From positions 1 through 32,945 of the forward strand of contig JAFPUE010000079.1 of the NCBI GenBank assembly GCA_017395555.1: DNA of 32,945 nucleotides, in the 5' to 3' direction. Positions 1 through 32,945 of the stretch are shown in pieces. Both the position numbers and the translations under genes were made by a program. Positions within the stretch are counted from its first letter, which is position 1, and the number at the start of each line of letters is the position of its first letter. The notes beneath the pieces are model-generated. The model was not told the DNA's origin. It searched no databases and saw only the letters and a list, made by a program, of their open reading frames with translations. The stretch is from Ruminiclostridium sp. GTDB lineage: Bacteria; Bacillota; Clostridia; Oscillospirales; Ruminococcaceae.

Positions 1-888
1 CATACGCTTTATTATCACAACAAACACACTTACGGCAGACGCGTTGTGAAAGCCGTGATAGATGTGGGATTCACCTGCCCCAATATCGACGGCACCAGAG
101 GCACCGGCGGCTGCATTTTCTGTGACGGCGGAAGCGGATATTTCACTGCGGACAGTACACTCTCCGTTACCGAACAGCTTGAACGCGAAAAAGAGCGCAT
201 TTTCCGGAAATATCCGGACGCGCTCATAAACGCTTATTTTCAGGCGCACACCAACACCTACGCCGATACGGAAACGCTCGAAAGGCTCTACAAAGAAGCG
301 ATATCCGCCGGCGCGGACACTGTCTCGATAGGTACACGCGCTGACTGCATAGACAATGAAAAGGCGGCTCTTATCGCTTCGCTCGGTGTTCCGGTGACAG
401 TCGAGCTCGGCTTGCAGACCGTACATTACGAGACAGCCGCAAAACTGAACCGGTGCCACACATTCGGAGAATTTCTGACAGCATACGATATCCTGCGCTC
501 ATACGGAATACGGCTATGTGTGCATATCATAAACGGACTGCCGGGAGAGACACCCGAGATGATGACAGATACTGCGGCTCGGCTCGGTAAGCTACGCCCG
601 GACGCTGTAAAGATACACCTTCTGCACGTCATAAAAGGCACGGTGCTGCACGGAATGTACGAGCGCGGAGAATACACCCCGATGACAAAGGAAGAATATA
701 TCTCCGAGGTTGTCACCCAGCTGCGCTTTCTCCCGCCGGAGACCGTCATTGAGCGCATAACCGGTGACGGTGACAGAAACACGCTCATAGCGCCGCTCTG
801 GAGCAGAGACAAGATATCCGTACTCGGCGGCATAGACAAGCGAATGTCAGAGCTTGACGTTTATCAGGGCGATAAATATAAAGAATAA
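1..888 (+). CDS. YhcC-type radical SAM protein (TIGR01212 family), 5' end cut by window edge
   Basis: The reading frame is already open at base 1 and codes for family-typical residues before the first possible start (GTG at 46), so the true start lies upstream. A cysteine cluster C-P-N...G-G-C-I-F-C with spacing C-x11-C-x2-C follows at about residue 25 of the visible part, which matches the 4Fe-4S/SAM-binding signature of the YhcC family rather than the usual C-x3-C-x2-C. Later motifs include a run with GTRADC and an H-I-I-N-G-L-P-G-E-T stretch typical of radical SAM barrels. The substrate of this family is not established to my knowledge. The gene ends 38 bases before the end of a convergent gene, with a shared hairpin between. 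Family call is firm; function is open. Confidence 0.88.
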   Translation, partial: HTLYYHNKHTYGRRVVKAVIDVGFTCPNIDGTRGTGGCIFCDGGSGYFTADSTLSVTEQLEREKERIFRKYPDALINAYFQAHTNTYADTETLERLYKEAISAGADTVSIGTRADCIDNEKAALIASLGVPVTVELGLQTVHYETAAKLNRCHTFGEFLTAYDILRSYGIRLCVHIINGLPGETPEMMTDTAARLGKLRPDAVKIHLLHVIKGTVLHGMYERGEYTPMTKEEYISEVVTQLRFLPPETVIERITGDGDRNTLIAPLWSRDKISVLGGIDKRMSELDVYQGDKYKE

Positions 889-921
889 CTCCCGTTTCCT
901 CAATTCGCGAGAAAACGGGAG
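889..921. terminator. Bidirectional intrinsic terminator between convergent genes
   Basis: A perfect 9-bp stem (CTCCCGTTT at 889-897 with its complement at 913-921) encloses a 15-base loop. It starts directly after the stop codon of the radical SAM gene and ends 5 bases before the stop of the minus-strand gene. The flanking T-runs are short on both strands, so termination strength is uncertain. Confidence 0.6.
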
Positions 922-926
922 ATTTG

Positions 927-3143
927 TTATGTAATGGGATTGATGTCCCCGTCAGGCATATCGGGCTCATCCGCATCATAAGAATCATCGCTTACATCAA
1001 AACTATACTTTCTGCTTTCAAGTACAGCTTTCTTAAATCTGTTATAAAAGCCGTCCGACAGCTTGAAAACATCAATATTCGTTGCCTGTATCACGAAACG
1101 ATCGTCTGCGGTTATGTTAATGCGAAGCACCCTGTAATCTTTTACTCCAAGTCTTATATCTTTTTTATTGCTAAGTCTGTGTCCCATTTCGTAGGCTGCT
1201 GTCGGAAATTCCGCCTTCAGCATTTCGGTAAGTATTTCAAGCTCCGCCGCATCGGTCAGCTGCAGCCTGCCTTCTCTGCCGTTAAAGTTCTCGTTAAATC
1301 CGACACTTATCAGCTTTGTGAAATTCTTATCCGTAAGATACTCACCGAGCGTCGAATAGACAGGTATATTTATCCCGTTAGCCATCGACACCTCATTCAA
1401 TGCATTTATGAGCTCTGACTGCGGTACTTCAAACCAGTAGAAATTAAGACCGGTAAAAATATACACTTTATTATCTCTGTCAACTGCAACCGTAAACCGC
1501 GCGTTGCTGTTCTTTAATCCGAATAACGTGGTGACACCGTTAAAAACGAAGTGACTGTTATTGTCCTCAACAGGCTGACTGCCGTATTTTACGAACAGGT
1601 CTGCGATATACCGGCTGTCTATCTTTGCAAAGGATATCGAAGTGTCATAAACTCCGCTGACATTCGCAAACTGATCGACAATATTGTCGGCAGTAATACC
1701 CATTTCAACGGCAATATCTCCGACAGTTCTTACTGTCTCGGGAATATACAGCTTTTCCGTCTTTTCAAAGAGCTCCCTTACATCGCTTTCCGGCATACGG
1801 AAATCACCGTTGATCTTGTAATATACCGTATTACCGATACTATCCTTGTATATGCAGAGATAATCGTCGAACCGCACAATGCAGTCTTTTCTTGTGATCC
1901 TTACGAGTACTGACATATTTTTATTCTTATATTTCTCGTTTTCCGGCTCGTCTTCTATAACTTCCTCTTCTTCATATATTTCTTCGTCAATATCACCCGA
2001 TTGTGCAGGAACTCCGAAATATCTGTCATAATAAAGCCACTGGGAATCGTTCCGCATTTCGGGCGCACCGCCGATTTTGTTCTGCACATCGGAGATAACG
2101 ATATCAATGAACGTCTCGCTCATAGTCTGTTCCGGTGCATCGACACATTCCGCGTTTCCGAGCTTATGCACGAAATTCTGCAAAAAGTCAAGATCACGCA
2201 GATCAAGATAAAGCTGTCCGTAATCACCCACAGCACCTTCCGGACAGTAACCGCCCGATGTCGCCCACAAATCGTCAAAGGTTATGCCGAAATTGTCCGC
2301 GAAAACCTGTGACAACGTTGTACCCTTGGGTACAATTACATTTATCGCTTCTATCTCTTCTTCTTCAGCACACTCTTCATATTCCTCATCTTCCGGTCGT
2401 TCTTTGTCATCGTCGATATCGACTATCACGATATCATCGTCCGGGCTGTCCGGGACATCGGTGTTTACGCTTGTGCGGGACGGGATACCCGTTTCAGTTT
2501 CAGGTACTGCAACATCATACTCCGATTCCGACTCTGCTTCTTCTGCCTCTTCCTCGTCCACATAGCTCTCCTCGACATCCTCCTGCATTGTTGTTTCAGA
2601 AGATACAGGGGCAGCCTCGGCTACCGCTTCCGAAACGGTGACCGTACCGGCAGGAGTAGTCTCGGCAGGCGCGGTGACCGCCGGTTCTTCCCCGGAAGTT
2701 GATTCCGTTATCACACCGGAAGCATTCTCATTATAGTCAATTTCATTTATTTCCGTTTCTTCGCTTACCTGCGGTGTTGTCATATCGCTTTCGGAGGTTA
2801 CAGAATAAAGGCTGATGCTTTCTTCATATACTCCTTCGATGTATGGGGCAGTTGTTACTTCGGCAGTCGTGTCTTCGGGAACTGTCGGCGGCGACACATC
2901 AACTCTGTTGTTCATAATTATCGGGACAAGCACGATGCTGCTTATCAATATAACGGCTGCTGCGGCTGCCGCAGCGTATTTCTGCCACTTTACAGGCGGC
3001 TTGTCCGTTCTGCGGATAAGCTCACGCATTTTTTCCTCAAACCCGGCAGTTACCGCGTAGCCTGTATCGTAGGAATCGCGGAGTTCATCGGAATAGCGCG
3101 GAGTCAGCACTTCATCGAGTGCCTTTTTCAGAATATTTTCCAT
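927..3143 (-). CDS. Large membrane-anchored probable anti-sigma factor, partner of the ECF sigma gene
   Basis: About 738 residues. A cytoplasmic N-terminus of about 55 residues precedes one transmembrane helix (Ala/Ile/Val-rich, about residues 57-77). A Thr/Ser/Glu/Val-rich acidic linker follows to about residue 265, then a folded-looking C-terminal region that appears to hold three related blocks (see findings). This topology, immediately after an ECF sigma gene, fits a membrane anti-sigma factor that senses something outside the cell. I do not recognise the extracellular fold. The ATG at 3143 is preceded by GGTGTGA; an ATG at 3158, touching the sigma stop codon, is a second option that adds five residues. 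The extracellular part is far larger than in typical ECF anti-sigma factors. The role is inferred from position and topology. Confidence 0.6.
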   Translation of the reverse strand: MENILKKALDEVLTPRYSDELRDSYDTGYAVTAGFEEKMRELIRRTDKPPVKWQKYAAAAAAAVILISSIVLVPIIMNNRVDVSPPTVPEDTTAEVTTAPYIEGVYEESISLYSVTSESDMTTPQVSEETEINEIDYNENASGVITESTSGEEPAVTAPAETTPAGTVTVSEAVAEAAPVSSETTMQEDVEESYVDEEEAEEAESESEYDVAVPETETGIPSRTSVNTDVPDSPDDDIVIVDIDDDKERPEDEEYEECAEEEEIEAINVIVPKGTTLSQVFADNFGITFDDLWATSGGYCPEGAVGDYGQLYLDLRDLDFLQNFVHKLGNAECVDAPEQTMSETFIDIVISDVQNKIGGAPEMRNDSQWLYYDRYFGVPAQSGDIDEEIYEEEEVIEDEPENEKYKNKNMSVLVRITRKDCIVRFDDYLCIYKDSIGNTVYYKINGDFRMPESDVRELFEKTEKLYIPETVRTVGDIAVEMGITADNIVDQFANVSGVYDTSISFAKIDSRYIADLFVKYGSQPVEDNNSHFVFNGVTTLFGLKNSNARFTVAVDRDNKVYIFTGLNFYWFEVPQSELINALNEVSMANGINIPVYSTLGEYLTDKNFTKLISVGFNENFNGREGRLQLTDAAELEILTEMLKAEFPTAAYEMGHRLSNKKDIRLGVKDYRVLRINITADDRFVIQATNIDVFKLSDGFYNRFKKAVLESRKYSFDVSDDSYDADEPDMPDGDINPIT

Positions 3144-3158
3144 ATATATCACACCCAT

Positions 3159-3710
3159 TCAGACAGTTATACCTTGTTCTTCGAGTATCTCCCGCAGCTT
3201 CTGCCTTGCCCGTTCCAGCCGTTTTCTTATCACATTCTCCGGCTGTCTGAGATCGGAAGCTATCTCGGCTATCGAAAGACCCGTGACATTTTGCAGATAG
3301 AGCACCTGCGCGTATTTCTCCGGCAGTGAACGGATAGCCTCGACGATACGCTCATATCCGTAATCCGACAGCACTTCATCGGACACGTCGGGACTTACGT
3401 CCTTGAGATCTTCGTCCTCGCCGAGCGGTATCTCCTCCCGCCTTCCGCGTTCACGGAGAATATCGTATGAGCAGTTCTTCGTGATAACGCAATAGTAAGC
3501 AGCCCGCTTGCGTCCGTCGAGCTTTTTTAGCTTCGTGAACTTCTCCGCGATCTTTAAGAACGCGGTGCTCACTGCTTCCTCCGCGTCGTGATAGCTCCCG
3601 GTAATATTATATGCCAAAGCGATCATTTTCCCTTTATATCTGTTATATGCCTGCTCGAACAGAACCTTGTCCTCCGGCTCGTCCAGCATAGCCATACAAA
3701 GTATAAACAT
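3159..3710 (-). CDS. ECF-type RNA polymerase sigma factor
   Basis: About 183 residues, the normal ECF length. Region 2 is seen in the first third (YNRYKGKMIALAYNITG... DAEEAVSTAFLKIAEKF, with the usual D-A-E-x-A-V core). Region 4 is at the C-terminus (LPEKYAQVLYLQ...GLSIAEIAS...ENVIRKRLERARQKLRE, a helix-turn-helix). It should direct RNA polymerase to a small stress or envelope regulon and be held inactive by the membrane protein encoded next, whose possible starts lie 0 and 15 bases after its stop. I chose the ATG at 3710 because GAGAGGTG sits 10 bases upstream and because related ECF factors begin with a similar M-F/L-x-L-x-x-A-M-L-D. An in-frame ATG at 3764 would add 18 residues with no family support. 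Confidence 0.85.
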   Translation of the reverse strand: MFILCMAMLDEPEDKVLFEQAYNRYKGKMIALAYNITGSYHDAEEAVSTAFLKIAEKFTKLKKLDGRKRAAYYCVITKNCSYDILRERGRREEIPLGEDEDLKDVSPDVSDEVLSDYGYERIVEAIRSLPEKYAQVLYLQNVTGLSIAEIASDLRQPENVIRKRLERARQKLREILEEQGITV

Positions 3711-3887
3711 ATATCTGCCGCACCTCTCATTAGTTTCGGTATATCTCATCTCACAGTGTATCACACTTACAACGTCAGCGATAACTCGCGTAAATTCCGG
3801 GTAATATCGCTTGATTTATAAGTCCACCTATTAATATAACGTTTTTCGGAGCCGTTTTGTGACATAAAAATCGACATTTTTCAAAAG

Positions 3888-3905
3888 TTTGTAATATATC
3901 ACAAA
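3888..3905. promoter_or_regulatory. Near-perfect 18-bp palindrome upstream of the ECF sigma gene
   Basis: TTTGTAATA followed by TATCACAAA is an inverted repeat with 8 of 9 pairs matched, in the 266-base gap between the sigma gene and the rsgA end. It looks like a dimeric regulator site and overlaps a TATATT on the minus strand. A TTGACA lies 22 bases farther upstream, too far for a normal sigma-A promoter. I could not identify a convincing promoter for the sigma gene in this gap. Confidence 0.35.
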
Positions 3906-3935
3906 TCAGGTCTCCATTTTTTGTCAATTAATACA

Positions 3936-3966
3936 AAAGGCATACTCCGTCAGGATGTATGCCTTT
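3936..3966 (-). terminator. Intrinsic terminator after rsgA
   Basis: A perfect 10-bp stem (AAAGGCATAC / GTATGCCTTT) with an 11-base loop lies 10 bases beyond the rsgA stop. On the minus strand it is followed by TTTTGTATT. It closes the long minus-strand cluster. Confidence 0.8.
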
Positions 3967-3976
3967 AATGTAATTA

Positions 3977-4849
3977 TCAGTATTTTTTTTCAAGCTCCGC
4001 GGATTCCGCGTACATACGGGAATAGCTCTCGTATCGTGAAAGCGGTATCTTCCCCGCCGCAAGAGCCTCGGTTACGGCACAGCCGCTCTCTTTCAAATGT
4101 GCGCAGTCCGAAAATCTGCACTTTCCGAGAAACGGCTGAAATTCGCGGAAGCAGCCGTCAAGCTCCGCCTTCGGGATCCTGCCGTACCGTTCGATATCGA
4201 CGGTGGAAAATCCCGGGGTGTCAGCGATATATCCGCCTTCAAGCGGATACATACAAACCTCTCGCGTAGTATGTCTGCCGCGTCCGAGCTTTCTGCTTAT
4301 TTCAGCGGTCTCGCTGTTCAGCTCGGGGAAAATGCGGTTCATCAGACTCGATTTTCCGACACCGGAGTTGCCGATAAGCGCGGTTATCTTTCCTGCGGCA
4401 TAAGAACGGATATCTTCCGCTCCCGTATCAAGCCCGGTCATAAAGCACCTATACCCCGCGCGTTCATAAACGCCGGCTATATCGTCGCCCGCGAGCTTGT
4501 CATTTTTTGTGAATATCAGAGCGGTCTCAATGCCCTTGCTCTCGAATATCGCTATCAGCTTGTCGATAACGAACGCGTTCGGTGCCGGCTCGCACGACGA
4601 AACGACGAGAAGCACCATATCGAGATTTGCCAGCGGCGGACGGATAAGGAAGTTCTTTCTCTCCGCTATCTCGTCTATTACCGGCTCCGCGTTATCCTCG
4701 CAGACCACCGTTACATTATCGCCCGCCGAGGGCGACAGTGAGCGGTTCCGGAATATACCTCTCGCTCTGCACGCAAGAACACCGTCTTTTGTTTCGGTAT
4801 AGTATATCCCGCCGACTGCCCTTATTATTTTACCTTCTGTCCTGTTCAT
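3977..4849 (-). CDS. rsgA: Ribosome small-subunit-dependent GTPase RsgA
   Basis: 290 residues, typical of the family. It is a circularly permuted GTPase acting late in 30S subunit maturation. An N-terminal OB-fold region (about 1-70) is followed by the permuted G-motifs: G4 (TKND, about residue 114), G1 P-loop (GNSGVGKSS, about 160), and G3 (DTPG, about 212). The C-terminal zinc knuckle shows a C-x4-C-x-H-x5-C pattern (KCRFSDCAHLKESGC). Its ATG overlaps the prkC stop by one base (TGATG), so the two are translationally coupled; this neighbourhood is conserved in Firmicutes, where RsgA is a reported kinase substrate. The commonly following rpe and thiN genes are absent: a terminator follows instead. 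Confidence 0.96.
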   Translation of the reverse strand: MNRTEGKIIRAVGGIYYTETKDGVLACRARGIFRNRSLSPSAGDNVTVVCEDNAEPVIDEIAERKNFLIRPPLANLDMVLLVVSSCEPAPNAFVIDKLIAIFESKGIETALIFTKNDKLAGDDIAGVYERAGYRCFMTGLDTGAEDIRSYAAGKITALIGNSGVGKSSLMNRIFPELNSETAEISRKLGRGRHTTREVCMYPLEGGYIADTPGFSTVDIERYGRIPKAELDGCFREFQPFLGKCRFSDCAHLKESGCAVTEALAAGKIPLSRYESYSRMYAESAELEKKY

Positions 4850-7095
4850 CAGCCTTCGGCTACCACGCGGTTCTCGTCCTCTTCGGGTATTACAGGGATC
4901 TCCTCGTCTGCGGACGGGTTTTCTTCACCCTCCTCGCCGTTATCGCGGGACGATCTTCTTTCATCGCTGTCACCGGAGCTGCGTTCATCGGTGTTTTCTT
5001 CATCTGCCGGAACCGCGCTGAGAAGCTGTTTGAATACCTTCGGATTAAAGTTCTTGTCGTTCTCGCCGTAGTCCTTCGACGGAGGATCCTTCGTGAAGTC
5101 AACAAGGCAGTTGAAGAATGTTGCCTCTGCACCGGTATCTACGGATTTTACTCTTACGGCGTATTCATGCACTCCGCTGTTCGCGAACGGCCATTCGAAG
5201 CTGTCGATAAGGCTCAGGTTCTTGACCTCGGACATATTCTCCTGAAGAGTACCGTCGATATAATACTTGAACTCAAACTCGCCGGAAGCGGAGCCCTTGA
5301 TATTGATCTTTATTGAGGTCTCGCGCTCCTGCGCACCGCCGGAGCTTATAACTATCTCGACTATCGTGTTCTTCTCGACTATCGTTGTAGCGTCAATGTT
5401 CTGACGGATTACCTTGCCCTCTTCGACTTCGTTGCTCGGTTCGTAGAGCTCGGTTAGCAGGATATCATACTCCTGCGCACGGAGTCTCGCACTTGCGAGA
5501 GAAAGATTCACAAGCTGCGGAACAGCGGTAGTCTCGTCGCTCGCGCCCGTGCTGACCCAAAGGGTAACGGTAGTTCCTACCTGCACAAATTCACGCGGAG
5601 CGGGATTTGTCTTTATTACGCAGTCGGACTGTACGTTATCGTCCTCCTGTCTGATTATCTCGTATTTGAGATCCTGCTTTGAAAGCATGGTGATAACATC
5701 GTCTATCGGCTTTCCCGCATAGTCGTCGATCTCAACGAGCTTCGGTCCGTTGCTGACCGTGACCTCGACATTCTGATTTTTCTTTATCGTTCTGCCGGGC
5801 ATTACGCTCTGGTGCATAACGACGTTCTTTTCATACTTGGAGTCATATTTCAGAGTGGGAGTAAGGTTGAAATCGCCGTATTCATTCAGCACCTCGTCCC
5901 ATGTCTTGTTCACGAGATTCGGCATTTTTACTTCTTCGCCCGCTTCGCTCACGATTCCGCCTACCTCTGTGGTAACAACGGTGTAAATGAGCCACGCCGT
6001 CATTATAACGAATGCCGTAGCAAGCGCGAAAAGGATAGGAAGAACAGGCGAACGTCTTCTGCGCTCGTAATAGAACTCGTCGTCAAAATACTCCTCATCG
6101 TCCTCCGGCTCGTCGTCATCGTAGCTGTTATCCTCTTCCCCGCCTTCCTCAAACGAACGCTTCTTTATCTTGTGAGTCTGCTGTTCCTTTAAGGTCTCGG
6201 GAGTTATCTTGTCAAAATACTTGGTAGAGCCGTCAGTCGAGAAATACTTGTACTCGAAAACGATGCTCGGGTTCTTCTTGAATTCCTCGATATCCTTTAT
6301 CATTTCGCCGGCGGTCTGGTAACGCTCGGCAGGCACCTTCTGCATTGCCTTCATCGTTATCTCTTCCAGGCCTTCGGGAATAGAGCTGTTTATCTCGGTC
6401 ATCTTCCTCGGCTTGGTCTGCATATGCTTGAGCGCAATGGAAACGGGGTTGTCGCCGTCGAACGGCTTAACGCCCGTAAGCATCTCATACAGCATTACGC
6501 CGACGGAATAAATATCGCTCTTCTCGTCGGTGACCTCACCTCTTGCCTGCTCGGGGCTGATATAATGCACGGAGCCTATCGCTTTTTCGGATATCGTCTT
6601 GTCGGTCTCGCGGTTGAAGTGCGCGATACCGAAATCCATGACCTTTATAGTGCCGTCCGCAAGCAGCATTACATTCTGCGATTTGATATCGCGGTGTACT
6701 ATTCCTCTGTCATGCGCGTGCTGCAAAGCACGGAGTATCTGCGTTGTGAAATGCACAGCGTCACGCCATTTCAGAACGCCCTGTCTCTCGATATACTCTG
6801 TAAGTGTGATACCGTCTATATATTCCATTACGATGTACTGGATCTTGTCCGTAAAGCCTACATCGTAAATTTTTACTATATTTTTATGTGAAAGAAGCGC
6901 GATAGCTTTTGATTCGTTGCGGAAACGTCGAAGAAAATCCTCGCTCTTGGCAAACTCGTTTTTAAGTATCTTAACGGCAACGACTTTATTCTCTATTATA
7001 TCGTTCGCCTTGTAGATATCAGCCATTCCGCCGACGCCGATAAGCTCCGTGAGCTCATATCGGTTATCGAGCTTCTTGCCTATGTTTTTATCCAT
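4849..7095 (-). CDS. prkC: PASTA-domain Ser/Thr protein kinase (PrkC/StkP/IreK family)
   Basis: 748 residues. The kinase domain spans about 13-275, with glycine loop GVGGMADIY, ATP-binding K42, E61, catalytic D136 in HRDIKSQN, N141 and D154 of DFG; the activation loop ends in a typical GSVHYISPEQ. A long acidic juxtamembrane stretch (about 316-344) and RRRR precede one transmembrane helix (about 350-372). Outside the cell there are three PASTA repeats (about 385-590), then an Ig-like beta-rich segment and an acidic Ser/Glu/Asp-rich tail. PASTA repeats sense muropeptides or lipid II, and the kinase controls growth, wall synthesis and dormancy exit in relatives. It follows prpC by 66 bases. AAAGGA lies about 11 bases before the start. 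The acidic tail after the PASTA region is not a usual part of the family. Confidence 0.96.
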   Translation of the reverse strand: MDKNIGKKLDNRYELTELIGVGGMADIYKANDIIENKVVAVKILKNEFAKSEDFLRRFRNESKAIALLSHKNIVKIYDVGFTDKIQYIVMEYIDGITLTEYIERQGVLKWRDAVHFTTQILRALQHAHDRGIVHRDIKSQNVMLLADGTIKVMDFGIAHFNRETDKTISEKAIGSVHYISPEQARGEVTDEKSDIYSVGVMLYEMLTGVKPFDGDNPVSIALKHMQTKPRKMTEINSSIPEGLEEITMKAMQKVPAERYQTAGEMIKDIEEFKKNPSIVFEYKYFSTDGSTKYFDKITPETLKEQQTHKIKKRSFEEGGEEDNSYDDDEPEDDEEYFDDEFYYERRRRSPVLPILFALATAFVIMTAWLIYTVVTTEVGGIVSEAGEEVKMPNLVNKTWDEVLNEYGDFNLTPTLKYDSKYEKNVVMHQSVMPGRTIKKNQNVEVTVSNGPKLVEIDDYAGKPIDDVITMLSKQDLKYEIIRQEDDNVQSDCVIKTNPAPREFVQVGTTVTLWVSTGASDETTAVPQLVNLSLASARLRAQEYDILLTELYEPSNEVEEGKVIRQNIDATTIVEKNTIVEIVISSGGAQERETSIKINIKGSASGEFEFKYYIDGTLQENMSEVKNLSLIDSFEWPFANSGVHEYAVRVKSVDTGAEATFFNCLVDFTKDPPSKDYGENDKNFNPKVFKQLLSAVPADEENTDERSSGDSDERRSSRDNGEEGEENPSADEEIPVIPEEDENRVVAEG

Positions 7096-7161
7096 TCAGC
7101 TCAGTTCCTTTCATACACAGGACTTCATATATATGATCGCCTTACGGCGTTTACAGCTTGT

Positions 7162-7890
7162 TCAGACCTCTACTACCGCTACCGAAACATTGTCGCGTCC
7201 GCCGTTGCCGAGCGCGTAATCTATAAGCAGATCACATGACTTCGATATCGGATTGTTCACGATTATCTCCGCGATCTCGGCATCGTCGCCGTATGCGTGC
7301 AGTCCGTCCGACGAGAACAGCAGGATATTTCCTTCCTCAAGATCGATCTCGAAATAATCCGGCGTGATATTCCGGTCCGCACCGACAGCGCGTGTTATGC
7401 GGTTTCTGTCGGGGTGTACCTTGCTTTCCTCCTCGGTTATCTCTCCGCGCTCAACGAGCTTTCTGACATAAGTATGATCCTTTGTTATCTGCTGTATGCT
7501 GTCGTCAAAGATATGGTACGCTCTGCTGTCGCCCACGTTGATTATGTAGGCTCGTCCGGCGTAGATTATTCCCGCCACGCAGGTAGTTCCCATTCCGTAC
7601 TTATCCGACTCTCTCGAAGCGCGGTCAAATACAAGGCTGTTTGCTGCGGTAACGGAGGTTATAAGGAGATTGCGTATGAAATTGCGGTTGATATTTCCGC
7701 GGAACCCTTTTCTGATACGATCGGACATAAACTCAACAGTCATTTCGCTCGCAACGCTTCCCGCGTTCTCTCCGCCCATTCCGTCACAGAGAATTACCGC
7801 GACAGCGTCGTCTTCAAGCATATCCGTCCAAACTCTGTCCTGATTTTCATTGCGTTTCAGACCTATATCGGTCTTGGAAAAGCATTTCAT
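7162..7890 (-). CDS. prpC: PP2C-family Ser/Thr phosphatase (PrpC/Stp)
   Basis: 242 residues, full length for bacterial stand-alone PP2C enzymes. Metal-binding and catalytic motifs appear in order: the start K-T-D-I-G-x-K-R-x-N-E-D-like stretch (here NENQD), CDGMGG (about 37), GDSRAY (about 122), DHTYV, SSDGLHAY (about 194) and GGRDNVS near the end. It should remove phosphates placed by PrkC, including on PrkC itself. AGAGGGG sits 5 bases before the ATG. It is the first gene after an internal promoter within the long minus-strand cluster, so the kinase/phosphatase pair can be expressed apart from the upstream housekeeping genes. Confidence 0.95.
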   Translation of the reverse strand: MKCFSKTDIGLKRNENQDRVWTDMLEDDAVAVILCDGMGGENAGSVASEMTVEFMSDRIRKGFRGNINRNFIRNLLITSVTAANSLVFDRASRESDKYGMGTTCVAGIIYAGRAYIINVGDSRAYHIFDDSIQQITKDHTYVRKLVERGEITEEESKVHPDRNRITRAVGADRNITPDYFEIDLEEGNILLFSSDGLHAYGDDAEIAEIIVNNPISKSCDLLIDYALGNGGRDNVSVAVVEV

Positions 7891-7966
7891 ACTACCCCTC
7901 TTTTCTCTTATGTGCCGTAAAGCAAACGGAAATTATGATATATTATACAAATACTCTATCTTATCT

Positions 7967-7995
7967 ATTATACACTTTTTCGGATAATAAATCAA
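7967..7995 (-). promoter_or_regulatory. Sigma-A-type promoter for prpC-prkC-rsgA
   Basis: Read on the minus strand: -35 TTGATT (7995-7990), a 17-base spacer, and a perfect -10 TATAAT (7972-7967). Transcription would begin near 7960, giving a leader of about 70 bases before prpC. Confidence 0.8.
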
Positions 7996-8005
7996 CTGTA
8001 AAATG

Positions 8006-8043
8006 GTTACAATTTTCTTACAAATTGGTAACAATTTCTTACA
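8006..8043 (-). promoter_or_regulatory. Four phased TGTWAS half-sites (WalR/OmpR-family-like boxes) upstream of the prpC promoter
   Basis: On the minus strand the half-sites are TGTAAG, TGTTAC, TGTAAG and TGTAAC, starting at 8043, 8033, 8022 and 8011. Start-to-start distances are 10, 11 and 11 bases, so all lie on one face of the helix, and the last ends 10 bases before the -35 box. The known WalR consensus is TGTWAH-N5-TGTWAH; spacing and core match, but three of the four final bases are not the preferred one or are C/G variants. The regulator itself is not in this window. Confidence 0.5.
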
Positions 8044-8055
8044 TTTCCGTCATTT

Positions 8056-9102
8056 TTATTCACAGTTCTGTTCCTGCGTGATGCTGTCACGCCGCAGCTG
8101 ACCGCACGCAGCGCTTATATCCGCGCCGAGAGTGCGTCTGACGGTAGCGTTGATACCGCTGTCCGTAAGCATTTTCGTGAATTCCCTGACCCTGCCGCTC
8201 TTCCGATACTCCCGCTCGCGTATCTCGTTTACGGGGATAAGGTTGACATGACACGGAGACACAGGCTTCAGAAGCCGCACAAGCTCCTTCGCCGTGCCGG
8301 GATCATCGTTCACTCCGTCTATCAGCGCAAACTCGAAGCTGATACGCCGTCCCGTCTGCGCAAAATAATATTTACAGGCATCTATCAGCTCCGACGTATC
8401 GTAACGCTTGTTTACCGGCATTATCGCACTGCGCTTTTCGTCTGTCGGCGCATGGAGCGATACAGAAAGCGTCAGCCCCGTCTTCATATCCGCGAGCTCC
8501 ATTATTCTCGGAACTATACCGCAGGTAGAAAGTGAAACATGCCGCAGGCTCATATTCTTTCCCTTTTCGGAGGACAGGATATCGAGAAATGTCATAACGT
8601 TATCGAAATTGTCAAGAGGTTCGCCTATGCCCATAAGCACAAGGCTCTCGACTTTTCTGCCGCTGTCACGCTCGGTCTCGTAAATCTGCCCGAGCAGCTC
8701 CGACGGCAGAAGATCACGCACAAATCCCGCCTTTGTGGACGCGCAGAAGCTGCACCCCATTTTGCAGCCTACCTGTGTGGAAATGCAGAGCGAATTTCCG
8801 TGCTTATAGCTCATCAGCACGGTCTCGCAGCGTTCGCCGTCCGGAAATTCATACAGATACTTTACTGTGCCGTCTATCTTTGAAACGAGCTTTCGCACCA
8901 CAGTCGGGCGCATTATGAAATAATCCGAGTCAAGCCGTTCTATGAACGTTTTCGGCAGATTGGCACACTGCGAAAACGAAGTGACCTGCTTTTCGTGGAG
9001 CCAGCCGTAAAGCTGCGACGCGCGGAATTTCTTCTCGCCGAGCGCCGCTATCTCCGTTTCAAGCCCGGAAAGCGTAAATGAAAGAATGTCTTTTTTACTC
9101 AT
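8056..9102 (-). CDS. rlmN: Dual-specificity 23S rRNA/tRNA adenine-C2 methyltransferase RlmN
   Basis: 348 residues, normal length. It is a radical SAM enzyme that methylates A2503 of 23S rRNA and, in some species, A37 of tRNAs. The N-terminal helical region (about 1-90) ends before the 4Fe-4S cluster motif C-x3-C-x2-C (C113, C117, C120 in CKMGCSFC). The methyl-carrying cysteine is C333 in AACGQL, and the companion cysteine is expected at the conserved LSTCG (about 198). Its start overlaps the stop of the upstream membrane-protein gene by 8 bases (ATGAGTAA), implying coupled translation. No terminator is visible before the prpC promoter. Confidence 0.96.
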   Translation of the reverse strand: MSKKDILSFTLSGLETEIAALGEKKFRASQLYGWLHEKQVTSFSQCANLPKTFIERLDSDYFIMRPTVVRKLVSKIDGTVKYLYEFPDGERCETVLMSYKHGNSLCISTQVGCKMGCSFCASTKAGFVRDLLPSELLGQIYETERDSGRKVESLVLMGIGEPLDNFDNVMTFLDILSSEKGKNMSLRHVSLSTCGIVPRIMELADMKTGLTLSVSLHAPTDEKRSAIMPVNKRYDTSELIDACKYYFAQTGRRISFEFALIDGVNDDPGTAKELVRLLKPVSPCHVNLIPVNEIREREYRKSGRVREFTKMLTDSGINATVRRTLGADISAACGQLRRDSITQEQNCE

Positions 9103-9706
9103 TGTTCTTGTTAAAATGCAAAAATGAAAGAATACCTATCGGCATGAAGTAAACGCACCAGCAAATCAGCGCCATTACACCGCCGCCGCTTGTCTCACCG
9201 CCGCCAAGCCCTGCCGCGAACATACCCGTCATGGGCATTATAAGACACGGGAAGAAGAAAAAGCCGTGTATTATCAGCATAGCTTTAAGCACCTTGTCCG
9301 TCTTTGTTTTCGCCCTTACCGTGAGCCCGACAAAGAATGTTGACAGCGCCATTATACCGTAGCCGAGCAGATCGTATGAGAATATCAGTCCGCCGCGCCT
9401 GAAGTCAATAATATCTGCAGCCTGCTCGGTCAGTCCGCCGAAGCTGACCGCCGTGAGCTGCGCGTAATACACAAGCATTATCAGCACCGCATACACACAC
9501 GCAAATAATACTCCCAGCAGTGAAGCAGAGCTGTTTTCACCCTTTCGTTCGTGGTGAAATCCGACAGTCAGCATTATGTAGCCTATCGGAAGAATAAGGC
9601 ATACAGTATAGCTCCCATAAGTAAAGTCGATCATAAGGAATAACGCGAAAAGGAATACCGTTACGGTAACGATCAATGCGCCGATCTTGGCAATAAGTCT
9701 GTTCAT
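9095..9706 (-). CDS. Unrecognised polytopic membrane protein
   Basis: 203 residues with about six hydrophobic segments (roughly 8-28, 34-50, 62-82, 108-126, 138-156, 178-196) and no obvious catalytic motif. A Gly-rich loop (GLGGGETSGGG) lies before the last segment. It sits between rsmB (18 bases upstream) and rlmN (8-base overlap), inside a strongly conserved cluster of translation genes, where I do not expect a membrane protein. I cannot assign a function; the intact frame and tight coupling to rlmN support it being a real gene. Confidence 0.75.
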   Translation of the reverse strand: MNRLIAKIGALIVTVTVFLFALFLMIDFTYGSYTVCLILPIGYIMLTVGFHHERKGENSSASLLGVLFACVYAVLIMLVYYAQLTAVSFGGLTEQAADIIDFRRGGLIFSYDLLGYGIMALSTFFVGLTVRAKTKTDKVLKAMLIIHGFFFFPCLIMPMTGMFAAGLGGGETSGGGVMALICWCVYFMPIGILSFLHFNKNNE

Positions 9707-9724
9707 TTTTTTCTCTCCGATGTT

Positions 9725-10981
9725 TTATTTAATCTTTTTAAATACGGCGTAGAAAAAACCGTCCCCGCCGTTTATCTCCGGGAAGAATGTTTTTGTGCCG
9801 ACAAGCTCAAAACCGCTGTTCTGTGCGGCAAACATTTCCGCTATTTCTTCGTTTTCGTCACGGTTGAGCGTACAGGTGGAATAAACGAGCTTTCCTCCCT
9901 GCTTAACGTAATTCTTTGCGTTATCGAGTATCTTTTTCTGTATTTCGGGGAGCTCTGTCAGCTCGTCCTTTTTCTTGTACTTTATCTCCGGCTTGCGGCG
10001 TATGACCCCGAGTCCGGAGCACGGCACATCGCACAGAACGATATCCGCTTCAGGAAGTGTTTCATCATATAACGAAGCATCGGATACCCGCGCTTTCACT
10101 ATATCAAGTCCGAGACGCTCTGCGCCCTGTTCGATCAGCTTCACCCGGCTTTCGTACAAGTCGGAGGAGTACACCGTGCCTTTGTTCCCCATAAGCTCCG
10201 CGAGCGTAAAGCTCTTGCCGCCCGGTGCCGCACACATATCTATCACAGTATCGCCCGGACACGGCGCAGCCGCCTCACAGCACATCTGCGACGAGATATC
10301 CTGAACATGAAAAAGTCCGTTCCGGTAGGCACGCAAGCTCTCGATACCGGCGGTACCGTTCAGCAAAACACAGGTGTCGCTGCCGTTATACCGCTCCGAT
10401 TTTATGCCGTCCTCCGCAAGCTCATAGATCAGATCGTCCGCGTCACAAAGAACACTATTCACCCTCGCGTAAACGGGCGGTCTCCCGAACGATGCCTGCA
10501 GAATTTTTTCGGTCTGCTCTATCCCGTAATCCTTCGCCCACATCTTGACAATCCACTTTGCGCAGGAGTATGTCACCGATAGATTTCCGAGCACGTCGAG
10601 CCCGTTAGTATCAAGCCGCTTTCCGCCGCGTATAAATGCACGGAGCACTGCGTTCACAAATCCCTTTGACCGCTGCGGTGCGAGCTTCACTGTTTCGTTC
10701 ACCGCCGCGCTTTCCGGGATATCCATATACATAAGCTGATAAAGCCCCATGCGCAGAAGCTGGAGCGTTTCGTTTTCTATATCGTCAAATTCGGTTTTTG
10801 AATATGCTCTGATAATATGATCGAGCGTCATTCTGCGTTCGGTAACGCCGTAAAACAGCGCCGTGACAAACGCCCTGTCCGCACTGTCTCCAGACAGCGA
10901 CGAATCGAGCAGAAGATTTGAATACGCACCGTCAGCCTGCGCTTTTACAAGCATACCGAGCACACGTTCACGTCCGCTCAT
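9725..10981 (-). CDS. rsmB: 16S rRNA (cytosine-967-C5)-methyltransferase RsmB (Sun)
   Basis: 418 residues. An N-terminal NusB-like RNA-binding domain (about 1-130) precedes a Rossmann methyltransferase domain. SAM-binding motif I is DMCAAPGGKS (about 237), motif IV has the PCSG cysteine (CDVPCSGLGVIRRKPE, about 305), and motif VI carries the catalytic cysteine in YSTCTLN. This two-cysteine arrangement defines m5C RNA methyltransferases. The start codon follows the yugP stop after one base (TGATATG), so it is translated from the same mRNA. RsmB between fmt/yugP and rlmN/prpC is the standard Firmicutes order. Confidence 0.95.
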   Translation of the reverse strand: MSGRERVLGMLVKAQADGAYSNLLLDSSLSGDSADRAFVTALFYGVTERRMTLDHIIRAYSKTEFDDIENETLQLLRMGLYQLMYMDIPESAAVNETVKLAPQRSKGFVNAVLRAFIRGGKRLDTNGLDVLGNLSVTYSCAKWIVKMWAKDYGIEQTEKILQASFGRPPVYARVNSVLCDADDLIYELAEDGIKSERYNGSDTCVLLNGTAGIESLRAYRNGLFHVQDISSQMCCEAAAPCPGDTVIDMCAAPGGKSFTLAELMGNKGTVYSSDLYESRVKLIEQGAERLGLDIVKARVSDASLYDETLPEADIVLCDVPCSGLGVIRRKPEIKYKKKDELTELPEIQKKILDNAKNYVKQGGKLVYSTCTLNRDENEEIAEMFAAQNSGFELVGTKTFFPEINGGDGFFYAVFKKIK

Positions 10982-10982
10982 A

Positions 10983-11714
10983 TCAACGCCTCCTCGACGA
11001 ACGGAGCAGCAGTCTTATGAGCTGTACAAGTGAGAGCAGGAAATTCGCGACATACGTCATTGCCGCAGCATTTAAGACCTGCTTCGCGCCGTCAAGCTCA
11101 TCACCCACAAGAATCTGATTAGCAACAAGCGTGTTTATCGCCCTTTTGCTTGCATCAAACTCAACAGGCAGCGTGGCAAGCTGGTACAGAACAACAACGA
11201 GATAAAACGCTATGCCAAGCTCGATAACAAACATCCATTCCAGCACAAACCCAACCGCAAGGACCCAGAACCATGCTCCGGAGAAGAACTGCACCGCGGG
11301 CGCGAAAAAGTTTCTTACCTTTATGGGACCGTACTTTCTCGCGTACTGTATCGCGTGTCCGCACTCATGCGCCGCGACACCTATCGCGCCTATGGAATTG
11401 ATGTTATAGGTAGAATCGGACAGATATACTGTTTTTGTATGATCGTTGTAACGGTCATTCAGCGAGCCTTGATCGTGGACTACCTGAACATCATAAAGCC
11501 CGTTCATATCGAGTATCAGTCTCGCTGCTTCATAGGCACGCATGCGGTTCAGCGGCGTAACTCTGTTGAATTTGCTGAATGTGCTTTTTACTTTTATCTG
11601 ACAGAACACCGCAAACAGGATCATTCCGAGCAGTACATACCCATAGAACTTGCCCGCAAATACTTGATATACAAGGTTGAAGATCGCTCTCGCCTCATGG
11701 GCAAGCAAAACCAT
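10983..11714 (-). CDS. Neutral zinc membrane metallopeptidase, YugP family
   Basis: 243 residues. A hydrophobic N-terminal helix (about 22-40) precedes the family signature KVKSTFSKFNRV, and the zinc site is H-E-C-G-H in GVAAHECGHAIQ (about residue 110), the HExGH variant of this family. Two further hydrophobic segments lie at about 145-195, followed by an Ala-rich stretch and a basic C-terminus (LLRSSRRR). It is an integral membrane zinc peptidase of unknown substrate. GGAGGGC, within the end of fmt, is its ribosome binding site; the stop of fmt lies two bases before the ATG. Family assignment is secure; the biological role is not. Confidence 0.9.
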   Translation of the reverse strand: MVLLAHEARAIFNLVYQVFAGKFYGYVLLGMILFAVFCQIKVKSTFSKFNRVTPLNRMRAYEAARLILDMNGLYDVQVVHDQGSLNDRYNDHTKTVYLSDSTYNINSIGAIGVAAHECGHAIQYARKYGPIKVRNFFAPAVQFFSGAWFWVLAVGFVLEWMFVIELGIAFYLVVVLYQLATLPVEFDASKRAINTLVANQILVGDELDGAKQVLNAAAMTYVANFLLSLVQLIRLLLRSSRRR

Positions 11715-11716
11715 AA

Positions 11717-12664
11717 TCAGCCCTCCTCACCGAACACTGTTCCGGCAGGCACCTTCTTGCCGCGAAGATATTCGTCTGCGGACATACGCTTGCTGCCCTC
11801 CGCCTGAACGTCGGAAAGGCGCAGCACATAACCTCCGCATGACACACCGAGCCTGTCGTCCGCAGCTGTACCCGCGGGAAGCTCTGTCTTTATATCCGTC
11901 TTTTCCGCGAAATACACCTTGAAGCGCTTGCCGCCGAGCGTCGTGAACGCGCACGGGCTTGCGGACATTCCGCGGATAAAGTTATATACGTCATCTATGC
12001 TTTTCGAGAAATCTATCCTGCACATCTCCTTGCTTATCATAGAAGCATAGCAGGTATTCTCGTCTGTCTGCGGAGTTCTCGGTGCAGAGCCGCTTTCTAT
12101 TTCCGCAAGCGTTTTCACGATAAGCGACGCTCCCATTTCCGAAAGCGCATCATGAAGCTCGGACGCAGTCATTCTCTCACCGATCGTTATTTTCTCGGTG
12201 AGTATCATATCACCCGTGTCGAGCCCCTCCGCCATATACATAGTGGTGACCCCGGATTCCTTTTCCCCGTCGATTATACAATGCTGTATCGGCGCGGCTC
12301 CGCGGTATCTCGGCAGCAGCGACGCGTGAACGTTCACGCAGCCGTACTTCGGTATTTCGAGCACTTCCTTCGGAAGTATCTGTCCGTATGCAACAACTAC
12401 TATGCAGTCAGGCGCAATTTCGCGAAGCGTATTCACCGCTTCTTCTGCGTCATCGCTTCTGCCTTTACGCAGCGACAACGGCTGATAAACGGGTATCTCA
12501 TATCCCACCGCACATTCCTTGACAGGCGTAAACATCATCTTATGTCCGCGGTTTTTGGGCTTGTCGGGCTGTGTGAATACAGCCGCAACATCATGTCCGG
12601 CTTTGACGAGCGCATCAAGACACGGTACGGCAAAATCCGGTGTTCCCATAAAAACTATCTTCAT
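11717..12664 (-). CDS. fmt: Methionyl-tRNA formyltransferase
   Basis: 315 residues, normal length. It formylates Met-tRNAfMet using 10-formyl-tetrahydrofolate. The N-terminal Rossmann domain begins MKIVFMGTPDFAVP and holds NVHASLLPRYRGAAPIQ (about 107-124), with catalytic N, H and the later D in GLDTGD (about 145). The C-terminal OB-like tRNA-binding domain covers about 205-310. AAGGTGTG precedes the start; the gene begins 11 bases after def, its functional partner, which removes the formyl group after translation. Confidence 0.96.
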   Translation of the reverse strand: MKIVFMGTPDFAVPCLDALVKAGHDVAAVFTQPDKPKNRGHKMMFTPVKECAVGYEIPVYQPLSLRKGRSDDAEEAVNTLREIAPDCIVVVAYGQILPKEVLEIPKYGCVNVHASLLPRYRGAAPIQHCIIDGEKESGVTTMYMAEGLDTGDMILTEKITIGERMTASELHDALSEMGASLIVKTLAEIESGSAPRTPQTDENTCYASMISKEMCRIDFSKSIDDVYNFIRGMSASPCAFTTLGGKRFKVYFAEKTDIKTELPAGTAADDRLGVSCGGYVLRLSDVQAEGSKRMSADEYLRGKKVPAGTVFGEEG

Positions 12665-12675
12665 AGATCCACACC

Positions 12676-13152
12676 TTACTTCTTATCTTTTTCCTTTTCC
12701 TCTATATCTACCATTTCGTCAGCGAGGTCTGTGAACAGTATTCCGTTCAGGTGATCTACCTCATGGCAGAGCGCTCTCGCAAGCAGCTCAGTACCCTCGA
12801 CTTTGAACTCCTTTCCGTAGCGGTTCATCGCGGTCACCTTTACCTTTGCGGGACGCTCAACATATCCCCACTGATTGGGCGAGGAAAGGCAGCCCTCAAC
12901 TTCGTGCTGCTTACCGCGCATTGAGGTGATAACGGGGTTTATAAGCTCTATCGGACCGTCGCCTACATCTATCACGACAACTCTGCGAAGGATACCTACC
13001 TGCGGTGCGGCAAGCCCCACACCGTCGGACTCCTTCATGGTATCGTACATATCGTCGAGCAGTACCCAGAGCTTATCGTTGAACTCCGTTACCTCACGGC
13101 ATTTCTTTCTCAGTCTGTCGTCTCCGAATTTTACAATGTTTCTCAGTGCCAT
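12676..13152 (-). CDS. def: Peptide deformylase
   Basis: 158 residues. It removes the formyl group from nascent proteins. All three motifs are present: GVGLAAPQV (44-52), EGCLS (86-90, metal-ligand C88) and H-E-V-D-H (130-134, ligands H130 and H134, catalytic E131). The short length and lack of the usual Gram-positive insertion near motif 1 point to a type 1 enzyme. GAAAGGGAA lies about 8 bases before the ATG. It starts 39 bases after the flavoprotein gene and is followed by fmt after 11 bases. Confidence 0.95.
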
Positions 13153-13191
13153 TTTTATGTTCCCTTTCTTTGTCAGAAATAATTTATTTGT

Positions 13192-13887
13192 TCAGAACGG
13201 CTTCTTTCCGTCAAGCCATCCCTTGTTCTTCCAATAATCCGAATCGGTCTTATTCCAGCCGTTTTTCTGTGACATCTTAAAAATGCCGAACAGGAACTTT
13301 GTGCCGAAGCTGACCTTTTTTCTCTCAACACTTTTTGCGACTTTGTTTGCCACGGCTTTTACCTGTCGCTTTATCTTTTCTTTATCCTTGTAATCGGCGT
13401 AATTGCCGTTCATCTTCATAGTGGTAACGCCGTATGAATACACCGACGATATCCCCCAGAACGACATATTGCTTCTGAGCAGTTTAACAGTCTGTTTAAC
13501 ACCCGAACCGCCGGCAGAGGTTATTATAAGTCCCGTCTTGCCGAACATGACCTCTTTGGGACGATGCACCAGCCACATATACGCGAAATGGTCAAGCAGC
13601 TCTTTAAGCGCACCTGTACAGGAACCGACAAAAACCGGTGTGGCAAGTATTATCAGATCTGCTTTTTCGATACGTTCGACTATCGGTGCTGTCTTTCCGT
13701 AATGCGGACATTTGTCCTCACCGTGAAGTATGCAGTTTGCACAGCCGAGACAGGTCTCTCCGAAATCTCGCGGAAGCACAAGCTCGTCAACTTCCGCACC
13801 GGCGGCACGGAACTCGTCAAGGAACAGGTCTGTCACCGCACGGGTATTGCCCTTGTGCGGGGTACCCAAAATCGCAAGAACCTTCAT
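13192..13887 (-). CDS. Flavodoxin-fold NAD(P)H-dependent reductase with iron-sulfur flavoprotein cysteine motif
   Basis: 231 residues. The start KVLAILGTPHKGNTRAVTD is the FMN phosphate-binding loop of NADPH-dependent FMN reductases. C46, C49, C52 and C60 form C-x2-C-x2-C-x7-C, which fits the compact cluster motif described for Isf-type iron-sulfur flavoproteins, so a 4Fe-4S cluster is likely. ATPVFVGSCTGALKELLDH (about 83-101) is the second flavin-contact region, and a GGSG loop follows. The basic C-terminal part (about 165-231) is unusual and rich in Lys and Trp. Its ATG overlaps the priA stop by 4 bases (ATGA). It probably carries electrons in redox defence or metabolism; the partner is unknown. 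It is not a standard member of this gene cluster. Confidence 0.75.
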   Translation of the reverse strand: MKVLAILGTPHKGNTRAVTDLFLDEFRAAGAEVDELVLPRDFGETCLGCANCILHGEDKCPHYGKTAPIVERIEKADLIILATPVFVGSCTGALKELLDHFAYMWLVHRPKEVMFGKTGLIITSAGGSGVKQTVKLLRSNMSFWGISSVYSYGVTTMKMNGNYADYKDKEKIKRQVKAVANKVAKSVERKKVSFGTKFLFGIFKMSQKNGWNKTDSDYWKNKGWLDGKKPF

Positions 13888-16322
13888 ATTATCTCCCCAT
13901 TAAAATCAACGTAAAAGCTGACCTTTCTGAATTCCGGCAGCTTATACGCCGACATCATCACAAACCTCAGCATATCACGGAATTTTCTGTTATTGCGGCA
14001 TTTCACGATTATCTTAGCGCGGTAGCTTCCGTTTATCCTGCTTCCGGCGGTAGGTCCGAGTATTATCGCAGGGATATCACTACCGGCTTTCTCCGCCTGC
14101 GTTTTCAGCAGGTCACGGAATACCGCAGCGGCTTTTCCGAGAAGCTCCTCCTCCGACGACGAGAATGCTATCATACATATATCGCAGTACGGCGGGAATA
14201 TCAGCGCTTTACGCACCTCGCTCTCCTGTCCGTAGAAGCCTTTGTAATCCTGCTTTGCGGCAAGCTCCAGAACATAATGATCCGGCGAGTAGGTCTGTAT
14301 GAACGCCCTGCCCTTTTTCTCTCCGCGTCCGGAACGCCCGACTACCTGCGTAACAAGTGAGAACGTCTTTTCATAACCGAGATAGTCTCCCGCATACAGA
14401 GAACGGTCTATCAGCAGCACGCCTACAAGCGTGACATTCTCGAAATTGAGCCCTTTCGCGATCATCTGCGTACCGACCATTATGTCGTATTCATTGTTTG
14501 CGAACTCCGCGAACCGCTTCTCATACGAGTATTTCGACATCGTCGTGTCTGCGTCCATTCGCAGCACTCTCGCACTCGGGAAATACTGCTTTATCTCGTC
14601 CTCGATACGCTGTGTTCCCGTACCGCTCGAATATATGAACCTGCTCCCGCACTTTTCGCAGGCGGCAGGCATAGGTTTTCTGAACCCGCAATAGTGGCAG
14701 ATAAGGCTGCCGTTCACCTTATGGTAGGTCAGCGGTATGCTGCAATTCGGACATTCCTCAACCGTCCCGCAGCTTATGCAGTTGACGTAGGTGTGATATC
14801 CGCGCCTGTTGAGCAGCAGCATGGCTTGCTCCTTGTTTTCGAGGTTGTATTTAAGCTCGCACAGCAGCTCGTCGCTGAAATTGCCGCGATTGCCGCGCTC
14901 CGCCTCCACCCTCATATCTATCATTTTTACGTCCGGCAGCACAGCCTTGCTGTATCGCTCATTCATCTCGAACAGGCTGTATTTACCGCTCAGCGCGTTA
15001 TGGTAGCTGTCAAATGACGGCGTTGCCGAAGCGAGAAGTAAAAGCGCCTTATGCCGGAAGCATCTTTGTTTTGCTATATCTCTTGCGTGATAGCGCGGAG
15101 ACATCTCGGATTTGTAGGTGTGCTCGCCTTCCTCGTCAATGACGATAATGCCGATATTATCTACGGGCGCAAACACCGCGCTCCTTGTTCCTATCACTAT
15201 CCGCGCATCGCCCGAGCGAATCCGCTTGAACTCGTCGGCACGTCGTCCGAGAGACAGACTGCTGTGTATTATCGCAACCTTGCTGCCGAACAGACGTCTG
15301 AATTTACCGACGGTCTGCGGCGTGAGCGCGATTTCGGGAACAAGCAGTATCGCCGTTTTACCGATATCCGCGCAGCGCTCGATCAGCTTTATGAACACCG
15401 AGGTCTTGCCGCTTCCGGTGATCCCGTGCAGCAGCGCGCATTTCGGCTCGTCCGTATCCATAAGCTCAAGCAGCCCGTTGTACGTTTTTTGCTGGAGCGG
15501 CGAGAACACGATATCCGACAGCTTCTCGGTCACTTCGTCATTATCCGTCTCTGCGCGTGAGACCTCGGTCTCGGTTATCTCAACTATGCCTTTGTCCGCG
15601 AGACGCTTTACAACCGAATCGGTGACTCCGCAGAGATAACAGAGCTCCTTCACGGATGCGGCACCCGTTTCGGCAAGCGTATCACATACTGCCCGCTGCT
15701 TCGGGGACAGCTTCGCGTCCTCTGGAACGTCAATCAGCGTGACTGTCTTTTCCGTTTCGTCACCGACACGTCGCTTGACGGACTCGTGTATCGTTACGAT
15801 GCGCTTTCCGGCAAGCATTTTTACTGCGGCGGCGTTTTCCGGAAGACAAAGCAGCTCTTCGAGCTCCCTGTCATTCGCACAGCCCTCCGCTTTTCGTATA
15901 AGATCTCTCTCGGCATCATTCAGCGCACCGTCTGCCTCGGCAAGCCGCGCCGCGCTGATATTCAGGGTATGTTTTTCATTGATATATACCGCAAGACCCG
16001 GCGGAAGCATTGTGCGCACCGCGTCATAATATGTACATAACGTGCTCTCGCGCATATATTCCGCAAGCGAAAGCATTTCCGCGTTCAGGTAGCTGCCGTC
16101 GTCCGCTGCGGCAAATACCTGCTTCACGGCTGAACCCGGCTTTTCACCGGTAACGGCAAAAACAACGCCGATACGGTGCTTGTCCGTCCTGCCGAACGGT
16201 ACGATAACACGCATACCGGGTCTTATGTCAAGCCCCTGCGGAATCTCATAAGTAAAAAGCGAATCGAACGCGTAGGCGGTCTTTTCGACTGCTACAAGCG
16301 CATACTGCTCTGACGAGCTCAT
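13884..16322 (-). CDS. priA: Primosomal replication-restart helicase PriA
   Basis: 812 residues. The N-terminal DNA-binding domain (about 1-100) and winged-helix region (about 200-260) precede the SF2 helicase core: Walker A GITGSGKTS (about 300), the Walker B variant DEEGEHTYKSE, and motif V/VI elements such as GTQMIAKGL and QVVGRSGRG. Between them is the zinc-binding domain, with cysteines in C-x2-C-x5-C-x2-C and C-x2-C-x8-C-x2-C spacing (about 510-550). It reloads the replisome at stalled forks. The start overlaps the gmk stop by 4 bases. The rpoZ and coaBC genes that usually lie between gmk and priA are missing here. Confidence 0.96.
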   Translation of the reverse strand: MSSSEQYALVAVEKTAYAFDSLFTYEIPQGLDIRPGMRVIVPFGRTDKHRIGVVFAVTGEKPGSAVKQVFAAADDGSYLNAEMLSLAEYMRESTLCTYYDAVRTMLPPGLAVYINEKHTLNISAARLAEADGALNDAERDLIRKAEGCANDRELEELLCLPENAAAVKMLAGKRIVTIHESVKRRVGDETEKTVTLIDVPEDAKLSPKQRAVCDTLAETGAASVKELCYLCGVTDSVVKRLADKGIVEITETEVSRAETDNDEVTEKLSDIVFSPLQQKTYNGLLELMDTDEPKCALLHGITGSGKTSVFIKLIERCADIGKTAILLVPEIALTPQTVGKFRRLFGSKVAIIHSSLSLGRRADEFKRIRSGDARIVIGTRSAVFAPVDNIGIIVIDEEGEHTYKSEMSPRYHARDIAKQRCFRHKALLLLASATPSFDSYHNALSGKYSLFEMNERYSKAVLPDVKMIDMRVEAERGNRGNFSDELLCELKYNLENKEQAMLLLNRRGYHTYVNCISCGTVEECPNCSIPLTYHKVNGSLICHYCGFRKPMPAACEKCGSRFIYSSGTGTQRIEDEIKQYFPSARVLRMDADTTMSKYSYEKRFAEFANNEYDIMVGTQMIAKGLNFENVTLVGVLLIDRSLYAGDYLGYEKTFSLVTQVVGRSGRGEKKGRAFIQTYSPDHYVLELAAKQDYKGFYGQESEVRKALIFPPYCDICMIAFSSSEEELLGKAAAVFRDLLKTQAEKAGSDIPAIILGPTAGSRINGSYRAKIIVKCRNNRKFRDMLRFVMMSAYKLPEFRKVSFYVDFNGEII

Positions 16323-16924
16323 TCCGCAAGCAGCTCCTCTACAACTCCGGGACGTCTTTCACGTCTGCACTTCTCGGCTCTCACTACCGCGAGGAAATCG
16401 TCCACCGCGTCCTCAAGAGCCGCGTTTGTAACGAGATAATCATAGTTTTCCGCGAATTTCAGCTCCTTGCGCGCAGTTTCAAGGCGCTGCTTTATAACGT
16501 CGTCCGTCTCCGTCCCGCGTTTGTGAAGTCTTCTGTCGAGCTCCGCAAAAGACGGCGGAAGTATGAACACCATTGTGCAGTCCGGGAACATCCTGCGAAC
16601 ATTCGCAGCGCCCTCGATCTCGATTTTGAGGATAACGTCCTTTCCCGCTTCGAGCATATCCGTGACCGCCTTTTTCGGTGTGCCGTAGTAATTGCCGACA
16701 TACTCGGTGTATTCGAGCAGCTCGCCGTTTCTTATCATTTCCTCAAACTGTTCACGTGTCTTGAAATGGTAGCTCACGCCGTCGGTCTCGCCGGGACGCA
16801 TTGCCCTCGATGTCGCGGAGACGGAATAGAACAGGTTATCATTCTTTTTCAGAGCCTGTTCGAGTATAGTGTCCTTTCCGCAGCCGGCAGGCGCGGAAAC
16901 TACGATCAATATGCCTTTTGCCAT
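16319..16924 (-). CDS. gmk: Guanylate kinase
   Basis: 201 residues, normal length. It converts GMP to GDP with ATP. The P-loop is SAPAGCGKDT (about 9-18), a tolerated variant of the family's S-x-P-S-G-x-G-K. GMP-binding residues are in SATSRAMRPGETDGVSYHF (about 36-54), then ELLEYTEYVGNYYGTP (about 68-83), all diagnostic. A near-perfect AAGGAGG ribosome binding site precedes the ATG. It follows remA by 31 bases. Confidence 0.96.
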   Translation of the reverse strand: MAKGILIVVSAPAGCGKDTILEQALKKNDNLFYSVSATSRAMRPGETDGVSYHFKTREQFEEMIRNGELLEYTEYVGNYYGTPKKAVTDMLEAGKDVILKIEIEGAANVRRMFPDCTMVFILPPSFAELDRRLHKRGTETDDVIKQRLETARKELKFAENYDYLVTNAALEDAVDDFLAVVRAEKCRRERRPGVVEELLAE

Positions 16925-16955
16925 AACGCTCCTCCTTGTGTACGCTTTTCGGAAT

Positions 16956-17186
16956 TTATGAACATTCTTTTCCTATCGAAGACGGTTCCTTCGCGGACAT
17001 GACAACATGACCGCTGTCCATCACGATAACGGTCTTGGTCTTTTTGCCGCAGGTAGCATCTATCGCGGTATTGCTGTCCTTTGCGGCTGAAACGATGCGC
17101 TTTGCGGGGGCGGAATCCGCACCAATGACCGCAACTATCCGATCGCTGTTTATCCTGTTTCCGTACCCGACATCAATAAGATCCAT
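16956..17186 (-). CDS. remA: RemA/YlzA family DNA-binding protein (DUF370)
   Basis: About 76 residues. The sequence IDVGYGNRINSDRIVAVIGADSAPAKRI... DATCGKKTKTVIVMDSGHV closely follows Bacillus RemA, which oligomerises and binds repeated DNA sites to activate matrix and osmoprotection genes. I chose the ATG at 17186 because GGTGG is 5 bases upstream; a GTG at 17195 would leave no space for the ribosome binding site. It heads the long minus-strand cluster, immediately upstream of gmk, as in many Firmicutes. Confidence 0.92.
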   Translation of the reverse strand: MDLIDVGYGNRINSDRIVAVIGADSAPAKRIVSAAKDSNTAIDATCGKKTKTVIVMDSGHVVMSAKEPSSIGKECS

Positions 17187-17218
17187 TTCTTCCACCGCCT
17201 TAAAATACTATAAATTAT

Positions 17219-17247
17219 ATTATAACATTTTTTTATATAAAAATCAA
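17219..17247 (-). promoter_or_regulatory. Sigma-A-type promoter for the remA-gmk-priA cluster
   Basis: Minus strand: -35 TTGATT (17247-17242), 17-base spacer, -10 TATAAT (17224-17219). The leader to remA is about 25 bases. It lies in an AT-rich gap just after the maf stop; no terminator separates maf, so read-through is also possible. Confidence 0.82.
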
Positions 17248-17255
17248 GATATTTT

Positions 17256-17816
17256 TCACTTTAAAAGTCCCGCTTTCAGCAGCTCACGATAAAGCCGTCC
17301 CACCGGCAGCCCCATTACGTTGTAATAATCGCCGTCTATCCCGCTCACAAGCAGTGCTCCGGTGTCCTGTATGCCGTAACCGCCGGCTTTATCGAAGGGT
17401 TCTCCGCTTGCGACATAGGCATCGATCTCTCTCTCCGTAAGCTCAAAGAATCTTACTTTTGTCTCATCACAAAACGCATTGTTCTCATTTCTGCAAATTA
17501 TGCACGCGCCTGTAAAAACGCTGTGTTCCGTACCGGAAAGCAAACGCAGCATACGCTTTGCGTCTGATTCGTCACGCGGTTTTCCGAGTATTTCTCCGTT
17601 CACGACTACGATCGTATCGGCACCGATAATCGTATCATCGGGATACCGCGCGGCGATCTCCTCCGCCTTGTGACGAGCAAGCTCGCACACATATTCCTGC
17701 GGCTGGAGAGTTTTGTCCGCACGTTCCTCACCCACGGCGGGTATTATCTCAAAATCCTGCGTTATCAGCGAGAAAAGCTCTTTTCTGCGCGGTGACTTGC
17801 TCGCAAGTATAATCAT
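17256..17816 (-). CDS. maf: Maf/YhdE-type nucleoside triphosphate pyrophosphatase
   Basis: 186 residues. It hydrolyses dTTP/UTP and modified nucleotides to monophosphates, acting as a house-cleaning enzyme linked to septum control. The N-terminal S-K-S-P-R-R-K-E-L substrate loop, the GADTIVVVNGEILGKP block (about 65-80), a K-A-G-G-Y-G-I-Q-D stretch (about 143-151) and D160/Y162 region (IDGDYYNVMGLP) are all conserved. CGGAGGAC is placed about 6 bases before the ATG. It has its own promoter, divergent from the tmk unit. Confidence 0.94.
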   Translation of the reverse strand: MIILASKSPRRKELFSLITQDFEIIPAVGEERADKTLQPQEYVCELARHKAEEIAARYPDDTIIGADTIVVVNGEILGKPRDESDAKRMLRLLSGTEHSVFTGACIICRNENNAFCDETKVRFFELTEREIDAYVASGEPFDKAGGYGIQDTGALLVSGIDGDYYNVMGLPVGRLYRELLKAGLLK

Positions 17817-17847
17817 AGTGCTGTCCTCCGAAATAAAAATACGTATT

Positions 17848-17876
17848 ATTTTAGCATATTATCCGGAATATGTCAA
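17848..17876 (-). promoter_or_regulatory. Sigma-A-type promoter for maf
   Basis: Minus strand: perfect -35 TTGACA (17876-17871), 17-base spacer, -10 TAAAAT (17853-17848). The leader to maf is about 25 bases. Confidence 0.8.
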
Positions 17877-17938
17877 CATCTGCAATACTTCCAGACACAT
17901 CCTGTTCCTTCTTATCTGTATCGTGAACAAAATTAATA

Positions 17939-17967
17939 TTGACAATCACCGGTTTTGGTAGTATAAT
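17939..17967 (+). promoter_or_regulatory. Upstream promoter (P1) of the tmk unit
   Basis: Perfect consensus: TTGACA (17939-17944), 17-base spacer, TATAAT (17962-17967). Transcription would start near 17974, about 87 bases before the tmk start codon. Confidence 0.85.
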
Positions 17968-17996
17968 AATTTGTGTATTTTTATCGTTCTTATCAC

Positions 17997-18025
17997 TTGA
18001 CTAAAGAACAAAAAAATGGTACAAT
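17997..18025 (+). promoter_or_regulatory. Downstream promoter (P2) of the tmk unit
   Basis: TTGACT (17997-18002), 17-base spacer, TACAAT (18020-18025), one mismatch in each box. It lies 58 bases after P1, so the two probably act in tandem. Confidence 0.7.
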
Positions 18026-18060
18026 AAGGGTTAATGTATTCCGGAAAAGGCGGTGAAGTT

Positions 18061-18720
18061 ATGAAAAAGCTGATAGTTATCGAAGGGCTCGACGGATGCG
18101 GGAAATCCACCCAGCTTGACCTCCTGCGCCGAAAGATACCGTATGCGCATTTTATAACATTCCCGTACTACAATACCGACAGCGGACGGATAATCAGCGA
18201 TTACCTGAAAGGCAGGTTCGATGAGACAGACCCTGAGGTGAGCGCTTATTCCGCGAGCATCATGTACGCCACAGACCGCTACACGAGCTTCAAGACACAC
18301 TGGCAGGCGCTTTACGAGAGCGGCTCCCCCGTTATATCGGCAAGATACGTTTCGTCGAACGCGGTATATCAGATGACAAAGCTCGCAAAAGACGAGTGGG
18401 ACAGCTATCTGGGATGGCTGTGCGATCTGGAATATGTTAAGCTCGGTATGCCGAAGCCCGATCTCACGATATTCCTCGATATGCCTACCGAGGTCTCGCA
18501 AAAGCTGCTGCTGCGCAGGTATAACGGCGACGAGAAAAAGAAGGATATCCACGAGCGTGACACCTCGTACCTCGCACACTGCCGTGAAGCAGCCCTTTTC
18601 TCCGCGGAAAAGTTCGGCTGGGAAATGATTCCGTGCAGTGAAAACGGAGAACCGAGAAGCATTGCGGAGATCAATGCGGAGCTTATAGAAATGATAAACC
18701 GCTGCATTAGCGAACAATAA
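18061..18720 (+). CDS. Thymidylate kinase-like deoxynucleotide monophosphate kinase
   Basis: 219 residues. The P-loop GLDGCGKSTQ (about 9-18) and YATDRYTSF (D-R-Y motif, about 80-88) with ARYVSSNAVYQM (about 107-118) match the dTMP kinase fold, where these bind dTMP. A LID-like basic region (LLRRYNGDEKKKDIHERD) carries the arginines. It should make dTDP from dTMP; a related substrate cannot be ruled out because the family contains divergent members. I start at the ATG at 18061, preceded by AAGGCGGTG; an ATG at 18034 would add nine residues before the family start. First gene of a five-gene plus-strand unit. Confidence 0.85.
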   Translation: MKKLIVIEGLDGCGKSTQLDLLRRKIPYAHFITFPYYNTDSGRIISDYLKGRFDETDPEVSAYSASIMYATDRYTSFKTHWQALYESGSPVISARYVSSNAVYQMTKLAKDEWDSYLGWLCDLEYVKLGMPKPDLTIFLDMPTEVSQKLLLRRYNGDEKKKDIHERDTSYLAHCREAALFSAEKFGWEMIPCSENGEPRSIAEINAELIEMINRCISEQ

Positions 18721-18736
18721 CGGAAAGGAAAAGGTT

Positions 18737-19285
18737 ATGGTACTTGTATTTCTTGCAAACGGATTTGAGGAGACCGAGGCTATTGCGCCTATTGACATTC
18801 TCCGCAGAAACGGACAGAAGGTTGTCACCGTCGGAATAGGTGAAGAGGTTATTACAAGCTCGCACGGCGTAACCGTCGTACCCGACGTTACGGAAGTCGA
18901 TATCGCGCTGAGCGACGAAATAGATATGATAGTGCTGCCCGGCGGTATGCCCGGTACGCTGAACCTTGAAAAATCACGCACAGTGCAGGACACTATCGAC
19001 TACTGTGCGGCAAACGGCAAATACATCGGAGCTATCTGTGCTGCTCCCTCAATAATTGGCAGAAAGGGCTTGCTCAAAGGCAAAAAAGCTACCTGCTTCC
19101 CCGGTTTTGAGGAATTTCTTGAGGGCGCGGATTTCACCGGCGGGCCGGTTGAACAGGACGGCAACATCATAACAGCAAGAGGCGCCGGTGTGGCAATAGA
19201 GTTTGGTCTGAAACTCGTGGAGGCTCTTTCCGGAAAGCCCGCTTCCGATAAGATACACGAAGCGATGCACTGTGTCGGAGCTTAA
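18737..19285 (+). CDS. DJ-1/PfpI-family protein (YajL/ThiJ-like)
   Basis: 182 residues. The start V-L-V-F-L-A-N-G-F-E-E-T-E-A is the DJ-1 signature, with the conserved acidic residue next to the nucleophile. The nucleophile elbow AICAAPSIIG places the oxidisable cysteine at C101. A G-A-G-V-A-I-E-F-G-L stretch near the C-terminus completes the fold. Family members are stress proteins with proposed glyoxalase, chaperone or repair roles; which applies is unclear. GGAAAGG precedes the start, and the gene overlaps the next one by 14 bases. Confidence 0.9.
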   Translation: MVLVFLANGFEETEAIAPIDILRRNGQKVVTVGIGEEVITSSHGVTVVPDVTEVDIALSDEIDMIVLPGGMPGTLNLEKSRTVQDTIDYCAANGKYIGAICAAPSIIGRKGLLKGKKATCFPGFEEFLEGADFTGGPVEQDGNIITARGAGVAIEFGLKLVEALSGKPASDKIHEAMHCVGA

Positions 19286-19820
19286 AAAGGCACTGCGTGC
19301 GGAGATTCTTTCGCAGCGCAGAGATATGGAAGAATCCGTCAGGAAAGAATACGACGAAAGAATATATAATAATCTTGTAAAGCTCGATCCTGTCAAGAAA
19401 TGCGGTTCATTTCTCGTGTACGCGTCCTCACCGATCGAAGTTGATACGCGACGCTTTATAACGGCAATGCTCGCCGAAGGAAAGACAGTCGCGGTGCCGA
19501 AGTGTGTCGGAAAAAGTATGCGTTTTCTTGAAATTAGCTCACTTTCGGAGCTTGTGAAAAGCCGCTTCGGGGTTGACGAACCGGCGGACGGAAGAGAGAT
19601 CACCGCATTTGACGGAACCGTGTGCATCGTACCGGCTCTGCGCTTCGACAGAAACGGTTACCGGCTCGGCTGGGGCGGAGGCTTCTATGACCGGTTTCTC
19701 GCAAGCTACGACGGTTTTTCCGTCGGTATCTGCTATGAGCAGTGCTGCGGCGACGTACCGAGTAACGAGTACGACTTGAATGTAAATACGGTCATTACCG
19801 AAAACGGGATCTACCGATAA
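19272..19820 (+). CDS. 5-formyltetrahydrofolate cyclo-ligase
   Basis: 182 residues, normal length. It converts 5-formyl-THF to 5,10-methenyl-THF using ATP. The N-terminal basic helix (L-K-K-A-L-R-A-E-I...R-R-D), the P-K-C-V-G-K-S-M-R-F block (about 76-85) and the C-terminal signature RLGWGGGFYDRFL (about 131-143, usually RLGYGGGYYDRFL) are present. The start is a GTG (19272) lying inside the DJ-1 gene end, so translation is probably coupled. Its product feeds the folate pool used by Fmt and thymidylate synthesis, which suits its place next to a dTMP kinase. Confidence 0.92.
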   Translation: MSELKKALRAEILSQRRDMEESVRKEYDERIYNNLVKLDPVKKCGSFLVYASSPIEVDTRRFITAMLAEGKTVAVPKCVGKSMRFLEISSLSELVKSRFGVDEPADGREITAFDGTVCIVPALRFDRNGYRLGWGGGFYDRFLASYDGFSVGICYEQCCGDVPSNEYDLNVNTVITENGIYR

Positions 19821-19830
19821 CATCAACATT

Positions 19831-19863
19831 AATTATCAACTGTCAATTATCAATTATCAATTA
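19831..19863. repeat. AT-rich 7-bp tandem repeat before mltG
   Basis: Three exact tandem copies of TCAATTA (19843-19849, 19850-19856, 19857-19863) follow a degenerate copy (AATTATCAAC). The array ends just before the mltG ribosome binding site. No promoter hexamers are clear inside it. Confidence 0.7.
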
Positions 19864-19880
19864 AAAAGGGGGTGGACTCA

Positions 19881-22001
19881 TTGAGCGAGAATAAGAACGA
19901 AGACAAGGAATATAACGACATAGGAAGTCTCGCGGCATATCTGCACAGTGATAAGATGCAGGCTTTCAAGGCTGCCGAGAAGCGCTCCGAAATGGGTCTT
20001 CCGCCGGACGACGATGATTATGAATATTACGACGAGCAGGACGAGATAGACGAAATTCTGTTCTCGGTGAACAAAAAGAGAAAGAGCAAGGCTGCGGCTG
20101 CAAACCGTATCTCCAAGAGCGAATACGACAATGTGGTGCGCGGGAAGTCTTCCGGTAAAGAGGACAAAATACGTTCGGCAAAGGACGATATCCCAAAGAA
20201 CCCGATACAGTCTTCTACCGAGAAGCCGAAAAAGAGCGATGCCCCGAAGAATACGGCACAGACAGCTTCCGAGAAACCAAAAGTGCGTCCAAAAACGCAG
20301 AAAAGCGCGGAAACACCCGCTGCTGCGGAGAACGCAAAGCAGAAGATCGGTTCGGTGCTTTCGGAAGCGAAAAATAAGCTGACATCACACAAAAGTGAAG
20401 AACCCGAAGCTACTGCCGTAAAACCGGCAGTAATTGCGCCCGCAAAGGAAACTGATGCCGCAAAACGCGAGCCCGTAAACGACAATACTATTCCCGGACT
20501 TGCGGAAAGTCTTTCCGCTGCGCTCGGTGAGAAGGCTTCGGAGATAGTGCGCGAAAACAGAAATTCCCTGCCCCCGGAGGACACGCCCGAGGTATTTGAT
20601 GTTGAAGAAGGCTCGGAGCAGGAAGAAGAATTCGACAAGACCGCAACGCGCCTTATGAACGCGGTCAATGACCCGCAGGAAAGAAGTGTCTCGATGATCG
20701 ACGAGACACAGGAGGAAGAAGAGGATATCCGCGCCGAAAAGCAGCGGATAGCGCGTCTGCGCCTCGGATACGAGCGCCAGAAGCAAAGCACGCGTACTCT
20801 TGCGTATATTCTTGTCGCGCTGCTGCTGTGCGCCGCAATACTCGGCTGTGCCGCTTACGCTTCGACATACCTCGTCAAGTGGGCTCTCGATTTCACGGGA
20901 GTCGGTGCGCAGGAGTTCAAGATTGATGTTACTATACCCGACGAGGCCGATATTTTCACTGTCGCGGCGATACTCTCCGAAAACAATATTATAAGTGACG
21001 CGAAATTCTTCAAGATGTATGCGGATTTCATAGACAAGCTGAAAGACAATGAGGGCAAACGTGACTTCATTGCTGGCAAATATACCGTAAGCTCCACAAT
21101 GTCATACAGCACGCTGCTGTCGATACTGAGCACAAAGACCACAGAGCTGAAAACGGTGAATGTGCGTATCGTAGAGGGCATGACCGCACACGAGATAGGT
21201 GCGCTTCTCGAAGAAAACAACGTTTGCTTCGCGGAGGATTTCGAGAAATACTACAAGAATATACAGAACAACTACGACTTCGAGAGAAGAGTAAAGGAAA
21301 ATCCGCTCAAATTCTGCCAGCTCGAAGGCTATCTGTTCCCGGATACCTACGAATTCTACATCGTAAACGCAATGGAGACCGGCATCAAGCCAGATAAGAA
21401 CGAGACCTCCGAGGAAGCCTACGAGAAAATGAAGAAGGAATCCGAGGAGAACGCCAAGGAAGCGGCTAAGAAGATGTACTCCAACTTCAACGAGAAGATG
21501 ACAAGGAGTATGTATAAGAAAATGGGCGAGATGAATATGACGCTCGACGAGGTCATTGCTCTCGCGTCCATTGTACAGAGAGAAGCCGGATACGCGGAGG
21601 ATATGGAGCAGGTTGCAAGCGTTTTCCTCAACAGAATACGCAATTCCGCAGAATACCCGTTCTTACAGTCCGACGTTACCGTACTCTATGTCGAGAACGA
21701 CATCAAGCCCAATATAAAAGGCTCCGACGCAGCCAAGCAGCGCATTTACAACGCCTACAACACTTACGTTTGTCAGGGAATCCCCGCGGGCGCGGTCTGC
21801 AACCCGGGACTTGACGCGATAAATGCCGTGCTGTATGCGCCCGATACGCCGTACTACTACTTCTGCGCAAACGAGGAGACCGGCGAGATCTACTATGCGG
21901 CAACACAGGCGGAGCATGAAGCTAACCTTCTTCTCGCGGAAATAACGCCCGGAGATCAGACTTCGGAAATGCCTGTCGGAGAGAGTGAGACAAATGACTG
22001 A
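19881..22001 (+). CDS. mltG: Endolytic peptidoglycan transglycosylase MltG (YceG family) with long cytoplasmic tail
   Basis: About 706 residues, roughly twice the core family size. The first 300 residues are charged, low-complexity and probably disordered (Lys/Glu/Ala/Pro-rich). One transmembrane helix lies at about 305-327. The extracellular YceG domain holds LASIVQREAGY, with catalytic Glu at about 568, then a conserved YNTYVCQGIPAGAVCNPGLDAI and YYYFCANEETGEIYYAATQAEHEANL. MltG cleaves nascent glycan strands next to the growth machinery, setting strand length. I place the start at TTG 19881, where AAGGGGGTGG is well spaced; a GTG at 19872 lies too close to that site. The cytoplasmic tail could be a docking or phosphorylation platform. 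Confidence 0.93.
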   Translation: MSENKNEDKEYNDIGSLAAYLHSDKMQAFKAAEKRSEMGLPPDDDDYEYYDEQDEIDEILFSVNKKRKSKAAAANRISKSEYDNVVRGKSSGKEDKIRSAKDDIPKNPIQSSTEKPKKSDAPKNTAQTASEKPKVRPKTQKSAETPAAAENAKQKIGSVLSEAKNKLTSHKSEEPEATAVKPAVIAPAKETDAAKREPVNDNTIPGLAESLSAALGEKASEIVRENRNSLPPEDTPEVFDVEEGSEQEEEFDKTATRLMNAVNDPQERSVSMIDETQEEEEDIRAEKQRIARLRLGYERQKQSTRTLAYILVALLLCAAILGCAAYASTYLVKWALDFTGVGAQEFKIDVTIPDEADIFTVAAILSENNIISDAKFFKMYADFIDKLKDNEGKRDFIAGKYTVSSTMSYSTLLSILSTKTTELKTVNVRIVEGMTAHEIGALLEENNVCFAEDFEKYYKNIQNNYDFERRVKENPLKFCQLEGYLFPDTYEFYIVNAMETGIKPDKNETSEEAYEKMKKESEENAKEAAKKMYSNFNEKMTRSMYKKMGEMNMTLDEVIALASIVQREAGYAEDMEQVASVFLNRIRNSAEYPFLQSDVTVLYVENDIKPNIKGSDAAKQRIYNAYNTYVCQGIPAGAVCNPGLDAINAVLYAPDTPYYYFCANEETGEIYYAATQAEHEANLLLAEITPGDQTSEMPVGESETND

Positions 22002-23205
22002 GATACCCGAGATATTATCCCCGGCAGGAGACAGAGAATGTCTCGAAGCGGCAGTCGATTTCGGCTGTGACGCGGTATATATAGGCGGAACGAGCTTCGG
22101 TATGCGAGCCGCTCCGAAGAATTTCGATATGGAGCAGCTCGCGGACGCAGTGAAATACGCGCATAACGGCGGCGCAAAGGTGTACCTTACCTGCAATACC
22201 GTACCTACCGTCGATGAGGCGGATGCTTTCCCGAAATTCATTGCCGAAGCATACGAAACGGGAATAGACGCGGCAATTATCGCGGATATCGGAGTTATGG
22301 CGATGACAAGGAAATACGCGCCGAAGCTCGATATCCATATGTCAACGCAAGTCGGGATCATGAACCACGCCACGGCAAATGAACTGTACCGGCTCGGCGC
22401 AAAGCGTGTCGTTCTGGCGCGTGAGACTTCCCTGTCAGACATAGCGAAGATAAGAAAAAACATACCGGACGATCTCGAAATAGAGGTTTTCGTTCACGGC
22501 GCTATGTGTGTTTCGTTCTCCGGAAGATGTCTGCTTTCAAAGTACCTGACCGGACGTGATGCGAACCGCGGAGAATGTGCGCAGCCGTGCAGGTGGAAAT
22601 ACTATCTCACCGAGGAACAGCGCCCCGGCGAGCTTTTTGAGATAACCGAGGACAACAGGGGTACTTACGTTTTCAATGCGAAAGACCTTTGCATGATAGA
22701 GCATCTCGATGATCTTATCGAAGCGGGCGTTTCCAGCCTGAAGATCGAAGGCCGTGCGAAGTCCGCGTACTATACCGCGGTTATGAGCAATGCGTACAAG
22801 AAAGCTCTCGGATATGCGCTCAACGGTGAAAAAGTGCCGGAAAACATTGTAGGCGAGGCTTTCCGAGTAAGTCACAGACCGTACTGCACCGGCTTTTTCT
22901 ACGATCACGGTGATGCGGAGCAATACTATCCGAACAGCGGATATTACCGGGAATATGATTTCGTCGGTATAGTTGACGGCTACGCGGACGGTATGCTCGA
23001 AATAACGCAGCGAAATTACTTCACACTTGACAGCAGACTGGAAATACTGCCGCCGAAGGGTGAGCCTGTAGTCTTCGAGCCTACGGAAATGTTCAATTCG
23101 GAGCGTGAACCGACAAGAATTGCAAACAAAGCCGTAGAGCGGTACTACATACCGTATCATACATCGTTCCCACCGAAGTCGATAATCAGAGCGGAACACA
23201 GATAA
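21994..23205 (+). CDS. U32-family peptidase/RNA-modification protein
   Basis: About 403 residues. The start PEILSPAGDRECLEAAVDFGCDAVYIGG is the U32 signature, with a TIM-barrel-like core. EVFVHGAMCVSFSGRCLLS and the cysteine-rich stretch ANRGECAQPCRWKY (about 190-205) are the conserved U32 cysteines, which in the RlhA/TrhP branch serve tRNA or rRNA hydroxylation and probably hold an iron-sulfur cluster. A C-terminal beta-domain covers about 315-400. The ATG at 21994 overlaps mltG by 8 bases, with GGAGAG about 9 bases upstream. Collagenase labels for this family are historical; an RNA-hydroxylation role is more likely, though not certain. Confidence 0.88.
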   Translation: MTEIPEILSPAGDRECLEAAVDFGCDAVYIGGTSFGMRAAPKNFDMEQLADAVKYAHNGGAKVYLTCNTVPTVDEADAFPKFIAEAYETGIDAAIIADIGVMAMTRKYAPKLDIHMSTQVGIMNHATANELYRLGAKRVVLARETSLSDIAKIRKNIPDDLEIEVFVHGAMCVSFSGRCLLSKYLTGRDANRGECAQPCRWKYYLTEEQRPGELFEITEDNRGTYVFNAKDLCMIEHLDDLIEAGVSSLKIEGRAKSAYYTAVMSNAYKKALGYALNGEKVPENIVGEAFRVSHRPYCTGFFYDHGDAEQYYPNSGYYREYDFVGIVDGYADGMLEITQRNYFTLDSRLEILPPKGEPVVFEPTEMFNSEREPTRIANKAVERYYIPYHTSFPPKSIIRAEHR

Positions 23206-23214
23206 AAATAATAC

Positions 23215-23249
23215 TCCCCTGCACCGTAAATTCCTTGCAGGGGATTTTT
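23215..23249 (+). terminator. Intrinsic terminator or attenuator after the U32 gene
   Basis: Stem TCCCCTGCA (23215-23223) with TGCAGGGGA (23236-23244), 12-base loop, followed by TTTTT. It ends 9 bases before the rsmA start, and the rsmA ribosome binding site begins right after the T-run. Confidence 0.82.
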
Positions 23250-23258
23250 AGGAGAAAT

Positions 23259-24119
23259 ATGGAACTTACCAACATTGGAACAATAAAGGACGTAATGAGC
23301 CGGAACGGGTTCACGTTCTCAAAAGCACTCGGACAGAACTTTCTGATAAATCCGACAGTCTGCCCGAAGATCGCAGAATTGGGCGGGTGCAAGCCCGGAA
23401 CGGCAGCGATCGAGATCGGCACGGGCGTGGGCGTGCTTACAAAGGAGCTCGCGCTGCGCTGTGACAAAGTGCTTGCAATAGAAATTGACGAGCGGCTGAA
23501 ACCGGTGCTCGCCGAAACGCTTGAGGAGTACGACAACATAGATATCGTGTTCGCCGATATTCTCAAAACAGATCTTTCAGCGCTTATCGCAGAGAAGCTG
23601 CCCGGATATGACGAGATCGTAGTCTGTGCGAACCTTCCGTATTATATCACCTCGCCGGTGATAATGAAGCTGCTCGAAGAAAGACCGCCGATACGCTCCG
23701 TCACCGTAATGGTACAGAAGGAAGCTGCGGACAGGTTGTGCGCAAAAATGGGGACGAGAGAATGCGGTGCGGTGACTGCGGCAGTGAACTATTACAGCGA
23801 GCCGAAAATGCTGTTCAGGGTGAACCGCGGCAGCTTCATCCCTGCTCCGAACGTTGACAGTGCCGTGATACGGCTCGATATCCCCGACAAACCGAGATAC
23901 ACTGTATCGGACGAGAAGCTGTTCTTTAAAATAGTCCGCGCCTCATTTGCACAGCGCAGGAAGCAGCTCCTCAATCCGCTGAGCGCGGCGCTCGGAATAC
24001 CGAAGCCGGAGCTTGCGGAAATGCTCGGGAAATGCGGTATCAGGCAGACCGCGCGCCCGGAGGAGCTTAAAATGGAAGATATTGTCGCTCTTTGTGAGAC
24101 CATAGCGGACAAAAAATAA
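23259..24119 (+). CDS. rsmA: 16S rRNA dimethyladenosine transferase RsmA/KsgA
   Basis: About 286 residues. It dimethylates A1518 and A1519 near the 3' end of 16S rRNA, a late 30S checkpoint. Motifs: LGQNFLINP (about 25-33), SAM motif I EIGTGVGVLT (about 55-64, normally EIGPGxGxLT), and the catalytic NLPYYIT (about 126-132). The C-terminal helical domain ends with RQTARPEEL. I use ATG 23259, preceded by AGGAG; an upstream ATG at 23235 lies inside the terminator stem. No promoter fits between the terminator and the gene. Confidence 0.95.
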   Translation: MELTNIGTIKDVMSRNGFTFSKALGQNFLINPTVCPKIAELGGCKPGTAAIEIGTGVGVLTKELALRCDKVLAIEIDERLKPVLAETLEEYDNIDIVFADILKTDLSALIAEKLPGYDEIVVCANLPYYITSPVIMKLLEERPPIRSVTVMVQKEAADRLCAKMGTRECGAVTAAVNYYSEPKMLFRVNRGSFIPAPNVDSAVIRLDIPDKPRYTVSDEKLFFKIVRASFAQRRKQLLNPLSAALGIPKPELAEMLGKCGIRQTARPEELKMEDIVALCETIADKK

Positions 24120-24248
24120 CGATATCCCTTTATCCGACAATCTTTTCGCTTTGTATGTGGTATTATGATGCTACTATTCAAAGCGAAAGGACGTTGAAAA
24201 TGGAAAGAAGTATCGCTTCGGAACATTCTGTCGGAGAAAGGGATATCG
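24120..24248 (+). repeat. Nested long inverted repeat enclosing the spoIIE promoter and start codon
   Basis: Outer arms: 24120-24139 and 24229-24248 are complementary at 19 of 20 positions (single mismatch at 24132/24236). Inner arms: 24144-24153 (TTTCGCTTTG) and 24179-24188 (CAAAGCGAAA) match perfectly over 10 bp. The right outer arm covers spoIIE codons 10-17 and is followed by TTTTT (24251-24255). The inner right arm overlaps the AAAGGA ribosome binding site. Confidence 0.85.
24133..24169 (+). promoter_or_regulatory. Candidate spoIIE promoter with 0A-like box
   Basis: An extended -10 (TGG-TATTAT, 24158-24166) with no good -35 has a TCCGACAA (24133-24140) in the -35 zone. This matches the reverse of the Spo0A box (TTCGACAA) at 7 of 8 bases. 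Regulator-dependent promoters commonly lack a -35, and spoIIE is a classic Spo0A target in Bacillus. Spo0A itself is not in the window. Confidence 0.45.
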
Positions 24249-26482
24249 GCTTTTTAAAGGGTGCGGCTTTAAGCGCGGCGGGGTTCCTGCTGGGGCTTAC
24301 GCGGCTGTTCGGTTTTCCCGCGCCTTTTGCCGCAGCGGGAATAGCTGCCGCGGACGGTCTCGGCTGCGTTTTCCTGTTTGTCGGAGCGGCTGCCGGCTAC
24401 ACTATAAACGGCGGACTTGAGACCTGCGTACACTACATAACCGCAATGGGCGCGCTTACGATATTGAAGCTGATAACGGGGATATTCGCGCCGAAGAAAT
24501 CCTCCGAGTTTTTCAGGATAATCATGTCTGTGGCGGCGGGAGCTGCCGTGTTCGCGGCAAACTTTCTCGGTGCGCACGGAGTTTACGAAATATTCATTTC
24601 CGCAGCTTTCGCGGTCATATCCGCAGTATTCGCCTACTGCGCAGACAAGCTCCGTGCATCCGGGGTACGCGCTGCTGTATCCGGTCATAAGGCAGGCTCG
24701 GCTGCCGCGGTATGCGTGCTTTTCGTGCTTGTTACGGCAGCCCTCACGAGCTTACAGATCGGCGTAGTGAATGCGGGCGTATTCGTCTCGGTGCTTGCCG
24801 TGCTTTATTCCTCGGAGGTCAAAGCCGGAGCAATGGCCGCGGTATGTGCGGTGCTTTCCTCTGCGGGAATAGCCGCGGGCAATACCGACTTCGCCGCCTC
24901 ATGCATAATGATCTCGGTGACGGCACCGGTGATAATGCTGCTCGGACGCTTCGGCAGGATAACCCGCGCCTGTGCGTTCATATTCACTGTGAGTGCGGGG
25001 CTGATAATAACGGGAATGACGGAAACGAACGGTACCGCGGCTATATCAGCTATCGCAGCAGCTGTTCTGTATATGATCATACCGGGAAAGGTCTCGCCGT
25101 TTGCGGCATTTACCGAAAAAGCCGAGATAGTCTCGGCGGCTTCATCATACTCCGCTTTCGGGGAAAAACTTGCATATATGAGCGAGACGGTTGAGGAAAT
25201 GCGCTCTGCCGTGATACGGACTGCCGACGCGCTCGAAACGGACAATATCCGCGATATCTCGTGGGTGTACAACAAAGCAGCCGACAAGGTCTGCAAAAAC
25301 TGCCCGTCCAATATGAAGTGCTGGGGGAAGCTGTACAACGAGACTTCCGATGTTATGAACAAGGCTGTGAACGTGCTGAAAAACGGCAGCTTTGTGAGCG
25401 TGTCCGATCTCGGTGCGCACATAGCCGTAAGCTGCCAGGAGCGGGACAGACTCGCCGAGGCGCTCAACAAGCAGTACGCCGTGTACTGCTCGGCGGAGAC
25501 GGCGGCGAGGAAGGTAGCGGAAATGCGCAGTGTGCTTACCTCGCAGCTCGGAGCAACCGGAAAGATGCTCAAAAAGATGTCGGAGGATATAGACAACTGC
25601 GATTCTTATGACGAGGAAGCGGCAATTATGGCGGAATCCCTGTTCGCTGACGCGGGACTGTACAAGCCCTCCGTTGTCGCTATGGTCATAAACGGGCGGC
25701 TGTGTATCGACGCTTACGGAAAGGGTGAGCTTCACGTTGCGCCCGATGAGCTTGCGGACAGGCTTTCCTTCGCGCTTCGGCACGAGTTTGACCTGCCGGT
25801 CATAACGAACGGCACGGAAAGGCTGCATATAACAGTGTCCGAGCGGGCAAAGTTCGATGCGCAGATAAAGGTGTTCCGCAGAAACAAAGCCGGGAGCCGC
25901 CACAGCGGAGACTGCTCGGAGTGCTTCAATGACGGCAGAGGGTATGTTTATATGATACTCTCTGACGGAATGGGCAGCGGCAGCCGCGCCCGTATCGACA
26001 GCGCGTTCTCATGCGGGATGCTGACAAAGCTGCTAAAGGCGGGCATTGATCTCGACGCATCTCTCGATATGCTCAACACTTCCCTGCTCGTCAAGTCATC
26101 CGACGAGAGCTTTGCAACGCTCGATCTGTGCAGGATAGACCTGAACACAGGAGATGTGCTGCTGTGCAAGGCGGGCGGAGCTTCAACATATATCCGCTGC
26201 GGAGAGACCTTCGCAGAGATAGGTGAAGAGGGCGTGCCGCTCGGTATCAGCTTTGAGGCGGATTATAAGGGCAAGCTGTTCAGGATATCCGAGGGCGATA
26301 TCATCATCATGACCAGCGACGGCGCGGAGCTTGACAGGAAATGGCTCGAACAGACCGTCATGCGTGACAAAAACGCCGATATAGACAGGATAGTCGAGAC
26401 GGCAGGCGAAGCGCTGCGGCTGTCGGCGGACAAGAACGAGGACGATGATATGACGGTCATCGGCGTAAAGCTCATAAGATAG
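24200..26482 (+). CDS. spoIIE: Stage II sporulation protein E (SpoIIE), PP2C phosphatase
   Basis: 760 residues. The N-terminal third has about ten hydrophobic segments (roughly 15-310). A central cytoplasmic region with a Cys-x2-Cys pair (NCPSNMKC, about 375) follows. The C-terminal PP2C domain (about 580-760) carries the metal-binding ILSDGMGSGS, SDGAEL and EDDDMTVIGVKL motifs. SpoIIE dephosphorylates SpoIIAA to activate sigma-F in the forespore and also helps polar septation. The ATG at 24200 has AAAGGA 8-9 bases upstream; a frame extension to 24155 has no ribosome binding site. It begins 80 bases after rsmA. No clear terminator follows it. Confidence 0.93.
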   Translation: MERSIASEHSVGERDIGFLKGAALSAAGFLLGLTRLFGFPAPFAAAGIAAADGLGCVFLFVGAAAGYTINGGLETCVHYITAMGALTILKLITGIFAPKKSSEFFRIIMSVAAGAAVFAANFLGAHGVYEIFISAAFAVISAVFAYCADKLRASGVRAAVSGHKAGSAAAVCVLFVLVTAALTSLQIGVVNAGVFVSVLAVLYSSEVKAGAMAAVCAVLSSAGIAAGNTDFAASCIMISVTAPVIMLLGRFGRITRACAFIFTVSAGLIITGMTETNGTAAISAIAAAVLYMIIPGKVSPFAAFTEKAEIVSAASSYSAFGEKLAYMSETVEEMRSAVIRTADALETDNIRDISWVYNKAADKVCKNCPSNMKCWGKLYNETSDVMNKAVNVLKNGSFVSVSDLGAHIAVSCQERDRLAEALNKQYAVYCSAETAARKVAEMRSVLTSQLGATGKMLKKMSEDIDNCDSYDEEAAIMAESLFADAGLYKPSVVAMVINGRLCIDAYGKGELHVAPDELADRLSFALRHEFDLPVITNGTERLHITVSERAKFDAQIKVFRRNKAGSRHSGDCSECFNDGRGYVYMILSDGMGSGSRARIDSAFSCGMLTKLLKAGIDLDASLDMLNTSLLVKSSDESFATLDLCRIDLNTGDVLLCKAGGASTYIRCGETFAEIGEEGVPLGISFEADYKGKLFRISEGDIIIMTSDGAELDRKWLEQTVMRDKNADIDRIVETAGEALRLSADKNEDDDMTVIGVKLIR

Positions 26483-26575
26483 TATGAGCCGGGATATGAT
26501 AATAACTATTATTTTCAACATTTATTGCTGTTAGTTTTTGGCAACTATGACAAATCCACCGCTTTGCTCATTTTT

Positions 26576-26617
26576 TTCGACATTCTTATTGCAAATTGAC
26601 CGATTTTGTGGTATAAT
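26576..26617 (+). promoter_or_regulatory. Strong sigma-A promoter with adjacent 0A box, driving the low-complexity/GT-like pair
   Basis: -35 TTGCAA (26589-26594), 17-base spacer, perfect -10 TATAAT (26612-26617) with an extended TGG before it. A perfect TTCGACA (26576-26582) in a T-rich context lies 6 bases upstream of the -35 box and matches the Spo0A box in reverse orientation. Its position could support activation or repression. Confidence 0.65.
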
Positions 26618-26626
26618 TTATAAATA

Positions 26627-26682
26627 ATATTATGCCTAAATGTGTCTTTCTTCGGTCAAATTGCCAATAATAGGCATAATAT
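26627..26682 (+). promoter_or_regulatory. 5' leader hairpin before the low-complexity protein gene
   Basis: A perfect 12-bp inverted repeat (ATATTATGCCTA at 26627-26638, complement at 26671-26682) with a 32-base loop begins a few bases after the expected transcription start. It holds two in-frame ATG codons (26642 and 26681), neither with a good ribosome binding site. It may stabilise the mRNA or regulate translation. Confidence 0.6.
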
Positions 26683-26716
26683 GTCGTACATTTGTGTAAA
26701 GCGAGGTGAATATCCG

Positions 26717-27652
26717 GTGAGGAACTGCGACTGGTATCTTTGGCTGAACGGCAAAAAAGTCCGCAATATCAGAGAGCTTCGCGAAAACTTCGACACTGCG
26801 GTGCTTATCGGATATTTTCTCGGCGGAAGCCTGTTGAAATGGCTTTCCGATATAGGTGAATTCAGCATCGTTGAACGCCTGAACAAAACCGACAGAAACG
26901 GCGACATTGGCTCGCAGCTGAAATACGCGTTCGGTGTAAATCCCGATGAGAACGCCGTTTATGACAGAACAGCGGAGTACGCGAGCGCTGAGGTATCCGT
27001 TCCTGCGGAGACAGCGGCAGATGCGGGAATGTCCGAAGTCGGTATCTGTACCGGGTCTTTCTACGGAAACATCGGCTCGTTCTACGGAGATATCTGTTCG
27101 TTCACAAATACGTTCCTGTTCTCGCCTTCCGTAACCGGCTCATTCGGAACAGTAAGCTCCTTCTACGGCGCGGTTGAGACAACAGGTGCAGGTGTAGGCT
27201 CAGGCTACGGTTCCGGCATTTTAGCGAGCTCTTATGCGGCGCTTGTCTCCGGACAGGCACTCAATGTATCTTCATACGGCGGCGGCTCCGGTTTTTACTT
27301 CCGGGCGGGTCTTGCCGGATTCGGAGCAGGAGCGGGTTCGTTCTCATACTACGTCGGCTCCTACAAGATAAGCAGCTTCAATACGCTTTTCGGAAATCTC
27401 GGTAAATACGGCTCGTACAAGGGCTTCTATGCCGGCTCATTCGGACTTTCGATGCTGTCGGGTCTCATACCCGACTCCGGTATCTCCGGCTCGGGCGGCA
27501 GCTTCGGGCATATCGGCGGATTTTTCGGCGAGGGCAGCTTTTACAGAAGCGCAGACGGTGTCGTTATCACAGCCGAGGAATACCACAGAACGCTGATCAA
27601 CCTTTCATCATGCCCGCTCAACGCCTACGGATACGGTATCAATCTGATATGA
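26717..27652 (+). CDS. Unrecognised Gly/Ser/aromatic low-complexity protein
   Basis: About 311 residues. I recognise no family. The N-terminal 60 residues look folded and helical (WYLWLNGKKVRNIRELRENFD... YFLGG.LLKWL), followed by an acidic/Ala-rich stretch. From about 112 to 285 the protein is dominated by Gly, Ser, Tyr and Phe, with 14 [G/S/C]-S-[F/Y] tripeptides such as GSFYG and SSYGG. It ends in a more ordinary segment (VVITAEEYHRT...NAYGYGINLI). No signal peptide or membrane helix is evident. I choose the GTG at 26717, 8 bases after GAGGTG; upstream ATGs at 26642 and 26681 sit in a leader hairpin. It overlaps the next gene by 4 bases (ATGA). An assembly-forming or surface/spore-associated role is only a guess from composition. 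Confidence 0.7.
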   Translation: MRNCDWYLWLNGKKVRNIRELRENFDTAVLIGYFLGGSLLKWLSDIGEFSIVERLNKTDRNGDIGSQLKYAFGVNPDENAVYDRTAEYASAEVSVPAETAADAGMSEVGICTGSFYGNIGSFYGDICSFTNTFLFSPSVTGSFGTVSSFYGAVETTGAGVGSGYGSGILASSYAALVSGQALNVSSYGGGSGFYFRAGLAGFGAGAGSFSYYVGSYKISSFNTLFGNLGKYGSYKGFYAGSFGLSMLSGLIPDSGISGSGGSFGHIGGFFGEGSFYRSADGVVITAEEYHRTLINLSSCPLNAYGYGINLI

Positions 27653-28485
27653 ACGGGATACATGTAAACTCATCCGCACCGTTTTTCGCACGCAGGACCG
27701 GTGCGGAATTTTCGATAGAGAAGTTCAGCCTTTACTGTGAAGTGATCTCCGCTTTGCAGTGGCGGAAAATGAACGGCGACATATTCATGATAACGGACAG
27801 GACGGCAGGTGCCTTTTACCGGAAATGCGGCATCGAAAAGGTCTGGAACGGTATCAGCGAGAGCATACCTCAGGATATTGAGGGCATTGACCCGCTGATG
27901 TTCTGGGCTGCGGGCAAGCTGATAGCTCTGCGGGATATACCGGATAACGCCGCGCTTGTTGACGAGGATCTTGTGATCTGGAAAACTCTTGCTCTGTCGG
28001 ATACGGCAGTTACCGTAGCACACCGCGAGTACCTCTCCCCCGAGATCTACCCCGATCCGTCTCTTTTCGGAGTCAGCGGTTTTCCGCTTCTTGACCGGCT
28101 TGACAAGTCTGTGCTTCCCTGCAACACCGCTTTTTTGTATATACCGGACGCTTCTTTCCGTGTTTTCTACGCGAGTCAGGCGATAGCGTTCATGAAGGCT
28201 ACTTCTATGAACAAGTGTGATGACAGGCTTTGCAGAATGGTCTTCGCGGAGCAGAGACTTCTCGCTATGCTGTGCGGGCTTACAGACACTCCGATAGAAA
28301 CCCTTATGGATATGAACAGGCTTTTTGTGGCGCAGGACGACTACACTCACCTGTGGGGAGCGAAGCAGGCTATGCGCGACAACGAGGATTACCGGAACGG
28401 CTTTGTCGAAAGGTGCAGGAACCGCATACGCACCGACTTTCCCGAGTACACTTATGTTATAGAAGCGATAGATGCTTTGGAATGA
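27649..28485 (+). CDS. Glycosyltransferase-like protein (resembles DUF6734)
   Basis: 278 residues. The layout recalls the DUF6734 group: a short opening strand with HVNSSAPFFARR, then a region FMITDRTAGAFYRKCGI (the strand-turn where these proteins read a nucleotide-sugar-like pocket), then W-A-A-G-K-L-x-A followed by VDEDLVIWKTL, where D105-E106-D107 takes the place of the GT-A D-x-D metal motif. This is assigned from memory of the pattern; a search is needed to settle it. It is translationally coupled to the low-complexity gene by an ATGA overlap and has no visible ribosome binding site of its own, suggesting that the two products are made in fixed proportion and may act together. Confidence 0.55.
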   Translation: MNGIHVNSSAPFFARRTGAEFSIEKFSLYCEVISALQWRKMNGDIFMITDRTAGAFYRKCGIEKVWNGISESIPQDIEGIDPLMFWAAGKLIALRDIPDNAALVDEDLVIWKTLALSDTAVTVAHREYLSPEIYPDPSLFGVSGFPLLDRLDKSVLPCNTAFLYIPDASFRVFYASQAIAFMKATSMNKCDDRLCRMVFAEQRLLAMLCGLTDTPIETLMDMNRLFVAQDDYTHLWGAKQAMRDNEDYRNGFVERCRNRIRTDFPEYTYVIEAIDALE

Positions 28486-28488
28486 CAA

Positions 28489-28518
28489 AAAGCCCATGGA
28501 GACAGCTCCACGGGCTTT
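28489..28518. terminator. Bidirectional terminator between the GT-like gene and ireB
   Basis: A 13-bp stem with one imperfect pair (AAAGCCCATGGAG, 28489-28501; partner 28506-28518) and a 4-base loop. On the minus strand the imperfect pair becomes G-U and a TTTTT follows, so it is strong for ireB; on the plus strand it has a weaker T-rich tail. Confidence 0.85.
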
Positions 28519-28535
28519 ATCTTTGTCAATGCGGC

Positions 28536-28781
28536 TTATTCGCCGAGGTAATTCTTTACAAGTGCCTGAAGCAGCTCGTCACGGTCAATGCGTCTGATAA
28601 GGCTTCTTGCGTTGTTATATGTCGTTATGTATGTCGGATCCTCGGAGAGTATGTATCCGACAAGCTGGTTGATGGGATTATAGCCTTTTTCGTTGAGAGC
28701 CTGATATACCGTAGTAAGGATCTCTTTCATTTCATGATCGCGCTCGTCCTTAACGGAGAACGTCATTGTCTTATCCTGCAT
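28536..28781 (-). CDS. ireB: IreB family regulatory phosphoprotein (UPF0297)
   Basis: 81 residues. T-M-T-F-S near the start is the phosphorylated Thr region of Enterococcus IreB, and [33 protein letters not shown]...[14 protein letters not shown] is the highly conserved body. IreB is a substrate of the PASTA kinase IreK and dampens cephalosporin resistance in Enterococcus, so it probably links to the PrkC/PrpC pair in this window. AAGGAAGG precedes the ATG at 28781. In most Firmicutes it is next to yqgF/yrrK and yrzB; here it stands alone behind its own promoter. Confidence 0.95.
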
Positions 28782-28833
28782 TACACTTACCTTCCTTTAA
28801 AAATATAGTATGCCGGCTTGACTGCGCGGCAGA

Positions 28834-28847
28834 TGAACTTACGTTCA
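28834..28847. promoter_or_regulatory. LexA-like palindrome in the ireB leader
   Basis: TGAACTTACGTTCA has the GAAC-N4-GTTC core of the Gram-positive LexA/DinR box (CGAACRNRYGTTCG); the outer C and G are T and A. It sits about 20 bases downstream of the ireB -10 box. It may instead be a small leader hairpin. Confidence 0.3.
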
Positions 28848-28867
28848 AAATATTGTACTTCTATTCT

Positions 28868-28895
28868 ATTATACACATTTCTGCGAAAATTACAA
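28868..28895 (-). promoter_or_regulatory. Promoter of ireB
   Basis: Minus strand: TTGTAA (28895-28890), 16-base spacer, perfect TATAAT (28873-28868). The leader to the start codon is about 80 bases. Confidence 0.7.
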
Positions 28896-28968
28896 TAGTT
28901 TTTTCAAAAAAATCCGATTTTCTTTGAAAAGATAAAAAAATATTGTGCATTTTTATCAATAATGACTA

Positions 28969-28997
28969 TTGAAAGATAAAATAAGTTTTGCTATAAT
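28969..28997 (+). promoter_or_regulatory. Promoter of the DivIVA-like/fumarase-beta unit
   Basis: TTGAAA (28969-28974), 17-base spacer, TATAAT (28992-28997) preceded by TGC, an extended -10. A leader of about 70 bases follows, with a possible stem (GGAAC 29009-29013 with GTTCC 29049-29053, TACC 29016-29019 with GGTA 29044-29047). Confidence 0.8.
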
Positions 28998-29072
28998 ATA
29001 AATATTAGGGAACTGTACCCCGTTTTTTGTCATATCTTTTCGCGGTAGGTTCCAAATTATGGAGGTAGCTAT

Positions 29073-31082
29073 ATGGCAGACGCTAAACAGCAGGATAAGT
29101 CCAAGGACAAGAAGGAAATAAACAGCGAAGGTGTCGGTTTTAAGACCGTCATGGGCGGTTTTGACAAAAACGAGGTAAATCTATACATAAACAAGCTGAA
29201 AAAGCAGATGAGGGAAGAACGTGCGGAACTTGAGAACCGCATCAACAATCTTCAGACCAACCTTGCTGACGCGAACAGAGAAGCTGCCCGCGCGGTAAAT
29301 GAGAAGAAGTCGGCCGAGCAGGCTTTTGCATCGGCTTCCGTTCCGGCTGCCAAGGACACCTCTGCGGAGACCAAAAAGCTCATCGCCGATCTTAAGGCAG
29401 AGAGCGACAGGAAGATAATGGAGCTTCGCAAGAGCGTACTCGACGAGCGCAGAAATGTCGCAAAGTTCGACAAGGAATGCGCTATGGCAAAGATGTCCGA
29501 GAAGAAGGTCCGCGAGGAGTTTGAAAAGCTCAAGAACAAGTACCTCGATCTCAAGAAGAAGGGCGGCGGCACTCCCGGCAAGGCTGTTACTACCAGCAAT
29601 GCCGATGAGGTAATGGCAGAAGCGAGCGCTTACGCAAAAGAGATCGTCGATGCTGCAAAGAGCTACGCGGCAGAGACCGTAAAGGCGTGCGACAAGTACA
29701 AGGCAGATGTCGAGACAGAGCTCAAGGCTCGTACTATCACGCTCAACGAAATAAAGGCAAAGCTCGACGAGCAGATCAATAAGACAACTGCTCAGCAGGC
29801 AAGCTCTGCTTCAAGAGTAAAGGAAGTCACCGAGAAGATCGGCGCACTCGCTGCCCTTTTCGATTCCTTCTCCGCACAGTTCAATTCCGTAAACTCACAG
29901 ATCAATTCCGTTACAGACAATATAGACGGTATCTGCAGGCAGTTCAATGATACTACCGCAAAGATCAGCGAAGCAACAAAGCAGATGAGCGGCTTCAACG
30001 ATACGCTCAGCGGCGCAAAGAATGAAATTGCAGGCATCTCCAAAGTCGTAAGCGACACAAAGGATCAGATCGAAGGCGCAAAGGGAAAAGTCGGCGAAGC
30101 AAAGGCTGCCGCAGATACACAGGCTGCCGCTGCCGATCTCTCGCCTATCTCTAAGATCGGTGAGGAGATCACACTCGCGGGCGGACCTCTTGTTGCAAAG
30201 CTTAATCTTCCCGTATTTGACGAGAGCAAATTCAACCTCGGCAGATTTGATGATCTCAAGAATAAGATCAAAGTCGAGACAACATTCGAGTCTGACGGTT
30301 CCGCCGCAGATGATGACGATGACGAGTTTAACGACAGCGGCATAATCAGTTCAATGTCCATGTCCATTGACAGCCCCGGAAATGACATTCCGAGCGATGA
30401 CGAGCTTATGTCCGATATGCCCGATATTATCAGTTCTCCTGCACTTGAAGACATTTCTTCCCCTGCAGCTCCTGCTCCCGCCCCTTCGAGACAGGCTCCC
30501 AGAGACAAGACTGACCGTCCCGGTCTCGATTCCAATTTCGAGGACTTCTTCCTTTCCGAACCGAAGGAAGACAATATGTCCGGGGATATCCCGCTTATAA
30601 ACACAGACGGTGTCGGTATGATCGACGACTTCTCGCTTGATGCCGCTCCCGAGCCTATAGGATCGGATTTTGACCTTGCTCCCATAGACGAGACGAAAGC
30701 TCCCGACAAGGGCAAGGATCTCGGCGAAGATATCTTTGATATAGCAATAAACCCGAAGAGCGCTGACGATGACACGCTCGCAAATATGATGGCTGACGCG
30801 AAGGCTGCTGAGGCTGCTTCCGATTTCGAGCTTACTCCCACAAATCTCAACTTCGACGAGTCCAATACAAAGTCGAGCAAAGCGGATTTTTCCGATGATT
30901 TCGGTGAATTTGCCGATCTCTTTGCAGCCGGCTCCACACAGACCACCCCGAAAGAGAAGAAATTTGAAAAGGCTCCGTTCAGAAAGCCTGCAAGCGACGA
31001 TCCTTGGAACTTCGGAAGCGAGTCCGATGATAACGAGTCCGGTCTGTCATCCGATTCTGACCTTTCAGACCTGCTTATATGA
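29073..31082 (+). CDS. DivIVA-like coiled-coil protein with acidic disordered C-terminus
   Basis: 669 residues. The N-terminal segment VGFKTVMGGFDKNEVNLYINKLKKQM (about 21-46) matches the membrane-curvature-binding motif of DivIVA/GpsB (F-x-x-x-x-G-F-D-x-x-E-V). Long coiled coils follow (about 45-165 and 175-345, Lys/Glu/Ala heptads with S/N-rich phases). After about 370 the protein is rich in Asp, Ser and Pro with DD and SS clusters, probably disordered, and includes several D-x-F-D/SP patches that could be phosphorylated. GGAGGT gives a clear start. No membrane helix is present. It should act as a scaffold at poles or division sites, perhaps under PASTA kinase control, though neither has been shown. 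It is coupled to the next gene by a 4-base ATGA overlap. Confidence 0.75.
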   Translation: MADAKQQDKSKDKKEINSEGVGFKTVMGGFDKNEVNLYINKLKKQMREERAELENRINNLQTNLADANREAARAVNEKKSAEQAFASASVPAAKDTSAETKKLIADLKAESDRKIMELRKSVLDERRNVAKFDKECAMAKMSEKKVREEFEKLKNKYLDLKKKGGGTPGKAVTTSNADEVMAEASAYAKEIVDAAKSYAAETVKACDKYKADVETELKARTITLNEIKAKLDEQINKTTAQQASSASRVKEVTEKIGALAALFDSFSAQFNSVNSQINSVTDNIDGICRQFNDTTAKISEATKQMSGFNDTLSGAKNEIAGISKVVSDTKDQIEGAKGKVGEAKAAADTQAAAADLSPISKIGEEITLAGGPLVAKLNLPVFDESKFNLGRFDDLKNKIKVETTFESDGSAADDDDDEFNDSGIISSMSMSIDSPGNDIPSDDELMSDMPDIISSPALEDISSPAAPAPAPSRQAPRDKTDRPGLDSNFEDFFLSEPKEDNMSGDIPLINTDGVGMIDDFSLDAAPEPIGSDFDLAPIDETKAPDKGKDLGEDIFDIAINPKSADDDTLANMMADAKAAEAASDFELTPTNLNFDESNTKSSKADFSDDFGEFADLFAAGSTQTTPKEKKFEKAPFRKPASDDPWNFGSESDDNESGLSSDSDLSDLLI

Positions 31083-31627
31083 GAAAAATAAATGTAGATC
31101 AGCTTAAAACCTTATCCCCCGAGCTTTGCGCCGGGGATAAGGTTCTGCTTTCGGGAACGGTGTACACCTCGCGTGATGCCGCCCATAAGCGCATATCCGA
31201 GCTTATCGCCGAGGGAAAGCCCCTTCCCTACGAGCTTGACGGCGCCGTAATTTATTATGCCGGCCCGACGGGAACAAAAGACGGTATGGTGATCGGCTCA
31301 TGCGGACCCACAACCTCCGGCAGAATGGATAAGTGGGCTCCGGATTTTCTTGACCGCGGACTTGCCGCAATGATCGGAAAGGGCGAACGCAGTCAGGCTG
31401 TCATTGACGCTATAGAACGCAACAAAGCCGTTTATTTCTGTGCGGTGGGAGGTGCCGGAGCACTCGCCTGCAAGTGCATAAAGAGCTGCGAAGTAATAGC
31501 TTTCGAGGATCTTGGCTGCGAAAGTGTCAAGAAGCTGTACATCGAGGACTTTCCGCTTACTGTTACTATTGACTGCCACGGCGGTAACATTTTTACTGAA
31601 GGGCGAAAAAAATATTGCAAATTGTAA
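31079..31627 (+). CDS. Class I fumarate hydratase beta subunit (C-terminal type)
   Basis: 182 residues, normal for a separate beta subunit (TtdB/FumA C-terminal family). Y-A-G-P-T-G-T-K-D-G-M-V-I-G-S-C-G-P-T-T-S-G-R-M-D (about 60-84) is the family signature, followed by GKGERSQAVID and the CAVGGAGALACKCI region. With an alpha subunit carrying the 4Fe-4S cluster it interconverts fumarate and malate or acts on tartrate. Only beta is present here; alpha is not in the window. The ATG overlaps the stop of the coiled-coil gene by 4 bases, an odd partner. The short frame lacks a good ribosome binding site, consistent with coupling. Confidence 0.85.
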   Translation: MRKINVDQLKTLSPELCAGDKVLLSGTVYTSRDAAHKRISELIAEGKPLPYELDGAVIYYAGPTGTKDGMVIGSCGPTTSGRMDKWAPDFLDRGLAAMIGKGERSQAVIDAIERNKAVYFCAVGGAGALACKCIKSCEVIAFEDLGCESVKKLYIEDFPLTVTIDCHGGNIFTEGRKKYCKL

Positions 31628-31644
31628 AAAAATCGCCAATCTTG

Positions 31645-31673
31645 TTGACAATGTGAATTTTTAGTGTTATAAT
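31645..31673 (+). promoter_or_regulatory. Perfect-consensus sigma-A promoter before the SigH-like gene
   Basis: TTGACA (31645-31650), 17-base spacer, TATAAT (31668-31673): both boxes match consensus exactly. The leader is about 25 bases. No terminator is visible after the fumarase gene, so read-through may add to it. Confidence 0.88.
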
Positions 31674-31703
31674 CTGTTTAGGTGTTCGGAAAGGGTGTTT
31701 TCT

Positions 31704-32249
31704 ATGAAGGTCACCGATGAAGAGCTTATCGGTATAATCAAGAAACAGCCTGACCCTATGCAGAGCAGCGAAATGGCGCTGCTGATATCGAGATATTCGC
31801 GCATTATCCGTATCAAGGCGGCAAAGATGCGCACACCCGATATCGAGTCAGAGGATCTTTGTCAGGAAGGTTATCTTGCGTTTTTTGACGCGGTGCGGGC
31901 ATTTGACCCGGCAAGAGGCACCTTCTCTGCTTTTGTCGGACTGTGTATCACAAATCGTATGAAAAACGCCGTCGTAAAGGCGCACGGAAAGCTCGAAAAA
32001 GCCGACGATTACGACTTTGCACAGATACCCGACGGTAGCGCTTTAACCGATGATCTTATCCTGCTCAAAGAGGACGACGAGTCTGTCGAAAAACTTCTCT
32101 CCGTTCTCACCGAAAAGGAATACTGCGCTATGAAGCTCTATCTCGACGGATTTTCATACAAGCAGATAGCCGAAAAGATGAACATTACGGCGAAATCCGC
32201 CGATAATGCCCTTTCAAGGGCGAGAAAAAAGCTCAGGCAATTATTATGA
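31704..32249 (+). CDS. SigH-like RNA polymerase sigma factor
   Basis: 181 residues. Region 2 is DIESEDLCQEGYLAFFDAVRAFDPARGTFSAFVGLCITNRM (about 46-86). Region 4 is LTEKEYCAMKLYLDGFSYKQIAEKMNITAKSADNALSRARKKL, and its KSxDNALxRxxxKL end is a SigH (Spo0H) feature. SigH drives early sporulation and post-exponential genes. AAAGGG is 8 bases before ATG 31704; a GTG at 31695 has no better site. The length is somewhat short against Bacillus SigH (218), so a SigH-related but distinct factor is possible. It is followed after 70 bases by the zinc-ribbon gene. Confidence 0.82.
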   Translation: MKVTDEELIGIIKKQPDPMQSSEMALLISRYSRIIRIKAAKMRTPDIESEDLCQEGYLAFFDAVRAFDPARGTFSAFVGLCITNRMKNAVVKAHGKLEKADDYDFAQIPDGSALTDDLILLKEDDESVEKLLSVLTEKEYCAMKLYLDGFSYKQIAEKMNITAKSADNALSRARKKLRQLL

Positions 32250-32319
32250 CCGAACAGTCAGTGTTTCGCGGTGCAAATCCGTGATCGGTCAAATTATATT
32301 TTATGGCGAGGTATATCGT

Positions 32320-32592
32320 ATGTACACAGACAAGACGCTTGTATGCAAGGACTGCGGAAACGAGTTCGTATTCACTGCCGGTGAACAGGAATTCTATGCT
32401 GAGAAGGGCTTCACAAATGAGCCGCAGCGCTGCAAGGCGTGCAGAGACGCAAAGAAGAACGCGTCCAGAAACAGAGAAATGTTCACAGCAATATGTGCAA
32501 GCTGCGGAAAGGAAGCAGTAGTTCCTTTCAAGCCGCGTGACGACAGACCCGTATATTGCAGCGAGTGTTTCGCAAAGCAGAAGGGTGAATAA
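32320..32592 (+). CDS. Small two-domain zinc-ribbon protein (zf-trcl plus CxxC-x17-CxxC)
   Basis: 90 residues. The N-terminal part YTDKTLVCKDCGNEF...FYAEKGFTNEPQRCKACR has two Cys-x2-Cys pairs typical of the zf-trcl (probable zinc-ribbon) family. The C-terminal part has C-A-S-C, then 17 residues, then C-S-E-C, matching the CxxC-x17-CxxC domain. It probably binds two zinc ions and contacts nucleic acid or protein, but no function is established. GCGAGGT lies 7 bases before the ATG; the open frame extends further upstream over the sigma gene end but has no start signal there. Confidence 0.85.
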   Translation: MYTDKTLVCKDCGNEFVFTAGEQEFYAEKGFTNEPQRCKACRDAKKNASRNREMFTAICASCGKEAVVPFKPRDDRPVYCSECFAKQKGE

Positions 32593-32667
32593 TCACCCGA
32601 ACCATCATTGACCTATGCGATATACTCCGCATTTTGCCCGGTTATTTCGTATTACAGCAATGACATC

Positions 32668-32701
32668 AAAACTCCCGGAGCCTTACTCCGGGAGTTTTTT
32701 T
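32668..32701. terminator. Strong intrinsic terminator after the zinc-ribbon gene
   Basis: A perfect 13-bp stem (AAAACTCCCGGAG, 32668-32680; partner 32686-32698) with a 5-base loop CCTTA, ending in a run of seven T. It also serves as a likely terminator for the minus-strand gene at 32743. Confidence 0.92.
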
Positions 32702-32742
32702 ATACGCTTTTATTATTTAAAAACACAGCATTACCATGATAT

Positions 32743-32945
32743 TCAGCCATTGTCCGTGAGTGTTACACACCCGCCCCACTCAACTACTGTAAATCCTTCC
32801 CTTTCGGGTGCCGGTTCAAGCGTTTGTTCAGGTATGTCAACATAGCAGCTGCTTGGTGTGTATGTCATAAACACGCGGATAAGCGTATCCGGTGAAGGTG
32901 CGATATCGAGTTTTGCATTATCGGTATAGTCTTTTCCCGCAAATG
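32743..32945 (-). CDS. Unrecognised gene, 3' end only
   Basis: On the minus strand a frame is open from the window edge (base 32943) to a TGA at 32743-32745, giving 66 residues. The text (FAGKDYTDNAKLDIAPS... ending FTVVEWGGCVTLTDNG) has normal composition and the codon style of neighbours, and the other two minus frames have stops. The start lies outside the window. It ends 42 bases from the shared terminator, convergent with the zinc-ribbon gene. I do not recognise a family. Confidence 0.5.
   Translation of the reverse strand, partial: FAGKDYTDNAKLDIAPSPDTLIRVFMTYTPSSCYVDIPEQTLEPAPEREGFTVVEWGGCVTLTDNG

Follow-up and report, generated by a model that had tools for sequence, protein, structure and literature searches.

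In glycocin gene clusters, a ribosomal substrate is encoded together with its own glycosyltransferase. Serine-rich repeat adhesins combine Ser-rich repeats with a dedicated glycosyltransferase (GtfA/GtfB), and BclA-type proteins are low-complexity spore proteins adjoining a glycosyltransferase gene. The two-gene locus analyzed here has something in common with each. As in glycocins, a putative substrate gene and a glycosyltransferase-like gene are paired in one cluster; however, the conserved, recognition-like part is C-terminal, many of the presumed substrates are protein-sized, and the neighboring genes listed showed no exporter or protease that recurs. With its Ser-rich repeats and a dedicated, here putative, glycosyltransferase, the locus recalls the adhesins, from which it differs in that a membrane-like stretch is present in 0 of 30 proteins encoded ahead of the enzyme (here called partners) and no recurring secretion gene was seen. 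A low-complexity protein beside a putative glycosyltransferase gene is also the arrangement of BclA-type spore glycoproteins, but no collagen-like repeat was noticed in the partner sequences listed, and a link to sporulation is not supported here. Repeat proteins and peptides with glycosyltransferases of their own are already known; what is new is an uncharacterized enzyme family and the proposed C-terminal mode of recognition. Our preferred reading, to which we assign a probability of about 0.58, is that gene 2 encodes a GT-A-type (GT8-like) glycosyltransferase dedicated to the gene 1 product, which would dock on the tail of that protein and add sugar to serines in its core.

The pair lies in a 32,945-nucleotide stretch of DNA from a rumen-type bacterium that was analyzed as a whole (the window); its features are collected in Table 1. 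The GTG of gene 1 is preceded by GAGGTGA, and gene 1 ends and gene 2 starts on a common ATGA at 27649-27652. This overlap, the promoter, the terminator, and the 14 [G/S/C]-S-[F/Y] tripeptides had all been called by the original prediction and were found in the sequence, with 14 tripeptides counted in the 311 residues; the hairpin is shared with the convergent gene and is stronger on the minus strand, with 13 pairs. Promoter-like sites resembling that of the window can be read by eye 5' of the pair in the close relatives listed. A structured 5' leader was rejected on its weak signal (z = -0.83, -1.70, -1.56, and 0.28). The most telling part of the gene 1 product, its C-terminal tail, is absent from the original prediction.

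Table 1. Features of the two-gene locus (feature, window coordinates, strand, remarks)
Gene 1 (Ser-aromatic repeat protein with C-terminal tail, probable substrate)	26717..27652	+	GTG start, 311 aa
Gene 2 (DUF6734-like, GT8-like probable glycosyltransferase)	27649..28485	+	278 aa
Promoter-like site, sigma-70-type, TTGCAA-17-TATAAT	26589..26617	+	TG before the -10 (second) hexamer
Gene 1 N-terminal domain (WLNGKK..NFD..YFLGGSL..WLSD)	26717..26950	+	No Pfam or NCBIfam match; detected in 39 of 73 partners tested
Gene 1 repeat core, 14 [G/S/C]-S-[F/Y] tripeptides	27050..27541	+	Probable acceptor sites
Gene 1 conserved C-terminal tail GYGINLI-COOH	27629..27649	+	Probable enzyme docking site
Gene 2 D-x-D codons, D105-E106-D107	27961..27969	+	Both D invariant
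Gene 2 H-x-x-G-x-K codons, H234-G237-K239	28348..28365	+	Possible counterpart of HxxGxxK in distant DUF6734 and GT8
Terminator-like hairpin	28489..28518		Common to convergent ireB gene

The ORF upstream of gene 2 ends in G-[YF]-G-[ILV]-x-[ILNR]-[IV] followed by a stop in 72 of 73 loci; the scan demanded this tail in the upstream ORF, and the weight therefore lies on the one locus that failed (L143, genome G105), an enzyme for which no partner was found. Omitted from the 73 were L042 and L049 (duplicates of L078 and L076), L048 (cut by a contig end), and L041; the L041 partner likewise ends in the tail. The tailed ORF overlaps or abuts gene 2 in 59 loci, is 9-60 bases away in 10, and lies 144, 682, and 1363 bases away in the other 3. 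We considered whether tail conservation is a by-product of the overlapping gene 2 start and rejected this explanation: at 13 loci the enzyme starts 9 to 1363 bases downstream, and the tail persists. For the same reason the constraint on the tail is one that acts on the protein.

The association was also examined across 80 genomes picked by gene 2 status, 46 with gene 2 (from the order search) and 34 for which the search of the relatives or of the order gave no match. A strict form of the tail pattern has exactly one match in 42 of the 46 enzyme-carrying genomes, always closing the gene that precedes the enzyme, and 0 matches in the 34 genomes lacking the enzyme; the strict pattern was composed after the partners had been seen, and the weight of the result rests on the 0 of 34 and on the single copy. 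The reversed pattern, used as a control, is found in 0 of the 80 genomes. Fisher p values are 1.7e-18 for all genomes and 1.2e-8 within family label f1, both nominal given that the genomes are related. The four misses of the strict pattern are G278 and G327 (tail GYGIHNI), G070 (tail GFGLELI), and G105 (no partner found). When the tail pattern was run on 199 phylum-wide genomes, 14 genomes matched at 15 places, as compared to 1 for the reversed control. Occurrence of the tail elsewhere without the enzyme was rejected on inspection of these places: only the window's own is a partner C-terminus, and each of the other 14 either is a frame 12-44 residues long or ends in TGG, a codon that the pattern admits although it is not a stop. 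In the distant genome G792, a DUF6734 gene lies directly behind a 350-residue gene ending ...SGSGFGGYGLELIDAR; this partner has three residues beyond the tail and no repeat core. Among 60 relatives (the window's genome included), gene 1 was matched in 30 and gene 2 in 35, and all 30 fall within the 35. In the gene-2-only genomes (G006, G010, G016, G021, and G047), the upstream partner is diverged or cut. The coupling of the two genes put forward in the original prediction is borne out by the locus scan, by the strict tail, and by the 30 of 30 relatives with gene 1 that also have gene 2; the converse case that it had raised, a low-complexity gene widespread without its partner, was not encountered in these samples. 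That, across the genomes covered, the tag and the enzyme are nearly always together suggests an undescribed way of decorating one protein.

The original prediction recognized no family for the gene 1 product, and profile scans against Pfam, NCBIfam, and PHROGs returned no match for it. Residues 101-300 contain 43 G, 34 S, 19 F, and 15 Y among 200. The tripeptide [GSTN]-S-[FYW] occurs 13 times in the window protein (342-residue stop-to-stop frame) versus 2.5 expected from shuffling, and 721 times over 72 partners versus approximately 100 expected. The count exceeds that of all 300 shuffles in 62 of the 72 partners, and five partners (L055, L056, L057, L129, and L134) have a value above 0.05. 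The L134 partner is a 46-residue frame at a contig end. L055, L056, and L057 carry 2, 0, and 1 tripeptides, respectively; given these tripeptide-poor partners and the core-less partner of G792, the acceptor may be Gly-Ser or something else. Site spacing differs by lineage while the tripeptide is retained: the mode is 5 in f1 partners (161 of 450), and spacings of 4 (91 of 182) and 7 (36 of 182) prevail in f13 partners. The f13 partners are without the N-terminal domain of the window type, the partners of L059-L061 have a short N-terminus, and no likeness was found between the N-terminal domains of the window and G792 partners (E 0.58). The common plan is thus a protein whose N-terminus varies, whose core evolves fast, and whose C-terminus carries a tail of the GYG[IL]x[LI][IV] type. 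Many of the partners listed have 200-340 residues. By a crude measure, a 19-residue hydropathy mean above 1.6, a membrane stretch was detected in 0 of 30 partners.

Conservation within the core was assessed from 179 partner pairs of 50-93% identity, which are not independent and whose repeat alignment tends to favor the motif. The motif Ser is identical in 970 of 1169 cases (0.83), and its two neighbors reach 0.67. Outside the motif, core identity falls to 0.62 for Gly, 0.53 for Ser, 0.48 for F/Y/W, and 0.35 for all remaining residues; the last ten residues of the protein reach 0.86. The motif serines are the best conserved residues of the core.

The original prediction described the gene 2 product as DUF6734-like. 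The window protein itself scores 19.3 bits (E 8e-4) against PF20508, below the Pfam cut-off of 27. L143 scores 53.9 bits and distant members score 204-347 bits; with E allowed up to 0.1, 37 of 39 members of the subfamily match, and with E allowed up to 10, 37 of 37 in a wider set do. The gene 2 family has DxD, EQ, and H-x-x-G in common with DUF6734 (PF20508), and the profile matches indicate membership for the family as a whole. NCBIfam and PHROGs scans of the gene 2 product gave no match, and PDB sequence searches gave no convincing relative and no solved structure. Within the literature library covered, no paper names DUF6734 or contains the string GYGLELI. Distant DUF6734 proteins occur beside an eCIS_core protein and a phage-tail-like protein (G727) and on plasmids of Emticicia oligotrophica and Hymenobacter.

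The D-E-D at residues 105-107, which had been singled out earlier, is present; D105 and D107, which would form the metal-binding DxD of a GT8-like GT-A enzyme, are invariant in the 39 aligned relatives, as are both D of the DxD in two further alignments of 37 and 17 members. The landmark order DxD, N-A/S-G, [DE]Q, and HxxGxxK is common to the gene 2 family and GT8 glycosyltransferases, although the Oscillospirales branch has NTA for NAG and HxxGxK, one residue shorter, for HxxGxxK. HxxGxxK is given as a GT8 motif in two papers (PMC3522684, PMC5751367), and it is found in L149, L210, and L211. In the wide alignment A4 (17 diverse sequences), DxD, EQ, and H-x-x-G are present in all; among its three distant members, NAG is found in 2 and HxxGxxK in 3. 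By hhalign, the A4 profile aligns to GT8 over 95 columns with a score of 28.7, the DxD, NAG, and EQ positions being in register, and none of 100 column shuffles scores as high. Of 21 families compared with A4, 19 of them controls, GT8 ranks first and GT32 second. The hhalign probability is 8.4%, and the E value of 0.004 applies to that one comparison. A4 was a second attempt, after the subfamily profile A3, for which the GT8 score is reached by 29 and the GT32 score by 5 of 100 shuffles, with 6 of 19 control families above GT8 and 3 of 19 above GT32. For the three distant members alone, 17 (GT8) and 67 (GT32) of 100 shuffles reach the score. Both reference profiles are small, GT8 being built from 6 sequences (from relatives) and GT32 from 3, and only 2 of the 6 GT8 sequences show all four landmarks by our patterns. 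The gene 2 family has no match to Pfam GT8. The GT-A-type assignment made earlier draws support from the landmarks and the wide profile, but not from the narrower profiles (A3 and the distant three), which are not significant. A GT8-like nature of the gene 2 enzyme is supported but not proven.

These observations allow us to propose how the pair may work. The enzyme would recognize the C-terminal tail GYG[IL]x[LI][IV]-COOH of the gene 1 product and transfer a sugar to serines of its [G/S/T]-S-[F/Y] or Gly-Ser core, and the lineage-specific N-terminal module would give each product its cellular role. In these samples, the tag occurs once per genome and only with the enzyme, and it is stable while the rest of the protein changes. 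The simplest account of this pattern, and the most likely one, would be docking of the enzyme at the tag and modification at the repeated Ser sites. We lean toward a cytoplasmic location for the gene 1 product, since no membrane-like stretch was found in the 30 partners and no recurring export gene was seen among the neighbor clusters listed. The product may serve in a cytoplasmic, condensate-like assembly, at the envelope or cell surface, or as a peptide. FG-repeat nucleoporins carry O-GlcNAc, and the proposed sugaring of the gene 1 core can be likened to that modification. By this analogy, the heptapeptide tag might mark one protein per genome for a DUF6734 glycosyltransferase, with sugars on the Ser-aromatic core tuning a self-assembling cytoplasmic protein, a speculation that we hold only tentatively and consider rather unlikely. 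Under a tag-directed reading, the heptapeptide would be a portable handle for directed O-glycosylation. If the proposal is correct, DUF6734 would acquire a function, and the enzyme would be a bacterial glycosyltransferase with a single substrate recognized by a C-terminal tag. The locus would then be a simple two-gene system for testing tag-directed protein glycosylation, and a family from a lanthipeptide-type cluster would be linked to ordinary protein decoration.

Other readings of the pair must be weighed against this proposal. The tail could equally bind another protein, and the gene 1 product could be a partner subunit or anchor of the enzyme, with the tail as the binding site and the enzyme acting on, for example, an envelope glycan or another protein. 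One-to-one co-occurrence fits such a complex as well as it fits an enzyme-substrate pair, and both the partner-less enzyme of G105 and the partner of G792 without a repeat core are readily accommodated. However, Ser-aromatic sites persist in the core even as their spacing shifts, and no core residue is better conserved than the motif Ser; a pure scaffold has no obvious need of either, and we consider this arrangement unlikely. The partners of L059 and L060, with 84 and 119 residues from the first start, are of precursor size and raise the question of a RiPP-like pathway, in which gene 1 would encode a leader, core, and follower and the glycosylated core would be excised and released as a peptide. 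The plasmid record of Emticicia has a similar flavor: its DUF6734 gene lies among a lantibiotic dehydratase, a LanC-like protein, short hypothetical proteins, and a peptidase-domain ABC transporter. Such a pathway is nevertheless improbable, given that many listed partners are far longer, that no lanthipeptide gene is annotated within 4 kb of the DUF6734 gene in Hymenobacter, and that no gene for an exporter or a protease was found repeatedly in different lineages among the 45 largest neighbor clusters listed, which were judged by their first residues and are not all annotated. Least probable of all is a pentapeptide-type solenoid with the enzyme as a mere operon neighbor. Pentapeptide_2 is matched by 6 of 30 partners (best 3.9e-9) but not by the window protein, and the f1 spacing mode of 5 is what such a repeat would show; the f13 partners, with like tripeptides and tail, are spaced mostly at 4 and 7, and a purely structural pentapeptide repeat was rejected on this ground. 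The enzyme and the tail also stay together at 72 of 73 loci in differing neighborhoods.

The original prediction raised a role at the spore surface, in which gene 1 would encode a spore-coat or exosporium protein, decorated as BclA is and controlled by Spo0A. The perfect TTCGACA is present at 26576-26582, as had been stated, but TTCGNCA occurs 33 times in the window versus 23.4 expected (7 of 100 shuffles reach 33), and 0 of the 11 close relatives listed have a 0A-like box within 250 bases upstream. Over all loci, such boxes precede the pair in 11 of 68 cases, approximately twice the 5.9 expected from a mononucleotide shuffle, a result that speaks for the sporulation reading. Likewise, spoIIE does lie upstream of the pair in the window, but as a neighbor it is confined to the closest lineage, at 13 of 43 loci. 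The host genomes carry spore genes, with Spo0A_C in 64 of 67 and SpoIVA in 66 of 67; all 20 genomes that lack the pair have both of them as well. A Spo0A_C match is absent from the window's own 87%-complete genome and from G118, and G792, which has a pair, matches neither Spo0A_C nor SpoIVA. Apart from the excess of 0A-like boxes over all loci, the proposed Spo0A link is not supported by these comparisons, and the sporulation reading, which lacks specific support, appears quite improbable.

The survey of DUF6734 covered 398 phylum genomes, 394 order genomes, and plasmid and phage records searched with single queries. In the order, 46 of 394 genomes carry gene 2; they belong to 8 of 168 genera and bear the family labels f1, f13, and f14. 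In the phylum, gene 2 is present in 3 of 398 genomes, one of which is that of the window. Of the 35 genomes with gene 2 among the 60 relatives, 34 carry the window's genus label (g1). A viral origin was rejected: viral contigs contained no confirmed relative of A1 (46 candidate stretches) and no stretch for L149, and phage records contained none for L149 or P0002. Nine loci in named records are from metagenome-assembled genomes titled Ruminiclostridium sp., uncultured Ruminococcus sp., or uncultured Clostridia bacterium. The convergent ireB gene is beside the pair at 14 of 43 loci (duplicates counted, as for spoIIE), and outside the spoIIE and ireB contexts the pair sits among other genes. With the enzyme and partner set aside, each of the 45 largest neighbor clusters listed falls within one of the two main families, except one. 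This exceptional cluster spans both main families and is present at 5 loci.

Alternating Glu-aromatic stretches, such as YEYEYE, lie inside the core of 18 of the 43 partner proteins in family f1, one of the two main groups that contain the enzyme-partner pair. Such a stretch was also detected in 2/29 partners of the other main group, f13 (loci L136 and L141). These counts rest on a different pattern for each family, E[YWF]E[YWF] for f1 versus [YWF]E[YWF]E[YWF] for f13. Partner cores with the stretch include those at L050, L053, L064, L070, L073, and L074, among others; the protein encoded by gene 1 of the window does not contain an alternating Glu-aromatic stretch.

Among 73 enzyme loci, L143 (genome G105) is the only one at which the tailed partner was not found. 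At this locus the enzyme may have a different protein as its substrate; alternatively, G105 may have lost the partner.

The leader of gene 1 contains a perfect inverted repeat that could serve as an operator. Folding of the leader was not clearly better than that of shuffled sequences. The window also carries genes for a PASTA kinase and PP2C phosphatase, about 20 kb from the IreB gene.

Features of the window
Feature	Position	Remarks
PASTA serine/threonine kinase + PP2C phosphatase	4849-7890	
Perfect 12-base inverted repeat	26627-26682	ATATTATGCCTA / TAGGCATAATAT, arms 32 bases apart; downstream of the promoter-like site
IreB phosphoprotein gene	28536-28781	

DUF6734 genes also occur in other settings. 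On a plasmid of Emticicia oligotrophica, one such gene sits within a lanthipeptide-type region (L212; NC_018749.1 14000-38000), and DUF6734 may therefore act as a tailoring enzyme for peptide natural products. At L149, in genome G727 of the same phylum sample, a DUF6734 gene lies beside an eCIS_core gene and a gene for a phage-tail-like protein.
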